Shown piece by piece: positions 1 to 64,000 of a DNA stretch of 64,000 nucleotides (positions are counted from its first letter, which is position 1; each line of letters begins with the position of its first letter). The stretch covers positions 1 to 64,000 of the forward strand of contig JAQBZB010000003.1 of NCBI GenBank assembly GCA_027622275.1, in the 5' to 3' direction. Under the pieces are notes generated by a model. That model was not told the origin of the DNA. It did no database searches and saw nothing but the letters and a program-made list of their open reading frames with translations. The stretch is from Planctomycetota bacterium (GTDB lineage Bacteria; Planctomycetota; Planctomycetia; Pirellulales; Pirellulaceae). Made by a program: the position numbers and the translations under genes.

Positions 1-477
1 CGAATTGTTTAATCAATATCTAGTTACCGCGCTACCCCAAGTTGCCTAAAGTGCGCGTTGGCCGTGGCCGATAGCCCTAGTTGTTTAGGCACCAGCCACC
101 CTCCTCTCAATTTGTCCCGGTTCGAATCCTCCGCGACGGGTAATAACCGGGAATGACCGGAAACAACCAGACTTCGAAAAATCGTTACGGCAAAACGACT
201 TAGCCGCAACTCGTGCCCTCGCTTGAAGTAACGGAAATCCGGGGGGCACGAATCCCTTGCCCGCCGCTGACTTTCGTCGTTTGAGTTTTTCGCATGTCAC
301 CTAAAGGTCGATTTTCTATGCCACGTTGGCTGTATTTTTGTCTTTTCTGAATGAACTGCGCTTTTGCGATTGAATGATTAGTTCCGCCGGCAGGCGGAGC
401 GCATCGATTCTACGCTGCGTCTGGGCCTTGATTGGTGACGCTCGGCAAGCACGGATGACGCAGGGAGGCGTTCGTGA
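1..477. other. Left-edge intergenic stretch, no gene seen
   Basis: No frame here reads like a protein and no ribosome-binding site precedes a plausible start. A short run near 119-130 resembles a tRNA T-arm, but the flanking bases cannot form the stems of a tRNA. The right part is the downstream flank of the minus-strand esterase. I see nothing else in it. Confidence 0.5.
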
Positions 478-1542
478 TCACTCCCCGTGATAGCCGCGCC
501 ACATCCAGACGAGCGTGTCCGCCAGCGTTTGCTCGAACACTTTGCCGTCGCAGTGCCTCGTGGCACGGCTGAATACGTAACGGTAGTCGTAGCCCTTGGC
601 TTTGAGGGCCGCGGCAGTCCGCTCGTTGGCCATCACCCAGTTGTGATAGGTTTCTTCCGCGTCGTTGGCGCGATTGTCGTTCTCGGAGACGTGCGTGAAG
701 ATCCGCAGCGGTTTCTTCTCGCTGGTTTCGATCAGCTTCATGCTGGAATGATATTCCCACGCGCCGAGCGGGTAAGTGCCTTCTTCCGGCGCGTCGTCAT
801 CTTGTTGATCGACGAACGTCCCGGAGTAGGTAATCAAACGGCGGAACAAGTCGGGACGAAACCAGCCCATGGTGAGCGCCGCCGCACCACCCGAACTACA
901 GCCCATCGCGGCTTTGCCCCACGGATTCTCCGTGAACGCAAGGTGCGGATAAGCGGCTTTGATCTCAGCGTTATTCAGCACCGCCGGCAACACTTCGTCG
1001 TTGATGAAGCGGGCGAAACGGTCGGACATCGTGTCATATTCGAGACCGCGTTCGCTCCCCTTGCTGTCGTCACCGCCGTTTTCCACGGCAATCGCAATGA
1101 ACGCAGGCAACTCGCGGTTCGGGTCTTTGGAAATCGAGAGGTTGTCCAGTGCGTTGCGCACCAGGTTTAGACGGCTTGGTCCGTCCAGCGTCACAAGAAT
1201 GGGTGCCTTGGTGCCGTCTTGGTAGGCGGCTGGTACGTAGACAAAGATCTTCCGCTCTTTGCGGACGGGCTTCTTGGGGTCGAGCGTGGGATCATCGCCC
1301 CGGAAGATTTTGCTGTCTGCCAGCCGCATCGAGAACTCGAACTGTTTTCCCTGGGGATTGCCCCGGTTCGTGAGATCCGGATCGATCGCATAGTCGGGGC
1401 CGATGACGACGTCGCCGTTCCCCTGCGTGCCGGGATGCTCCGTATCAGGCTCGGCGGCAAACACCGAGCTGGCTGCCACACCGACGAGGGCGATCGACAA
1501 GCAACAGCGGATGTAAGCTGATAGGATCTTTGTTTTCAACAT
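478..1542 (-). CDS. Secreted esterase of the Esterase D / enterochelin-esterase type
   Basis: This is an alpha/beta-hydrolase of 354 residues, probably cleaving ester bonds outside the cytoplasm. The ATG at 1542 is followed by a basic then hydrophobic signal segment ending near VFAAEP; an in-frame codon at 1617 would add an unlikely 25 residues in front of it. The core has the strand YVPAAYQDGTKAP, the nucleophile elbow GCSSGG (about residue 215, G-x-S-x-G) and a late histidine in RATRHCDGKVFEQ. The final WMWRGYHGE is typical of this putative-esterase family (PF00756 group). It lies 56 bp downstream of the PQQ-propeller gene on the same strand, so the two may be co-transcribed. The natural substrate cannot be read from sequence. 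Confidence 0.8.
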   Translation of the reverse strand: MLKTKILSAYIRCCLSIALVGVAASSVFAAEPDTEHPGTQGNGDVVIGPDYAIDPDLTNRGNPQGKQFEFSMRLADSKIFRGDDPTLDPKKPVRKERKIFVYVPAAYQDGTKAPILVTLDGPSRLNLVRNALDNLSISKDPNRELPAFIAIAVENGGDDSKGSERGLEYDTMSDRFARFINDEVLPAVLNNAEIKAAYPHLAFTENPWGKAAMGCSSGGAAALTMGWFRPDLFRRLITYSGTFVDQQDDDAPEEGTYPLGAWEYHSSMKLIETSEKKPLRIFTHVSENDNRANDAEETYHNWVMANERTAAALKAKGYDYRYVFSRATRHCDGKVFEQTLADTLVWMWRGYHGE

Positions 1543-1598
1543 CAGGGCTCTCGATTGGTTCAAGGAAATCGTTGTCGATCCGGAACGTTGCAGTGCGA

Positions 1599-2996
1599 TC
1601 ACTTCGCTCCGACACAATACACGTTGCGAGTGCCGGCCAGGAATAGCCTACTACCCGCAACGGCGGCGGAGGCGTGATTCGGATCGCCGAGGTCATTGAT
1701 CGCCAGGACTTTGAAGTCGTCGCCAGATTGGGCGACATAGCTGACCCCGGCCGTGGCGAAATACAAACGGCCGTTGGCGTCGGCGATGGGACTGGCCCAG
1801 GTGCTGGTCAGTCGATCGAGCCGTTCAGCGAACACCTGCTTGCCGTCTTCAGCGCGCCAGCACTTCAATACATTTGGCCGATGCAGGCGATAGACCAGCT
1901 TGCCGACGATGATCGGCGAGCCGATGCCTTCGGGAATTTGATCGATCCGCCATTTGATGTGCGATTTCGTGACGTCGCCCGAACCGGTCGGATCGATCGC
2001 GACACCCGGTCCGCCGCGTCCGTTGTCGCAATAGACGATCCCCGCGCCGAACGCCGCCGAAGCCGCTTCGCCGCCGCCGCGACACCACCACAGCCGTTTG
2101 CCATCGATTGGATCAAAACTCTGCACGCCTTCGTCCGTTTCCCCACTGCCAGATGCGACCACCACCAGTTGCGGCTTGCCCGCAACTTCGATCAGCGCAG
2201 GCGTGCTGTGAGCAAATCCGGTTCGCGGCAGAGGCGTCTCCCATTTCACCGCTCCATCCGTTTTGTTGTAGGCGATGATTTTCGAATCGCTTTTGTTGGA
2301 CATCGCACAAAGCATCAAGACCGTGTCTTGAAAGAGCACCGGGCTGCTGCCGATCGTCACGTCGAACGAATGCGGCGTGATTTCGTTTCGCCAAACGACG
2401 TTGCCGTCGAAGTCGATCGCCGCCATCACGGACGAACCGAACACAACGTACACCAGTTTTCCACCGGTCGCCGGTGTGGGCGCGGCGTATCCGCCGCCAG
2501 GGCCGCTGCGGAAATCAGTCCGCAGCCAGGGGCCAGGTTCCACGGACGTGTCCCACAGACGCTTTCCGTCCGCCGCGCGATAGCACAGCACGTGGTGTTC
2601 CGGGATAACTTTCGCGCGATCTTGCACTGACTCATCCCAACGCGCGGTGCAGACGAACACTCGCTCGCCCCAGACGATCGGGCTGGCATGCCCTTCGCCA
2701 ACCAGCGGCGAATTCCACAACACGTTCTCGGCATCGGCCCCGCCCCAAGTGATCGGCAAATCTGTCTGCTGCGAATAACCTAACCCCGTCGGCCCACGAA
2801 ACCCCGGCCACTCTTCGCCCCCGACGACCGAGCCGATAAGCAAGGCGATGCAAAATGCAATCGGCAGGCCGCATGCGGTTAGGACTGGCCGAAAAACAAG
2901 GGTCGCCTGTCGCCCCGCGCAAGTGCGTTCTTTCGCGGAGCGAAAGGCGACAAAACAGAAAGTTGTTGTTTGCTCGGTCCTGACAAATGCTGTCAT
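1599..2996 (-). CDS. Exported PQQ-like beta-propeller repeat protein
   Basis: A 465-residue protein that opens, after the signal segment, with EEWPGFRGPTGLGYS, the usual first blade of planctomycete PQQ-binding-like outer-membrane proteins. It continues with repeated 'VLCYRAADGKRLWDT', 'IAYNKTDGAVKWETP', 'SFDPIDGKRLWWC' and 'LKCWRAEDGKQVFAE' blades, each with a W/Y-rich strand and A-x-D-G turn. No PQQ-dependent dehydrogenase active-site set is apparent, so an extracytoplasmic scaffold or binding role is likelier than catalysis. ATG 2996 was preferred over an in-frame codon at 3044 because it shortens an already long n-region. Odd point: about 20 residues between the start and the hydrophobic core are the translation of a palindromic intergenic repeat (2930-2946). 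Confidence 0.82.
   Translation of the reverse strand: MTAFVRTEQTTTFCFVAFRSAKERTCAGRQATLVFRPVLTACGLPIAFCIALLIGSVVGGEEWPGFRGPTGLGYSQQTDLPITWGGADAENVLWNSPLVGEGHASPIVWGERVFVCTARWDESVQDRAKVIPEHHVLCYRAADGKRLWDTSVEPGPWLRTDFRSGPGGGYAAPTPATGGKLVYVVFGSSVMAAIDFDGNVVWRNEITPHSFDVTIGSSPVLFQDTVLMLCAMSNKSDSKIIAYNKTDGAVKWETPLPRTGFAHSTPALIEVAGKPQLVVVASGSGETDEGVQSFDPIDGKRLWWCRGGGEAASAAFGAGIVYCDNGRGGPGVAIDPTGSGDVTKSHIKWRIDQIPEGIGSPIIVGKLVYRLHRPNVLKCWRAEDGKQVFAERLDRLTSTWASPIADANGRLYFATAGVSYVAQSGDDFKVLAINDLGDPNHASAAVAGSRLFLAGTRNVYCVGAK
2930..2946. repeat. TTTCGC/GCGAAA hairpin inside the 5' end of a gene
   Basis: A perfect 7-bp inverted repeat, CTTTCGC (2930-2936) and GCGAAAG (2940-2946), with loop GGA. The same core recurs at 5689-5734 and 14276-14298, so this is one member of a dispersed palindromic family. 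This copy lies between the start codon and the signal-peptide core of the PQQ-propeller gene. Confidence 0.7.
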
Positions 2997-3531
2997 GTTT
3001 CGTTGCTCGTGAACGAGTGAAAAGCTATTCGATGTTTGGACCATCGTGAGAATCGCAGCAAAATGATGAACGGCACAAAGATGAGTTGCACAAAGATTTT
3101 TCCCGCAGTGATTTTTCCCGCGATGATCCTGCTTCCGGCTTCGTCGTGTTCACTTTGATCGTCGAAACATTGTAGCAGCCCTTCAAAGCTGCTGCGCGGT
3201 TCGCGAATTCGCCCAAGCATGATGGCCCGTCATGGAAATCTGGCGCGCGTCAATGCGTCCAAGGTTGTGCAATTCCTCCGAAAGCTTCTCCCCTGAGTCA
3301 TCGGCCTACTGCTAGATACCAATTCAAACTCAATGGCGATCAAGTGATGAAAGGCTGCGTTTTCACGGTAGTCCTTCGTTCCTGGACCCCCAGTAGTTCG
3401 CCTGGAAGTCGAGACGTATGTTAGTGCGGACAAACGTGACGGACGCCGACTCGCTTTGGTTTGGCGATCATATGAATCGACCTCGGGATGTGTTTTTATC
3501 CTTCGTTGCACCTTTCCAATAACGCCCCACT
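2997..3531. other. Divergent intergenic region with short imperfect direct repeats
   Basis: About 535 bp between the divergent PQQ-propeller and dehydrogenase genes. It holds two copies of GCACAAAGAT (3073-3082, 3088-3097) followed by two copies of GATTTTTCCCGC (3095-3106, 3110-3121), an AT-rich block unlike the surrounding GC-rich DNA. No convincing reading frame or sigma-70 promoter pair was found in the rest. Confidence 0.45.
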
Positions 3532-4629
3532 ATGCAAACTGCGATTGCCGCACGTACCGGTTCAACGGTTCCCGAGTTGGTTGAGATTCCCTGTCCGCCG
3601 CCACCGGGAACAGGCGGCTGTGACGATATCCTGTGCCGCACGATTGAACTGGGAATTTGCGGTACGGATCGAGAGATTCTGCACTCGGCCAACCCGTGGA
3701 CTCCGCCGGGCAGCCCGTTTCTAGTGCTCGGTCACGAATGCATCGCGCGCGTGGAAGCGATTGGCGACGCGGTGTCCGATTGGCAAGTAGGCGATCTGGT
3801 AGTTCCCGCCGTTCGCCGCAGCTTGCCGGGTCAAACGCGCCGGCTGGATTACTTGCCGCTGGGAAAGTTCACCGAGCGAGGAATCTGGTCGGAACATGGT
3901 TTTAGCGCGCCGCGATGGCTCGATAAACCTCAACACTTGTTTCGAGTTCCCGCTGAGATCGCCGACATTGCGGTCTTCACCGAACCGCTCGCCGTGGCAG
4001 AGAAGGGGGTCAATGAAGCACTGGTGTTACAGCAGGCTCGTCTCGGCCAGGACATCTGGCAAACCATTCGGCCACGCGTGCTGGTGACCGGCATGGGGCC
4101 GATTGGATTCGCCGCGGCGCTCGCGTGTTTGGTTCGAGGCTGGAGTGTGACCATGTTTGGCCGCGATCGGGCGGACTCCTTTCGCGCGACGCTCGCTGGA
4201 CGATTCGGCGTTCAGTATTGGTCGGCGGCTGACGGTTGCTTCGACTTGCCGGATGTGGAACAAGACGGTTTCGATCTGGTGCTGGAATGCACCGGCAGCG
4301 ACGACGTCTTGGTCAGTGCCGCGGCAGCACTCCGTTCCTGTGGAGTCATGGTTTGGCTCGGCAGCACGCGCGTCCCTCAACCCGCAAGTCTTAACGTGGC
4401 GAGAATGATGCGGCAGGCATTGCTTTGCAATCATTTGCATGTGGGAACCGTCAACGCGGCTCCGCGGGATTTCCGTGACGCTCTTTCACACCTGGCGCAG
4501 CTCAAGCAGACGTATGCCCACGAATTGCAGTCGCTCATCACGGCGCGGGTCACGTTAAGTGAATCGCTCTGGCACTACGAACATCGCCAACCGCAGGGCG
4601 TCAAGACCGTGATTGAATACCCGGTATGA
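3532..4629 (+). CDS. Medium-chain (zinc) dehydrogenase, glucose-1-dehydrogenase-like
   Basis: A 365-residue NAD(P)-dependent alcohol dehydrogenase of the MDR superfamily. The N-terminal catalytic domain carries ELGICGTDREIL (about residues 40-51), the signature of the sugar/glucose dehydrogenase branch, with the catalytic-zinc Cys. GHECIARVEAIGD supplies the histidine and glutamate. The Rossmann part has VLVTGMGPIGFAAALA and a short beta-strand followed by FGRDRADS. The four structural-zinc cysteines usual between 'VVPAVRR' and 'TERGI' are missing here (RRSLPGQTRRLDYLP), so the lobe is presumably zinc-free. It precedes the SGNH-like gene on the same strand. Oxidation of an aldose is inferred from the branch only. 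Confidence 0.78.
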   Translation: MQTAIAARTGSTVPELVEIPCPPPPGTGGCDDILCRTIELGICGTDREILHSANPWTPPGSPFLVLGHECIARVEAIGDAVSDWQVGDLVVPAVRRSLPGQTRRLDYLPLGKFTERGIWSEHGFSAPRWLDKPQHLFRVPAEIADIAVFTEPLAVAEKGVNEALVLQQARLGQDIWQTIRPRVLVTGMGPIGFAAALACLVRGWSVTMFGRDRADSFRATLAGRFGVQYWSAADGCFDLPDVEQDGFDLVLECTGSDDVLVSAAAALRSCGVMVWLGSTRVPQPASLNVARMMRQALLCNHLHVGTVNAAPRDFRDALSHLAQLKQTYAHELQSLITARVTLSESLWHYEHRQPQGVKTVIEYPV

Positions 4630-4756
4630 ACGACCGGCCGCGACGGGCGGACACAAAGGCTGTTCCTGGTGGGCACGGGCAACGTATATTGTCTTGCTAC
4701 GAAGTGACAACTCACCACCCGACTCACCACCCGACGAACAACAAGGACAAGTCTTT

Positions 4757-5677
4757 ATGTTTGCATACCAACGATCAACATCGCGGTTGTGGATCGCGTT
4801 GCTCGGCTTACTCACACTGACCGTCGGAACTCTGGCGGCGGAACCCCGAGAACAGGCTCCGTCCGCAAACAGCCCGAAACTGGCTGAGCCGATCACCCAA
4901 GGTCAGCGCGTCTTCACCTGCGGACACAGCTTTCATGTTTGGGTGCCAGACATTGTTACCGATTTGTGCAAGCTGGCCGAAATTCCCGATCATGTCCAAC
5001 TCGGCGTTTCCTCGATTGGCGGTTCGCGCGTCGTTCAGCATTGGGACATCCCGGCGGACAGAAACAAGGCCATGGACGCCCTCGCAACGGGCAAGGTCGA
5101 TGTGCTGACGCTGTCGCCCATCTTCCTGCCCGATGCGGGCATCGAGAATTTCACGACGTTGGCTCTGAAGCACAACAAAGACATCCGCGTGATCGTTCAG
5201 CCGATTTGGCTGCGTTGGGACATTTACGAGCCGACCGCCAAACGGCCGGCCAAAGTCGATCACAACGCCATCACCGGCGAAGAGCTGCGCAAGCGGCACG
5301 CCGAACATTTTCAGAAAATGGACGAGCACATCCGCCAGCTCAACGAGAAGTATGGCCGGATCGTGATGTACGTGGCCCCGGCTCCACAGGCATTGATCGC
5401 GCTGCGCGAGAAGATCATTGCCGGGGAGGCGCCTGGTTTGAAAGTCCAGGAAGATCTCTTCACGGACGCTCTCGGCCACGGCACGCCGCCGCTGAAGGCG
5501 CTGGTCGCATACGTCAATTACGCCACGATCTATCGCCGCAGTCCGGTCGGTCTCTCGGTGCCTGCGATTCTGAAACAGGCCAAGCTTGGCGATCAAGAGG
5601 AGGCCCTCAATCGTTTGCTACAAGAGCTGGCATGGGACGCGGTACTTGAGCATTCACTCAGTGGTCTTCGAGACTAA
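4757..5677 (+). CDS. Exported SGNH/GDSL-like hydrolase
   Basis: A 306-residue secreted protein. ATG 4757 is preceded by AAGGACAAG and followed by a clean signal peptide (RLWIALLGLLTLTVGTLAAE). An upstream in-frame codon at 4613 would overlap the dehydrogenase and bury the signal. The block RVFTCGHSFHVWVPDIV resembles SGNH block I with the nucleophile serine in GHSF. The SIGGSRVVQHW segment could be block II, and DALGHGTPPLKALVAYVNY near the C-terminus fits the Asp/His block V. Such proteins in planctomycetes usually act on carbohydrate esters, but the substrate is not identifiable. It lies upstream of a carbohydrate-type chimera on the same strand. Confidence 0.65.
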   Translation: MFAYQRSTSRLWIALLGLLTLTVGTLAAEPREQAPSANSPKLAEPITQGQRVFTCGHSFHVWVPDIVTDLCKLAEIPDHVQLGVSSIGGSRVVQHWDIPADRNKAMDALATGKVDVLTLSPIFLPDAGIENFTTLALKHNKDIRVIVQPIWLRWDIYEPTAKRPAKVDHNAITGEELRKRHAEHFQKMDEHIRQLNEKYGRIVMYVAPAPQALIALREKIIAGEAPGLKVQEDLFTDALGHGTPPLKALVAYVNYATIYRRSPVGLSVPAILKQAKLGDQEEALNRLLQELAWDAVLEHSLSGLRD

Positions 5678-5688
5678 ACCAATGTCGT

Positions 5689-5734
5689 CTTTCGCACCGC
5701 GAAAGAACGCCGCGTCCTTTCGCGGATTGAAAGG
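5689..5734. repeat. Double hairpin of the TTTCGC/GCGAAA palindrome family
   Basis: Two adjacent hairpins lie in the short gap between genes: CTTTCGC/GCGAAAG (5689-5695 with 5699-5705) and CCTTTC/GAAAGG (5716-5721 with 5729-5734). They share their core with the hairpins at 2930 and 14276. Confidence 0.65.
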
Positions 5735-5759
5735 CGACTTTCACAGGTCGCGTTATGCA

Positions 5760-6764
5760 ATGACATCTTCCATACATCTATTCAGAACCCTGTTCGCGGC
5801 GCTTGTCGTGATGTGCTCGAACGCAGCAGTCGAAGGCCTGTTAGCCGCAGCGCACGACCTGTCCGTTCAAAAACGGACGTTGCCGCCGTGGGGTATCAGT
5901 TCGTCCGCCAGTTCGTTTCGGAATCACGAAAAGTGGTTTCCGAAAATGGCCGCGGACGGTGTTTCCACGATTCGTTTGTTTCCCGAATGGCGCGGCTTCG
6001 AACCGAAGCAGGGAACGCGGCACTGGGGTGACGGCGACCGGCTCGTGAAATCGGCGGCTGATTCCCAACTGGAGATCAACGCCATCCTGATGGGCTCGCC
6101 GCCTGGAGCGAAAGCGGTGCATGCGTTTCCGATGGACAACGTGGGCGATTGGTCCGAGTACGTATCGGCCGTCGTCGGGCGGTACAAAGACCAAATCCGC
6201 TATTGGGAAGTCTGGAACGAAGGCAACGGTGGCTACAAGGCGGATCGTAATACGGATTCAGGAGATCACTGGAGTTTGTCGCTGGATGGGGGAACCGCTT
6301 GGCAGCGTGAAGCCAATCTGCCCGACCCGCGCGGTCATGTGAGTGCGGCAGTACTCGACGGCAAGATTTACGCGCTGGGCGGCGACCATGGCCACGACAT
6401 TACCCAGATCGACGTCGACTCGTGTCATCGGTTCGATCCCGCGACGAACAAGTGGAGCGCGATCGCCAGTCTTCCCGATGGACGCAGTCATTTTGAATCG
6501 AGCACCATCGTCTATCAGGGCCGCATCTTGGTCGTCGGAGGGCGCTGCAATAGTTCAAAGCCTCCGCGAAACGTCGTGGGCGATTTGCTGGAATACGATC
6601 CCCAAGCGGATCGGTGGCAAGTTGTTGGCGAGCTACCCGAGAAGGTGCTCGCCCCCGTAGCAGTCATCGTTGCCAGGCGCCTGGTGGTTATCGGCGGTGG
6701 CCTGAACAACCCACGTCCACTCACCGCCGTCACCCGGTTCGCTCAACTCCCGGCCGACAAGTAA
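5760..6764 (+). CDS. Chimera: N-terminal half of a glycosidase fused in frame to Kelch repeats
   Basis: A 334-residue secreted protein with two unrelated halves. After the signal peptide from ATG 5760, residues ~35-160 are the first half of a TIM-barrel glycosidase of the GH39/GH5 kind: WGISSSASSFRNHEKWFPKM, TIRLFPEWRGFEP and YWEVWNEGNGGY, whose NE gives the acid/base glutamate. At about 6249-6262 the sequence switches to DHWSLSLDGGTAWQREANLP and then Kelch blades (ALGGDHGHD, HRFDPATNKWSAIASLPDGR, VVGGRCNSS, LEYDPQADRWQVVGELP) up to the stop. The second half of the barrel, with the nucleophile, and the start of the Kelch protein are absent. It looks like a fusion of two neighbours by an in-frame deletion. 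The frame is open, so it may be expressed, but glycosidase activity is unlikely. Confidence 0.72.
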   Translation: MTSSIHLFRTLFAALVVMCSNAAVEGLLAAAHDLSVQKRTLPPWGISSSASSFRNHEKWFPKMAADGVSTIRLFPEWRGFEPKQGTRHWGDGDRLVKSAADSQLEINAILMGSPPGAKAVHAFPMDNVGDWSEYVSAVVGRYKDQIRYWEVWNEGNGGYKADRNTDSGDHWSLSLDGGTAWQREANLPDPRGHVSAAVLDGKIYALGGDHGHDITQIDVDSCHRFDPATNKWSAIASLPDGRSHFESSTIVYQGRILVVGGRCNSSKPPRNVVGDLLEYDPQADRWQVVGELPEKVLAPVAVIVARRLVVIGGGLNNPRPLTAVTRFAQLPADK

Positions 6765-6858
6765 GCGGACACCCCGCGCCCGCATGCTTGTTACCGTTGC
6801 CCCAAGTCTCAACGAATGAGCCTTCCATATCTCGCCAATTTTGGGGCGGTTGTTGGAT

Positions 6859-7955
6859 TCATGCTTCCTTGTTTTCCAGTCGTTCACGCGCGGCGCGGAT
6901 CGATTCATGCAGCTTCTGCTGCAGCAGTTCGCGGGACGGCAATTCCGTCAGGTAAGCGGCGACTCGAATCCCGCTCTGATCCAACTGCAGGAGTTCCACC
7001 TGTTCCTCGGACTTTCCTGCGCAGAGAATCAGCCCCAGCGGCGGGTCCTCATCAGGCTCCATTTCGTACCGCTCCAGCCAGCGGAGATACAATTCCATCT
7101 GGCCTTTATGTTCCGGGTTGAATTTGTCGAGCTTCAGATCGATGGCGACAAGGCGGCGCAACTTGCGGTGATAGAAGAGCAGGTCGAGGTAGTAATCTTC
7201 GCTATCGACGGAAATTCGTTTCTGCCGCGCGACGAATGCGAATCCGCTGCCCAGTTCCAGAATGAACGCTTCCAGTTCCCGCAGAATCGCCGCTTCCAGA
7301 TCCTTCTCGCTGTACGTATCGGCCAGGCCGAGAAAGTCGAGGAAATACGGATCACGAAAAACCAAATCGGGCGACACGCGATCTTCGTCTCGCAAAGCAG
7401 CGATTTCCTGAGCCGCCAGTTCCGCGGGCTTTTTCGACAGCGCCGTCCGCTCGAACAACATGCCGCCGATCTTCTTCTGCAGCGTCCGCGTACTCCACCG
7501 TTCGATACGGCACATCTCGGCGTAGAAATCCCGTTTGAGCGGGTCGTTGAGGTAAACGATTTGTTTAAAGTGAGTCCAGCTCAATTCTCTCCGCAGTGCG
7601 GAGACAATCTCCTCGTCTGGGAACACCTCGGCGAATCGAATCATGTGCCACAGGCTTTTTTCCGAGAATCCGCGGCCGAACTCGGCGTTCAATTGTCTCC
7701 CCACTGCGGAGACAATCTGCTGGCCGTACTCGGCGCGTTCCTCCTGCAGCACCTCTTCACGAATCCGTTTGCCGATGCCCCAGTTCAGCCATACCAGCGC
7801 CGAATTCACCGTCTGAGCGACCTGTTGCCTGGATTCGTCATCTTCTGCAGATCGTTGGCCAACTTTTTAGGCACTTTTACCGTGGCCAGCGGGCTGACAG
7901 GTTTCCCATGGCGGGCAATTTGGCGACTGCTTGATGATTTCTTCTTCTTTGTCAT
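6859..7955 (-). pseudogene. yhcG: yhcG-type PDDEXK nuclease (DUF1016), frameshifted near its N-terminus
   Basis: The main frame (7809 down to 6859) is a YhcG-family protein. It has an N-terminal DUF1016 helical domain (NSALVWLNWGIGKRI, GFSEKSLWHMIRFAEVFPD, LSWTHFKQIVYL) and a C-terminal PDDEXK fold (YYLDLLFYHRKLRRLVAIDLKL, GQMELYLRWLERYE). The natural N-terminus sits in another frame: ATG 7955 reads MTKKKKSSSSRQIARHGKP and on to KKLANDLQKMT, then stops at 7806. The residues just upstream of the main frame (DESRQQVAQTV) continue the family pattern. A one-base shift near 7830-7840 therefore splits the gene. An ATG at 8003, in frame with 7955, is blocked by a TGA 13 codons on. Family members are linked to defence and homing, but the role is not settled. 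Confidence 0.75.
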
Positions 7956-8032
7956 TTGGAGTCAATCCCAGTTCGTAGAACCTTTTGTCTCAGGACTTGC
8001 CATCCTTTCGATCACTCCTCTGCACATTTAGC

Positions 8033-8194
8033 TTACCCGGAAACTCCACGTTGATGCTTCCTGCTTTGCCAAAGATCAACCTTGTATCCACCATCCTCAA
8101 GCAAGGCTTCGAGCTTCTCGGTGATTTGCTTGTCGGTGAATCGTGGAATCGAGAAGTTCGTTCGATGCAATTGTTTCACAGCGTCAAGAGACAT
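8033..8194 (-). CDS. Small hypothetical protein, possibly a truncated remnant
   Basis: A 53-residue frame on the minus strand starting MSLDAVKQLHRTNFSIP and ending RKHQRGVSG. AGAGG nine bases upstream of the ATG at 8194 is a reasonable ribosome-binding site, and composition is protein-like. It ends about 30 bp before the yhcG remnant on the same strand. The last part (GGYKVDLWQSRKHQRGV) looks like the opening of a restriction-endonuclease-like fold rather than a complete protein, so truncation is possible. I do not recognise a family. Confidence 0.4.
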   Translation of the reverse strand: MSLDAVKQLHRTNFSIPRFTDKQITEKLEALLEDGGYKVDLWQSRKHQRGVSG

Positions 8195-8387
8195 CAGATA
8201 TCCTCTTTGGGAGAAAATGCATATCGGCTTTCATTCTATCATTAGCGACCACGATCACCGTCCATTCACGGCAACTTTGGCCGATGATTTTGATTGACGC
8301 CAAACGGGTGCCACTTGTGATTAGGAATTGAACCCGCGAGAATTCAAGGTTCGCTCCCAACAACAAAAACTTGTAGAGGCTTTAAAA

Positions 8388-9653
8388 ATGAAATTCTCGC
8401 GATCCTGGCAATGTGCTTTCACGGTCGTCATTGTTTCCTTGTCCTTGTTTGTTCCCACGAGGGCCAATGCAGCGGACGACGAGTTTGCCGCCATGGTCAA
8501 GCAGCGGGTGCAAGACTGGCAGCCGACGAAAGACGAGAGGTTGTTGGATCAAGTTGGTTGGGCCAGCGACTTGGTGGAAGCCCGGCGGCTGGCGAAGAAG
8601 CACCAGCGGCCGTTGTTCGTATTCACCTACAGCGGCTCGACGACGCGGGCCAATGCCATCGCGCTGCAACGTTGCTGAGGCGGCGCGGCCGCGCTGAGGG
8701 CGAGTTCGCTCTCCAATAAGAAGGTCATCGAGTTGCTCAACGCTCATTTCGTCTCCGTGTATGTCGATGGCACCTACCTGCAAGCCAATGCCGACACCGA
8801 GGCAGATGAGTTGGCGGCTTATCGCGAGTTGTTCGCCGAATTGAATCGAGCCAACGGCCAGCGGCAGAAGGCGGGCCAGCCACAGCTTTCGACCGGCACG
8901 GTGCATGCCTATGTGTTTGCAGCGGATGGACGAGCGCTCGATTCGCGACACGTCGCTCACGCGGGACCGGCGAGCGTGATTGAGATGCTCGAAACTGCAG
9001 TCAAGACGTTGCAGGTGGCCGCCGGCCAGCCGATCGTCGCGCCGTCGTCCCAATCGCCGCGTCCAGACTGTGCCGACGACGCGCTGGCCTTGCACTTGAC
9101 GGCACGTTACCTCGTTCCGCGCGGCTCCCCCGAGGCCCGCCGCGACGTCGCTGGTGAACTCGTGCCGCTCGACGCAACCCGGTTGGGCGGCGAACGATCG
9201 GGGCAATGGTCCGCGCTGCCGTCGGAAGACTGGTATGTGCTCGAACGCAATGAGTGGACGCGGCTGCTACCGAACGCTCGCGTCGCCGCCGGCGACTCGT
9301 GGCAGGTTGATCCAAATGTTGCCGAGACGCTGCTGACGCGGTTCTATCCAACCACCGAACTGAACGACTTGAGCAAGAATCGCTTGGACGAGCGGTCGCT
9401 GAAACTGACGGCGATCTCGGTCGATGATGATCGCGTCCGCGCCCGCATCGACGGCGTCTTGAAGATGAAGCACCCGTTTTACCCCGGCCGCGACGACGAC
9501 AACTTTGTGGAGGCGACGATCATCGGCCTGATCGAATTTGATCCAGCGAAGCCGCATATCGATTCGCTACAAATCGTCACCGACGGCGCGACCTACGGCG
9601 GCAGTTCCAATCGGTCTCAACCGTTCGGTGTCGCGTTGCAGATCGTTCCCTGA
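8388..9653 (+). CDS. Secreted thioredoxin-like protein with an in-frame TGA, candidate selenoprotein
   Basis: From ATG 8388 the frame encodes a signal peptide ending near RANAADD, then a thioredoxin-like start (HQRPLFVFTYSGSTTRANA). It reaches Arg-Cys-TGA at 8676-8678 (codon 97), and runs on open for 324 codons to the TGA at 9651. Residues on both sides form one domain: after the TGA come GGAAALRASSLSNKKVIELL and NAHFVSVYVDGTY, the helix and strand that normally follow the redox motif. Reading TGA as selenocysteine gives a Cys-Sec pair and a 421-residue protein. A stem-loop at 8696-8713 fits a bacterial SECIS. The C-terminal ~230 residues (from about RYLVPRGSPEARRD) are a separate unassigned domain. 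The alternative is a nonsense mutation, since other genes nearby are broken. Confidence 0.68.
8696..8713 (+). promoter_or_regulatory. Candidate bacterial SECIS stem-loop
   Basis: Bases 8696-8702 (GAGGGCG) pair with 8707-8713 (CGCTCTC) in seven pairs, one of them G-U, around the loop AGUU (8703-8706). The G in the second loop position is 26 nt after the TGA. This fits the known bacterial rule of a short stem shortly downstream of the UGA with a G among the first two loop bases. Confidence 0.55.
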
Positions 9654-9687
9654 GGACACAAGACCGTCATCGGAGGATTCACGTCGC

Positions 9688-9858
9688 ATGAAATTCAAGT
9701 TCCGCAAGACACGATTGCCTTGTCTCGTGGCGGCGCTTGCCGCGTTATGCCGGATTATTCATCAGCCGCCTGGCGCTAGCCTGCGGTTCTCGCGAACTTC
9801 GAGAGAACCGCACGCTATCGCGTGGCGGCTGATTTGCGCGGTGTTTTGGGCAAGCTAG
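9688..9858 (+). pseudogene. 5' fragment of a secreted-protein gene cut by a palindromic element
   Basis: A GGAGGATT site precedes ATG 9688 by a normal distance. The first ~20 codons (MKFKFRKTRLPCLVAALAAL) look like a signal peptide. The frame then enters the palindromic element at 9750 and ends at 9858 with residues that are only a translation of the repeat. The mature part of the original protein is gone from this location. Confidence 0.5.
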
Positions 9859-9919
9859 CCGTAACTCTTTTTACAAACGTATGTTTTGAAGAATACTCAC
9901 CGGTTCATGAATAATCCGG
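9750..9919. mobile_element. MITE-like element with 13-bp terminal inverted repeats
   Basis: CCGGATTATTCAT (9750-9762) and its exact inverse ATGAATAATCCGG (9907-9919) bound a 170-bp segment with no coding capacity. Just inside the left end lies a long imperfect palindrome (9761-9833) with arms beginning ATCAGCCGCC and ending GGCGGCTGAT. The flanks GTTATG (9744-9749) and GTTACG (9920-9925) could be a six-base target duplication with one change. The insertion follows a signal-peptide fragment and precedes a hydrolase relic. Confidence 0.55.
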
Positions 9920-9932
9920 GTTACGCCAGGCG

Positions 9933-10169
9933 GGCCTCGACACCGCAGTTGCCGCCGACCGGCCGCCGCTCGGGACATTCGACTCTAACGGGGTCCAGAT
10001 CGCTTATGTTGTCCGGGGCGAAGGTGAGCCGGTGGTTCTGATCCACGGGTGGGTACGGAACGATTGGCCGGTGATCGAGATCCGCGACGCGAACCACCTC
10101 ACCTGCGTCATCAAACCGCAATTCAAAGAAGAAATCCAGAAGTGGCTGGTGGCGAACCGCCGGAAGTGA
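9933..10169 (+). pseudogene. Alpha/beta-hydrolase relic lacking the whole central region
   Basis: This 78-codon frame has the N-terminal strand and oxyanion segment of an alpha/beta hydrolase (FDSNGVQIAYVVRGEGEP, VVLIHGW). It runs directly into the C-terminal end with the catalytic histidine (VIEIRDANHLTCVIKP, EEIQKWLVANRRK) before the TGA at 10167. The nucleophile elbow and lid, about 200 residues, are missing; the joint is near 10045-10062 and is in frame. There is no start codon in frame upstream before a stop at 9912-9914, so it is a dead fragment. Confidence 0.65.
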
Positions 10170-10390
10170 GTCGGCGTCGGTGCGGAGGGTGCTGGTGGCT
10201 GGCGTTATCGACTTGGAATTCGGACCCACTACGGCTCGCCCCGACCGCGGTCGATGGGCGTCAGCATCTTGCTGGTCCGTTCGATCAGCGAATTGGACCG
10301 ATGACGCCAACGCCTCACTTCTGATATAGTTCTTGGTCTGCCTGCCGTCGATCCCACCAAAACCATCCTGCCTCGCATAAGGACGCAGCC

Positions 10391-12241
10391 ATGACTCGCT
10401 GTGCGACTTCACTTTCGATTCTGTTGACTCTCGCGTTGGCCGGCTACCAACCGGTAACGGCTCAAGTTCCCTTCGGGCCCGACGATTGGCCGCAATGGCG
10501 CGGTCCCCAGCGGGACGGAATCTCGAGCGATAAAGGGCTCTTGAAAGAGTGGCCGGCCGACGGGCCCGAGCTGTTATGGCAAGCAGATACGGCTGGGGTC
10601 AGCTATTCATCCATCGCCGTCAAGGACGGCCGCATCTTCACGCAGGGGGATCTGGATGGTATCGAACACATCATTTGTCTTAACGTCAAAGATGGGACGT
10701 TACTCTGGGCCGTCCAACCCGAGCCGCTTGTCAAAGCGCTCGATGAACGGATCGCCAAGGAATTCAGCGCTGCCGACCGTGATGGCAATGGCACGATCGA
10801 CGAAGCGGAAGCTTGGCAACGTTTTGGCCGCGATTTCAACAATTACGATCGCCCCACCGGCAACGATCCCAAAGAAGTAGCCAGGACTCGTACGCGTCAT
10901 TTCTTGGCGGCCTGGGACGCGAATCAAGACGAGCGGTTGACTTTCGCGGAAGCAGGCGAAGTGCTGCGCGAGAGTTTTGCGCAGTTTGATGCGGAAGATC
11001 GCGACGCCGATGCCCAGCAACTTGCTGCCAGGCGTGCCACCGCGTTGTTCGCCGCAATTGACAAGGACAACGACGGCAAGATCAGCCGCGAAGAATCTCG
11101 CCGAACGGAACTGGATCGTCCTTTCAACGACGCTGACGTTCGTGATCCGGCAACCAACAAAGGTGACGAGTTCCTGACCAAAGCAGAACTCGAAGGCTAC
11201 CTGGTGAAACGCCAATCGGGACGTGACGGTGTGCTTACCGCCGCGGAAGTTGAAGACCGATTTGCTCGTGATTTTGCCGGCCAGGACGGCATCGTCAGTC
11301 GCGAAGAGTTGCGCGGTTTCTACGGCGGCTACCGCAATGGCATGGGCGACGGACCGCGTGGGACTCCGACGGTGGACGGCGACCGGGTTTATGTCGAAGG
11401 CGGCAACGGTGACCTGACCTGTCTCGAGGCCGCATCCGGGAAAACGATCTGGCATCTCAACCTCGCTCAGGATCTGGGTGGCGGGCGTCCGGGCTGGGGG
11501 TATTCTGAATCACCGTTAATCGAAGGCGACTGCATCATCGTGACGCCGGGCGGCAAGGACGGCACGCTGGCCGCATTGAACAAGCTGACAGGCGACGTTG
11601 TGTGGCGCAGCAGCGAGGTTGTTGAAGCCGCACATTATTCTTCGCCCGTCGCGGCCCCTATCGGCGGTGTGCGTGAAATCGTCCAATTCGCACGCGAAAG
11701 CGTGTTTGGCGTCGATGCCAAGACGGGGCGGTTCCTGTGGAAGTACAACGGTGCCAATAACGGAACGGCCAACTGCTTCACACCGATCGTACATGATGAT
11801 CACGTCTTCGTGTCCAGTGGTTATGGCACGGGGACCGGCGTTGTCAAGATTTCAACAAACGGCGGGGACCAATCCGCCGAAGAGATTTATTTTCTCAAGA
11901 AGTTACAAAGCCATCATGGTGGTGCCGTGAAGATTGGCGACCACCTTTACAGTAACGGCGGCGGTGTCTTGATGTGCATTGACTATTTGACAGGCGACGT
12001 CGTCTGGGAGGCGCGCAGTGTCGGCAAAGGGTCGCTCGTCGCTGCCGACGGCATGCTGTACGTGCTGAGCGAGGGTCATCAAGTTGCCTTGGTGGAAGCG
12101 CATCCCGGCAAGTACGTCGAACGTGGCCGCTTCAAGATTAGCAGCCACGGCCGGCCCAGTTGGGCACATCCCGTGGTTTGCGGCGGCCGTCTGTATATCC
12201 GCGACCAAGGAGCACTGACCGCCTATCACGTGAGGCCGTAG
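10391..12241 (+). CDS. Exported PQQ-like beta-propeller protein with inserted EF-hands
   Basis: A 616-residue protein. After a signal peptide the first blade DDWPQWRGPQRDGISSD starts a propeller whose later blades include DGIEHIICLNVKDGTLLW, YVEGGNGDLTCLEAASGK, LAALNKLTGDVVWRSSEV and VDAKTGRFLWKYNGAN. Between blades (about residues 118-310) sits a calcium-binding insert with EF-hand loops DRDGNGTIDEAE, DANQDERLTFAE and DKDNDGKISREE. This propeller-plus-EF-hand layout is common in planctomycetes. It suggests a periplasmic or surface protein whose shape depends on calcium. A catalytic PQQ site is not evident. The gene stands alone between a hydrolase relic and a sulfatase. Confidence 0.83.
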   Translation: MTRCATSLSILLTLALAGYQPVTAQVPFGPDDWPQWRGPQRDGISSDKGLLKEWPADGPELLWQADTAGVSYSSIAVKDGRIFTQGDLDGIEHIICLNVKDGTLLWAVQPEPLVKALDERIAKEFSAADRDGNGTIDEAEAWQRFGRDFNNYDRPTGNDPKEVARTRTRHFLAAWDANQDERLTFAEAGEVLRESFAQFDAEDRDADAQQLAARRATALFAAIDKDNDGKISREESRRTELDRPFNDADVRDPATNKGDEFLTKAELEGYLVKRQSGRDGVLTAAEVEDRFARDFAGQDGIVSREELRGFYGGYRNGMGDGPRGTPTVDGDRVYVEGGNGDLTCLEAASGKTIWHLNLAQDLGGGRPGWGYSESPLIEGDCIIVTPGGKDGTLAALNKLTGDVVWRSSEVVEAAHYSSPVAAPIGGVREIVQFARESVFGVDAKTGRFLWKYNGANNGTANCFTPIVHDDHVFVSSGYGTGTGVVKISTNGGDQSAEEIYFLKKLQSHHGGAVKIGDHLYSNGGGVLMCIDYLTGDVVWEARSVGKGSLVAADGMLYVLSEGHQVALVEAHPGKYVERGRFKISSHGRPSWAHPVVCGGRLYIRDQGALTAYHVRP

Positions 12242-12635
12242 CCAACCACCTGGCATCGATTTAGGCAAATTTGAAAAACTGTCAATCACTTCTTCGGCAT
12301 CTCGCGAAGCGACGGCAGGTGGAGCCACCGTCGGATGTCGTACCTCGCCTGCCGCCGCTTCGCGGCTCCTCATGTCCTGGTGCGATGTTCTCCTGGGACT
12401 TGCGTCCCAGGCTATCACATGCCATCACTTCGTGACGAGGAAGATGCGGGTCAGGACAAGGACTCAGAGGCCCGTCGTACGAAGCCCTCAGTTTGAAAAA
12501 CTGAAGGCCCTGGATTCGCGACGTGATCATTTCCCGGCGCGACACGCGGCGTTATACTCGCAGCACGCGTTCCCGGTGCGGTAAGTCATAACAGGACTTG
12601 TCGTTCTGTCGTCTCTCGATCTGATTGGATGTGAT
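12242..12635. other. Intergenic region with small palindromes
   Basis: About 390 bp with no convincing gene. It contains the hairpin CTGGGACTTGCGTCCCAG near 12394-12411 and another around 12487-12512 built on CAGTTT/AAACTG. Both look like dispersed intergenic repeats rather than terminators, since no U-run follows. The sulfatase ribosome-binding region lies at the right end. Confidence 0.45.
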
Positions 12636-14045
12636 GTGAAGCCGATATCCCTGCTCCTCGCAATTTTCGTCATCGGTCTTGGCGCGACTCGCAGCGTCCG
12701 CGGGGCCGACCAGCCCAATATAATCGTCCTTCTCGCTGATGATCTCGGCTATGGCGACCTCGGCTGTTACGGTCATCCGAAGTTCAAGACGCCGCACCTC
12801 GACCGGATGGCGGCCGAGGGCGCGCGGCTGACGCAGTTCAACACGCCGATGCCGTTCTGTGCGCCGACGCGTGCTTCATTGCTGACGGGGCGTTACCCAT
12901 TTCGCTGCGGCATGAATGGCAATCCCGCGCCCGATGGCGGGCCGGCCGCCGATTTGCTGGCATTGCCTGACGGCGAAGCGACGTTGGCTCAGTTATTCCG
13001 GCAAGCCGGCTACGCCACGGGGATGGTCGGCAAATGGCATCTGGGGCACAAGCGTCCTGAACAAATGCCGACGGGGCGCGGGTTCGATGAGTATCTCGGC
13101 ATTTTGTACAGCAACGACATGCGACCGGTGGAACTGGTCGAGGGGACCAAGGCCATCGAGTATCCGGTGGCTCAGGCGACGCTCACGCGGCGCTACACGG
13201 CTCGCGCGCTCGACTTCATCGAACGGAACAAAGCGAAGCCGTTCTTTCTGTATCTCGCTCATGTCATGCCGCACAAGCCGCTCGCCACGACCGAACAGTA
13301 TTACAAGCAAAGCGGCGCGGGGTTGTACGGCGACGTGCTGATGGATCTCGACGCCGGCATCGGTGAAGTGCTGGGCAAGCTGAACGAGTTGGGGCTCGAC
13401 GAGAAGACCTTCGTCGTGTTCACCAGCGACAACGGCCCTTGGTTCGGCGGCAGCACGGGCGGACTGCGCGGCATGAAAGGGAGCACCTACGAAGGCGGCT
13501 ACCGCGTGCCGTGTATCGCACGTTGGCCGGGCAAGGTTCCCGCCGGGCACGTGAACGATTCGCCCGCCGTGATGATGGACTTGTTTGCCACGGTGTTGAA
13601 GGCCGCCGGAATCGCACCGCCTGCCGACCGCGTGATCGATGGCCGGGACATCATGCCGCTGCTGACTGGCGACGCGGCGAGTCCGCACTCCGCGGTATTT
13701 GGCCAGCAAGCCGCGCGGCTGGCCTCCGTGCGGGACGACCGCTGGAAACTGTTTGTACTTCCGCCGCGCGACAATTTCCTATCGCTCAACAAATCCGGCG
13801 CACGCTGGATCGATCCGCGCGGCCCGGACGGTGTCACCATTCTCGCGCCGTACGAACAATATCAACCCGGCGACCACCCGGGACTCCATTCCGGTGACGA
13901 ATCGAAGCCGCTGCAGCTGTTCGATCTGAAAGCCGATCCTGGCGAGCAACAGGATGTGGCCGCACAGCATTCTGAGATCGTGGCTCGTATGAAGACGCTG
14001 TACGACGAAATGAACCGTGATGTACCGCTGGCCCCATCCAAATAA
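12636..14045 (+). CDS. Secreted formylglycine-dependent sulfatase
   Basis: A 469-residue type I sulfatase that hydrolyses sulfate esters, probably of polysaccharides, after export. The GTG at 12636 is the only start that keeps the signal peptide (KPISLLLAIFVIGLGATRSV); the ATG two bases earlier is closed by a stop. PNIIVLLADDLGYGDLGCYG gives the paired metal-binding aspartates. FCAPTRASLLTGRYP holds Cys75 in the C-x-P-x-R motif that is oxidised to formylglycine. VGKWHLGH and FTSDNGPWFGG supply further metal and substrate residues. C-terminal LFDLKADPGEQQDVA is the usual arylsulfatase ending. No sulfatase-maturation enzyme is adjacent; the FGE-domain gene at 49.9 kb is a different kind of protein. 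Confidence 0.9.
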   Translation: MKPISLLLAIFVIGLGATRSVRGADQPNIIVLLADDLGYGDLGCYGHPKFKTPHLDRMAAEGARLTQFNTPMPFCAPTRASLLTGRYPFRCGMNGNPAPDGGPAADLLALPDGEATLAQLFRQAGYATGMVGKWHLGHKRPEQMPTGRGFDEYLGILYSNDMRPVELVEGTKAIEYPVAQATLTRRYTARALDFIERNKAKPFFLYLAHVMPHKPLATTEQYYKQSGAGLYGDVLMDLDAGIGEVLGKLNELGLDEKTFVVFTSDNGPWFGGSTGGLRGMKGSTYEGGYRVPCIARWPGKVPAGHVNDSPAVMMDLFATVLKAAGIAPPADRVIDGRDIMPLLTGDAASPHSAVFGQQAARLASVRDDRWKLFVLPPRDNFLSLNKSGARWIDPRGPDGVTILAPYEQYQPGDHPGLHSGDESKPLQLFDLKADPGEQQDVAAQHSEIVARMKTLYDEMNRDVPLAPSK

Positions 14046-14530
14046 ATCCGAATTAGAGAGCTTGACCATGCGGATCATTTGCAGCTTGTTGTTGCAAGAT
14101 GAATGATGGGAGATCACCTTGGAATCTGTGGACAATCTAATTCCCGGACGGCGAATTGGGAGGGCGAATTGGGAGGGCGAGGCTCCCGCCGAGCCTTTCC
14201 CCGCATGGCTCCTCGCCCTGCGCGAAACTCAAATCGGGAAGTTGTTGATCATCACTTTCTTGGCTCGGCGTCGTCCGCGAAAGAAGTGACCTTTCGCGTC
14301 CACGAGATCGGACGGCCGGGCGGCAATGGTTTCGGGCAGATCTAGGCCGTCGATGTCGACCGGGACGGCGGCCTTCGAGTCCTTTGACCGCGCGATCGTG
14401 AGTTCTGCCTTCTGCCTTTGCCATTCCTATGGCATCTGGTGCGTTCGTCCGTCATAATGGTGACCGCCCACCTGAACCTGGAGCCGCTTGGCTCCGCCCA
14501 CCCCTGGATGCCCACCCGGAGGGAACGCGC
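14046..14530. other. Intergenic region with repeats and a possible FG-GAP relic
   Basis: Holds a 13-bp tandem duplication (GGCGAATTGGGAG twice, near 14151-14176) and a TTTCGC-family hairpin. From about 14286 the plus strand reads VTFRVHEIGRPGGNGFGQI, then a stop, then AVDVDRDGG, which resembles one FG-GAP/VCBS repeat of a secreted planctomycete protein broken by stop codons. The evidence for that relic is short and weak. The GGAGGG ribosome-binding site for the next gene is at 14519-14524. Confidence 0.4.
14276..14298. repeat. TTTCGC/GCGAAA family hairpin
   Basis: CGCGAAAG (14276-14283) is the inverse of CTTTCGCG (14291-14298), an 8-bp stem with a 7-base loop. It belongs to the same family as the hairpins at 2930 and 5689. 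Confidence 0.6.
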
Positions 14531-17020
14531 GTGTCCCCGACTAAGAGGCTTTCGCCGGTTACTTGCTGTCGGCGAGTCGTAACGATCGTGTGTCTGGCAG
14601 TGACTTGTTCGGTCGCGAGCGCAGATGGATTTCGGATCGACCCGCCGCAAATCTCGCTGGCCGGCAATTTTGACCGGCTGCAAGTTTGCATCCGCGAACA
14701 GTCGGCTGATTCGGAGTCGGCTGATCGTGCCGACGACCTGACCGCCGAAGCGAAGTTCGAATCGACGGATGCAAACATCTTCACGGTGGATTCGTCGGGA
14801 GTGTTGGCCGCCGTCGGGGATGGGACCGCCAACTTACGAGTGACGGTCGGTGACCAGTCGCAAGAAGTCCCGGTCACCGTCTCTGGCGTGGTGGAGAATC
14901 CTCGCGTCGACTTCGATCGTCAAGTCGCTCCGATTATCAGCAAGCTCGGCTGCAACATGGGTGCTTGTCACGCCAGTCAACACGGCAAAGGCGGTTTCAA
15001 GTTGTCGGTGTTTGGATTTGAACCCGCGGACGACCACACGGCGATCGTCCGCGATCGGTTGGGGCGGCGAGTCGAGTTGCTGGCTCCCGAGCAAAGCCTC
15101 TTCCTGCAAAAGCCGACGATGCAAGTTGCCCACGGCGGCGGCTGGCGATTGAAAGCCGATTCGGTCGATTTTCAGATCCTCCGTGCGTGGCTTGCCGAGC
15201 AGAGCCCGGGGCCGAGTCGCGATGTCCCCAAGGTGACAAAGCTGACCGTCACGCCGGCACAACGCATCGGCACCAAAGGGTTAACGCAGCAGTTGCGGGT
15301 CGACGCGACTTACAGCGACGACACAACGCGTGATGTGACGGCGTGGGCTCTGTTCGATTCGATGGACGAAGGCACCTTAGCCGTCACCCCGCGCGGGCAA
15401 GTTCGGGCCGTTGGGCAAGGTCAGGCCTGCGTCATGGTTCGCTTCGAGTCGCATGCGGAAATCGCGAGCTTTGTCGTGCCTTACAAATCCTCGGTCGAGT
15501 TGGCCGGTTGGAAGAACAACAACTTCGTGGATGAACTGGCCGAGAAGAAGTTCCGCGAGTTGGGCATCGAGCCCTCGCCGCTGTGCGACGACGCGACGTT
15601 CGTGCGGCGTGTTTACTTGGATGTCATCGGTACACTGCCGACGGTCGCGGACGTGACGAGCTTCCTCGAATCGCAAGACGCCCACAAACGCAACAAGCTG
15701 ATCGATCGCTTGCTCGGCCTGACGGGCGATCCGAACCTGGACGTCTACAACGAACAGTACTCGGCTTACTGGACGCTGAAGTGGTCCGACTTGATCCGCA
15801 ACACTAGCAACAAGCTCGGCGACCAAGGCATGTGGGCCTTGCACAATTGGATTCGTGATTCGTTTCGTGTCAACAAACCGATTGATCGCTTCGTTCGCGA
15901 ACTTGTGACGGGGACGGGATCGATTTACTCCAATGGCCCGGCGAACTACTTCCGCATCAATGCCAGTTCGACGGATCTGACCGAATCGACGTCGCAGCTG
16001 TTTCTTGGCATTCGGCTGGAGTGTGCGAAGTGTCATCATCACCCGTTCGAGAAATACAGCCAAGCCGATTACTACGGCTTCGCCGCGTTCTTCGCTCGCG
16101 TGGGCACCAAAAACAGCGAGGAGTTCGGGCTGTTTGGGGGCGAGCAAGTCGTTGTCGTCCGCGAGTCGGGCGAGGTGAATCACCCCAAGACCGGCAAGCG
16201 ATTGCCGCCCACGCCGCTCGCCGCGGAACCCGTCGATCACCCGCTGGATCGCCGTCTGGCCTTGGCCGACTGGTTGACGTCGCCCGAGAACGATTACTTC
16301 TCGCGCAGCGTGGTGAATCGCTACGTGTATTACCTGCTCGGCCGCGGTCTGGTCGATCCGGTCGATGACATGCGTTCGACGAATCCGCCGACCAACGTCG
16401 CTTTGATGGATGCGTTGTCAACGGAGTTGATCGAAGGCGGCTTCGATCTCAAGCGGCTGATTCGCTCGATTGTCTCCTCACGGTTGTATCAGTTGGATTC
16501 GCAGCTCACGCCAGAGAACGCCGCCGACAACCGCTTCTACAGCCACTTCAAAGTGAAACGCTTGCCCGCCGAAGCCCTGCTCGATGCGATCGATCAAGTC
16601 ACCGCCGTCCAGACCAAGTTCAAGAGCTTGCCGATGGGCACGCGGGCCATCGAGCTGCCGGATGCGGAGTATCCGAACTACTTCCTCAATACGTTTGCGA
16701 AACCTCGCCGGGCGAGTGTCTGCGAGTGCGAGCGGTCGCCGGACGAAAGCCTGTCGCAAGCCTTGCATACGCTGAACGGCGATACGTTGGCCAGCAAGAT
16801 CACCGACAAGAATGGGCGCTTGATGAAGTTGATCGCTGACAAGAAGGAACACCACGAGATCGTCGAACAGTTGTATTTGGCGACATTATCACGCTTGCCA
16901 ACCGAAGATGAACTCGCCGCTTCGCGCTCCTTCTTGGCCGATTACCTGACGCCGCAAGAGTGCTATGAAGACTTGGTGTGGGCGTTGATGAATTCCAAGC
17001 AATTCCTCTTTGTACAGTGA
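14531..17020 (+). CDS. Exported DUF1549/DUF1553 cytochrome-like protein with bacterial Ig-like domains
   Basis: An 829-residue planctomycete PSCyt-type protein. GTG 14531 is chosen because GGAGGG lies at the right distance and the signal segment (VVTIVCLAVTCSVASADG) follows. Two Big_2-like domains (about residues 40-135 and 240-325) flank a cytochrome-like segment with C-x4-C-H (GCNMGACHAS). DUF1549 follows (FVDELAEKKFRELGI, FVRRVYLDVIGTLPT, ECAKCHHHPFEKYSQ, with a canonical CxxCH). DUF1553 closes the protein (RRLALADWLTSPENDYFSRS, RPRRASVCECERSPDESLSQ without its first Arg). Function is not established for the family. The next gene starts right at the stop, suggesting one transcript. Confidence 0.85.
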   Translation: MSPTKRLSPVTCCRRVVTIVCLAVTCSVASADGFRIDPPQISLAGNFDRLQVCIREQSADSESADRADDLTAEAKFESTDANIFTVDSSGVLAAVGDGTANLRVTVGDQSQEVPVTVSGVVENPRVDFDRQVAPIISKLGCNMGACHASQHGKGGFKLSVFGFEPADDHTAIVRDRLGRRVELLAPEQSLFLQKPTMQVAHGGGWRLKADSVDFQILRAWLAEQSPGPSRDVPKVTKLTVTPAQRIGTKGLTQQLRVDATYSDDTTRDVTAWALFDSMDEGTLAVTPRGQVRAVGQGQACVMVRFESHAEIASFVVPYKSSVELAGWKNNNFVDELAEKKFRELGIEPSPLCDDATFVRRVYLDVIGTLPTVADVTSFLESQDAHKRNKLIDRLLGLTGDPNLDVYNEQYSAYWTLKWSDLIRNTSNKLGDQGMWALHNWIRDSFRVNKPIDRFVRELVTGTGSIYSNGPANYFRINASSTDLTESTSQLFLGIRLECAKCHHHPFEKYSQADYYGFAAFFARVGTKNSEEFGLFGGEQVVVVRESGEVNHPKTGKRLPPTPLAAEPVDHPLDRRLALADWLTSPENDYFSRSVVNRYVYYLLGRGLVDPVDDMRSTNPPTNVALMDALSTELIEGGFDLKRLIRSIVSSRLYQLDSQLTPENAADNRFYSHFKVKRLPAEALLDAIDQVTAVQTKFKSLPMGTRAIELPDAEYPNYFLNTFAKPRRASVCECERSPDESLSQALHTLNGDTLASKITDKNGRLMKLIADKKEHHEIVEQLYLATLSRLPTEDELAASRSFLADYLTPQECYEDLVWALMNSKQFLFVQ

Positions 17021-17031
17021 CTTTGAATCGC

Positions 17032-19176
17032 ATGCGCAATCCGAATCGAAGCGTGGGCTGTGCCCACCATCTCGCTTGGTGGGCACAGCCCACCCTACTC
17101 GTTTTGTTCGCAGTCGACGTCGCGACAGCGCAAACGTCTTATCCGATGCTGATGAGCTTGAAGCCGGTCGCGGCGCAAGTCGGCCAATCCTCGGAACACA
17201 CGCTCAAGTCGCGCTACACGATGCTCGGGGCGTACGATGTCGTTGTGACTGGCGATGGCGTGACTGGTGAAGTCATTCACCCCGAAGTCAAAGAGGGCGA
17301 GCAGCCGGATCTGCAAGAGATCAAGATTCGCTTCAACGTGGCGTCGGATGCACTGCCCGGTGTCCGTGACTTCCGAATTGGCACGCCGAATGGTGTCAGT
17401 ACCCTCGGCCAGCTGGTGATCGCGGAGGATGCGGTCATTCAGGAAAATGGCGACAACGATGCTCGCGAGAAGGCGCACGCCATCACGTTGCCCGCGACCG
17501 TGTGTGGCGCGATCGAGAAGGCCGAAGACGTCGACTATTTCAAATTCACGGTCGCGGCCGACCAGGCGTTGAGCTTTCACGTGCGTTCGCAGCGGCTGCA
17601 AGACCGCATCCACGACCTGCAACAGCACGTCGACCCCATCCTTTCCATCCGCGATGGCAACGGCACAACGCTGGCCGCTGCGGACAACTACTTCTTCGCC
17701 GATCCGTTTCTGCACCATGAATTCAAACACGCGGGCGAGTACTTCCTCGAAATCCGCGACGTACGATATGAAGGAAATCAGTATTGGGAGTACGCCATCG
17801 AGATTCATGGCCGGCCGTTCGTGACCAATGTGTTTCCGCTGGCGGTGGGCCGGGGGCAGCAGACCAAATTCGAATTCGTTGGCCATCAGCTGCCCGATAA
17901 ACACGAAGCGTTCGTCAGCGTTCCGCTTGATAAACCGACTGGGCCGCAGTGGTGGAAGCTGCCGATGGGAGATGCCGTGACAAACCCGGTGCCCGTGGTC
18001 GTCAGCGATCTGCCGGTTTTCACCGAGCTGGAATCCGCGAACAACACGCCGCAGGCCGCCCAACAAGTGTCGCTTCCGGTGGGAGTGTCGGGACGCATCG
18101 AATCCGAGAGCGACATCGATTGTTTCTCGTTCGCCGCGATGAAGGGCGAACGGTTTTCTTTCGAGGTGGTAGCGCGCCGCCAGCAGTCGGCCCTCGACTC
18201 GCACTTGCGAATACTTGACGCGACCGGCAAGCAGCTGACGTTAAACGACGACATGCGGTTGGGGAAACGCAACTTTGCCGACTCGCTGGTCGAGAATTGG
18301 GAAGCGCCCGCCGACGGGACGTTCGTGATCGAGATCCGCGACTTGCATCTGCGTGGCGGCGCGGACTTTGTCTACTTCATTCGCGCGACGCGCAGCCTGC
18401 CGAGCTTCGAGCTGTTCATCGACACGGACAAGACACAACTCACGCCCGGCACCGGCGGCGCGATTTTCGTTCGCGCGGAACGCAAGAACGGTTTCACTGG
18501 CGAGATTCAACTTGGCATCGAAGGCTTGCCCGCCGGAGTGGCAGCGTCGTGCGGCCGCATCCTGGCCGATAAAGGTCAGGATGGATGCATCGTGCTGCAG
18601 GCAGCGCCCGACGCGCCGATGACGCTGGCGAATGTGCAGGTGACGGGAAAGGCGACTCATTCCGTCAAGGACGGCGAGTCGTTCGATCTCACCGCTGTCG
18701 CATTGCCCTACCAGGAGACTTATCAACCTGGCGGCGGACGCGGGCACTGGCCGGCGGAAATACATACCGTCTCGATTGGCGCGGCCAGCGACATCGTCGC
18801 GGTTACGCTGAGTGAGTATGACATCACGCTGAAGCCGGGCGAATCGAAACAGATCGACGTCAAGCTCGAACGCGCCGAGGGCTTCGACAAGAACGTCACG
18901 CTGGACGTCACTTACAACCATCTGAACAGCGTCTACGGCGATTCACTTCCAAAAGGTGTGACGCTGGAAAAGCCGAAGAGTAAGACGCTGCTCACAGGCA
19001 AGACTGTCGAAGGACACATTACTCTGACGGCAGCGAAGGACGCGCCGCCGGTCGAGCGGCAGCAGATTTGTGTGATGGCCGGCGTATCCTTGAACTTCGT
19101 GATGAAAGCCACCTACGCATCGAAGCCGCTATTCGTTGCTGTCGTTGCGGCCGAGCCGGAGGGCGAACAGAAGTGA
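17032..19176 (+). CDS. Secreted protein with pre-peptidase C-terminal (PPC) type domains
   Basis: About 714 residues of repeated beta-sandwich domains with PPC features: EKAEDVDYFKFTVAADQALS, GEYFLEIRDVRYEGNQYWEY and a second set RIESESDIDCFSFAAMKGER and GTFVIEIRDLHLRGGADFVY. PPC domains normally ride on secreted enzymes; no catalytic domain is visible, so a binding or structural partner for the upstream DUF1549/1553 protein is likely. The start is uncertain: ATG 17032 is given, but GTG 17017 overlaps the upstream stop (GTGA) and would be translationally coupled. The first codons, including part of the signal peptide, are built from a perfect palindromic repeat (17053-17093). Confidence 0.75.
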   Translation: MRNPNRSVGCAHHLAWWAQPTLLVLFAVDVATAQTSYPMLMSLKPVAAQVGQSSEHTLKSRYTMLGAYDVVVTGDGVTGEVIHPEVKEGEQPDLQEIKIRFNVASDALPGVRDFRIGTPNGVSTLGQLVIAEDAVIQENGDNDAREKAHAITLPATVCGAIEKAEDVDYFKFTVAADQALSFHVRSQRLQDRIHDLQQHVDPILSIRDGNGTTLAAADNYFFADPFLHHEFKHAGEYFLEIRDVRYEGNQYWEYAIEIHGRPFVTNVFPLAVGRGQQTKFEFVGHQLPDKHEAFVSVPLDKPTGPQWWKLPMGDAVTNPVPVVVSDLPVFTELESANNTPQAAQQVSLPVGVSGRIESESDIDCFSFAAMKGERFSFEVVARRQQSALDSHLRILDATGKQLTLNDDMRLGKRNFADSLVENWEAPADGTFVIEIRDLHLRGGADFVYFIRATRSLPSFELFIDTDKTQLTPGTGGAIFVRAERKNGFTGEIQLGIEGLPAGVAASCGRILADKGQDGCIVLQAAPDAPMTLANVQVTGKATHSVKDGESFDLTAVALPYQETYQPGGGRGHWPAEIHTVSIGAASDIVAVTLSEYDITLKPGESKQIDVKLERAEGFDKNVTLDVTYNHLNSVYGDSLPKGVTLEKPKSKTLLTGKTVEGHITLTAAKDAPPVERQQICVMAGVSLNFVMKATYASKPLFVAVVAAEPEGEQK
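17053..17093. repeat. Perfect 16-bp palindromic repeat inside a signal-peptide region
   Basis: GTGGGCTGTGCCCACC (17053-17068) and GGTGGGCACAGCCCAC (17078-17093) are exact inverses with a 9-base loop. The repeat encodes residues of the leader (VGCAHHLAWWAQP) of the PPC protein and sits immediately before the hydrophobic core. Confidence 0.85.
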
Positions 19177-19634
19177 GTCATCGAATCGGGCGGTTTGTGG
19201 CGACGGTTGCGACACTTTTAACGGCGTTCGTCGGAATCCGCATTTGCCACCTTCAACGTCGATGCGACACCCGCCGTGGGGACTCCAGTGGCGTATGCGC
19301 CGGCGCGCGAGATCCTCGATCCGCTAAGTGCGCGAGGCATTGTGTTGCTGGGAAGAGCGCCGATCCGGACGCGATCGCCGCGCCGGAAGGCGTCATCGAT
19401 CCGTATCTGCGATTGATCAGCTTCTGGAACGACGAGACGCCGATCGCTTCGCTGACGTATTACGCGACGCACCCACAAAGTTACTACAACGATGGCTCGC
19501 ACGAGTTGCGGCCGATTCTGGCATCGCGAATCGAACGTGGGATGCGCGAAGCGTGGGAAGCCACTTCGAAACGGCCGATTGCGGCCAGCGACATCCAAGA
19601 TGGTCTCGGAGGAGCAGTTTGCGGCCACGGGTGA
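19173..19634 (+). pseudogene. Neutral-ceramidase-like gene with frameshift and internal deletions
   Basis: Starting at the GTG overlapping the PPC stop, a signal peptide (SHRIGRFVATVATLLTAFVG) is followed, after a one-base shift near 19233, by FATFNVDATPAVGTPVAYAP and REILDPLSARGIVLLG. This is the opening of planctomycete neutral/alkaline ceramidase-like proteins. The first frame then resumes with DPDAIAAPEGVIDPYLRLIS and SLTYYATHPQSYY, and jumps to NDGSHELRPILASRIERGMR, which in relatives lies many residues later. The middle of the enzyme is missing in at least two places. The joint at SYY/NDG is consistent with recombination between similar short sequences. It would have formed an operon with the two upstream genes. 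Confidence 0.72.
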
Positions 19635-19692
19635 GGGACGGGACACTCGGTTTTGCTGAACGCGTTTGTGAATCCCAGGAAGCTCAGGTTGA

Positions 19693-22434
19693 ATGATCGA
19701 AATGAAAGAATGTCGACGCGTCATCTGGCTCGCCACTTTGCTGTGCGCGATAGGTGAAGTCGTAATGGGGCAGAACAGCGGCAGCGCCGGCTCGGCCCCC
19801 GTCGTCGAGCGCGAAACCGCCCGGGGAACCGGCAGTGATTCGACGCTTCTGACGCTCGAAGAGCTGAAAGCAGCGGGAGCACTGCGATCGAGTTATCGGA
19901 AACACCAGCAGCGTTCAGTCGGAACAGAAGCACCAAAGCCCGAACTCGCAGCATTTCGAAAGGACATCCAGCCGGTCCTGGAAAGAGCCTGTGTTCGATG
20001 TCATGGACCTGAGACGCAGGAGGGCAACATTCGGATCGACACGCTGGATCCCGATCTCCTGCACGGAAGCGATGTGGATTGGTGGCTCGAAGTCGTTGCC
20101 GTGTTGAGCAATGGCGAAATGCCGCCCGCGGACGAAGCCAAACTGGCGGATGATGATCGCAGCAAATTGATGGAGTGGCTTTCCTCGGAAATCCAGGTTG
20201 CGTCAACGGTGCGTCGCGCTGAGCAGGGGCACTCGTCTTTCCGGCGAATGACTCGTTACGAGTACAACTACGTGCTGCAGGATTTACTCGGACTTCCGTA
20301 TGACTTTGCGAGCGACTTGCCGCCGGAGTCCACTTCGGAAGACGGTTTTCAGAACAGCTCAGAGATGCTGCACATGTCGGCCGTCCAGCTCGAGGCTTAC
20401 CGCGAGTTAAGTCGCAACGCCCTGAAGCGGGCGACGGTGCGCGGCGAGCAGCCGGCACCGATTTATTGGGGCGTATCAATGCAGGCCGCTGCGGCTGAAT
20501 TTTGGGCCCAGCAGGACGAAGGACTGGAAAAGATCAGGCAGCAGCACAAAGACGATCCAGAAATGCTCAAACGGGAACTCGAACGGCGAACTGCAGAATT
20601 CCAGGGCCGGCCAAACGGTACCCACTACAAGAATCTGAGTACAGGACGGGCCGCGAGAGCATCGTGGAGTTACGGGGGCGCGAAATACGCATGGCAACCG
20701 ACGCAGACACGACCCGAGATCCCGGCAGATTTCGATCACGTTGCCATCATCCCGCCGAGACAAACGCTGATTGTCGAACTGGGCGATACCGTTCCTGACG
20801 AGGGGACGCTTCGCATTCGCGTCCGCGCCTCTCGAACGTCAGTCGAGGACCAGCGCATTCCCAGCCTGCAACTGGAATTCGGTTGGCAGGCCAGCAACGA
20901 CTCGGAGGCCTCCGTCCGAATCAGCGACCATGACGTCACCATTGAGGCCGTTGCGGATCGACCGGAATTCTATCAGTGGGACATTCCGCTGAGTGAAGTT
21001 TACCCGCGCAATTCGGTGCGCAGGATTTCGAAGATGGGAGATTTGCCGAGTCCTTCTGAGTACGTGAAGTTTGTGAACAGCTCGGTCTCACACGGTGACA
21101 TTCAGCTTGATTTTGTGGAGATCACGGCACCGCTTTACGAGCAATGGCCACCGGATTCGCACACTCGGATCTTTTTCGACAGCGAGAACAAAGCGGACGA
21201 ATCAGTCTATGCGCGGGAAGTGCTGTCGCGTTTCATGTCGCGTGCCTGGCGGCGGCGTGTGACTCCGTCAGAGGTCGACCAGAAACTGGCTCTGTTCACA
21301 AAGATTCGCCCCGAATGCGGTGATTTCCAAGAAGCGATGATCGAAGTTCTGGCGACCGTGCTATCATCACCGAAGTTTCTCTATCTCGTGCAGGCTGATT
21401 CGGAACAACCGCAGGCAGGAAGCCTGAGCCAGAACGAACTGGCAACTCGTCTTTCCATGTTCCTGTGGTGCAGCACGCCTGACAAAGAACTCCTGGATCT
21501 GGCGGCGAACGCACGGCTGAGTGGCCGCGATGTTCTGATCGGCCAGGTCAAGCGAATGCTGGCTGATGCACGGTCTCAGCGTTTTTCAAAACACTTTGTG
21601 CGTCAGTGGCTCGGTATGCAGTTGCTCGATTACCTGAACGTCGACCGGAAAACCTACCCGCAGTTCGACCCGTATCTGAAAGAGGCGATGCAGCAGGAAC
21701 CTGTCGCCTTCTTTCACGAAGTGCTGGAGAACAATCACAGTGTGTTGGACTTCATCCATGCTGATTACACAATGGCCAATGAACGACTCGCAAGTCACTA
21801 TGGACGGAGTGACGTCGATGGAAATCACTTTCGCCGCGTGGAGTTCGATCCGCATCATCGGCGAGGCGGATTGCTGACCCAGGCCGGTCTGCTTGCCATG
21901 AATTCCGACGGCCAGGATTCGCATCCGCTCAAACGCGGCATCTGGATGCTCGAAAGTCTGTTGAACGATCCGCCTCCACCGCCACCGCCGGCTGTTCCTA
22001 AGATCGATCTGGCGGATCCCGAAATTGCAAAGCTGACTTTGAAGCAGCGCATCGAGAATCATCGAAATCAGGCGGCCTGCATGTCGTGTCACGCAAAGAT
22101 TGATCCATGGGGAATCGCTTTCGAAAACTTTGATGCTATCGGAAGTTGGCGGACGCAGATCGAGGGGAAGCCAGTCGATGCGTCCAGCCTCCTGTTCAAC
22201 GGGCAGGAACTTGATGGCATGGACGGACTGAAACGGTTTCTGCTGGAAAACCGACAGGACCAGTTCGCCCGCGCGATGGTTCATAAAATGACAACGTATG
22301 CGATCGGACGGCCTCTGACGTTTGGGGATCGGTCAAGTGTTGACCAGATCACGGCCGATCTTCGCAACCAGGGGGATGGACTTGCTACTATGGTCACGTT
22401 GATTGTCACGAGTGACATGTTTCAGTCGAAGTGA
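19693..22434 (+). CDS. Planctomycete DUF1587/1595/1592/1588/1585 cytochrome-like protein
   Basis: A 913-residue exported protein. The N-terminus holds a signal segment (VIWLATLLCAIGEVVMGQ) and a c-type haem site PVLERACVRCHGPETQEG at about residue 100. The standard string follows: DUF1587 (SFRRMTRYEYNYVLQDLLGL), DUF1595, DUF1592 (EVLATVLSSPKFLYLVQ, FLWCSTPDKELLDLA), DUF1588 (RGGLLTQAGLLAMNSDGQ, a PPPPPPP stretch, AACMSCHAKIDPWGIAFENF with a second CxxCH) and DUF1585 (GLKRFLLENRQDQFARAMVH). The set is known only from genomics and is usually paired with a DUF1552 protein, as here. Two c-type haems and a role in an extracytoplasmic redox or degradative complex are inference. Confidence 0.88.
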   Translation: MIEMKECRRVIWLATLLCAIGEVVMGQNSGSAGSAPVVERETARGTGSDSTLLTLEELKAAGALRSSYRKHQQRSVGTEAPKPELAAFRKDIQPVLERACVRCHGPETQEGNIRIDTLDPDLLHGSDVDWWLEVVAVLSNGEMPPADEAKLADDDRSKLMEWLSSEIQVASTVRRAEQGHSSFRRMTRYEYNYVLQDLLGLPYDFASDLPPESTSEDGFQNSSEMLHMSAVQLEAYRELSRNALKRATVRGEQPAPIYWGVSMQAAAAEFWAQQDEGLEKIRQQHKDDPEMLKRELERRTAEFQGRPNGTHYKNLSTGRAARASWSYGGAKYAWQPTQTRPEIPADFDHVAIIPPRQTLIVELGDTVPDEGTLRIRVRASRTSVEDQRIPSLQLEFGWQASNDSEASVRISDHDVTIEAVADRPEFYQWDIPLSEVYPRNSVRRISKMGDLPSPSEYVKFVNSSVSHGDIQLDFVEITAPLYEQWPPDSHTRIFFDSENKADESVYAREVLSRFMSRAWRRRVTPSEVDQKLALFTKIRPECGDFQEAMIEVLATVLSSPKFLYLVQADSEQPQAGSLSQNELATRLSMFLWCSTPDKELLDLAANARLSGRDVLIGQVKRMLADARSQRFSKHFVRQWLGMQLLDYLNVDRKTYPQFDPYLKEAMQQEPVAFFHEVLENNHSVLDFIHADYTMANERLASHYGRSDVDGNHFRRVEFDPHHRRGGLLTQAGLLAMNSDGQDSHPLKRGIWMLESLLNDPPPPPPPAVPKIDLADPEIAKLTLKQRIENHRNQAACMSCHAKIDPWGIAFENFDAIGSWRTQIEGKPVDASSLLFNGQELDGMDGLKRFLLENRQDQFARAMVHKMTTYAIGRPLTFGDRSSVDQITADLRNQGDGLATMVTLIVTSDMFQSK

Positions 22435-22489
22435 CTTCACCCTCCCTCTGGGAGGTTGAAATTCAGTGTGCTTGAAGAAAGACAACAGT

Positions 22490-23887
22490 ATGACAACCGA
22501 TCTCACATCACTCGACCGTCGAAGATTCCTTCGTGGTTCCGGAGTCGCTCTCGCGCTGCCGTGGTTCGAGTCCATTGCCAGCCTCGCCAGTGCCGCCGAA
22601 CAGTCCGCCACACCGAAGCGCCTCGCCTGCTTCTACATGCCTGACGGAGTGCCGATGCCGCTTGCGGAAGATCCGGCTCATCAAGACTGGGCCTGGTTTC
22701 CTCATGGTAATGGGAAGAACTTCACGTTTACGAAATGCCTCGAGCCACTGGAACCGCTCCGCAATGAGTTGACGGTTTTCTCCGGCTTATCGCATCCCTC
22801 AGTGCGGAGCATCCACGGCCATTCGAATGCGGATCAGTTCCTCACCGGGGCTCCCACCGGGCCTTCGGGAGACTACAAAAACTCCATCTCGCTCGATCAG
22901 GAATTTGCAGCGCACGTTGGCGATCAAACTCGCATTTCATCGCTCGTCCTTTCGACCGATGGAGGCACAGGAACTCCGCGTGGCGCGCATACCGTGTCGT
23001 TCAATCGAAGTGGTCGAGCCATCCCGGCAGAGCACCGGCCCAAGCGAATCTTCGACATGCTGTTCGTGAAGAGCGATGACGACGCGGCACGGCGCCTCGC
23101 GCTGAGTCAAAGTGCCCTGGACGATCTCCTGGCCGATGCACGTTCATTGCGGAAGACGCTGTCGACCCACGATCAGAAGACGCTGGACGAGTATCTCCAA
23201 GCGGTTCGGGACACCGAGATCAAGGTCGAAAAGGCGAAGCGGTGGTTCAACATTCCGCTTCCCACAGTCGATGTCGATCACCTGAAACTCGACATCACAC
23301 CCGAAGATCCACGGGTTTTTCTGCAGACGATGTTCGAACTGATCTACCTCGCGTTTAAGACCGATTCCACTCGAGTTGCCGCGTACCAGATCGGCAGAGA
23401 AAACGGCGTCGGCGTCAGCGACTATCTTGCTCGTGCGGTCGGGTTCAATCTGACTCATCAACTCTCTCACGAGACCAAGGAACCCGGCGGTTGGAAGAAC
23501 TTTGGCACCTACTGTCGATTCCTCAGCGAAGAGTATGGACGCTTCGCCGGAAAACTGAAGGCGACGGCCGAGGCTGGTGGAAACGGTAACATGCTGGACA
23601 ACACACTTCTCCTGTTCGGTTCCGCGTCGAGCGCCTTCCACCTTTCCCGCAACTACCCGTTGATTCTGACGGGCGGCAGGAACATGGGGTTCAAGCACGG
23701 GCAGTACCTCAACTACGCGGGCGACAATCAAGCGGGAGGCGCCTGGAACGGCGGCAGAGAACCCTGGCAACAAGAGGCCGCTCACGAGGACATTCGACTG
23801 TCAAATCTCTTCGTGACCATGCTTCAGCGTCTCGGCGTCGAGACCGACAACTTCGCCGACAGCACCGGCACGCTGGCTGACGTTTGA
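22490..23887 (+). CDS. DUF1552 protein with Tat-type leader
   Basis: A 465-residue partner of the preceding gene, separated by 55 bp. ATG 22490 places the twin-arginine leader SLDRRRFLRGSGVALALPWF at the N-terminus. DUF1552 features follow: FYMPDGVPMPLAEDPAHQDW, FSGLSHPSVRSIHGHSNADQ, DQEFAAHVGDQTRISSLVLS, and a final LSNLFVTMLQRLGVETDNFA typical of the family. The fold is related to the DUF1501 alkaline-phosphatase-like group, though the metal ligands cannot be assigned by eye. Tat export suggests folding, perhaps with cofactor, before transport. Biochemical role unknown. Confidence 0.88.
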   Translation: MTTDLTSLDRRRFLRGSGVALALPWFESIASLASAAEQSATPKRLACFYMPDGVPMPLAEDPAHQDWAWFPHGNGKNFTFTKCLEPLEPLRNELTVFSGLSHPSVRSIHGHSNADQFLTGAPTGPSGDYKNSISLDQEFAAHVGDQTRISSLVLSTDGGTGTPRGAHTVSFNRSGRAIPAEHRPKRIFDMLFVKSDDDAARRLALSQSALDDLLADARSLRKTLSTHDQKTLDEYLQAVRDTEIKVEKAKRWFNIPLPTVDVDHLKLDITPEDPRVFLQTMFELIYLAFKTDSTRVAAYQIGRENGVGVSDYLARAVGFNLTHQLSHETKEPGGWKNFGTYCRFLSEEYGRFAGKLKATAEAGGNGNMLDNTLLLFGSASSAFHLSRNYPLILTGGRNMGFKHGQYLNYAGDNQAGGAWNGGREPWQQEAAHEDIRLSNLFVTMLQRLGVETDNFADSTGTLADV

Positions 23888-23977
23888 CGGCCGTGCGGCG
23901 AGAAACTGCAGACCTGCGACACGCCCGTCGAAAAGTTCGGTGACAGTAATGGCCGTCTCGACTAAGGAGTCGTCCCA

Positions 23978-24076
23978 AAATAAGTTACCGAATTGCGCGT
24001 GTAGCGGCAGGGCGCAAGCCCTCCGGTTTGCCGCACCGGACGGCTTGCGCCGTACCGCTAATTCGGTAAGTTATTT
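23978..24076. repeat. 99-bp imperfect palindromic repeat
   Basis: Outer arms AAATAAGTTACCGAATT (23978-23994) and AATTCGGTAAGTTATTT (24060-24076) match with one change. Inner arms built on AGCGGCAGGGCGCAAGCC pair with GGCTTGCGCCGTACCGCT with a few mismatches. The element sits between the DUF1552 stop and the insertion sequence. Confidence 0.7.
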
Positions 24077-24127
24077 GCGGACGAGGCCTAAGTGTGCGTT
24101 TCGAACCGTTGCCAGCCTCTCGGTTAG

Positions 24128-25627
24128 GCCTAACTTGAATCGATTCCCGATCGAGAAATTCCGGTTTGACTCGGCTATTTGCAGAGTCAATTGCCTGGAG
24201 GGTGCGAATTTGAAATGCGATGTTTCTGGAACAGATCGCGTGGCGAAGGGTTAGGTTGCGACGCCTAGCAGTTCGAGGACGTGTTCTTGATACGGGGTGG
24301 CAATTGTCAGCTTGTCGAACTCCGAATCAAACTCGGCGATGCGTATTCGGTTGCGGCAAAGCGTGCCCAGGTCCGCCAGGATGTCGTGGAAGCTCTGCAC
24401 GGGATAATCGTCGTCCGTGCGGCGATGGGCGTCTTTGCGCTTCGCTGACTCCGAACGTTGCGCCGCAGCAACGATCGATGCCCGAGCCGCCGCCGCTGCC
24501 TCCTGGTCATCGTCCGCGAACAGCACCGCGCGCAGCTTCTCGCGCAGGTGCCACTCGACGTAGTAAGCCAACATGCAGATAAACACATGCGACCGAATGC
24601 GGTCGTCGTTGCGATGGTAGATCGGACGCAGCGACAAGTCGACCGTCTTCAAGCAACGGAACGCACGCTCGACTTTCGCGAGACTTTTGTAGGTCTCGAC
24701 AACCTGCTCGGAGTTCATCTGCTTCTTAGCGACGCTGCTGCGAACAACATACAGCCCGGCCTCTTCGCGAATCGCTGCTTCCCGGCGCGTGTACGCAAAC
24801 GAGTTCGCCGTGATCGTCAAGTCAAAGTGTTTCGCCATCTTGTGCTTGCCAATCACTTTGCCAACGCGAAGGCCAATCTGCTTTTCGCCACGAAGCGGGT
24901 TTCGCTTGCGCCGCGTCGCGAGCCGAATCGGTTCGAGTTGGTCTTCGGTCGCCCGGAGCAACTCGTTTCGCTTGCGGACGCGTTGTTCCGCCAACGCCGG
25001 ATTGCGACAGACAACAAGCCGTTCCTCCGGGAAATGTTCCGACGTTACCTCCGCCAGATCCTGCTTGTCGAACAGCGACATCTGGATCGCGCCCGCTTCG
25101 CGTAACTGGCGAATTCCCTCGCTGCGCAAAGCCGACATCCAGTCCAGGCCCTCCACGCCTCGCAGGTCTTCGTTGATGCGAGCCGACGTAATCATGCCGC
25201 GGTCTCCGACGAACACGATGCGGTTGATGCCACAACGCTGCCGTGCCCGCGCCACGATTTGCGTGAACGTCGGCGGGTCGGCCGCACCCACTGTCGCGGG
25301 TACCCGGCCGGGAAAGAACTCGATCACATCGGGCGGCAGTTGGGTGAGATTTCCCAGCGTCTCATGTTTGACTTTGCCATCCTTGCGAAAGCTGCAGCGC
25401 AGCAGCACGGACGTATACACCTTTCCCTTGACCGTCTTCTTGACAGTTTCGACGCGCCGTTTCTTCCGTTTGGTGTTCATGTCCGGTGTTGTACACGAGA
25501 CCGTCCGGGCTAGCTAGCCAGTGTTCGATTACTCGTGGCAACGAAACTGCATTTCGTTTTGACGTAGAAATGCTGCATATACAGCCTCAACTCGTCGTGT
25601 GACCCCGGATTTGCGGTTCAAGTTAGG
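24128..25627 (-). mobile_element. IS1634-type insertion sequence, internally deleted
   Basis: The left end CCTAACTTGAATCG (24129-24142) matches the inverse of the right end (25614-25627) at 13 of 14 positions. GTTAG occurs just outside both ends (24123-24127 and 25628-25632), consistent with a 5-bp target duplication. Inside is one transposase gene on the minus strand, shortened by an internal deletion, so this copy is probably unable to move by itself. Confidence 0.7.
24251..25480 (-). CDS. IS1634-family transposase lacking the first catalytic region
   Basis: A 409-residue DDE transposase of the IS1634 group (IS4 superfamily). The start MNTKRKKRRVETVKK and the KHETLGNLTQLPPDVIEF region are normal for the family. 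The protein then passes directly to FVGDRGMITSARINEDL (second Asp), and later YKSLAKVERAFRCLKTVDL with the catalytic Glu, followed by LRPIYHRNDDRIRSHVFICM. Family members are about 550-580 residues and carry a first Asp in a 'YDVTS' type strand that is absent here. The gap of roughly 160 residues lies near EFFPGRVPATVGAADPP. Without the first Asp the enzyme should be inactive. The reading frame is otherwise intact. Confidence 0.82.
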   Translation of the reverse strand: MNTKRKKRRVETVKKTVKGKVYTSVLLRCSFRKDGKVKHETLGNLTQLPPDVIEFFPGRVPATVGAADPPTFTQIVARARQRCGINRIVFVGDRGMITSARINEDLRGVEGLDWMSALRSEGIRQLREAGAIQMSLFDKQDLAEVTSEHFPEERLVVCRNPALAEQRVRKRNELLRATEDQLEPIRLATRRKRNPLRGEKQIGLRVGKVIGKHKMAKHFDLTITANSFAYTRREAAIREEAGLYVVRSSVAKKQMNSEQVVETYKSLAKVERAFRCLKTVDLSLRPIYHRNDDRIRSHVFICMLAYYVEWHLREKLRAVLFADDDQEAAAAARASIVAAAQRSESAKRKDAHRRTDDDYPVQSFHDILADLGTLCRNRIRIAEFDSEFDKLTIATPYQEHVLELLGVAT

Positions 25628-25666
25628 GTTAGAAGGCGAATAGCGTCCCGCCGCTGCTGACGTCGG

Positions 25667-26572
25667 TTAACGTTCGTCGCTGGTCCGTTGTTCGCGAGCA
25701 CGTTTCTGCCTGTCGCCTTCCTGCACGAGATGCTCGGGCCACGAGAACGCCGGAAGCTTCGCGACATCCCACTCGCGTAAATGAGGCAGATCCTTGCGAT
25801 GTTCCGGGCGGGTGTACTGCCACGGGTTGCCGCGAAATGTTTCGTCGATCAGTGCAAAGAGCCTCGGATCGTATTCCGCTAGCTCATCCCGCGTGTCGAC
25901 GTGATTGTGATCGTGGTCGGGAGGCCGGTTTGTCCCGAAGTACGATTGGACGCCCTCGGCCCAATACTCGTGGTGATTGTTCGCGGCATACTTGCCTTTC
26001 CAGAGTCCATCGCGGATTGCCTGGTCGTAGATCGCTCGGAGCCGACCGTCGAAGTTCTCGTCGAGCCGCGTTAGCCCCATGTCGTGAATCGCGTGAGCGA
26101 ATTCGTGAACCAAGATGTTCTCTTCGTGATACGGATCGCCACGCAGGCAAAGTAGATTCTCTTCGCCGCAGCTGACCGCCGGGCGAGCCGGTGTCGCCCC
26201 GAGGCCGCGCGCACGCCGGTCCCAAAAGACCTTCGGCGTCAGGTCGCTGTGTTCCGGGATGTCCGTCGTGAACTCATCGGGTGCCATGACGGCGAAGCGA
26301 GTTTTGCTCTCGATCAGGGCGAGCCGGATGTCCTCACGACGTTTCAGCATCTCGTCGATCAGATAGGCGGCCTCGCGCAGCGCCGCGTCCGACACTTTCG
26401 CCGAACCGAGAATCGGGAATCCGGCTGCACTGATATGCTTCGTATAGAAAGGATCAAGGTGGAGTTTGTCGGTCACGTCACTCGATGGCGACGAGACGGG
26501 CGGAGACTCTGCGTGTAGAGCCGGAGTCAAAAGACTCATGCTCGTCACAAAGAGGACGGTTTCTCGAAGCAT
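25667..26572 (-). CDS. Secreted HExxH zinc metallopeptidase
   Basis: A 301-residue protein with signal peptide LRETVLFVTSMSLLTPALHA. The zinc site HEFAHAIHDMG (about residues 159-169) is followed by NHHEYWAEGVQSYFGTN, whose Glu in the ExxxxY/ExWAE context is the likely third ligand, making it a gluzincin-like protease. Relatives in planctomycetes are about this length and unassigned as to substrate. LRGDPYHEENILVHEF and the long D/H-rich part PPDHDHNHVDTRDELAE are characteristic. The gene begins just right of the insertion sequence, with its stop 40 bp from the IS end, and is intact. Confidence 0.72.
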   Translation of the reverse strand: MLRETVLFVTSMSLLTPALHAESPPVSSPSSDVTDKLHLDPFYTKHISAAGFPILGSAKVSDAALREAAYLIDEMLKRREDIRLALIESKTRFAVMAPDEFTTDIPEHSDLTPKVFWDRRARGLGATPARPAVSCGEENLLCLRGDPYHEENILVHEFAHAIHDMGLTRLDENFDGRLRAIYDQAIRDGLWKGKYAANNHHEYWAEGVQSYFGTNRPPDHDHNHVDTRDELAEYDPRLFALIDETFRGNPWQYTRPEHRKDLPHLREWDVAKLPAFSWPEHLVQEGDRQKRAREQRTSDER

Positions 26573-26787
26573 TCTGGATTCCTTGACTCGCGGCGTGAGG
26601 GGAAGTCTCGTGAATCGAACAATTCACGTCCAATAATGTATACCGTCCGGTTCCGTTCGGCAGCCAGACGGCCGCAATCGCCTCGGCCAAGAAATAAAAA
26701 ACGGTGATCCAACTCGAAGGTCAGATCACCGTCTCGATAGCCAGACAAAAACACTTCCGTGGAGAGGAAGAATCGGTTACGCGGTGA

Positions 26788-28335
26788 CTAGCCGCAAGTC
26801 TTGCAACCCTTTTGATGAGCGTCAGAACAGGTCGGAGCCGGGCAGCAGACCGTGACGGGCACCTGCTTGCAGACGACTCGTGGTACGCAACGTGTTACCG
26901 TGTAAGGCACCTGACGCGGCACACAGCGAGGCGTGCAAATCGTCTTGGTGTAATGCACGGGCTTGCAGACCGTATAGGGCACTCGCTTCGTGCAGGTGAC
27001 TTGCTCGTAGCGGCATGTCGTGTACGGCACTTGCTTCGTGCAACATTCTTTGACCATGTGGCAGACACGGTAGGTGCAAGTCTTGACGACCTTTTCAGGG
27101 ACCATGTGGCACACCTTGTAGGTGCAAGTTTTGGTCACCTTCTCCGGCACCATGTGGCACCTGCGATAGGTAACCGTCTTGACACATTTCTCCGGCACCA
27201 TGTGGCAAACCTTGTAGGAGCAAGTCTTCACGACTTGTTCCGGCACCATGTGACAACGCTTGTACGTGACCGTCTTCACGCACTTCTCGCTCGTCATGTG
27301 ACAAACGCGATAGGTGCAGGTCTTTGTGCGCGTCTCTGGAACCATGCGGCAAGTCGTGTAGGGAATCTGCTTCGTCACGACTTCCTGCTCATAGCGAACA
27401 CAATTGATCGTTCGTTCTTGAACCTCAGGCACCCACACTTTGCGGCAGCTGCGCCGTGGTGGGCATTGCACCTGGACGGTGCGGCATTCTCCCGGCTGAT
27501 AAACACAGCAGCAACGGCATGGATCCCATGTCCAGCAACCCGGTTCCTGAATCACCTTCGTGACGACCGGACCTGGGCATTCAGTGACTTCGGTATCCCA
27601 GTGTCCGCTGCAAACCTGAACCGTCTTCGTGTAGTGAACCGGACGACAGATGGTCTGGCAGACGTCGCGGTAATGCGTTTCATAAATGGGCTTGCAAACC
27701 GTGTAGCAGACATCCTTCGTTCGTGTCTCCCAGACGGGCTTGCAGACCGTATAGCAAATATCCTTGCTGCAGGTCTCCCACACGGGCTTGCACACCGTGT
27801 AGCAAATGTCCTTCGTGCGAGTCTCCCAGACGGGCTTGCACACCGTGTAGCAGATGTCCTTCGTGTACGTTTCATACACGGGCTTGCAGACGGTGTAACA
27901 AATGTCCTTGGTCCGTGTTTCCCACACGGGGCGGCACACGGTGTAGCAAACATCCTTGGTGCGCGTCTCGTAGACCGGCTTGCAAACCGTGTAATTCACG
28001 GTTCGGTAGCAGGTCTCGTAGACCGGCTTGCAGACCGTGTAATTGCACTCCTTGAAGTGCGTCTCGCGAACTTGCTTTACGCAGTCGACCGTTTGCTTAT
28101 CGTAGACCGTATCGTAGACGGTCTTGTAGCAGGTGTACTGCTGTTGGTCGTACACAACCTCTTTGCAAGTCTTGGTGGTTGTGTAGCACTGTTGCTTTGC
28201 ACAGCCATAGCTGGCTGGGGTGGTGCCGGCACAGTGGCGATAACTCGCCGCGCCGAAGTAAGCACCCGATGCATCTGCTGCCGACAGGGCGATTGCAACG
28301 ACCGCCAAAGTCAGCATTCCCTGGAATGATTTCAT
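26788..28335 (-). CDS. Cys/Tyr-rich 16-residue-repeat surface protein (planctomycete YTV type)
   Basis: A 515-residue secreted protein with signal peptide (MLTLAVVAIALSAADASG). Nine tandem 16-residue units occupy residues 99-242 with consensus YTVCKPVWETRTKDIC. Eight related units occupy residues 326-453 with consensus YKVCHMVPEKVVKTCT. A Cys-rich linker between them contains WDPCRCCCVYQPGECR. Proteins with such YTV repeats have been described in planctomycete cell walls and are rich enough in Cys to form disulfide-linked sheets; a role in the proteinaceous wall is the best inference. The 48-bp DNA period also opens a long meaningless frame on the other strand. It stands alone, divergent from the pilin gene. 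Confidence 0.85.
   Translation of the reverse strand: MKSFQGMLTLAVVAIALSAADASGAYFGAASYRHCAGTTPASYGCAKQQCYTTTKTCKEVVYDQQQYTCYKTVYDTVYDKQTVDCVKQVRETHFKECNYTVCKPVYETCYRTVNYTVCKPVYETRTKDVCYTVCRPVWETRTKDICYTVCKPVYETYTKDICYTVCKPVWETRTKDICYTVCKPVWETCSKDICYTVCKPVWETRTKDVCYTVCKPIYETHYRDVCQTICRPVHYTKTVQVCSGHWDTEVTECPGPVVTKVIQEPGCWTWDPCRCCCVYQPGECRTVQVQCPPRRSCRKVWVPEVQERTINCVRYEQEVVTKQIPYTTCRMVPETRTKTCTYRVCHMTSEKCVKTVTYKRCHMVPEQVVKTCSYKVCHMVPEKCVKTVTYRRCHMVPEKVTKTCTYKVCHMVPEKVVKTCTYRVCHMVKECCTKQVPYTTCRYEQVTCTKRVPYTVCKPVHYTKTICTPRCVPRQVPYTVTRCVPRVVCKQVPVTVCCPAPTCSDAHQKGCKTCG
26977..27360 (-). repeat. Eight tandem 48-bp coding repeats, second type
   Basis: Encodes YKVCHMVPEKVVKTCT-like units eight times in the same 16-residue period. 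Units alternate between TVTYKRC/TVTYRRC and TCTYKVC/TCSYKVC, so a 32-residue higher-order period is also visible. Confidence 0.88.
27610..28041 (-). repeat. Nine tandem 48-bp coding repeats
   Basis: Encodes units YTVCKPVYETRTKDVC and variants nine times in exact 16-residue register without indels. Variation is concentrated at unit positions 8 and 11-14 (V/I then W/Y, then RTKD, YTKD, CSKD or HYRD). Confidence 0.9.
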
Positions 28336-28974
28336 CTTCCGATTCTCCTCAACGACGTAACACAGTGAAGTTCCTCTTGCTCGGCGTCACTCGCCAAGCC
28401 TGTCGGCCAAAACGATCCGTCGCTAGGTTGCCTGTCTGGCTGGGCAGGCGGGTTGCCATCAATGACACGCTTGTAGGTGAGGATTTCTCCACCCCCACGC
28501 ACTTACACTTGCCGGTTATCGTCGTTCATCGTCAAAATGAGCTGATAACTTAATTTGGAAATTGTGGGTGCTATAAATGGCCTGAGTGATATAGGTGTGG
28601 GAGATCGATCACGCCAGTCAGAGAATCTGCGATCGATGTGGAAATGAGGTGATTGGCAGGAATCTTATTCGATTACAGCATTTACGACGGTTAGCCGGTG
28701 CCAAGCCTGTTGTCCGGATGCCCGGATGTCCAGGATCTCGGTCATCCGACCACTTGAAAATCAACGGTTGAGACCCGGCATAGGTGCTCAACTGTCGCCA
28801 GGTCGCGGCCAATTCAAGAATTTTTTTGACTGCGCACTTTTCGCGACCTAGATAGTCTTGAGAAGCAATTGCTCGGGGCGAGTTCGGCGAGCAAGAGGTT
28901 GCGGACGATCCAGTCGAGATGGGCTGGCGAACAGGAAATAAACACGCAAGGTCAATAATTAGGGGTTCCAAATC
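28336..28974. other. Long divergent intergenic region between repeat protein and pilin gene
   Basis: About 640 bp with no credible gene on either strand. AT content rises around 28530-28600 and 28820-28860, as expected for promoters of the two divergent genes. No tRNA, riboswitch or strong terminator was recognised. Confidence 0.5.
28826..28854 (+). promoter_or_regulatory. Possible sigma-70 promoter for the pilin-like gene
   Basis: TTGACT (28826-28831) is followed after 17 bases by TAGATA (28849-28854). The -35 box is nearly perfect; the -10 box is only fair. It lies 120 bp upstream of the pilin start, giving a moderate 5' leader. Confidence 0.4.
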
Positions 28975-29442
28975 ATGAGTCGTCAAAAGTTCCAAGGGTT
29001 TACGCTGGTCGAGATCCTGATCGTGGTGGTCATCATGGCGGTCCTAGCTGCCGTGGTCGTTCCCCAGTTTGCTGGGTCGACCGACGATGCAAAGCAAAGC
29101 ACTGCCGAGTTCAATCTCGGTACCCTCCGATCCGTCGCACAAACGTTCCGGGCTCACCACGCGGGAGCCAAGCCCGCCCTCTCCGGCACGACCATCGATG
29201 CACTTACGAAAGAGACGAATCCGGCCGGGACCGTTGCTGCAGGTGGTGGCCTGGGTCCCTACCTGGTCGCACTGCCAGAGAATCCTTTCACGGGAAAGCC
29301 AACCGTGAAGGCTGTCGCAACAGCGGGTACATCTCCCGTCGCGGCTGACGTAACTGCCAACAATGCTGGTGGCTGGATTTATGACGCATCGACGGGCAAC
29401 TTTTGGCTCGACTCGAACACCAAAGGCGAGTTTGGTTGGTAA
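28975..29442 (+). CDS. Type II secretion / type IV pilin-like protein (GspG-like pseudopilin)
   Basis: A 155-residue class III signal protein. The short basic leader MSRQKFQG is cut before FTLVEILIVVVIMAVLAAVV by prepilin peptidase, leaving the N-methylated Phe and the conserved Glu5, with a single membrane helix that packs into the pseudopilus. The globular part ends in GGWIYDASTGNFWLDSNTKG, as in GspG-type and DUF1559-free planctomycete pilins. AGGGG upstream of the ATG serves as ribosome-binding site. No other secretion genes are near and a strong terminator follows, so it is a single-gene unit. Confidence 0.85.
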   Translation: MSRQKFQGFTLVEILIVVVIMAVLAAVVVPQFAGSTDDAKQSTAEFNLGTLRSVAQTFRAHHAGAKPALSGTTIDALTKETNPAGTVAAGGGLGPYLVALPENPFTGKPTVKAVATAGTSPVAADVTANNAGGWIYDASTGNFWLDSNTKGEFGW

Positions 29443-29485
29443 TTTGAGCCTGAGACCAGCTTTGACGGATTGGGATTTGAGCCAC

Positions 29486-29519
29486 AAAGCCCCTCTCGCC
29501 GCCTGCGAGAGGGGCTTTT
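29486..29519 (+). terminator. Rho-independent terminator after the pilin-like gene
   Basis: AAAGCCCCTCTCGC (29486-29499) pairs perfectly with GCGAGAGGGGCTTT (29505-29518) around a five-base loop, followed by T and a GT-rich tract. It lies 44 bp after the pilin stop codon. Confidence 0.88.
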
Positions 29520-29636
29520 GTCGTTTTAAGGTCGTTGCTCGAGCTGGTACCTGGCGCGGCCCGAGGCTTGTTCGCACTTCGCCAACTACCTATAAGTCTA
29601 AGTGAATGCTCACTCGGCCCGGGTTGAAGTACGCGG

Positions 29637-30308
29637 ATGGATGATAGCAAAGAAAAGCAGCCACCAGTTCCGGTAGAGTCGACCGTACCACAAGCAGTTG
29701 TCAGCCGGTTGAGTCTCTATCTGCGTGAGCTTCAACAGTTGGTACACGAAGGTCATGCAACCACCAACTCGACTCAACTTGGGACACTGCTCGGCTTCAC
29801 GGACGCTCAAGTGCGTAAGGACTTGGCGTACTTTGGCCAATTTGGTTACCCCGGAATTGGTTACCGCTGCGAAGAGCTGATCGCCGCGATCAAGAAAATC
29901 TTGGGGACCGATCGTTCCTGGCCGGTTGCCGTCGTCGGACTTGGTAATCTTGGCCGAGCCCTCTTACGCTATCGAGGCTTCAATCAACAGGGCTTCCGAT
30001 TTGTGGCGGCGTTTGATGTCGACACGCACAAAATCGGCGAAACGGTCGAGGGAATCGAAGTCTTTCATCTTGACGACTTATCCGAAGTCGTTGCGGCAAA
30101 AGGAATTCGCTTGGCAATTGTCGCGGTTCCCGGTTCGGCTGCCCAAGCCGTCGCCGACGCGCTCGTCGCCGCGGGAATCGAGGGCATCTTGAATTTCGCC
30201 CCGGTGACATTGGCGCTGCCGGACCACGTCAGCCGTGTCGGAGTGGATCTGGCGATTGAGCTGGAACAGCTTTCATTCGCGGTTGTTAACCGGCCAGAGA
30301 ATCCGTAA
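29637..30308 (+). CDS. rex: Redox-sensing transcriptional repressor Rex
   Basis: A 223-residue NADH/NAD+-sensing repressor. The N-terminal winged helix includes RLSLYLRELQQLVHEG and STQLGTLLGFTDAQVRKDLA. The Rossmann domain starts WPVAVVGLGNLGRALLRYRG with G-x-G-x-x-G, followed by FRFVAAFDVDTHKIG, where the acidic end of strand two selects NAD(H). The C-terminal helix DLAIELEQLSFAVVN is the domain-swapped dimer arm. Length is normal for the family. It would control fermentation and respiration genes; no Rex operator (TTGTGA-type palindrome) was spotted in the window. tRNA-Gln follows 30 bp downstream on the same strand. Confidence 0.93.
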   Translation: MDDSKEKQPPVPVESTVPQAVVSRLSLYLRELQQLVHEGHATTNSTQLGTLLGFTDAQVRKDLAYFGQFGYPGIGYRCEELIAAIKKILGTDRSWPVAVVGLGNLGRALLRYRGFNQQGFRFVAAFDVDTHKIGETVEGIEVFHLDDLSEVVAAKGIRLAIVAVPGSAAQAVADALVAAGIEGILNFAPVTLALPDHVSRVGVDLAIELEQLSFAVVNRPENP

Positions 30309-30338
30309 AGTATTGGCGCGGTCGAACGACTGTAGGAT

Positions 30339-30409
30339 TGCCCGATAGTGTAATGGTAGCACTAGGGATTTTGATTCCCTCAGTCCAGGTTCAAATCCTG
30401 GTCGGGTAA
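30339..30409 (+). tRNA. tRNA-Gln (anticodon TTG)
   Basis: The acceptor stem TGCCCGA pairs with TCGGGTA (30402-30408) with discriminator A. The D-arm is TAGTGTAATGGTAGCAC. The anticodon stem AGGGA/TCCCT holds loop TTTTGAT, giving TTG at 30371-30373. The T-arm is CCAGG-TTCAAAT-CCTGG. CCA is not encoded, so it is added post-transcriptionally. Confidence 0.95.
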
Positions 30410-30523
30410 CTTAAGCATCAGGTTCTCGCTCCACCACCCACCACAGCCCGTAGACGCCTAACGCGGTATCGCACCGCCGGTCGCAGCATCGCCTTGCTGT
30501 TTCGTAACCTGTGACGGTCGCTG

Positions 30524-31249
30524 ATGTCAGAAAAACTGTGGTATCTCAAGAATTGTCAGCTCTTCGAGCAACTTACGGCTGACGAATTGCAGGGCATCGA
30601 AGCCAGAAGCAAGGCGCGTACGTTTCCGCGCGGCACTCCGATCTACCTGCCCATGGACGAGACAGACGCCGTCTTCCTGCTGGCATCAGGTCGCGTGAAG
30701 ATCTGCCACCTCACTCCCGACGGCAAACAATCGATCCTGGCCTTTATCGAACCAGGCGAACTGTTCGGCGAACTTGCATTATTAGACGCGGGGCCTCGTG
30801 ACGAGTATGCGGAGTCCATCGAAAAGTCGACGGTCGTGCTGATTCCCGGCGAAGTGATGCGGCAAACGATGGAAGCCCATGCCGACGTCACTCTCGGCGT
30901 GACGAAAATTATAGGGCTGCGCCGCCGACGGATCGAGCAACGCCTGAAGAACCTGCTGTTCCTGTCAAACCGCGATCGTCTGACTCATCTTCTTCTGGAA
31001 TTGGCGGAACAGTACGGATCTCAAGAAAGCGACGGAGTGAAACTTCGTATTCAGCTTTCTCATCAAGACTTAGCAAATGTCATTGGTAGCACGCGAGAGA
31101 CGGTTACCGTCGTCCTGGGGGAAATGCAGCAGGAAGGCCTCGTGAGGATCGGGCGCCGTCGAATTGTAATTCTTGAACTAAGTCGGCTGGCTAACAGCGT
31201 CCAACGCCCTGCGCCTGTGCTGCCCGTCGAGCCTGGAAACCGACCTTGA
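30524..31249 (+). CDS. Crp/Fnr-family transcriptional regulator
   Basis: A 241-residue regulator with a cyclic-nucleotide-binding-like barrel (FLLASGRVKICHLTPDGKQS, FIEPGELFGELALLDAGPRD) and a C-terminal winged helix (LSHQDLANVIGSTRETVTVV, LGEMQQEGLVRIGRRRIVIL). The recognition helix GSTRETVTVVL is typical of Crp. Only two scattered cysteines are present, so an FNR-type iron-sulfur cluster is unlikely. The GELFGELAL pocket lacks an obvious full cAMP-binding set, leaving the ligand open. It follows rex and the tRNA in the same direction, which fits a redox or energy regulatory role by context only. Confidence 0.85.
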   Translation: MSEKLWYLKNCQLFEQLTADELQGIEARSKARTFPRGTPIYLPMDETDAVFLLASGRVKICHLTPDGKQSILAFIEPGELFGELALLDAGPRDEYAESIEKSTVVLIPGEVMRQTMEAHADVTLGVTKIIGLRRRRIEQRLKNLLFLSNRDRLTHLLLELAEQYGSQESDGVKLRIQLSHQDLANVIGSTRETVTVVLGEMQQEGLVRIGRRRIVILELSRLANSVQRPAPVLPVEPGNRP

Positions 31250-31392
31250 GGATTCGAGATGTCCTTGAACCATGGAACTCGCTTGGACGAGGCGAATCAA
31301 TGTGAGACGACCCACAGACGACGAATTGAGTTACGGACGATAATCTATGAATGTCGGCGAGGTGGGTGGCCGCGCCGGAGAGAGGTGTTGTG

Positions 31393-31782
31393 ATGCACGA
31401 TCAAGGCTCGTGGAACGATTGTCCGTCCGGCGCAGTGAGCGCCATGGTGACTCAATTGCGGCGACGCAAACGCTTGGCGCAGCTCCGTCCCATCATGGCA
31501 ATCGGCATCTTCGTGTTGCTGTTTTCTGCCATCGGGTACGGATTGACGAACCGCGACGATCCCGAATCTCGTGCCGGCCTCAACTGTCGTGAGACGGTTC
31601 CATTGCTCGCAAAGTACCACGATCAATCCCTCGAAGCTGCCGTGGCAACAGATGTGCGAGAGCATTTGTCGCATTGTCCATCCTGTCGCAAACACTACGA
31701 AGAGATGTATCCGAGCGAAGTACGAAATCCCTTGTCCACGCCGATCCGGTTGGCCGCGATCGCTTCGCATTTCTACCGCTAG
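31393..31782 (+). CDS. Small membrane protein with a putative zinc finger (anti-sigma-like)
   Basis: A 129-residue protein; ATG 31393 has GAGAGG upstream and removes an unlikely extension. One membrane helix (PIMAIGIFVLLFSAIGYGL, residues ~36-54) is followed by a C-terminal Cys/His cluster: NCRETVPLLAKYHDQSLEAA, then EHLSHCPSCRKHYEEM. This is the zf-HC2 pattern of anti-sigma factors. In ordinary anti-sigma factors the finger comes before the helix; here it comes after, which would put it on the other side of the membrane or need inverted topology. No sigma factor gene is adjacent. Role unknown. Confidence 0.62.
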   Translation: MHDQGSWNDCPSGAVSAMVTQLRRRKRLAQLRPIMAIGIFVLLFSAIGYGLTNRDDPESRAGLNCRETVPLLAKYHDQSLEAAVATDVREHLSHCPSCRKHYEEMYPSEVRNPLSTPIRLAAIASHFYR

Positions 31783-31896
31783 TCGAGTCCTCGTGCGTCC
31801 AGTCGGTTCGCATCGCGTCCCCTGGCAGACCCTGATTCTTCGTGGCAAGATGGTGGCCGCAGTTGTTCTTTGCGCGACGGATTCCGGGACGAATCG

Positions 31897-32637
31897 ATGA
31901 CTAAACAGGCAGTTGTGCTTGCCGCCGGCAAAGGGACTCGAATGAAGTCCGACTTGCCCAAGGTGTTGTTCGAGGTTTGCGGGCGTCCGCTGATCAGCTA
32001 CGTCATCGATGCGCTTGAGCGAGCCGGGGTCGAGCGAATTGTCGTGGTCGTTGGCTACCGTGCCGACTTGGTTCGCGAGGCGCTGGACGGTCGAAACAAT
32101 TTGCTTTTCGCCCAACAGACCGAGCAGCTCGGCACCGGGCACGCAGTGATGATGTGCCGCGAAGCACTTCTTGGGCAGACTGGACCTGTGTTGATCGTGA
32201 CCGGCGACTCGCCTTTAATTCAGCGATCGTCGATCGAGAAGCTGCTCGAAGAGTTTTCGGCGGGCACACCGGCTTGTTTGCTCGGCACCTTGCACAAAGA
32301 CGACCCGACGGGCCTGGGGCGTATCGTCCGCGACGCTACCGGCGTCTTCGAGGGGATTGTCGAGGAGAAGGAGGCGACACCCGAGCAGCGTGCGATAACC
32401 GAAGTCAACATGAGCACTTACGTGTTCGACACGGTCGAGTTGCTCGGTGCCTTGGAACAGCTCACGGACGAGAACCGGCAGAGGGAGTATTACATCACCG
32501 ACTGCCCCGGTATTCTAAAGCGTGAAGGCAAAGAAGTTCGCGCGTTGGCCGTTCTTCAGCCGTGCGAGTCGTTAAGCGTCAATACGCTCGAAGATCTGAA
32601 AATCGTCGAAGATGAGATGCGAAAGCAAGGCCACTAA
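31897..32637 (+). CDS. glmU: UDP-GlcNAc pyrophosphorylase, uridylyltransferase domain only
   Basis: A 246-residue nucleotidyltransferase matching the N-terminal half of GlmU: AVVLAAGKGTRMKSDLPKVL is the nucleotide loop, QTEQLGTGHAVMM binds uracil and ribose, VTGDSPL contains the magnesium-binding aspartate, and EVNMSTYVFD binds the sugar. It makes UDP-GlcNAc from GlcNAc-1-P and UTP. The left-handed beta-helix acetyltransferase half of bifunctional GlmU is absent; the protein stops after EDEMRKQGH, so acetylation must be done elsewhere. ATG 31897 is chosen over an upstream codon because MTKQAVVLAAG is the family start. Its TAA overlaps the prs ATG (TAATG), indicating translational coupling. 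Confidence 0.85.
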   Translation: MTKQAVVLAAGKGTRMKSDLPKVLFEVCGRPLISYVIDALERAGVERIVVVVGYRADLVREALDGRNNLLFAQQTEQLGTGHAVMMCREALLGQTGPVLIVTGDSPLIQRSSIEKLLEEFSAGTPACLLGTLHKDDPTGLGRIVRDATGVFEGIVEEKEATPEQRAITEVNMSTYVFDTVELLGALEQLTDENRQREYYITDCPGILKREGKEVRALAVLQPCESLSVNTLEDLKIVEDEMRKQGH

Positions 32638-33596
32638 TGCGTGAACTGAAGATCTTCAGCGGCCAGGGCAATCCTCAATTGGCTCAGGACATTTGCGATT
32701 CGTTGCATTTGCCGCTAGGGGAGGTCACGCTTGGCAAGTTTCCGGACGGCGAGAACTACTGCAAAATTGAAGAGGACGTTCGCGGCCGCGATGTCTTCCT
32801 GATTCAACCCACGTCGCCGCCGGTCAATGACAACCTGATGGAACTGTTGATCATGATCGACAGTTGCAAACGGGCGAGCGCCGCTCGCATCACCGCGGTA
32901 ATTCCTTACTTCGGATATGCACGACAAGATCGCAAAGACGAAGGGCGGACCCCGATCACGGCCAAGCTGGTGGCGAATCTGATCACTCGCGCCGGTGCGG
33001 ATCGTGTGCTCACCATGGACCTTCATGCCGCGCAGATCCAAGGTTTCTTCGACGTTCCGGTCGATCACTTGTACGCCGGTCCCGTCCTCAATGATCACTT
33101 TCTGGACATGGGCCTGACGGAAGATGACATCGTTGTTGTCAGCCCCGACGAAGGAAGCATCAAGCGGGCGATCGGTCACATGAAGCGGATGGGCGGAAAG
33201 CTGGCAATCGTTGACAAACGTCGCTCCGACGCGCTGCATACGAAGCAGGAAAACATCATCGGCGGTCCGGTCGCAGGACGCGTTGCGCTGCTGTTCGATG
33301 ATATGATTAGCACGGCGGGCTCGATCTGTGGGGCCGCATCGCTTGTCAAAGCAGCCGGGGCTCGTGAGATCCACGTGGCCGCAACACACGGTGTCCTGTG
33401 TGGGTCGGCGCGTCAGAACCTCGAGCGGGCGCCGATTGACGGCATCGTGATTACGGACAGTATTCCGCTGGCAGAGGACCAGAAGCTACCCAAGATTAAA
33501 GTCCGCACCGTTGCCCCGCTCTTGGCCGAGGCCATCAAACGCACTCATCACGATCAATCGATCAGCGAGTTGTTCGAAGGTCGCAGCCGGACTTGA
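32637..33596 (+). CDS. prs: Ribose-phosphate pyrophosphokinase
   Basis: A 319-residue class I PRPP synthetase that transfers pyrophosphate from ATP to ribose-5-phosphate for nucleotide, His and Trp synthesis. Visible are the ATP/regulatory region GKFPDGENYCKIEEDVRGRD, the flexible loop YFGYARQDRKDEGRTPITA, the metal histidine in TMDLHAAQIQGFFDVPVDHL, and the PRPP loop LLFDDMISTAGSI. Full length for the family. It follows glmU with a TAATG overlap; PRPP and UDP-GlcNAc supply are often paired this way. Convergent groES ends 4 bp from its stop with no visible terminator between. Confidence 0.95.
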   Translation: MRELKIFSGQGNPQLAQDICDSLHLPLGEVTLGKFPDGENYCKIEEDVRGRDVFLIQPTSPPVNDNLMELLIMIDSCKRASAARITAVIPYFGYARQDRKDEGRTPITAKLVANLITRAGADRVLTMDLHAAQIQGFFDVPVDHLYAGPVLNDHFLDMGLTEDDIVVVSPDEGSIKRAIGHMKRMGGKLAIVDKRRSDALHTKQENIIGGPVAGRVALLFDDMISTAGSICGAASLVKAAGAREIHVAATHGVLCGSARQNLERAPIDGIVITDSIPLAEDQKLPKIKVRTVAPLLAEAIKRTHHDQSISELFEGRSRT

Positions 33597-33600
33597 CCGC

Positions 33601-33942
33601 TCAATGGCCGCCGCCAGACGAGTTTTCAGGCTTTTCACGACGAAACACAGCGACTACATCTTCGACGGGCACCACGAAGAGCTGGTTGTCCGGTTCAAAA
33701 TCGACCGGAATCGCGTCTTTCGGATGAAACAGAATGCGGTCGTACTGACGCAGCGGCATATCGGGATCGTTTTCGACTTGTGCCGAGATGGTCACGATTC
33801 GCCCCGTGATCGTCGGAATTTCGGCAGCGTCTGGCAGTGCGATGCCCCCCTTCGTCTCCCGTTTGGGTTCGTCCTTGCGGACCAACACGCGAGCACCAAT
33901 CGGCTCCACGTATTCAAATACTTTGGAATTAGCCTTGGCCAT
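33601..33942 (-). CDS. groES: Co-chaperonin GroES
   Basis: A 113-residue Cpn10. ATG 33942 gives MAKANSKVFEYVEPIGARVL; an upstream in-frame codon adds eleven unneeded basic residues. The mobile loop KRETKGGIALPDAAEIPTIT caps GroEL through the GGIAL hydrophobic tripeptide, and the C-terminal strand LFVVPVEDVVAVF closes the barrel. A Gly-His-rich tail SSGGGH is an extension. GroEL is not in the window, so this is a stand-alone copy, a common arrangement in planctomycetes. It is oriented against its neighbours and ends 4 bp from prs. Confidence 0.85.
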   Translation of the reverse strand: MAKANSKVFEYVEPIGARVLVRKDEPKRETKGGIALPDAAEIPTITGRIVTISAQVENDPDMPLRQYDRILFHPKDAIPVDFEPDNQLFVVPVEDVVAVFRREKPENSSGGGH

Positions 33943-34164
33943 GGTTAACCGCCGTCGGGGAAACTTGAGCTTCAAGAAACGCAGGGAATCAGGTCAAAGT
34001 TAATAGTCGACGGGACAATCCACAAGATCGCGCGAGCGACTCACTAGATCGGGCCGCGTTGCAAATGCCTGGAAGATCGGCTAGTTGGGCTTGAAACACT
34101 GCTCAGATTTGCCAGAATAGCGGGTTTCTACACCACTCTAGCTTAGCGATCAAGGCTTTGGCGA

Positions 34165-34791
34165 ATGGCTGACACACTGAATGTTGCGGTTCGAGAACAA
34201 CTAGGGACCAACCACACGCGGCGGCTTCGCAAGTCCGGCCACATTCCCGCGATATTATACGGGCACGGCGAGAAGAACGTAAATCTCACGATTCCCGCCT
34301 CTGAGGTGAACGGTGCGATTCGCCACGGAACCAAGGTCGTCGACATCCGCGGCGCGGTTACCGACAGCGCGTTGATTCGTGACATCCAATGGGATGCGTT
34401 CGGGTCGACCGTTTTGCACCTCGATTTGACGCGTGTTTCCGCCGACGAGAAAGTTGAGGTAACCGTGCCGGTAGAACTGCGTGGCGAATCTCCCGGTCTG
34501 CGCGAGGGTGGTGTCGTCGAGCACGTCACTCACGAGATAGAAATCGAATGCGCGGTTAACGCCTTGCCGGATAGGCTGGTTGTTTCCGTCAACGACCTGC
34601 ATTTGGGTCAGTCGATTATCGCGTCCCAGTTGCAGCTTCCCAATGGAGCGACCTTGCTCAGCGACGCCGATGCGGTCATCGTTCATGTCATCGAGCCGGT
34701 TGAAGAATTGGAAGAAGCAGGATTGCCAGGCGCGGAGGGAGCGGAGCCGGAGGTGATCGGTGGTCAGAAGGAAGAAGAGGAGGACGAATAG
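34165..34791 (+). CDS. rplY: Ribosomal protein bL25 (CTC form)
   Basis: A 208-residue L25/CTC protein that binds 5S rRNA. Residues 1-95 are the L25 barrel (LGTNHTRRLRKSGHIPAILY, LIRDIQWDAFGSTVLHLDLT). The TL5/CTC C-terminal domain follows (PVELRGESPGLREGGVVEHV, LPDRLVVSVNDLHLGQSI). The tail is strongly acidic (GGQKEEEEDE). This two-domain form is the general-stress type. It lies 45 bp upstream of pth, the usual rplY-pth arrangement, here preceded by groES on the opposite strand instead of directly by prs. Confidence 0.92.
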   Translation: MADTLNVAVREQLGTNHTRRLRKSGHIPAILYGHGEKNVNLTIPASEVNGAIRHGTKVVDIRGAVTDSALIRDIQWDAFGSTVLHLDLTRVSADEKVEVTVPVELRGESPGLREGGVVEHVTHEIEIECAVNALPDRLVVSVNDLHLGQSIIASQLQLPNGATLLSDADAVIVHVIEPVEELEEAGLPGAEGAEPEVIGGQKEEEEDE

Positions 34792-34836
34792 GCTGCGAGG
34801 CTGGTGTTGGCTTGCGGCTGAATCGACGGTGGTTGC

Positions 34837-35400
34837 ATGAAGCTGGTTGCTGGGCTCGGGAATCCCGGTCGGAAATACGAGGAGACTCGACACAATGTTG
34901 GCTTCCAGGTGGCTGCAAAACTAGCCGAGCGATTCGGCCAGTCGACCCCACGAGCGAGGTTTCAAGGCGAGACGGTCGAAGCGTCGATCGGAACCGAAAA
35001 GTTACTGCTACTTTGCCCTCACACCTATATGAATCGAAGCGGCTCTAGTATTCTGGCGTCGCGGGATTTTTATAAACTTGAGCTTGCTGACCTGCTGGTG
35101 GTTTGTGACGACTTGAGTTTGCCGTTAGGAAAGTTGAGAATCAGAACGAAGGGTTCGTCCGGCGGCCAAAATGGACTGCGAGACATCATCCAGCGTTTAG
35201 GAACTGACGAATTCCCGAGACTGCGAATCGGGATCGGAACGCCGCCTGCCGGTTGGGACGCGGCGGACTTTGTTTTGAGCAAGTTTACGAAGGAAGATCG
35301 TGCGGAAATGGAGATCGCCGTGGCCCGCGCCGCCGACGCTGTCGAGTGCTGGGTCCGCGAAGGAATTGAAAGCTGCATGAACCAATACAACGCCGGGTGA
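34837..35400 (+). CDS. pth: Peptidyl-tRNA hydrolase
   Basis: A 187-residue enzyme that frees tRNA from drop-off peptidyl-tRNA. The family start MKLVAGLGNPGRKYEETRHN carries the conserved Asn and the catalytic His20. FQGETVEASIGTEKLLLLCP with HTYMNRSG holds the second conserved Asn, VVCDDLSLPLGKLRIRTKG the Asp, and GSSGGQNGLRDI the Asn and Gly of the binding site. Length is normal. It sits between rplY and rpsF in one direction. Confidence 0.93.
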   Translation: MKLVAGLGNPGRKYEETRHNVGFQVAAKLAERFGQSTPRARFQGETVEASIGTEKLLLLCPHTYMNRSGSSILASRDFYKLELADLLVVCDDLSLPLGKLRIRTKGSSGGQNGLRDIIQRLGTDEFPRLRIGIGTPPAGWDAADFVLSKFTKEDRAEMEIAVARAADAVECWVREGIESCMNQYNAG

Positions 35401-35497
35401 ATTAGGTCTCGATCAATACAACCTTTGATTGCGGTGCCCGGCCGGGTTACTCGCAATCCTTTCTAAGCGATGGCTTAATTGTGATAGGAGCGATGCT

Positions 35498-35944
35498 TTG
35501 GCACAAAACGTTTACGAATGTCTGTTTATCCTGGATTCAAATCGTTACGCACGCGATCCCAATGGGGTCTCTGACGCGCTTCCAGAAATGGTCGAGAAGC
35601 TCGCAGGCGAGGTGTTGGCGAACCGCCTTTGGAACGAGCAGCGATTGGCCTACCCGATCAATGGGCAGCGCAAGGGAACCTACTGGCTGACTTATTTCCG
35701 ACTCGAGAGTTCTCGGTTAAGCGAGTTCAATCGCGCCTGCCAGTTGAACGACAATATCTTGCGAAACTTGACACTCAAGGTGGATCCGCGACTGGTCGAC
35801 ACCCTCGTGGCTCATGCGAAAGGCGAAGTGGTGGCGGTTCCCGTTGCCTCGGACGATGCTTCCAACTCGGATGACGTCGTCTTGGATGACACTTCCAGTG
35901 AAGAAGCGTCGGAAGAGACCGCCGAAGCCGTCGCGGAAAGCTAG
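35498..35944 (+). CDS. rpsF: Ribosomal protein bS6, TTG start
   Basis: A 148-residue small-subunit protein. TTG 35498 is chosen because GGAG (35487-35490) lies seven bases upstream and the next residues AQNVYECLFILDSNRYARD start the S6 fold. Upstream codons in frame have no ribosome-binding site. LAYPINGQRKGTYWLTYFRL and LNDNILRNLTLKVDPRLV are family-specific. The C-terminal ~40 residues are an acidic tail (SDDVVLDDTSSEEASEETAE). First gene of the rpsF-ssb-rplI-dnaB cluster, whose usual rpsR is missing. Confidence 0.9.
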   Translation: MAQNVYECLFILDSNRYARDPNGVSDALPEMVEKLAGEVLANRLWNEQRLAYPINGQRKGTYWLTYFRLESSRLSEFNRACQLNDNILRNLTLKVDPRLVDTLVAHAKGEVVAVPVASDDASNSDDVVLDDTSSEEASEETAEAVAES

Positions 35945-36047
35945 AGAATCGATTGCGTTGCATCGTTTTTGTTGCTCGGACGTAGTTGGTTTGTTACTCT
36001 GATCCCGATCAGCTTTGACATCACCCAACGCAACAAGGAATCAAGTC

Positions 36048-36506
36048 ATGGCCAATTTCAATCGCGTTATTTTGATGGGCAACATCACTCGTGATATCGA
36101 GTTGAAGTACACGCAAAGTGGCTTGGCGGTAACGGAAATCGGCATGGCGATTAACGACAAACGCAAAAACGCCAACGGCGAGTTTGTAGATGACACTGTG
36201 TTTGTCGATGTGACTCTTTGGGGAAGAACCGCCGAGATCGCCAGCGAGTACCTCGCCAAAGGTTCCCCCATCTTTATCGAAGGTCGGTTGAAGTACGAAA
36301 CCTGGGAAACCGATGGCCAAAAGAAATCGAAGTTAAGGGTTGTCGGCGAGCGATTGCAATTCATTGGCCCGCGTGGCGACCGGCCGCGTGGTGGCGGCGG
36401 ACACAACGAATCAGAATACAGCGAACATGCACCGGCTAGTGTCGGTTCCGCCGACACCGGCTCCGGCGGCGGTTCCGAACCGCCGCCAGACGATATCCCC
36501 TTTTGA
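36048..36506 (+). CDS. ssb: Single-stranded DNA-binding protein
   Basis: A 152-residue SSB. ATG 36048 follows AAGGA and gives [20 protein letters not shown], the OB-fold start. [20 protein letters not shown] and [20 protein letters not shown] are standard. The linker is Gly/Ser-rich and the tip PPPDDIPF is the acidic peptide that recruits replication partners. It lies between rpsF and rplI and is probably co-transcribed. Confidence 0.94.
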
Positions 36507-36548
36507 ATTGAAACAGTTACGCAAACACTTCCAAAGCGTGAGTAAATA

Positions 36549-37070
36549 ATGCCCAAGACAGCTACCCGAAAGAAACCTCGTCTGAAGCGATTGCCTCGTG
36601 GTCCCCACGGCGGCGTCCAGCTTTTGCTGATTCAGTCCGTCGATCACCTTGGAAAGCAGGGTGATGTTGTCGAAGTGAAGTCCGGATACGCACATAACTA
36701 CTTGCTGCCGCAAGGCCTGGCGACGTTGGCGACCGACCATCACAAACGAATGGTGGAGAAGCATAAGGCCAAACTGCACGCCATCGAGAAGTCGCGATTG
36801 GCTGATCTGGAGTCGCTGGGAGATGCGTTGAGCAAACAGAGCATCACGATCGAGGCCAATGCCAACGACGAAGGCCATCTCTACGGCAGCGTCGGCGCCG
36901 CCGAGATCGTGGCGGCGTTGAGGCAAGCGGACTACACGCTGACGACGGATCAAATCCGGCTGGATGGTCCGCTCAAAGAGCTGGGACTCTACACCGTCAA
37001 AGTGCATCTTCATCAAGAGATCGAAGCAGACCTCAAGGTGTGGGTCGTGCCGACCGCCAGCGACGAGTAA
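36549..37070 (+). CDS. rplI: Ribosomal protein bL9 with basic N-terminal extension
   Basis: A 173-residue L9. The conserved N-domain reads VQLLLIQSVDHLGKQGDVVE and VKSGYAHNYLLPQGLATLA. A helix connector and the C-domain (YGSVGAAEIVAALRQADY, VKVHLHQEIEADLKVWVV) follow. Compared with ordinary L9 there are about 23 extra residues in front (MPKTATRKKPRLKRLPRGPH), strongly basic and without an internal start codon, so the extension is real rather than a miscalled start. rpsR would normally be upstream but is not here. Confidence 0.92.
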   Translation: MPKTATRKKPRLKRLPRGPHGGVQLLLIQSVDHLGKQGDVVEVKSGYAHNYLLPQGLATLATDHHKRMVEKHKAKLHAIEKSRLADLESLGDALSKQSITIEANANDEGHLYGSVGAAEIVAALRQADYTLTTDQIRLDGPLKELGLYTVKVHLHQEIEADLKVWVVPTASDE

Positions 37071-37175
37071 CGCATCGTTCCGGCATCGTTCAACAGATTC
37101 AGACCCATGCGTTACCGTCTCGGTTCGTGTTGGAAGGTGTTCGTCGTCTGATGAATCCGCCCCAGGAGGTTTGCG

Positions 37176-38615
37176 GTGGCTACATTCCAACGCAGCGATT
37201 CGCCGCGCGCAGCAAGGCCCGTCACGTCCGAGATCCTTGATCGGCAGCCTCCGTTTAATCTTGATGCCGAAATGGGCGTCCTGGGGAGCATCATGCTCAG
37301 TCCCGACGCCTGCGACGACATCGCGTTAACGCTCCGTCACGACGACTTCTATGACGACGCCAATCGCAAGCTGTTCGAGCACATGCTCGCCATGCACGAC
37401 GAAGGGCGCAAGATCGATTTGACACTGCTCGTCGAGAAGCTCAAGTCGGCCGGTGACTTCGAGCGCATCGGCGGCGCGCCCTATCTCGGCCGCGTTTTTA
37501 AGTCCGTCCCCAACGCAGCTCACGCCATCTATTACGCGCAAATTGTGCGGGAAAAGGCGACTTATCGCGCGCTGATCGACGCCAGCACCGAGATCCTCCG
37601 CGAGGCGTACGAAGAGAATCACGAGGCCAAGCACTTGCTCAGCCAAGCCGAACAAAAAATCTTCGGCATTCTCGACAGTCGCGGCACGTCGAACGTTTCT
37701 AGTATTCGTGACATCTTGCACGATGCGATGGATCGAATCGATGCCAGGATGAAAGGCGAACATACCGAAGGCGGCGTCGAGAGCGGTTTCACCGAACTCG
37801 ATGGATTGCTGGGAGGGCTGCACAACTCGGAATTGGTCGTACTCGCGGCTCGACCGAGCATGGGGAAGACGGCGTTCGCCATGAACATTGCGGAGAATGT
37901 TGTCCTCAAGCTGTTCGTCCCCGTGCTGTTTGTCAGCTTGGAAATGTCGTCGATCGAGTTGGCTGATCGTTTGCTCTGTTCGGCGGCACGCGTGAACGGC
38001 CATCGGTTGCGTAACGGAACCATCTCGTCGGAAGATCGGCAACGGCTCGTCCAGCAGGCGTCGGAGATCAGCCAAGCTCCTCTGTTTGTTGACGATTCGC
38101 CATCGCGCACGGTCACCGAGATCTCGGCTGCGGCTCGTCGGATTAAACGCCGCGAAGGTCGGCTGGGCTTGATCGTCGTCGACTATCTCCAGTTGATCGA
38201 ACCGGACAATCAAAAGGATCCGCGTCAAGAACAAGTTGCCAAGATCGCACGCCGACTGAAGGGTGTCGCCCGCGAACTCGACGTACCCGTCCTTTGCCTG
38301 GCACAGCTGAACCGGCAGGCTGAAGACAGCAAGGATCACCTCCCGAAACTCAGTCATCTTCGCGAATCGGGTGCCATCGAGCAGGACGCGGACGTCGTGA
38401 TGTTCGTCCACCGCGAAGAGTATTATCGGCGCGGCGAAGATGCTGCCGAGGTCGCCGGCCAAGCCGAGATCATTATTGCCAAGCAACGTAACGGCCCGGT
38501 CGGCAACATCGAGCTAATCTGGCGAAAAGACTTCACGCGTTTTGAGGACAAGGCACCCGATCGCCTGCAAGTCTTCGACAACTTCAACGCGCCGCCGGCG
38601 GACGATGACTTTTGA
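37176..38615 (+). CDS. dnaB: Replicative DNA helicase DnaB
   Basis: A 479-residue hexameric helicase. GTG 37176 lies behind a perfect AGGAGGT site (37164-37170). The N-terminal domain runs from PFNLDAEMGVLGSIMLSPDA to about residue 150. The RecA-like C-domain has Walker A VLAARPSMGKTAFAMNIAEN, Walker B LGLIVVDYLQLIEP, and HLRESGAIEQDADVVMFVHR with the conserved E and R. No intein is present. Its stop TGA overlaps the ATG of a 26-codon cas1-like relic. Confidence 0.95.
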   Translation: MATFQRSDSPRAARPVTSEILDRQPPFNLDAEMGVLGSIMLSPDACDDIALTLRHDDFYDDANRKLFEHMLAMHDEGRKIDLTLLVEKLKSAGDFERIGGAPYLGRVFKSVPNAAHAIYYAQIVREKATYRALIDASTEILREAYEENHEAKHLLSQAEQKIFGILDSRGTSNVSSIRDILHDAMDRIDARMKGEHTEGGVESGFTELDGLLGGLHNSELVVLAARPSMGKTAFAMNIAENVVLKLFVPVLFVSLEMSSIELADRLLCSAARVNGHRLRNGTISSEDRQRLVQQASEISQAPLFVDDSPSRTVTEISAAARRIKRREGRLGLIVVDYLQLIEPDNQKDPRQEQVAKIARRLKGVARELDVPVLCLAQLNRQAEDSKDHLPKLSHLRESGAIEQDADVVMFVHREEYYRRGEDAAEVAGQAEIIIAKQRNGPVGNIELIWRKDFTRFEDKAPDRLQVFDNFNAPPADDDF

Positions 38616-38695
38616 TGCAACTCGTGATCAACTCTTATTGCAGCAGCCTCCGACGCAAGGGTGATGGTTTCTTCTTCAAGGCTGGCGAGCGGTAA
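38615..38695 (+). pseudogene. Possible 5' relic of cas1 (26 codons)
   Basis: The ATG overlaps the dnaB stop (TGATG) and opens MQLVINSYCSSLRRKGDGFF, FKAGER, then TAA. The opening Met-x-Leu-Val-Ile-Asn-(S/T)-Tyr followed by SLRRKGDxF and KAGER matches what I know of Cas1 N-termini, including the strand before 'xVxxSAxxV'. The TAA replaces the position where a Lys usually stands, and nothing Cas1-like follows. There is no CRISPR array or other cas gene in the window. With only 26 residues this remains a resemblance; no search was done. Confidence 0.4.
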
Positions 38696-38801
38696 GTCGC
38701 GTGTTCTACTGGCACCTTGGTGGGGGTGACGGTAAGCTAAGCGCCAACACGTATTTCAAGCCTTCGGGCAGTTCACGGCGCGCGGCTGCGGTAAACGCAA
38801 C

Positions 38802-41800
38802 ATGCCACGAATTTTCGACAACATTGACTTGTCACTACTTCCAGCTCTTCGCGAAACGCTGGCACTCGCGGAACGTGCGGACTTTTGCGTTGGGTATTTC
38901 AACCTTCGTGGTTGGAAGGCAATCGACGGACTCGTCGAAGCGTGGGCTGGCGGTTCGGGGCGACAGTGCCGGCTGCTGATCGGCATGCAGCGTTTGCCGC
39001 AGGACGATTTGCGACAGGCGTACAGCCTGTTGGCCCACGAGGATCAAGTCAGCAATCAGACGGTGATTCGAGCCAAACGTGACCTGGCTCGCCGTTTTCA
39101 GGAGCAACTCAGCTTCGGGGCTCCCACGGCCAGCGACGAGGCGGGCCTGCGCCGGCTATCGGCTCAACTCAAGGCCGGCAAGGTCGTGGTGAAGCTCTAC
39201 CTCCACCATCCGCTCCATGCCAAGCTCTATCTTTGCTTTCGATCCGACCCGAACAACCCCATCACTGGCTTTCTGGGATCGAGCAATCTCACGTTCGCCG
39301 GATTGTCGTGTCAGGGTGAATTGAATGTGGACGTGCTCGACCACGACGCCACGCAAAAGCTCGCCGGTTGGTTCGAGGACCGCTGGAGCGACAAGTGGTG
39401 CATCGACATCACCAACGAACTGATTCAGGTCATTGATGAAAGCTGGGCGCGGCCTGACGCGCCGCCGCCCCATTGGATCTACATCAAGATGGCCTACCAT
39501 CTGGCCGAAGAGGCGCGGGCGGGGCTGTCCGAGTTCACCATTCCCGCCGACATGCGCTCGACGCTGCTGGAGTTTCAGTCCGCGGCGGTTCGCATTGCCG
39601 CCCGCCATTTGCAGAAGCGCGGCGGTGTCATCCTGGGTGACGTGGTTGGTCTCGGAAAGACCCTCATGGCGACGGCGCTGGCCCGCGTCTTTCAAGACCC
39701 GCCCTATTCGCTGGAGACGCTCATCATCTGCCCCAAGAACCTGGTCGGCATGTGGGAGGATTACGCGCATCGCTACCGCTTGATTGCCAAGGTCGTTTCG
39801 ATCACGCAAGCCCAGTCGATCCTTCCCGAACTCCGTCGTTACCGCATCGTGATCATCGACGAGAGCCACAATCTGCGCAACCGCGAAGGCCGCCGCTGGG
39901 CCGTGCTTCGCGACTACCTTTCGCGAAATTCCAGCAAGTGCATCCTGCTTTCCGCGACGCCGTACAACAAAGCGTACCTCGATTTGGCGAATCAACTCCG
40001 CTTGTTCCTCAACCCCGACGACACGGTGGGCATCCGTCCCGAAGAATACCTGCGCCGCGATTGCGACGGTCGCCCCGACGAATTCACTCGTCGCCATCAA
40101 TGCCCGCTAAATTGCATCGCGGCGTTCGAAAAAAGCGAACACGCCGACGACTGGCGCGAGTTGATGCGGCTGTTCATGGTCCGCCGCACGCGCACCTTTG
40201 TGGAACGCAACTACTCGTTCACCGAATGTCCGGACTGCGCCACCGTGTTGCTGCCGACTCAGGACAACTGTTCGCAATGCGGACGAACCAAGACCACTGG
40301 CGACCGCCGCTTTCTCGTGCTCGAGGGCGGCACTCGCTTCCATTTTCCCAAGCGTCAGCCCAAGGCCCTGAAATTCCGCATCCGCGACAAGGACCCGAAC
40401 GACCAGTACGCCCGCCTGTACTCGGATGCTGTGGTGGACACCATCCGAGAACTTCATCTGCCTCGTTACGGTTTGGCGAATTACCTCAAGCCCTCGCCCG
40501 ATCAGCCTCCGTCCCGCGACGAAGCGGACGTAATGCGAAATCTGTCCCGCGCCGGCAAGCGGCTCATCGGCTTCTGCCGCACGAACCTCTTCAAGCGACT
40601 TGAAAGCAGCGGTCACTCGTTTCTGCTGTCGGTGCGACGACACATCCTGCGAAACTTCATTCACCTGCAAGCGATCGAGAACGGCCTGCCGTTGCCCATC
40701 GGCACGCAGGACTCTTCGTTGTTCGACACGCGCGGCGATGATGCCGACCACGATGCCCAAACCACCGGCACGCTTCTCGAAGAAGAAAGCGGCGACACCC
40801 AAGCCGCGCCCGGGACTCGCGCCCAAGACCTCGCTGCGTTCGCGACCGATGCCGACGCCGCGTATCGCACGCTGTCGCAGGAACACCACACACTCTTCGA
40901 CTGGCTGCGCCCTGACCTGTTCGTCGACGAACTGGCCAATCACCTCCGGCAGGACGCCGAGGGGCTCTTCTCCATTCTCACCCTTGCCGGGGATTGGCAG
41001 CCGGATCGGGACAACAAGCTCGCCGAACTCCACAAGCTACTCACGAAAAAACACCCTGGGGAAAAAGTGCTCGTGTTCTCGCAGTTCGCCGATACGGTTC
41101 GATACCTGGCCGAGCAGTTGCGCAGCCGATCCTTGAACCAACTCGGCGAAGTGACGGGCGACACGGACGACCCTTCGCGTTTCGCCCACCGCTTCAGCCC
41201 GCAAAGCAACCCGGCCCGTGGACAAGTCTCGCCCACCGACGAACTACGCGTGCTCGTCGCCACCGATGTGTTGAGCGAAGGCCAGAATCTTCAGGACGCC
41301 GCCATCGTCGTGAATTACGACTTGCCGTGGGCGATCATCCGGCTCATCCAGCGCGCCGGTCGCGTGGACCGCATCGGGCAAGCGGCCGAGCAAATCCTCT
41401 GCTATTCGTTTCTGCCGGCAGCGGGCGTCGAACTGATCATCCACTTGCGCAGCCGCGTCCGCCAGCGCTTGCGGCAAAACGCCGAGGTTGTCGGCACCGA
41501 CGAAACATTCTTCGAAGACGAACGACACGACGGCCTGATCCACGACCTGTTCACCGAAAAGTCGGGCGTCTACGACGATCCGGTTGATGACGAAGTGGAC
41601 CTTGCGTCGCGGGCTTATCAAATCTGGAAAAACGCCACCGACGCCGACCCGACGCTCAAAAAATCATTCCTGACCTGCCGCCCGTCGTGTTCTCGACCAA
41701 ATCACTCTCGGCCGTTGCGCCGCGTCCCGAAGGTGGCACCGCGATCCAACCGGCGTCCGGCGTCATGGTCTACGTCCGCACGGCCGATGGCAACGACGTG

Positions 41801-42322
41801 CTCGCCTGGGTGGACGAACAAGGCCAAACTGTCACCGAGAGCCAGCACGAAATCCTGCGCGCCGCCGCCTGTGATCCCGGCACGCCCGCCCTGCCGCGAT
41901 TGACCAACCATCACACGCTCGTGGAAACGACCGTGAAAGGGATTCAGACCGAACACGCCCAAACCGGCGGACAGCTCGGCTAGCCGACGAGCGCTCGCCG
42001 TCGCGTCTACGAACGGCTCAAGGCGTACGCGGCCGAAGTGAAGAATACCTTGTTCGACATCAAGCCCCTGCACCGGGCCGTGGACGCCATCTACGACCAG
42101 CCGTTGACCGAGCCCGCCCGCGACCTGCTGAACCGCGAGCTGCGCACCGGCGTCACGGACGAAAAGCTGGCCGAACTCATCGTCGCCTTGCACGAAGAAG
42201 ACCGCTTGTGCATCCCCAAGGAAGACGCTGCAGCACGCGAGCCGCAAATCATCTGCACCCTGGGGTTGTCGGATCAAGTAGAATATACAGTCGGAAATCA
42301 AGCCAACCAGAACGGGAGTTGA
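38802..42322 (+). pseudogene. PLD-nuclease/SNF2-helicase defence protein, frameshifted and with an amber codon
   Basis: Originally about 1,170 residues. An N-terminal phospholipase-D-like nuclease domain (HHPLHAKLYLCFRSDPNNP, GFLGSSNLTFAG; HxKx and GSxN) precedes a SNF2/HepA-type helicase. Helicase motifs are ILGDVVGLGKTLMATALA, IVIIDESHNLRN, CILLSATPYN and LVATDVLSEGQNLQDAA with LIQRAGRVDRIGQ. A zinc ribbon CPDCATVLLPTQDNCSQCG sits in between. At an A6 run (41658-41663) the frame shifts: one extra A would restore IIPDLPPVVFSTKSLSAVA. The restored frame then meets TAG at 41981 (GGQLG-stop-PTSARRRVYERL) before ending EPQIICTLGL at about 42273 and stopping at 42320. The uncorrected frame stops at 41901. 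It pairs with the methylase downstream. Confidence 0.8.
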
Positions 42323-42324
42323 CC

Positions 42325-42576
42325 ATGACCACGCAAAACACCTACGTCGTAACCGGCACGATGTCGGACGAGCAGACGGTGGTGCTAGACGAGCCGCTGC
42401 CGATCAAAGAGGGCAGAGTGCGGCTAATCGTCGAGACGATCGGAGAACATAAACGCTCGTACTCAGAAGTCATGGCGGCGATTCGCGAGCGGCAGCGTCT
42501 CCGCGGGTATGAGCCACCGACGCGGGAAGAGGTAGACGCCTACATCCAGGCGGAACGAGATAGCTGGGGAGAATAA
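42325..42576 (+). CDS. Antitoxin-like protein of a PIN-toxin pair
   Basis: An 83-residue protein whose ATG lies three bases after the helicase stop, with GGGAG upstream. The N-terminus TYVVTGTMSDEQTVVLDEPL forms a short beta-hairpin resembling the AF2212/DUF104-like antitoxins, and the C-terminus is a charged helix (SEVMAAIRERQRLRGYEPPT). It ends two bases before the PIN gene. In such pairs the antitoxin binds both the toxin and the promoter. The family is inferred from position and size more than from motifs. Confidence 0.6.
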   Translation: MTTQNTYVVTGTMSDEQTVVLDEPLPIKEGRVRLIVETIGEHKRSYSEVMAAIRERQRLRGYEPPTREEVDAYIQAERDSWGE

Positions 42577-42578
42577 CT

Positions 42579-42974
42579 GTGCGAATCTATCTCGATGCGA
42601 ACCCGGTGATCTACACGGTCGAGAGAATGGAGCCGTACGCAGCGATCGTCGATGCGCGACTCGCGGCTATTGGTATCGTTCGCGTGGCCAGTGATCTCAC
42701 TCGCCTCGAATGCCGTGTAAAGCCCATTCAATTAGGCAATACTGCGGTGCTTAGGGACTTCGACGAGTACTTCGCGGAAAACGTCTCCGAAATCGTTCCG
42801 CTCACGCGAGCCGTGATGGACCGCGCCACTGAGATTCGTGCCCAGTTCGGCTTCAAAACACCCGACGCGATTCACCTTGCGGCGGCGACTGCGGCAAATT
42901 GCGACGTGTTCTTGACGAACGATCACCGACTCGACCGGTTCACCGAGATTACTGTCGAAGTCATTTCCCCATAA
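42579..42974 (+). CDS. PIN-domain ribonuclease toxin (VapC-like)
   Basis: A 131-residue PIN protein starting at GTG 42579. Acidic residues of the metal site are visible: the Asp in MRIYLDANPVIY, the Glu in ASDLTRLECRV, the Asp in KTPDAIHLAAA and the Asp in FLTNDHRL. The family cleaves tRNA or rRNA when freed from its antitoxin. The preceding small gene is the likely antitoxin. The pair is the only part of the defence island whose reading frames are intact. Confidence 0.85.
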   Translation: MRIYLDANPVIYTVERMEPYAAIVDARLAAIGIVRVASDLTRLECRVKPIQLGNTAVLRDFDEYFAENVSEIVPLTRAVMDRATEIRAQFGFKTPDAIHLAAATAANCDVFLTNDHRLDRFTEITVEVISP

Positions 42975-42994
42975 ACGGATTTTTCTACCCTCCC

Positions 42995-45900
42995 ATGCCG
43001 CTTGACTTCGCCCGCACCCGCACCCTTCTTCAGCAATTCGACTTCCAACGCCTGTTCATCGAAGAGCTGGGCTGGTCGCATCCGGACAGCCGAAAGCCGG
43101 TCGCGTTTTCTGTCCGCGAAATGGACTTCACGCGGCGCGAAATCGCGCAGCTCGCCGGCGTGTCGGTTTACGAGATCGAATCGGCTCAGCACGCAATTCC
43201 CGATGCTAAACTCCGCGCGGCCGTTCAAAAGGAAATTACCCAGCTTCGCCACGAAAACCTACTGATCTTCGTCGACCGCGAGCGGACGCAAAGCCTGTGG
43301 TACTGGGTGAAACGGCAGGACGGCAAGCTCTATCCCCGCGACCATCTGTACTGCAAAGGTCAGCCGGGCGATTTGTTTCTCAGCAAGCTCGGCCAAATCG
43401 TGTTCGACCTCAGCGAATTCGACGCGGAGGGCAACGTCACCATCATCGAAGTCGCCGACCGGTTGCGGTCGGCGCTCGACATCGAGCAGGTCACCAAGAA
43501 ATTCTTCCGCGAGTTTCAGGACCAACACGTAGCGTTCTTGGAACTGATTCGCGGCATCCGCGACGAGCGTCAGCGGCGCTGGTATGCCTTGGTGCTGCTC
43601 AACCGGCTGATGTTCATCTACTTCTTGCAGAAGAAGGGTTTTGTTGATGGCGGCAAGCTGAACTATCTCGGAGACAAGCTGGCCGAATCCAAGCAGCGCG
43701 GCAAGAATCGCTACTTCCGTGAGTTTTTGAAGACGCTGTTCTTCGAGGGCTTCGCCAAGCCGGAAGGCAAACGCTCGACCGACGCCAAGAAGTTGCTGGG
43801 CCAGATTAAATACCTCAACGGCGGTTTGTTTCTGCCGCATCATGTCGAACAGCACAACCCCAAGATCGCAGTTCCTGATGAAGCCTTCGACAACCTGTTC
43901 GCGTTGTTCGACCGATACTCGTGGAATCTGGACGACACGCCACGCGGCCAGGACGACGAAATCAACCCCGACGTGCTGGGTTACATCTTCGAAAAGTACA
44001 TCAACCAAAAAGCCTTTGGTGCCTACTACACCCGCACCGAAATCACCGAGTACCTCTGCGAGCGCACGATCCATCGACTGATTCTGGACGCGATCAACAC
44101 ACCCGACGCCGTGAAGGCCCACCCCATCGCGGGCGTCAAGGTTCGGGCGTATGAGTCGCTCGGCGACCTGCTCATGGACCTGAACACCACTCTGTGCAAG
44201 CGGCTGCTGCATGAAGTCCTCCCCGGCCTCAGCCTGCTCGACCCCGCCTGCGGCTCCGGCGCGTTCCTGGTCGCGGCCATGAAGACGCTGATCAACATCT
44301 ACGCCGCCGTGATCGGCAAGATTAAGTTCCTCAACGACCGCAACCTGCGCGACTGGCTCGCCAAGGTCGAACGCGACCATCCGAGCGTCAGCTACTTCAT
44401 CAAGAAGCGGATCATCACCGACAACCTGTACGGCGTGGACGTGATGGAAGAGGCGACCGAAATCGCTCGGCTGCGTCTGTTCCTGGCACTCGTCGCGTCG
44501 GCCCAGCAGGTCGATGATTTGGAGCCGCTGCCGAACATCGACTTCAACATTTTGGCTGGCAACTCGCTGATCGGGCTGATGCGCGTCAACGACGCCGACT
44601 TCGAGAAGCGGAATGCGCAGGGCAATTTGTTCCGCAAGAACTACAAGCAAGTGCTGGAAGAAAAGAACCGCTTGATCGAACTCTTCCGCCACGCGACCGA
44701 GTACGCCAAAGACCTAACCGGACTGCGCGACAGCATCGAAACGAAGAAGCACGAAGCCTACGAGACGCTCAACGACATCCTGCTCGAAGAATTCAAATCG
44801 CTCGGCATCAAGTTTGAGCAAGCCACTTGGGACGACAACAAGAAGGCCGCAGGCAAGCCGATCAAGCGACCGCTTAAGCCCGCCGACATCGACACCCTGC
44901 ACCCGTTCCATTGGGGTTTCGAGTTCGACGAAATCCTCAACAAACGCGGCGGCTTTGACGCCATCCTCGCAAACCCTCCCTGGGAAATCCTCAAGCCCAA
45001 TGGCAAAGAGTTCTTCGAGGAATACTCGGACGTGGTCACCAAAAACAAGATGACCATCCACGAGTTCGAGAAGGAGCAATCGAAGCTGCTGGGTGATGCC
45101 GACGTGCGCGCCGCATGGCTCGATTACCTTAGCCGCTTCACTCACCAGTCAGCCTACTTCCGTTCGGCACTTGAGTACCGCAACCAGATCAGCATCGTGA
45201 ACGGCAAGAAAGCCGGCAGCGACATCAACCTCTACAAGCTGTTCGTCGAACGCTGCTTCCATTTGCTGCGCCCGGGGTGGTGACTGCGGCATTGTCATCC
45301 CAAGCGGCATCTACACCGATCTTGGTGCCAAGCAACTTCGTGAGATGCTATTTGCCGAGACGCAAGTCACCGGAATCTTCGGTTTCGAGAACCGGAAAGA
45401 AATCTTTGAGGGCGTGCATCGCAGCTACAAGTTCGTCGTGCTGACGTTCGAGCGTGGCGGTTCCACCGCCAAGTTCCCCGCAGCGTTCATGCGGCTGGAT
45501 GTCGCCGATCTCGAGCGGTTTCCGAGCCACGACGACATTGAAATGCCAGTGGATCTGATTCGCCGCCTCTCTCCCGACTCGCTGTCGGTCATGGAGTTCA
45601 AGTCGGACGTGGACGTGCAAGTCGCCGAGAAAATGCTCCGCTTCCCGCTGCTCGGCGAAGAACTCGCCGACACATGGAACGTGAAGTTCTTCCGCGAGTT
45701 CGACATGACCAACGACAGTGGATTGTTCAAGGAGTCGCCTGGCAACGGCCGCTTGCCGTTGTACGAAGGAAAAATGATTCACCAGTTTGAACATCACATG
45801 GCGGAGCCAAGGTACTGGATTCTTGAAAACTCCGGTCGCGCAAGTTTGATTGGTCGAGGCACCGACGATGGTCAGCAACTTCCCTATCAGCAGTACCGCA

Positions 45901-46430
45901 TCGGCTTCCGCGACGTCGCACGCAACACTGATGGACGAACTATGATTGCATCGTTCCTGCCGTGTGAAGTCTTCACCGGCAACACGTTGATAACGTCGCT
46001 TCAGCCGACCGAGGCGACTCACCTTGTTTACCTTACGGCGGTGCTCGACTCGTTCATCTTCGACTTCCTGATTCGCCAACGAGTCACAGCGCACTGCAAC
46101 ATGTTCTACGTCTATCAAATGCCCGTGCCCCGGCTGTCGTCGAGTGATGCTGCGTTCGCCCTGATCATTGACCGTGCGGCCCGTCTGATCTGCACGACGG
46201 CGGAGTTCGACGGCTTGGCGAAGGAAGCCGGTCTGAAGAGCCACCGGTAGGGAGTCACGGACGCGGTCGAGCGCGCGAAACTCCGCGCCGAACTGGACGG
46301 CCTGATCGCCCACCTCGACGGCCTGACCGAGTCCGAGTTCGCCCACATCCTGACCACCTTCCCGCTGGTCCCCGACCCCGCCAAAATCGCCGCCCAAAAC
46401 GCCTGCCGCGACGCCAAGCGAGGTGTTTGA
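42995..46430 (+). pseudogene. Eco57I-like N6-adenine DNA methylase, frameshifted and with an amber codon
   Basis: Originally about 1,140 residues. Motif I LLDPACGSGAFLVAA and motif IV ILANPPWEIL define an N6-adenine methyltransferase of the Eco57I/PglX kind, with the long N-terminal domain (FDFQRLFIEELGWSHPDSRK) typical of type IIG and BREX-like enzymes. The frame from ATG 42995 stops at 45281-45283. Removing one G from GGGG (45274-45277) restores LLRPGGDCGIVIPSGIYTDL and continues to TAG 46248 (GLKSHR-stop-GVTDAVERAKL). Beyond it lies the normal C-terminus LDGLIAHLDGLTESEFAHIL up to TGA 46428. Partner of the PLD-SNF2 helicase. Confidence 0.8.
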
Positions 46431-46491
46431 GGCCGATCGTTATCTATCGTGTAGTGCATCGAAAAGACGCTTACTAGCATTGGAGACTGCC

Positions 46492-46692
46492 GTGTTGAAA
46501 CTGCATCCCGAAATCTTGGTCAAGGATGGCAAGAAGCAATTCGCCGTTTTGCCCTACGAAGAATTTGTCGCCATCCAAAAATGTCTGGCCGACGCGGAAG
46601 ACCTGTTGGAACTCCGCCAAGCCAAACGGGCCGAAAGCAAGAAGCCCGCGCTGCCGTTGGCCGAAGTGAAACGCAAGTTGCGATCGAGCTAA
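46492..46692 (+). CDS. Orphan Phd/YefM-type antitoxin
   Basis: A 66-residue protein from GTG 46492 with GGAG at 46482-46485. The sequence VLKLHPEILVKDGKKQFAVL and PYEEFVAIQKCLADAEDLLE is characteristic of prevent-host-death antitoxins that pair with RelE/ParE toxins; the C-terminal region KPALPLAEVKRKLRSS is the toxin-binding tail. No toxin follows: the next 175 bp hold only a 40-codon frame. It sits just after the methylase remnant. Confidence 0.7.
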   Translation: MLKLHPEILVKDGKKQFAVLPYEEFVAIQKCLADAEDLLELRQAKRAESKKPALPLAEVKRKLRSS

Positions 46693-46747
46693 TGTTCCTT
46701 TGACGACACCGCACGATAACAGCAACTCACGCGAAGAGAGGGGGCAT

Positions 46748-46870
46748 ATGGCCGTCTCAACTCCGATCCAAGTCATCGAGCCAGATTCACTGCAATGGCC
46801 GGACCAGATCCAGTCCGAGCAGTTTCGTGTCAACTCTTCGTTGATTGCGGGGACGCAGAAGCTCAATTAG
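46748..46870 (+). CDS. Small hypothetical protein
   Basis: A 40-residue frame starting MAVSTPIQVIEPDSLQWPDQ with a strong GAGAGGGGG-type ribosome-binding site and a stop that overlaps the end of the next minus-strand gene. I recognise no family. The good initiation site suggests translation; it might be the start of a lost gene of the defence island. Confidence 0.35.
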   Translation: MAVSTPIQVIEPDSLQWPDQIQSEQFRVNSSLIAGTQKLN

Positions 46871-47466
46871 TCACTCGAACGAACTTCTTCATCCGACAGC
46901 GGCAGCTTTTGCGATTCGATCAGTTGCGCGTAGGCCGACGCGACGATCAGCCAGCCGATCGGCGTGATGAACCAACCGAAGATGCAGCCGACATAGGGAA
47001 TTCCCAAGGGTGCGAGATGTAGTGCGAATTCGACAAACGTCAGCAAGAGGCAATTGCCGAACCCGGCTCGATTGACCATTTGCTGGCTCTTGCCGAGCGA
47101 CGCGAACACGCCTTCATCGCGATCGACGACAAGGTAGAAGCTGAACATCCAAATGGTCATCAAGTACAATCCGGGAACGATCAGTATCACTGTGCCGAGC
47201 ATGATCGGCACAAATGTCAACCAGAAGAGACCGAACAGCGGCAGGAACTTGCTGAAAGCGCGGAACAAGTCGTTCAGGTCCGCGCGTTGCTCTTTGGATC
47301 GCACAGCTCGCAGCGTCAGCAAAGACAACCCGCCCGCCAGCGGACCCAACAGGATCAACAACGTCAGCAATCCCAACACATCGACGAGCAACGCCGCGAC
47401 AACCAGCACGACAAGGTTCTGCTTGTAGACTTCAAACGCATCGCGAAAACAACGGCCGACGTCCAT
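46867..47466 (-). CDS. Multi-pass membrane protein, DUF975/GPDP-like
   Basis: A 199-residue protein; ATG 47466 has AGAAGG upstream, better than an in-frame TTG at 47484. Helices include VVLVVAALLVDVLGLLTLLI, LFGLFWLTFVPIMLGTVILI, LMTIWMFSFYLVV and GCIFGWFITPIGWLIVASAY. The cytoplasmic loop DRDEGVFASLGKSQQMV resembles small 'glycerophosphoryl diester phosphodiesterase membrane domain' proteins. Function unknown. It follows another membrane protein by 14 bp on the same strand. Confidence 0.6.
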   Translation of the reverse strand: MDVGRCFRDAFEVYKQNLVVLVVAALLVDVLGLLTLLILLGPLAGGLSLLTLRAVRSKEQRADLNDLFRAFSKFLPLFGLFWLTFVPIMLGTVILIVPGLYLMTIWMFSFYLVVDRDEGVFASLGKSQQMVNRAGFGNCLLLTFVEFALHLAPLGIPYVGCIFGWFITPIGWLIVASAYAQLIESQKLPLSDEEVRSSD

Positions 47467-47480
47467 GAGACCTTCTCGAT

Positions 47481-48485
47481 TCAAATCTCAGATAAATTGG
47501 CGGGATTCTCAGCCGCATCGTATCCCGATCGGCTTCGCAGTGAGGCGAAGAGTACCGCGGTTACAATGACCCAGACCACATGGCAGACCGCGGAAACCAG
47601 GCTTCCTCGTTTCATCCACGGGTCCAGAATCTGATCGATGCCGGCGTCGTCGAGCTGAGGAGCGGCCGCCGCTTCGGTCACGATAACCGTGAGTATGACA
47701 GCCGCCATACCGGCATGCACCAGCAAAATGAGAATCTCTGTGATACCTGTCACGCAAGACACCGTGCCGAGCTTTCCTCGCAGCCGAATCTTGGTGATGG
47801 CGAACCAGATTGCAAACGACAAGCCAAACGCGAAGATGGCAATGAACTCGATCAACGCCCAGTCATCGGCTTCGAGACCAGCACCGAAAATGGGCCTGAT
47901 GAAACGCCGGCCGAGGCCCTTCAAAACGAGGAAGGCAATGAAGAGTGCGATACCACCCAGCCAGCCAATATTGCCGTCGCTAGGTGACTCTTTTGGCTCG
48001 GTCGCTGGCATCTGCGGCGACTGGTCGGCACCCGTAAGATTGCCGAATCGTGGAATACGGCTGATGGAAAAGCCGAGCAATGCGAGAATGCCTAGTGCCG
48101 TCGTGATCGTGATCGCCGTGTTCCCCGCATCCGGGAGCACCTCCATAAAGACGAGACTTAGCAGACACATCAGCAGGTAACTTCCCAGCATTCCCGCGAC
48201 GCTCTTCCAAAGTCCCCGGGCATCGGCTTCCCGCGCAAGCACAAGATAGGACATGATCAGCACGATTTGTGGCATGATCGCGGCATACGAAATGAGAACG
48301 TCCGGCGTAACTCCTTCCTCACCCCAATGTCGAAACTCCAACACCGTCGCCAGCACGCCAAGGACCAGGTCAGCCCCCAGCATGATCATGCCGATCAAAA
48401 GCCACTGGCGACAAGGGGGGCTCGGCTCACACAGAGAGACAGTCGGGAGGTTAACACTCGAATGATCGGAAATGTTGCTCGACAT
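47481..48485 (-). CDS. Multi-pass membrane protein of unknown function
   Basis: A 334-residue protein with about eight hydrophobic helices (LLIGMIMLGADLVLGVLATV, LLMCLLSLVFMEVL, GLSFAIWFAITKIRL, AVCHVVWVIVTAVLFASL). Two soluble loops are Pro/Glu-rich. ATG 48485 follows a longer frame by removing seven residues. I recognise no family. It is upstream of the smaller membrane gene and likely co-transcribed with it. Confidence 0.55.
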   Translation of the reverse strand: MSSNISDHSSVNLPTVSLCEPSPPCRQWLLIGMIMLGADLVLGVLATVLEFRHWGEEGVTPDVLISYAAIMPQIVLIMSYLVLAREADARGLWKSVAGMLGSYLLMCLLSLVFMEVLPDAGNTAITITTALGILALLGFSISRIPRFGNLTGADQSPQMPATEPKESPSDGNIGWLGGIALFIAFLVLKGLGRRFIRPIFGAGLEADDWALIEFIAIFAFGLSFAIWFAITKIRLRGKLGTVSCVTGITEILILLVHAGMAAVILTVIVTEAAAAPQLDDAGIDQILDPWMKRGSLVSAVCHVVWVIVTAVLFASLRSRSGYDAAENPANLSEI

Positions 48486-48539
48486 TCTACTCAGTCCTTC
48501 CGCCACTCTCGCCTCGATCCAACATCTGGAAGAGCGGTT

Positions 48540-49394
48540 TTACGAACTAGTTCGGGATTCAATCTCGCGGACGCAGGATTCTTGTTGTTTGGTGATCTCC
48601 TCGGCTTCCTCGATATCCGTCACCTCGGTCAGCAGCTTCCTGGCTTTGTCTTTGTCTTCTCCGACGGCTTCGATCAATGCTCTGTGGAGCAGATACTCGC
48701 GCCGCAACGACTGCTGGGTCCGCTTGCCGTTGCGGTAGTTGACTTCGACGTTGGGAAGGAGGCCACGTTCGAGGTTGAGTGTGAGCTTTTTGAGGAGCAG
48801 TTCATTCTCGCGCCGAGCGTCGTCGATCCGTCCCGCTCGTAGCAGAGCCAACGAATGTGCGTCCTGAAGGTTCCAGTCAAGCGGTTCCGTTGGTTTGCCG
48901 AGCTGTGCGATCTTGTCGTTCAACCGGACGCCCAGGTGCGGTTCGGTTAACTCCACGAAGAGTGCGGCTCGCTCCTGGGTCAGCCTGTTGTCAGCAAGCA
49001 GTGGCCAGACGGCATCCGCGAAGAATGATCTCGCATCGCTGTTTGCCTGTGTGAGAGGTTTACCAGCGATGTCGATGTAAACAGCTTTGATTTCTTTACC
49101 AGTCGCAGCCAATTCGTCGGAGCCGTCTGGCAGAATCGTCCAATGTTCCAACAGCACTGGAATCAGTGCGTAGGCCGCTTCGCGCCGCTTCCGGATGGCA
49201 TCCGACCAGACTTTGAGTTTATCGCGGAATCCGTCTGAACCACGTGTTGGCTGCTCGATCTTGGCGGCAACGTCGCGCGCCTGTTCATAGCCGTGCCGGA
49301 GCTGTTCCAGCATGTGGGCTTGCTCCTCGGCACGAGTTGCCGGCGAGATCGCCACGAGACACAGCACAAATGGCAAGATGGATCGGTGAGTCAT
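48540..49394 (-). CDS. Secreted helical protein of unknown function
   Basis: A 284-residue protein with signal peptide THRSILPFVLCLVAISPATR. The mature part is almost wholly alpha-helical and charged (LRHGYEQARDVAAKIEQP, LTQERAALFVELTEPHLGVR, LLHRALIEAVGEDKDKARKL), suggesting a helical-repeat scaffold. No catalytic motif is visible and no family is recognised. It lies between the membrane genes and the kinase-FGE region on the same strand. Confidence 0.55.
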   Translation of the reverse strand: MTHRSILPFVLCLVAISPATRAEEQAHMLEQLRHGYEQARDVAAKIEQPTRGSDGFRDKLKVWSDAIRKRREAAYALIPVLLEHWTILPDGSDELAATGKEIKAVYIDIAGKPLTQANSDARSFFADAVWPLLADNRLTQERAALFVELTEPHLGVRLNDKIAQLGKPTEPLDWNLQDAHSLALLRAGRIDDARRENELLLKKLTLNLERGLLPNVEVNYRNGKRTQQSLRREYLLHRALIEAVGEDKDKARKLLTEVTDIEEAEEITKQQESCVREIESRTSS

Positions 49395-49453
49395 GAATGT
49401 CTCCTGTGAGCGGAAAGAACGATTGATCTGTGTGAGTTACTCCAAATGCCGCA

Positions 49454-49896
49454 TCAGTTTGCCGCCAATTCGGTAGGTACCATTCCGGAACACCACAACT
49501 TCTTACTCCCCAAGCCCAACAATCCAGGTCCTTTGTATCCAATGCGAACCGCCAAGGCGCGACACATGCCCTGTTCGACATCGTTGACTCGCAATGTAGC
49601 CTCAAGGTAATCTTCTGGAGAGGAGTGAGGCCCGACGATTTCAAGCAGCACGGCCCGTCCCAATTCGGATGTGTGTCGTGCCCCAGCACAACGCGTTTGT
49701 TTCCGTCCTCGTCCCGCAGGATGATCTGGGTTGCTTCGATCGTCTTATCTCCGGTCGCAGCTTTGGCCGCCAGCAGGACAACCCCTGCGCCGACCAAACA
49801 CACGCAAGTCAAGCACGCGCGCATCCAGCGGTTTTGACGTTCCAATTCTTCGATTCGAATAAGTAATGACGTTGCACCGTGATTCTTGAGTGTCAT
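49454..49896 (-). pseudogene. Short membrane-anchored protein, probably frameshifted
   Basis: ATG 49896 opens MTLKNHGATSLLIRIEELER and a membrane helix (CLTCVCLVGAGVVLLAAKAA), then IILRDEDGNKRVVLG, the common planctomycete pattern of anchored small proteins. Near 49670 coherent coding appears to move to another frame: RAVLLEIVGPHSSPEDYLEA and MCRALAVRIGYKGPGLLGLG, ending at 49454. The first frame, if followed, runs into the start of the neighbouring gene with unlikely composition. A single-base indel at 49660-49680 is the simplest reading. Family unknown. Confidence 0.5.
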
Positions 49897-49901
49897 GGGA
49901 G

Positions 49902-50806
49902 TTACTTCTGAGCCTTGAATTCGGACGATGAGTCGCTTTGGATTCGAGAGTCGACATAAGCGGCTAGCCGTTCTGCCTCGCCGCCCTTGGCGATCTGGTG
50001 GGGCGTGGGGATCTTGCGAGCCGTGCTGATTTCCATACCGAGGTAGTTGATGGCGTTGTCGGCTCCCGACGTGCTTTCCTTGCGACAAGCCCATAGGTAG
50101 CTGGTTGCCTGTTCTTCGGTCAGCGGCAACCAATCGGTCGACCAGCCATGATTGCGCCATTCCGCCAACAGCTTTCCTTCGGTGCGCAGTAGAAGCACAA
50201 ATGCTCCCGGATCGCTGGGCGAATCGTACTGCTGGTCGTAGAACCAAAGCCGCTTACCCTCGCCGATGTTCGCGACCAGTGCAACCGCCGCCGCTCGCTT
50301 GGCACGCTTCGCGAAGACAACTTCAATGCCGGGGATGTTCTGCGCGGCGGCGTTGCATTTCGCAGAAACTTCTCGCACTACGCGGAAGCCAGCCCAGTCG
50401 GTGAAGATCGTTGGCGAGTGGCTGCTGTATCGATCGGCCGAGCGAAGGAAGCCGGGCCAGTTGTCGAAGCCGCCGCCGCGGAAGACGTGCTTGCCCGAGC
50501 CGCGGCGGAGCGGGTCGCCCGAAGGCGACGTTTCGTACCAATCTTCATCGCCGACGTCCTCGCACCATTCCCAGGCGTTGCCGTGCCTATCGTCGAGTCC
50601 GAAGTCGTGGGGCTTGAACGAACCGACCGGTGCCGTCGCCGCAAAGCCGTCTTCCCAGTCAACCGCCCACGTCACACTGGGCTGTTCTTGCCGCGATGTT
50701 GTATCCGCAAGATTCGCCGCGCCGCGCAAGCTGTTTGGATCGTCGCCGGTCGAGAACAATGTGGTCGTCCCAGCACGGCAGGCATGCTCCCATTCCGCTG
50801 CGGGCA
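49902..50806 (-). pseudogene. FGE-sulfatase domain fragment (C-terminal part of a kinase-FGE gene)
   Basis: The frame carries the second half of a formylglycine-generating-enzyme fold: EWEHACRAGTTTLFSTG, NAWEWCEDVGDEDWYETSPS, VFRGGGFDNWPGFLRSADR and DWAGFRVVRE. About 150 more residues of an unassigned C-terminal domain follow (IPGIEVVFAKRAKRAAAVAL, WLPLTEEQATSYLWACRK). In planctomycetes such FGE domains often follow a Ser/Thr kinase and act as ligand-binding rather than sulfatase-activating modules. The N-terminal half of the domain is missing and the frame has no natural start. It joins the kinase fragment at 50796-50806. Confidence 0.7.
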
Positions 50807-51645
50807 TCGAGCGCGTGGCCTTGGGCTTGTTCCGGCGACATGAACGGGGGAGTTCCGGCGATCTGAGCCGTTTGCGTGACGCTGACGTCATCGACCGCGC
50901 GAGCCAACCCGAAGTCAGTCAGCTTCACCCGCTCGACGCCGTTCTCCAGCAGGATGTTGGCCGGCTTGATGTCGCGATGGACAAGGCCCTGTTCGTGAGC
51001 GGCGGCCAGCCCGCGAGCCATCTGCATGCCGATGCGCAGGATCTCGGTCAGTTCCAGTCCGCCCGTTCGATCGATCTTTTCTTGCCACGACTGCCCGTCG
51101 ACAAACTCCATGACGATAAAGGGTGGCCGGCTGTCTTCTTCGATCGCGTGAATCGTCACCACATGATCGTGGCTGACGGCGGCCGCAGCGCGGGCCTCGC
51201 GCAGAAATCGCTTCACAGCCATTGGATTGGCGGCCAACTCCGGAGCCATCACCTTGATCGCGACAACACGATTCAATGTCGTGTCGTAAGCGCGCAAGAC
51301 AATTCCCATGCCGCCACGGCCAACGACTTCGATTACCTCGTATTGGCCGAGCGTGCCGAGGCAATTCGGTTTCTGGCTGGGAGCGAGAAACTCGAGCGAG
51401 ATTTCGCTAACAGCATCGTCGACGGTGTCAAATTCACCCGTCGAAATCGTGGCCGCTAATCCCTCGGGTGGTTTCTCCAAGAAGCTGCCGGCGTCGTTGC
51501 TGGCTCGCAACAGCGCTTCGACACGGCGGCGTAGCTCCCGGTCGCTGCCACAAGTTTCATCGAGGAAAGCTTGTCGTTGCTCCGGGGAATCAAGCTGCAC
51601 GGCGCGATCGAAAATCGATTCGATATCCACTTGCTGTTTGGTCAT
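50659..51645 (-). pseudogene. Ser/Thr protein kinase fragment fused out of frame to the FGE domain
   Basis: Begins MTKQQVDIESIFDRAVQLDS at 51645, the planctomycete kinase leader, then GQYEVIEVVGRGGMGIVLRA (glycine loop), VVAIKVMAPELAANP (Lys), GLVHRDIKPANILLENG (catalytic loop), KLTDFGLARAVDD (DFG) and PPFMSPEQAQGHALDARS. At about 50800 the kinase breaks off before the DLFSLGxVLY helix. The remaining frame is only an out-of-register reading of the FGE fragment and stops at 50659. The joint sequence CCGCAGCG could have been shared by the two original sites. The C-lobe, membrane helix and first FGE half are lost. An ECF sigma factor lies just upstream. Confidence 0.78.
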
Positions 51646-51830
51646 GATAAGACTCCGGCGTGTAATGTAGCCATCACGCTCTGTGCGATCAGCCTTCTTC
51701 GTCAGGCGTTGTTGCGAGTGCCACGTCCGATGATGGATCAGGCTCCACGCCGAAGGCTCGTCACGGCGGAGCGTGACGGCTACTTTGGTCTCATCATGTA
51801 ATGCGAAAACGAAGCGGCTAGCGCCTCACA

Positions 51831-52397
51831 TTAATCATCAGAAAGTGCAACATAAAGCCACGCGCGAGCGTAAGTCCAATGTCTTGAGGCGGTTGCGCGG
51901 GAGATATTAAGTGCCTCGGCGGCTTGCTCCAACGTCAACCCAGCAAAATATCGAAGCTTCACCAGCTTGGCCTTGTCAGGCGACTCTTGCTCCAATCGCG
52001 CGAGTGCCTCGTCCAATACGAGCAAATCGTTTCCGGGTGCGTCGCAGGTGAAATCACCATCCTGCAGCTCAACTTGTTCATAATCGCCGCCATGTTTCAG
52101 GCTTTGCTTTCGTCGCGCGCTCTCGACGAGAATCCGTCGCATTGCTTCGGCCGCCGCCGCAAAAAAGTGTCCGCGCGAATCCCAACGCTGTTGGTGCTCG
52201 CCATCGACCAGCCGCACATAAGATTCGTGTACCAACGCCGTCCCTTGCAGCGTTTGTTCCAGCTTCTCTTGAGATGACTGCCGGGAAGCCAATCGCCGTA
52301 GTTCGCGATAGACAATCGGCAGCAGTTGTTCGCTGGAGGCTTGCTCGCGACCGCTAAGCGCGTTGAGAATTTGAGTGACGTTGCTGGCTTCGCTCAT
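51831..52397 (-). CDS. ECF RNA polymerase sigma factor (planctomycete kinase-linked type)
   Basis: A 188-residue ECF sigma factor. ATG 52397 is preferred to an in-frame codon at 52433. Region 2 reads ELRRLASRQSSQEKLEQTLQ and HESYVRLVDGEHQQRWDSRG with HFFAAAAEAMRRILVESARR, the block seen in planctomycete ECF factors of the sigma-54-like 'TIGR02999' type. Region 4 is LRYFAGLTLEQAAEALNISR and ATASRHWTYARAWLYVALS. Such factors are usually encoded next to a Ser/Thr kinase that controls them; here the kinase downstream is broken, so the signal path is probably disabled. The gap to the kinase is 185 bp. Confidence 0.9.
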   Translation of the reverse strand: MSEASNVTQILNALSGREQASSEQLLPIVYRELRRLASRQSSQEKLEQTLQGTALVHESYVRLVDGEHQQRWDSRGHFFAAAAEAMRRILVESARRKQSLKHGGDYEQVELQDGDFTCDAPGNDLLVLDEALARLEQESPDKAKLVKLRYFAGLTLEQAAEALNISRATASRHWTYARAWLYVALSDD

Positions 52398-52502
52398 GAA
52401 GTGAACATAACCACTCACGTCGGCGCGAATCAACCGTGTGACTGCCTCGGTCGCGGGTTTCCGGTAGCCGCCGTGCGATTCCTGGGTCGTGCCAGGATTG
52501 CG

Positions 52503-54014
52503 CTATGCCAGGATGTCATCGATCACTCGGCCGTGGTCGATCTCCAGACGCTTGCGGCCGGGGATTTCCAGACGGCGATTGTCAAGTCCCAACAAGTGCA
52601 GCACGGTGGCGTGCAGGTCCGTGACGTAGTGGCCATCGCCCAAGGCGTGATAACCAAGTTCGTCGGTCGCGCCGTGGACGTGGCCCTGTTTCAGTCCTGC
52701 TCCGGCCATCCAGATCGTGAACCCGTTGGGATGGTGGTCGCGGCCGGTGTTGCTGCCGCCGCGTTGCTCGAGGCCCGGCGTGCGGCCGAATTCCGTACCG
52801 AACACAACCACCACGTCGTCCAGCAGTCCCCGCTGTTTCAGGTCTTGAATCAAACCGGCAATCGGCAAGTCCACCGTCGCACAAAGCCGTGTGTGATTGT
52901 CCTTGAGCTTCTGGTGTGAATCCCAGGCTCCGTAGGGCGACGGGAAAACCTGGACGAACCGCACGCCGCGTTCAACCAGCCGCCGAGTCGCCAGCAACCT
53001 CTGGCCGGCCAACCGCGTGGCATCCTGATTCATGCCATACAGTTCCAAAGTGGCTTGCGATTCCTGAGAGAAGTCGACTGCTTCCGGCACGGCCGCCTGC
53101 ATCCGAAACGCCAATTCGTACGCTCGGATGCGGGCTCGCAGCGCTTGGTCCTCGGGATACTCGACGGCGCTCAGTTCATTCAATTGGTTGATCACATCGA
53201 ACTCGTGCCGCTGCTGATCCAGCGTTTGGTCAGCATGACGCCGAGCAAACGGAAGCGGGTTCGTCGGATCCAGCGCCAGCGGAATGCCCGTGTGTTGTGG
53301 ACCCAGATAGAGCGAACCAATCGACTCCCGCGTGTCCGACCGTGTGGGACCGCCGAGCACGACGAACTTGGGCAGATTCTCGTTCACGGCACCCAAGCCA
53401 TAGTGCGCCCAGGCACCGATGCTCGGCTGCGATTCGTCCAGCTTGTGGCGGCCCGTATGGAACTGGTTCTCCGCCGCGTGATCGTTGTCGGTGGTCCACA
53501 TGTTGCGGACGAAGCACAGGTCATCGGCGTACTTGGCCAACTGCGGCCACCAATCGGAAATCTCGATGCCACTTTCGCCATGCTTCCGCCAGTCAACTTG
53601 CATCGGATAAATGGTCGGATACACATCGCGGACGTTGATGTCCTCGGACGGCACCGAGCGGAATCGCTTTCGGTGCAACGGCGAGTTGACCGGATTCTCG
53701 AACGGCGTCTTGTCGAACGTCATGCCGGCATACTTGTTCAAGGCCGGTTTAGGATCAAAGGTTTCCAAGTGACTGTAGCCACCCGACAGGAAAATCCAGA
53801 TGACGGATTTAGCGCGCGGCGTGAAGTGCGGAGAAGGGGCGAGAGGGAGTGTCGAGGAGAACTCGGATGATGCTTCGGCGGCGCGAACGATACCATCCTC
53901 CGCCAGCATCGCCCCCAGTGACAAGCCCGTAAAACCCATGCCCAGATCGGCAAGGAAAGCACGACGCGAACGACGTCCAGGGCATGGGGCCGATTGGAAC
54001 GAGTGGTCTTTCAT
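52503..54014 (-). CDS. DUF1501 protein with Tat-type leader
   Basis: A 503-residue exported protein. ATG 54014 gives GRRSRRAFLADLGMGFTGLS as a twin-arginine leader. Conserved DUF1501 features are VIWIFLSGGYSHLETFDPKP, CFVRNMWTTDNDHAAENQFH, VVVFGTEFGRTPGLEQRG, and GRDHHPNGFTIWMAGAGLKQ near the end, giving the metal-ligand-like Asp/His residues of the alkaline-phosphatase-related fold. It follows the DUF1549 gene by four bases, the standard planctomycete pair in which both proteins are exported. Substrate unknown. Confidence 0.9.
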   Translation of the reverse strand: MKDHSFQSAPCPGRRSRRAFLADLGMGFTGLSLGAMLAEDGIVRAAEASSEFSSTLPLAPSPHFTPRAKSVIWIFLSGGYSHLETFDPKPALNKYAGMTFDKTPFENPVNSPLHRKRFRSVPSEDINVRDVYPTIYPMQVDWRKHGESGIEISDWWPQLAKYADDLCFVRNMWTTDNDHAAENQFHTGRHKLDESQPSIGAWAHYGLGAVNENLPKFVVLGGPTRSDTRESIGSLYLGPQHTGIPLALDPTNPLPFARRHADQTLDQQRHEFDVINQLNELSAVEYPEDQALRARIRAYELAFRMQAAVPEAVDFSQESQATLELYGMNQDATRLAGQRLLATRRLVERGVRFVQVFPSPYGAWDSHQKLKDNHTRLCATVDLPIAGLIQDLKQRGLLDDVVVVFGTEFGRTPGLEQRGGSNTGRDHHPNGFTIWMAGAGLKQGHVHGATDELGYHALGDGHYVTDLHATVLHLLGLDNRRLEIPGRKRLEIDHGRVIDDILA

Positions 54015-54018
54015 AGGT

Positions 54019-56742
54019 CTACCTGATCGTGACGAAGTCGTTGTGGTTGAGTAAGATCCGGACGAGACTCTCACGAGCCCGCACCACCGCCTCGGCGGAG
54101 CCGGGGTTCGGCGATAACTGCTGCTGTTTTTCAAGGGCGTCGCGGCAGAGTCGTTGTTCCACCTCCGTTGGCGTGCGCGTCAAAACCTGTTCGAACATCG
54201 CGGCCACAAACTGATCCGCCTGCGTCTCGCCCGCTCGCTCGTCCCACGCACTGACGATGGCGGCACTCATCTGATGCACCAGATCGCTGTTGGTTAGCGC
54301 CAGCGCTTGCTGTGGGACGATGCTGGTCGTGCGGCGATAACAGTCCAACGGATTGGGTGCGTCGAACAACTCTCCCAGCGCGCTCTTGCCGCCCGCCTCG
54401 GGATGAACGCTGTAGTACAGACTGCGGCGATTGGTCGTGAGCGCCTGGTCGTTCTCTAGTTCGACTCCGCCCATCGTCCGATCCAGCCGTCCCGCGCAGT
54501 ACAGCAGGCTGTCGCGCACAACCTCGGATTCCATGCGACCAACATTCATCCGCCACAGCAGTTTGTTCTCGGGATCGACCGTGACGTTTTGCGTCGCCTC
54601 GCCCACCACGGACGCGCGTCGATAGGCGTCGCTGGTGACGATCAGGCGATGCAGATGCTTCATGTTCCAACCGGCTTCCATGAATTCGACGGCCAGCCAA
54701 TCGAGCAGTTCTGGATGGGTGGGTTGAGCGCCGTTGCGGCCGAAGTCGTAAACGCTGGCCACCAGGGGCGTGTGGAAGTGCCGCATCCAGATGTGATTGG
54801 CGGCGACTCGCGCTGTCAGCGGATTGTCGCGGCTGGCAATCCACTCGGCCAAGGCACGTCGCCGCCCGGTACTCTCCTGTGGGTACATCGGAGAAAACGC
54901 CGAGTAAGTCTCCGCCAGCTTTTCGTCGGCCAGCGCCGCCCGCGTTTTGCCCACGGCAGCGCTGGCGGCCGCCCGGTTGTTCGTCGCGGCGTCGATGGCT
55001 TTGGCCCGGTTGGCGTCGTCGGCCGGTTTGGCTTCGGCGTCCAGCACAGCGAGTTCCCCGGCCAGCACTTCGCTTTCGGCGTTCTTCAACGTCGCTTCAC
55101 GTTCCAACCGACTGGCATCGCGAGTCAAACCAGACGCCTCGTCACTCGACGTCTCGCCGAATTTGGCCCGATCCGCGGCGATCCTGGCTTCAACGCTTGC
55201 TAGTTCCGCGCGAGCGGCGGCAACTTTTGCTTCGGCCGCCTTTAGTCGCAGCGTGCCGGCGCGAGCGAGTTGTTCTGGCAGGTCCGCGGGCGCGTCGGTC
55301 GCAGCCGTCTTCGCCGCGGCCAGTTCCGTTTCGTCGCGAGCTAGCGCCGTACGCGCGTCGGCGAGCACCGTCTGTTGAATCTCCTCGCGCAGCCCCGGAT
55401 ACCAAGCGCGCGGCGGCAGCTTCACCGGTTCGATGGTCAGCGCGGTGTTTTCCAGAAACGCCGGCACCCCGGGCGGGATCGAGCCTCGCTGCGTCACCCG
55501 GTTCCGCTCGTCGCCTCCCGTGTAAAACCAAGTCGGAGCGTCGGGCGTTTTGTCGAAAATGCGCACGACGCCCAGCCGTTGAACCGCGCGCGTTCCGCTG
55601 TAAGTGTAGTCCTGGAAGATGCCGGGATCGGCTTCACCAGCCACGCGATCCTGGCGAATGGAGATCGGCTCGAAGAACGCTCGCATCCGAAAATAGTCGT
55701 CGTGCGAGATCGGGTCGTACTTGTGATCGTGGCAGTGGGCGCAGTTAAACGTCAGGCCAAGAAACGCCTTGCCGGTGTGTTCCACGGCGCTGCGCATCCA
55801 GTCGTTTGGATTGAGCGAATAGTAGTTGCGGATCAGGTAGCCGGTCGCGACGCCCGCTTCGTAGTCCTCGGGGAAGATCTCGTCGGCCGCGAGCATCTCG
55901 CGGATCATGCGGTCGTAGCCCTTGTCCTCGTTGATTGATCGCACGATCCAATCCCGCCAGCGCCAGATTTGCGAGGCACTGTTCCGCACATCGTTTACGT
56001 CGCGTCGGCCGTACCAATCGCTGTAGCGCCAGACATCCATCCAATGTCGGCCCCACCGTTCGCCGTGACGCGGATCATCCAGCAGCCGATCCACGATGGC
56101 TTCGTACGCCGATGGAGACTCGTCCGCGAGGAAAGCCAGCAGCTCGTCGCGCGTCGGCGGCAGGCCGATCAGATCGAGGTAGACACGGCGCAACAGGACG
56201 TGCTTCGGGGCCGCGCCGCTGGGTGTCAAACCGCGTCGCGCGAGCGAGTCGGCCAGAAACGCGTCGATCGGGTTTTGCCCCGCTTCCGTTTCAGCGGCAG
56301 CAGGCACCGCGGGACGCTGCGGTGGCCGGAATGCCCAATGCTCCCGAGGGTCGGGTTCGGGCTGTTCGTCTTCAGGCGAAGCCGCTCCTTGGACAATCCA
56401 TTGCTTCAGCAGTTCGATCTGTGCCGTGGTGAGCGGTTCGCCTTCCGGCGGCATCCGTTCGGAAGCGTCTTGCGCCGAAATGCGGGCTACCAGCGGACTC
56501 TCGTCCGGTTTCCCTGGCACGACGGCCGCACCGTCGTCGCCTCCCTGCTGAATCAATCGGCCCGCATCAAGCCGCAGCCCGGATCGTTGCTTGAGCGGTC
56601 CGTGACAAGCATAGCACCGTGACTTGAGGATCGGCTTGACGTCGCGAACATAATCGATCTGATCGGCGATTGCCGACTGAGCGACGAGCAAGCAGACCGC
56701 CGCAAAAATCGCTCGTCGAATTCGCCAGCCGAAAATCCGCAT
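54019..56742 (-). CDS. DUF1549/DUF1553 PSCyt1-type cytochrome-like protein
   Basis: A 907-residue exported protein. ATG 56742 gives signal peptide RRAIFAAVCLLVAQSAIAD. The N-terminal PSCyt1 domain has DVKPILKSRCYACHGPLKQR (CxxCH haem site). DUF1549 follows (VLLRRVYLDLIGLPPTRDEL, WGRHWMDVWRYSDWYG, TFNCAHCHDHKYDPISHDDY with a second CxxCH). An inserted ~150-residue Ala/Glu-rich coiled coil (KAAEAKVAAARAELASVEAR) separates it from DUF1553 (ALAEWIASRDNPLTARVAAN, ALTNSDLVHQMSAAIVSAWD). Operon partner of the DUF1501 gene. Confidence 0.9.
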   Translation of the reverse strand: MRIFGWRIRRAIFAAVCLLVAQSAIADQIDYVRDVKPILKSRCYACHGPLKQRSGLRLDAGRLIQQGGDDGAAVVPGKPDESPLVARISAQDASERMPPEGEPLTTAQIELLKQWIVQGAASPEDEQPEPDPREHWAFRPPQRPAVPAAAETEAGQNPIDAFLADSLARRGLTPSGAAPKHVLLRRVYLDLIGLPPTRDELLAFLADESPSAYEAIVDRLLDDPRHGERWGRHWMDVWRYSDWYGRRDVNDVRNSASQIWRWRDWIVRSINEDKGYDRMIREMLAADEIFPEDYEAGVATGYLIRNYYSLNPNDWMRSAVEHTGKAFLGLTFNCAHCHDHKYDPISHDDYFRMRAFFEPISIRQDRVAGEADPGIFQDYTYSGTRAVQRLGVVRIFDKTPDAPTWFYTGGDERNRVTQRGSIPPGVPAFLENTALTIEPVKLPPRAWYPGLREEIQQTVLADARTALARDETELAAAKTAATDAPADLPEQLARAGTLRLKAAEAKVAAARAELASVEARIAADRAKFGETSSDEASGLTRDASRLEREATLKNAESEVLAGELAVLDAEAKPADDANRAKAIDAATNNRAAASAAVGKTRAALADEKLAETYSAFSPMYPQESTGRRRALAEWIASRDNPLTARVAANHIWMRHFHTPLVASVYDFGRNGAQPTHPELLDWLAVEFMEAGWNMKHLHRLIVTSDAYRRASVVGEATQNVTVDPENKLLWRMNVGRMESEVVRDSLLYCAGRLDRTMGGVELENDQALTTNRRSLYYSVHPEAGGKSALGELFDAPNPLDCYRRTTSIVPQQALALTNSDLVHQMSAAIVSAWDERAGETQADQFVAAMFEQVLTRTPTEVEQRLCRDALEKQQQLSPNPGSAEAVVRARESLVRILLNHNDFVTIR

Positions 56743-56875
56743 GACTTCATCCCACTCGTTTAACTGGCTCTTCGTCAATTGTATTCCCGACTGATTTACA
56801 GGCTGCTTACCCAGGATCAATGCAATACTGAGCAATGAAACAAATTACCACACTTTCGCCGGTTCTCGTGAATAA

Positions 56876-58141
56876 TCAAGGTTTACGAAGTACGGGCGGT
56901 TTCCAGCGCACGACTTCGAGATGCGTTTTGTCGTCGTCGCCGCGATACGAGTACGACGTGACGAGTGTGCCATCTTTGAGCTGCACCGTTGGTCCGAAGC
57001 CGCCTCCCTGGTACTTGCCGATCGGCGTGCGGGTGTCGAGCATCAGCCGGTCGTGATTGAAATCGATCTCAAAGCCGTCGTCGGTTTCCACGCCCAACAG
57101 GGCGCGGACACCCAGCGGCGGATTCAAATCGCGGACCGTGAACGTCAACAGCAGCCGCTTGTCCCGCAGCCGGAGCAACGACATGTACATCTCGCCATAG
57201 TCGCCAAAGTCGCGGCCGCGCTCAAAGTTTTTCCCACCATCGGCCGACGAGAACAAGATGAAGTGATCGGCCTGGTCGTTGCCCGCCTTGATCGGGCGGT
57301 CCGTGATGGGCAACTCGTTGCTGTCGACGCGGACCAGCGCCCAGATCTTGCCGGACCGCGCCTGCCACAACCAAGTCTCGCCGCCGAAGAAGCCGTAGAC
57401 GCTCTTGAAGTCACGCGGCTGGCAGTGCTGCGACTTGTCCCACGTCGTCCCGCCGTCCGTCGAACGCCAGACGAAATAAGGGCCCCCTCCGCCATCGTAA
57501 TCGACGCCCACCACGAGCGACCCATCCGCCAGTTGCAGCACGTTGCGCGTGGTGTGGTTGCTGGCGTTCGGTTTGATTTGTTCCGACTCGGCGCGGGTCG
57601 ATTGCCACGTCCGGCCGCCATCCGCCGAGCGATGAAGAAAGCCCGTCGTATAACCCCACTCGTTGCGCACGTCCTGCGCCAGCAGATGCCCGGTGATAAA
57701 GACGGTACCATCTTCGAGCACGGTCAGATACGGCTCACGACCCAACAGATCGAGCTTCTCCGGCGGCGACCACGTCCGGCCACCGTCCTGCGAGCGAAAA
57801 AGAAGCGTCTGTTCCATGACCTTGTTCCCATCTCGCTGGTACTGATGGAAGGCGGTCAGCAGCAACTCGCCGCTGGGCAACTGGGCCATGCACGGCTTGT
57901 AGTCATCGGCCTCGCCGAGCGGGACGCGCTCGCATTCGATCTTGTCGACGGGCAGGCGCTGGCGGCTGTGAACGCCGAACGAGTCCCGCCGTGACTCCGA
58001 ACTCGCAGCCGCCGGCTTCCCGGCTAAATCCTGACCGCGAATCTCCGTCGTGAGGAGAAAGAGAAGTTGGCACAAGCTCACGAACAACAGCAGCGCGAGC
58101 GATGTGGACTTGAGCCGAGCGTCGGCAGCAGCGTTTCTCAT
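56876..58141 (-). CDS. Secreted sialidase-like protein with Asp-box repeats
   Basis: A 421-residue six-bladed propeller of the BNR/sialidase superfamily. After the signal peptide (LALLLFVSLCQLLFLLTTEI) there are four Asp-boxes: SQDGGRTW, SADGGRTW, STDGGTTW and SADGGKNF. The Arg-containing start region (KPCMAQLPSGELLLTAFHQY) and the ending GTLVTSYSYRGDDDKTHLEV are typical of planctomycete exo-sialidase-like enzymes. The full catalytic Arg triad cannot be assigned by eye, so it may bind or cleave glycans. Confidence 0.82.
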   Translation of the reverse strand: MRNAAADARLKSTSLALLLFVSLCQLLFLLTTEIRGQDLAGKPAAASSESRRDSFGVHSRQRLPVDKIECERVPLGEADDYKPCMAQLPSGELLLTAFHQYQRDGNKVMEQTLLFRSQDGGRTWSPPEKLDLLGREPYLTVLEDGTVFITGHLLAQDVRNEWGYTTGFLHRSADGGRTWQSTRAESEQIKPNASNHTTRNVLQLADGSLVVGVDYDGGGGPYFVWRSTDGGTTWDKSQHCQPRDFKSVYGFFGGETWLWQARSGKIWALVRVDSNELPITDRPIKAGNDQADHFILFSSADGGKNFERGRDFGDYGEMYMSLLRLRDKRLLLTFTVRDLNPPLGVRALLGVETDDGFEIDFNHDRLMLDTRTPIGKYQGGGFGPTVQLKDGTLVTSYSYRGDDDKTHLEVVRWKPPVLRKP

Positions 58142-58420
58142 GCGAAGTTCTCCGGCAGTTGCTCAAGTCATTGAACGCAGGCAGATGGCCGCAGTCCTTG
58201 TCAAACAACGGGGCATGAATCTGGTGGTCTTTCCCATTAGCGGCAACAATCATCATACAAAGTTGCGTGGGCTCCGGGAAATGCAGACATCGGGACACCC
58301 GGAAGCCGTGATTGTCAAACCCAACATCGAAACGGATCGTCCGCCCGCCCAATCACGAAACAAACACCCAATCCGCTGCTCCCTATCTCGTACGACGACT
58401 TCCGCCCCGGCGACAGAAGT

Positions 58421-58723
58421 CTACGCAAGAATCTCGCGCAGGACCTCACCTTCAACATCGGTCAATCGGAAGTCCCGGCCGTTGAAGCGGTAGGTCAGTT
58501 TGGTGTGGTCGATGCCCATCTGATGCAGCACCGTCGCGTGGATGTCGTGTGCGTTGACCCGGTTTTCGACGGACTTGTAGCCAAATTCGTCCGAAGCGCC
58601 GTATTGTGCTCCGCCTTTAAAGCCGCCGGCGGCGAACCAAGTGGTGAAGGCATTCGGGTTGTGGTCGCGGCCTGCTGAACCCTGCGAGTCGGATGTGCGG
58701 CCGAACTCGCCGCCGTAGATCAC
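58421..58723 (-). pseudogene. C-terminal relic of a DUF1501 gene
   Basis: About 100 codons reading [40 protein letters not shown] and [20 protein letters not shown] to a normal end ([20 protein letters not shown]). The first ~370 residues of a DUF1501 protein are missing, and the frame has no start before it runs into the msrA stop at 58746. This is a 5'-truncated copy; no DUF1549 partner is nearby. Confidence 0.78.
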
Positions 58724-58745
58724 GCGAGCGTGCCTCTCTGACCGT

Positions 58746-59477
58746 CTACTCCACGGCACCGCCGTCCTTCTTCAACTTGTCTTTGAAGACCTTGCGCACC
58801 TTGTCGACCTTGGGCTTGGCCACGGCATTGCAATAGCCATCATACGGATTCGAGGCGAAATAGTTTTGGTGGTAATCTTCCGCTTTGTAAAAGATGGGTG
58901 CCGCGGTGATCTCGGTGACGATCGGATAGCGAAACGCGCCGGATTCGTCGAGAGCTTTCTTGTACTTCTCGGCAAGTTCCTTTTGCGGACCGTTGTGGTA
59001 GAACACCGCCGAGCGGTATTGCGGTCCTCGGTCGCCTCCTTGCTGATTGAGCGTGGTGGGATCGTGTGTCTGCCAGAAGACTTCGAGCAGTTCGTCGAAG
59101 CTGATCTTCGCCGGGTCGAACGTGATGCGGCAGGCTTCGGCGTGTCCGGTCCTGCCATCGCAGACTTCGTCGTACGTCGGATTCACGACGTGGCCGCCGG
59201 TATATCCTGACTCGACCGAGACGACACCGTCCAGTTCCAGGAAGACAGCCTCAACGCACCAGAAACATCCCGCACCGAACGTGGCGATCTCATGCTTTGT
59301 TGCAGTCGCATCAGATTGGCTTTCATCTTTCACTGGCGTCGTTGGGACGCTCTCGTCGGACGGATTCTCGGTCATCGGTTCGGCCTCCGCGGTTGAAGCT
59401 TGATTCGATACGCTACAGCCGGTTGCGAAAACACAGCCGGCAAGCAGCAGCAAAAAGTGAAGACGCCGGTTCAACAT
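58746..59477 (-). CDS. msrA: Peptide methionine-S-sulfoxide reductase, lipoprotein form
   Basis: A 243-residue MsrA that repairs Met-S-sulfoxide. The catalytic motif [12 protein letters not shown] has Cys71 in [44 protein letters not shown] and [20 protein letters not shown] complete the family fold. The N-terminus carries a short lipoprotein leader (LLLLAGC or FATGC) and a 40-residue acidic linker, so the enzyme acts outside the cytoplasm on exported proteins. C-terminal resolving cysteines are represented by [13 protein letters not shown]. The gene next upstream on this strand is an M24 peptidase 17 bp away. Confidence 0.92.
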
Positions 59478-59493
59478 GGTTACAACTCCTGAA

Positions 59494-60684
59494 TCAATAT
59501 TCCGCCAAGATCGGGATCACCGCTTGTTGCAGGTCGCCGCCGGTAACATGGACATTGCCTTCACGGTCGACAAACACATCGACCTCGCTCCGCACGCCAA
59601 ACTCTGGCAGATAGATTCCCGGTTCAATCGAGAAACAGGTGCCGGGCAACACCAGCCGCTCGTCGTGCATTTCGAGGTTGTCCATGTTGGCACCGTTGCC
59701 ATGTGTCTCTTGGCCGATGCTGTGTCCGGTGCGGTGAATGAACGCTTCGCCAAATCCGGCGGCCTCGATCACGTCGCGCGTCGCCTGATCGACTTGCCAG
59801 CCTTGCAGCGGCTGGCCTCTAGCGAAGGCCTGTTTGACGATGGCGATTCCCGCGTCGCGAGCCCGCGCCACGACTTGAAACACTTCTTCGTAACGCTCTG
59901 GCACCTGGTGGCCGATGAAACCGACTCGCGTCAGATCGCTGTAGACAGCTCGCGGCCGATCCATCTTGGCCCACAAATCGATCAACACAAAATCACCTTC
60001 GCGCATCTCGGTATCGTTGTCGGCGTCCGGCTCGAAGTGAGGATCGCCGCTGTGCGGACCAACGCCGATGATCGGCGGGTGATAAGTCGTCAGGCCGTGT
60101 TCGACGAAGTGTTGCATGATCTCTTGCTGCACGATGCATTCGGTCAGGCGCTGGCCGGAGCGGATGCGGTTGGCGATCAAAGACCAAACGCGGGCAAACG
60201 CCGCGTCGGTGTGCTGCGAAGCTTCGAGATGCATCTGCCATTGAGCCTCGTCCCAGACGGCCTCGAATTGCTGCACGAGGTTCCCCGACGAAACAACCTC
60301 GCAGCCAAATCGACGCACTAACTCGATTGTCCCGGCATCGACGCGCGAGACGTACGGATTGGCATTGTTCGGCGAGTACTCCATTGCGACACGCGTCATC
60401 CCGGCGACGAGCCGCTCGACACCCGCTTCCAATTCTTGCCACTTGAGATAGACGCTCGCCGAGCCCGGCACGCCGGCCAAGGCCGCCGTTTCGATCCGAT
60501 GGACGAGCTTCATCGGCTCGCCCTCGGCGGGAATGCAGTAGAACCAACGCCGCGAGCCAACATTGTCGTCGCTCATCCCGAGCACGCGACGAGCTAACCG
60601 ATTCGTCCCGCGAAAGTCATACAGCAACCAGCCGTCGAGCTCGAACTTCCTCAACGAATCCTGGATTGCTTCGACGTTCAGCAT
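59494..60684 (-). CDS. M24 metallopeptidase (Xaa-Pro dipeptidase-like)
   Basis: A 396-residue pita-bread metallopeptidase. Metal ligands are visible: LIDLWAKMD and YSDLTRVGF (two Asp), HRTGHSIGQETHGNG (His), CFSIEPGIYLPEFG (Glu) and VRSEVDVFVD (Glu). The N-domain begins MLNVEAIQDSLRKFELDGWL. It should remove an N-terminal residue before proline, or hydrolyse Xaa-Pro dipeptides. A second M24 gene lies nine bases away on the same strand, but the two are only distantly similar and probably have different substrates. Confidence 0.88.
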   Translation of the reverse strand: MLNVEAIQDSLRKFELDGWLLYDFRGTNRLARRVLGMSDDNVGSRRWFYCIPAEGEPMKLVHRIETAALAGVPGSASVYLKWQELEAGVERLVAGMTRVAMEYSPNNANPYVSRVDAGTIELVRRFGCEVVSSGNLVQQFEAVWDEAQWQMHLEASQHTDAAFARVWSLIANRIRSGQRLTECIVQQEIMQHFVEHGLTTYHPPIIGVGPHSGDPHFEPDADNDTEMREGDFVLIDLWAKMDRPRAVYSDLTRVGFIGHQVPERYEEVFQVVARARDAGIAIVKQAFARGQPLQGWQVDQATRDVIEAAGFGEAFIHRTGHSIGQETHGNGANMDNLEMHDERLVLPGTCFSIEPGIYLPEFGVRSEVDVFVDREGNVHVTGGDLQQAVIPILAEY

Positions 60685-60692
60685 GAGTTTCC

Positions 60693-61784
60693 CTACGCGA
60701 TCACACAGTCGGCGTATTCCTTTGGCACGTGCGACAGAACTTCGTGGCCGTCCTTGGTCACCAAGATATCATCTTCGATCCGCACGCCAAATGTTCCTGG
60801 TAAGTAGATCCCGGGCTCGACAGTCACCACCATTCCCGGCTCCAGCGTACGTTTCTGATTGACGGCGAGCCGCGGTTGTTCGTGAATTTGCAGGCCGAAG
60901 CCATGACCGAGCGAGTGGCCGAACTGTTTGCCAAAGCCCGCGTCGGTGATGACTTTTCGCGCTGCGGCATCGACATCTTCCATGATCGCACCAGGGCGAA
61001 TGGCACCGATCGCTTTCTTCTGAGCCTTGAGAACGACGTTGTAGACGCGCTCCAGCTTGGCCGGAGCTTTTCCAGTCACGATGATCCGCGTCAAGTCACT
61101 CAGATAGAGCTTCGCTTTAGCACCCCAGTCGACGAGCACCATGAAGCTCTCGCCGATCTTCACGCCGCCGGGACGATAGTGAGGCAGCGCGCCGTTCGGT
61201 CCCACGCCAACGATCGGCCAAAAGGCCGTACACTCGCCGCCGAACAAGCGGACTTGCCGCTCGAGTTCGTCGGCCACTTGCTTTTCCGTTTGTTCCGGTC
61301 GTAAGCCGGCTTTTACAACCGCGAATGCTCGTTCGGCGATCGTAATCGCTTCGCGAATCTCCGCCAGTTCGTCTTTGTCTTTGATTTCGCGTAGTTGCTC
61401 AACCAAACCGCTCGTCGTGACCAGATTGACCTTGGGGAGCTTCTCGGCAAGCTTCTGCGAGAACTCCAACGTCACGTTGCTCGCTTCGATGGCGAGCGAT
61501 CCGAGTTTCGCCTTCCGTACGACTTTGGCAACGGAGTCCAGCATCGTCATCTCGGGACCGCGGATCTCCAAATCGATGTTCGGACATTCCGTTTCCAGTT
61601 GTGTCGTGTAGCGTCGATCGCTCAACACAATTTGCCCGTCGCACGTCAGCAGCAGATAGCTCGAGTCGCCCGTGAAGCCGGTCAGGTACGTGACGTTATC
61701 GTAGCTGGTGACCAAAATCGCTTCGGCTTCAGCTTCGCGGACGAGTCGACGCAGTTTGTCGCGTCGCTGCTTATGGTTCGGCAT
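60693..61784 (-). CDS. M24 Xaa-Pro aminopeptidase
   Basis: A 363-residue aminopeptidase P-type enzyme. ATG 61784 is chosen over an upstream codon because MPNHKQRRDKLRRLVREAEA is the family start. Ligands are VLVDWGAKAKLYLSDLTRII (two Asp), SLGHGFGLQIHEQP (His), MVVTVEPGIYLPGTFG (Glu) and VRIEDDILVT (Glu). The N-domain has LVTSYDNVTYLTGFTGDSSY. It lies between panD and the second M24 gene in one direction, with short gaps, so the cluster may be co-transcribed. Confidence 0.9.
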   Translation of the reverse strand: MPNHKQRRDKLRRLVREAEAEAILVTSYDNVTYLTGFTGDSSYLLLTCDGQIVLSDRRYTTQLETECPNIDLEIRGPEMTMLDSVAKVVRKAKLGSLAIEASNVTLEFSQKLAEKLPKVNLVTTSGLVEQLREIKDKDELAEIREAITIAERAFAVVKAGLRPEQTEKQVADELERQVRLFGGECTAFWPIVGVGPNGALPHYRPGGVKIGESFMVLVDWGAKAKLYLSDLTRIIVTGKAPAKLERVYNVVLKAQKKAIGAIRPGAIMEDVDAAARKVITDAGFGKQFGHSLGHGFGLQIHEQPRLAVNQKRTLEPGMVVTVEPGIYLPGTFGVRIEDDILVTKDGHEVLSHVPKEYADCVIA

Positions 61785-61821
61785 GGATCGCGTTCTTAGC
61801 AGAGAGTAGGCGGGGAAAACT

Positions 61822-62184
61822 TTATTCCGCTTGAGCAAGCTGTGTTCGGTTCTGGCGGTCGACGAGGATCAGCCGGGGTTCGTGATGCTCGATCTCGTTT
61901 TCTTCGTACTCGGCATAGCTGGCGATGATCACCAAGTCGCCTGGGTTAACGTGATGCGCCGCCGCACCATTGATGCAAATTTCCCCAGCACCCGGTTCAC
62001 CGAGAATCGCGTAGGTCGAGAGCCGAGAGCCGTTGGTGATGTTGTAAATCTCAACCCGTTCGTACACGACGATATCGGCCGCCTCGAGCAGTTCCAGATC
62101 GATCGTGACGCTGCCCTCGTAGGCGAGGTTGGCGTCGGTCACTGTCGCACGGTGGATCTTGGATTTCAGAAGGGTCCGTTTCAT
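61822..62184 (-). CDS. panD: Aspartate 1-decarboxylase
   Basis: A 120-residue pyruvoyl enzyme making beta-alanine for pantothenate. Self-cleavage occurs between Gly24 and Ser25 ([10 protein letters not shown]), leaving the N-terminal pyruvoyl group. Other family residues are [12 protein letters not shown] with the active Lys9, [20 protein letters not shown] with Tyr58-type and Arg residues, and [20 protein letters not shown]. Length is standard. First gene of the minus-strand run panD, two M24 peptidases, msrA. Confidence 0.95.
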
Positions 62185-62275
62185 CAGGCACTTATCGCGT
62201 GTGGAGCAAAGAGAATGGAGTCACTTCCATAATCGGCCATTTGCCGCAGTTGGACAAGGTGTCATCTCGCTTAGA

Positions 62276-62340
62276 CCTGTACGATGGCCTTCCAAGGCCG
62301 TCGATTGCTTCACGACGGCCTTGGAAGGCCATCGTACAGG
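62276..62340. repeat. Perfect 28-bp palindromic repeat
   Basis: The arms 62276-62303 and 62313-62340 are exact inverses over 28 bp, with a 9-base loop (ATTGCTTCA). The arm begins CCTGTACGATGGCCTTCCAA. It lies four bases past the stop codon of the symporter gene and upstream of panD, so it could form a strong RNA hairpin at the transcript end, though no U-run follows. Confidence 0.9.
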
Positions 62341-62343
62341 GCA

Positions 62344-64000
62344 TCATCCGCCAATGCCCGCTACGGCGACTGCCAGCCCGATAATGCCAAAACAGACGAC
62401 AAAGCAAACGATCACGCCGATGATGTCCACCTTGGTGGGACGTTGAAACTCGAGGCTGGTGCCTGGGAAAAGCTTGCGAGCCTCGAGCGCTTCGACGTTC
62501 GCAAACGCTTCCTCCAAGTTCTTTCGGTCTTGTTCGTGGTCAGGGACGACGGGCGTCTTCATCTTGGAGTAGTATCGGTCGAGACTCTCCTTGCTGTTGC
62601 GGGGCGTGATCAGGCTGAACAGGATCATGACCAAGAACGGCATAATGATCTTTGGCGGCAGCGACAAGGTGTCGAGCGTCGCGTCCGTCATCGAACTCCA
62701 GTTGACTCCTGCCCATCGGTACAACAGATAGTCGATCTGAAAGTCGCCGTAGCCACGCAACTTGACAGTTTCGTCGTAGGCCAGGATTTGCTGCGTTGTT
62801 CTCGCATCTAATTCCGTCGGATCTCCGACTTTTTGCGGCTTCACGCCCAATAGTAGCTGGCCGTCACGGTCGACTGGTTTTACGCCGTCTGGCCAGAAAA
62901 CGCTCTTACCTCCGCTGGTCTTTGTCTCGACGAACTCGTCGCCCGCTACAAGTGGTTTCGGCTGATCGGCCAGCTTGGCAACCACCGCGCGTGCGGCGCT
63001 CAGTCTGGCCGTGGCTCGTTGCAGTGATCCCAGCAGTTCGTCCGACGCTTCGTTCGCGGCTGTCGATTCGCGTAGCAATGTCGCAGCACCGCGATACTCC
63101 TGCTCGGCGGCTTCTAGTTCGGGCGACGCAACGGCGTTCGCCTTTTCCCACTCGGTAATCTCCGTCTCGCGACGAAGTACATCGCTTGGAGCAGCATCGC
63201 GCTTCGTCGTTGTTTGTACGATTCGAGTTGTCACGAGGTAGTCCTTGTTGTCTTGCAATTGGGGCATCAGTCTTGGTGCCATGAACGGAATGCCGAAGAA
63301 GATCAGGACGTTAAACACGACGGTCGCCCACGCCGCTCCCGCCGTCGCGCGTCGCCAGTACATGCCCACCCAGAACGGAGCCGCAAACAAGATATTGAAA
63401 ACCCACGTCAATTTCAACTGCTCAAAGACGTCCATGTAAAACAGCGAGACGATCACGGCTCCGCCGACGGTAATCGCACCCGTCATGCGTGCGACGCGAA
63501 CATATTCCGCTTCCGTCGCAGTTTTGTTGATGTAGGGGGCATAGATGTTGCGCACCACCAACGCCGATCCGACGATCATGTAGGCGTCGACGCTGCTCAT
63601 CAGCGCGGCGAGCAAACAGGCCAGCATCAAACCGGTCAGCCCTGGGCCCAGCAAATTCCGCGACGCGACACCCCAGGTCTTACCCGGATCGAGTACCAAC
63701 TCTGGATCGTTCGCGTACAGGGCCAGAGCGATCAGCGCTGTCAACACCCAGCCGACCGTGCAAAACCTCTTCAGAAAGTTGCCGACCACCAATCCAATTC
63801 GAGCGTTGTTTTCCGTCTTCGCCGAGCCACCGCCGGTGGCGATGAAATGCGGCTGCACGACGATGCCGACCAGATTGATAATCACAATTGCCACGATGCG
63901 ATGTAGCGGAAACTCGCTTGTGCTGGTCGAACCGATGACACTGAAATGCTCTTTCGGCAGTTGCTCGTGCATGTACCGAAAGCCGTCCAGCATGCTATCG
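62344..64000 (-). CDS. Sodium:solute symporter family protein, partial at window edge
   Basis: At least 551 residues; the frame is open through the last base, so the start lies outside the window. It is an SSS (LeuT-fold) transporter: PHFIATGGGSAKTENNARIG, GLMLACLLAALMSSVDAYMI with the conserved S-S near the sodium site, VGSALVVRNIYAP, and FGIPFMAPRLMPQ. Between helices there is a ~110-residue soluble insert with a coiled coil (SPELEAAEQEYRGAATLLRE). Final helix VDIIGVIVCFVVCFGIIGLA. The substrate is not identifiable. A 28-bp palindrome lies just past its stop. Confidence 0.85.
   Translation of the reverse strand, partial: DSMLDGFRYMHEQLPKEHFSVIGSTSTSEFPLHRIVAIVIINLVGIVVQPHFIATGGGSAKTENNARIGLVVGNFLKRFCTVGWVLTALIALALYANDPELVLDPGKTWGVASRNLLGPGLTGLMLACLLAALMSSVDAYMIVGSALVVRNIYAPYINKTATEAEYVRVARMTGAITVGGAVIVSLFYMDVFEQLKLTWVFNILFAAPFWVGMYWRRATAGAAWATVVFNVLIFFGIPFMAPRLMPQLQDNKDYLVTTRIVQTTTKRDAAPSDVLRRETEITEWEKANAVASPELEAAEQEYRGAATLLRESTAANEASDELLGSLQRATARLSAARAVVAKLADQPKPLVAGDEFVETKTSGGKSVFWPDGVKPVDRDGQLLLGVKPQKVGDPTELDARTTQQILAYDETVKLRGYGDFQIDYLLYRWAGVNWSSMTDATLDTLSLPPKIIMPFLVMILFSLITPRNSKESLDRYYSKMKTPVVPDHEQDRKNLEEAFANVEALEARKLFPGTSLEFQRPTKVDIIGVIVCFVVCFGIIGLAVAVAGIGG

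Follow-up and report, generated by a model that had tools for sequence, protein, structure and literature searches.

A thioredoxin-like planctomycete gene with an in-frame TGA very likely decoded as selenocysteine

The gene and its signals

The window, that is, the whole stretch of 64,000 nucleotides analysed here (positions 1 to 64,000 of contig JAQBZB010000003.1, Planctomycetota bacterium, assembly GCA_027622275.1), contains a gene whose features are collected in Table 1. Its translation runs for 96 codons up to an in-frame TGA at codon 97, continues for 324 codons and finishes at a terminal TGA (9651-9653), TGA being thus used twice, internally and as the gene's own stop. An earlier note, made from sequence alone, had claimed precisely 96 and 324 open codons around a single TGA placed after a Cys codon, and this held exactly on translation. 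The residues after the internal TGA are GGAAALRASSLSNKKVIELL, and the motif around residue 97 is QRCUGGA. The protein is likely exported, as inferred from a signal peptide that was only read by eye, and the extracytoplasmic location given in the earlier note rests on this same reading. The gene is followed by an interspersed repeat, some 96 bp long and palindromic in part, of which at least 40 copies with 95-99% identity are present in the genome (only 40 candidates were scored), some of them matched on both strands.

Table 1. Coordinates of the features identified at the locus.
Feature	Position	Strand	Remarks and basis
Shine-Dalgarno-like site GAGG	8376..8379	+	8 nt 5' of the ATG; read from the sequence
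Antisense ORF	8382..9206	-	274 aa; overlaps the 5' part of the predicted selenoprotein gene
Predicted selenoprotein gene	8388..9653	+	421 residues including Sec97; translation and homologues
Probable signal peptide MKFSRSWQCAFTVVIVSLSLFVPTRANA	8388..8471	+	Residues 1-28, ends in ANA; read by eye, without a predictor
Thioredoxin-fold domain	8535..9023	+	About residues 50-212; AlphaFold2 model and structural re-alignment
Cys96 codon TGC	8673..8675	+	Adjoins the Sec codon; translation
TGA codon very likely read as selenocysteine (residue 97)	8676..8678	+	TGA kept in orthologues and other members; structural alignment to an N-terminal Cys
bSECIS-like hairpin GAGGGCG-AGUU-CGCUCUC	8696..8713	+	17 nt 3' of the UGA; loop from 24 nt past the UGA
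Arg104 codon AGG	8697..8699	+	Invariant Arg, 7 residues past Sec; rare Arg codon within the hairpin stem
C-terminal beta-rich domain	9075..9650	+	About residues 230-421; common to close orthologues
Interspersed repeat	9750..9845		3' of the gene

The TGA codon in orthologues and in the wider family

When the window protein was searched against 392 genomes of the phylum, few matches resulted, nearly all of them holding one in-frame TGA. Full-length homologues from independent genomes, with 36-45% overall identity to the window protein, aligned with it on both sides of the TGA. At codon 97, TGA was found in orthologues from three other planctomycete genomes, namely L036, L041/L027 (both on one contig of a Planctomycetota MAG) and L042 (from a Fimbriiglobus MAG), and the motif GRC-U-GG is present in each of them. 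Only three loci were matched when the genome contigs were scanned.

Two further homologues carry Asp in place of Sec, L040 (from a Gemmataceae MAG) with ARC-D-GT and L026 with GRT-D-GG, and each of them is one uninterrupted ORF across the Sec site. In the thioredoxin-domain tree, which was based on a short alignment and had many unresolved forks, both fell within the TGA-bearing clade, grouped with the window protein. As the Asp forms are continuous ORFs, the halves on either side of the window TGA form one protein; this continuity, together with the alignment of homologues on both sides, shows that the open frame of 8388-9653 is not fortuitous. L026 (679-2547) and L040 (about 2020-4146) are fusions in which the ECF sigma domains Sigma70_r2 and Sigma70_r4_2 are followed by a hydrophobic stretch and then by the thioredoxin-like and C-terminal domains. 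Their architecture resembles that of a membrane-anchored sigma factor with an extracytoplasmic sensor. In genome G200, L026 is the immediate upstream neighbour of L036, which carries TGA.

With a profile made from the thioredoxin-like domain (A5), matches at E<=1e-7 were obtained in 267 of the 392 genomes; of the best matches, about 155, almost every one had exactly one in-frame TGA. The column of Sec (model position 56) was occupied, among 79 distinct aligned members, by TGA in 73, Asp in three, Cys in two and Ser in one. This 73/79 ratio is biased because TGA-bearing members served to build the profile and the loci came from the highest-ranking matches. The Cys forms (L086 and L087, in genomes G141 and G009) belong to the wider family and lie outside the closest orthologues. 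The residue at codon 97 of homologues, which the earlier note had proposed as a check, is thus TGA in the orthologues; most other members likewise have TGA at the aligned position, and Cys is rare. The conservation of TGA is shown by this comparison. TGA-carrying members occur in at least 89 of the 392 genomes, a lower bound as it refers to listed matches only.

The source genome (G000) has five members, all with TGA: the window gene, L010, L011, L089 and L090. The motifs of L089 (G000:C496) and L090 (G000:C59) are RC-U-VFAG and GCT-U-GNG, respectively. About a dozen different TGA members were seen in another planctomycete MAG, G280 (L048, L039, L051-L054, L108-L110 and others). In a set of 34 members, Trp58, Sec97 and Arg104 were invariant. 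The Cys directly before Sec varied across the wider family (GCTU, AAGU; GC-x-U or no Cys) and, as a consequence, a selenylsulfide partner at this place cannot be general.

Recoding hairpin and selenocysteine machinery

The earlier note had given as known that selenocysteine is signalled by a stem-loop just downstream of the TGA. This held for the window gene, and the hairpin found (Table 1) has bSECIS geometry; its loop carries G at the second position, which fulfils the requirement of a G within the first two. The folding of the 50 nt that follow the window TGA did not stand out from dinucleotide shuffles (z -0.84) and, for this reason, a hairpin search under constraints was used, with controls that preserved the codons or came from the same gene. 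The window hairpin exceeded synonymous shuffles (p=0.004 and 0.010 in two runs) and was better than 98% of the other in-frame positions in the gene. The same search found no hairpin at the terminal TGA of the window gene.

Hairpins were also present in 72 of the 73 TGA members, with offsets clustering at 18-19 and 23-24 nt. The combined synonymous-shuffle p of the TGA members was about 4e-19, with the reservation that these sequences are related and not independent; singly, 25 of the 73 reached p<0.05 and many fell short, the hairpin of L042 being weak (p about 0.2-0.27). The internal TGAs gave a median of -8.75 kcal/mol versus -1.25 kcal/mol for the terminal TGAs of the same genes (n=24, p=6e-4), and in none of the Asp, Cys and Ser members did the hairpin beat synonymous shuffles (p 0.18-1.0). 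Pairing was register-specific in the larger xUNN class (73% paired versus 27-40% when slid), which also showed 44 double-change cells versus 16-29 in slid controls. In the C-U class, to which the window gene belongs, fixed-register covariation was weak (69% paired versus 47-60% slid). The invariant Arg of the stem was encoded by AGA or AGG in 20 of 72 TGA members, and in 10 of 22 of the C-U class, while these codons account for 6% of the Arg codons in the same genes. This bias is as expected if RNA structure dictates the choice of codon. The existence of the recoding signal is shown at the level of comparison.

The presence of selA, selB, selC (tRNA-Sec) and selD in the genome was another check proposed beforehand, and all four were detected in the G000 assembly (9.78 Mb, 555 contigs). 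The tRNA-Sec reached 67 bits against a cut-off of 47, and ARAGORN called the same gene tRNA-SeC with anticodon tca. The selA (568 bits) and selB (344 bits) genes, located on the same contig, and selD (276 bits) were likewise over their cut-offs, so that the machinery is also shown by comparison. The selD match (L024, G000:C340:23790-24704) lies inside an open frame of 770 aa, the model having 311 positions, and is possibly a fusion.

Across the phylum, selA was over the cut-off in 86 of the 89 genomes with TGA members versus 153 of the 303 others (p=3e-18). The list of genomes was transcribed by hand and, as the genomes are related, this p is too small. TGA members without a selA match were found in G214 and G264, whose assemblies are 67 and 91% complete, and incompleteness may be the cause of this absence. 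The search for selA in the 392 genomes gave no match in those of the Cys and Ser members (G141, G009 and G174). The genome of L042 has selA over the cut-off, that of L040 does not, and two of the three Asp- or Ser-form genomes checked are without it.

Fold, relationship to known families and interpretation

An AlphaFold2 model built from four sequences (mean pLDDT 75) presented a beta-rich C-terminal domain, to which no known fold was assigned, and a thioredoxin domain that spans both sides of the TGA; the statement of the earlier note that the residues past the TGA continue the same fold was a guess, and it held. Most of the thioredoxin domain had pLDDT > 70, and the active-site loop (residues 83-99) was below 50. 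The Cys96-Sec97 loop being poorly modelled, the model does not establish its geometry. No structure was matched by Foldseek at E<=0.001, and the assignment to thioredoxin came from the VIA re-alignment. The Z values of the model against solved structures were 11.2 for AGR3 (3ph9), 11.1 for DsbH (2ju5) and 9.2 for the C-terminal domain of DsbD (2fwe). In profile alignments, the Sec column corresponded to the first Cys of CHWC (3ira, 7tkv), CPYC (2lst) and CQYS (AGR3), so that Sec takes the place of the nucleophilic Cys. The classical CxxC spacing is absent, the window protein having UGGA with Ala three residues after Sec.

No Pfam or NCBIfam (release 20) model covers the window protein. The models nearest to the family are those of the VPGUxxT family thioredoxin-like (seleno)protein types 1 and 2 (NF041382 and NF041383), which is OS_HP5 in Table 1 of a 2026 inventory of 119 prokaryotic selenoprotein families (PMC13188914). 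Both groups have a thioredoxin-like domain and a Sec without a second Cys of the CxxC type. However, the similarity is distant and restricted to a few members (best E 1.3e-4, for L036), with scores of about 21 bits versus cut-offs of 350 and 275; the family motif is RC-U-GG or GCx-U-NN and not VPGUxxT, and the window protein did not match these models at E 1. The Trx7/PDZ domain-containing (seleno)protein (NF041199), included in the same inventory, is also a thioredoxin-like selenoprotein and is characterised by a CxxU motif and a PDZ domain (PMC13188914); L031 matched it weakly (E 0.057) and the window protein did not match. Thioredoxin_7 and Thioredox_DsbH (PF13899 and PF03190; solved 3ira, 2lst and AGR2/AGR3) share the fold, and the N-terminal Cys of their CxxC or CxxS aligns with the Sec of the family, but theirs use Cys. 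The window protein reaches neither model, and the scores of related members lie under the gathering threshold. Animal thioredoxin reductase ends in GCUG, an adjacent Cys-Sec pair on the flexible tail of an FAD enzyme. The pair is alike, but that of the window protein is placed at the active-site helix of a thioredoxin fold, and homology is not claimed.

Selenoproteins as such were already known in planctomycetes (PMC4807772). No thioredoxin family with C-U-GG or U-NN was found in the searched parts of the text and Table 1 of PMC13188914, nor any description of this family in the literature searched, although its mention in the supplementary candidate table of PMC4807772 is not excluded. We hold as real that the window gene belongs to a larger family, uncatalogued in the protein catalogues searched.

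Several explanations not requiring selenocysteine were considered. A recent nonsense mutation, or a sequencing error, in an otherwise intact gene could be invoked by the Asp or Ser found at the Sec position of some homologues, and the earlier note had named an unrelated residue there as a refuting sign. That sign was thus seen, yet it does not point to a nonsense mutation, because these forms are continuous ORFs without a convincing hairpin and, in two of the three genomes checked, selA was not over the cut-off. This explanation can be practically discarded, as orthologues from unrelated genomes, and most members of the wider family, have TGA at precisely this place; moreover, other in-frame stops are absent, a hairpin follows the TGA and the Sec machinery is present. 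A general reassignment of TGA to Trp or Gly, with no participation of selenium, would be compatible with an in-frame TGA taken alone. Nevertheless, the window gene itself terminates with TGA, selA is far commoner in genomes with TGA members, two close relatives exchange TGA for Cys and not for Trp or Gly, and the hairpin follows internal and not terminal TGAs, so that it was rejected as highly improbable.

It could also be that the TGA truly terminates a product of 96 residues, and that a separate protein is translated from an internal start such as the TTG at 8733, since a downstream ORF with this start exists. This split gene is highly improbable: the thioredoxin fold crosses the TGA, the Asp homologues are single ORFs, and the frame between the TGA and the TTG is itself conserved (GG..ALRA.SLS). 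Finally, the protein could be a selenoprotein whose domain serves for binding, sensing or metal handling and is not a redox enzyme. The fusion of two Asp-form orthologues behind ECF sigma-factor domains indicates that the fold has uses without redox chemistry, and the partner Cys is not conserved. Against this, the costly Sec is kept at the catalytic position in most members, and we consider this alternative unlikely.

The decoding of the internal UGA as selenocysteine is then very likely on comparative evidence, although the incorporation of selenium is itself inferred and no experiment supports it. In this mechanism, SelB and Sec-tRNA would bind the hairpin inside the coding sequence and Sec would be inserted at UGA97 by the organism's own SelA/SelB/SelD/tRNA-Sec system. 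After export, also inferred, the thioredoxin-like domain would place Sec97 where a CxxC site has its nucleophilic N-terminal Cys. As the second Cys of that site is absent, the adjacent Cys96 would be the probable resolving residue, through a Cys96-Sec97 selenylsulfide whose chemistry is an inference. The protein would most likely be an extracytoplasmic oxidoreductase of thiol/disulfide or peroxide type, with an unknown partner and a substrate that can only be inferred. Regarding the redox selenoprotein claimed in the earlier note, its Sec part is strongly supported by comparison; the redox role is likely but unproven, being deduced from fold and position.

A bolder reading, which we consider likely as a whole, is that planctomycetes hold a large and mostly unannotated superfamily of exported thioredoxin-like selenoproteins, of which a single genome may encode up to about a dozen. 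In this reading, catalysis would usually depend on Sec and not on Cys, with Sec occupying the nucleophilic site and the resolving Cys shifted to directly or two residues before it. In some lineages, the domain, with Asp for Sec, would have become the extracytoplasmic portion of ECF sigma factors anchored in the membrane. That Sec predominates over Cys inverts the usual pattern, and the question of why Sec is used here becomes testable with natural Asp and Cys variants. If correct, the extracytoplasmic use of selenium in this phylum would be far above what is recognised, and hundreds of planctomycete genes would need re-annotation. Annotation routinely mistakes genes of selenoproteins for truncated or broken ones. 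At the window locus, the antisense ORF (Table 1) resembles a shadow frame, and automatic annotation might choose it over the gene split by the TGA.
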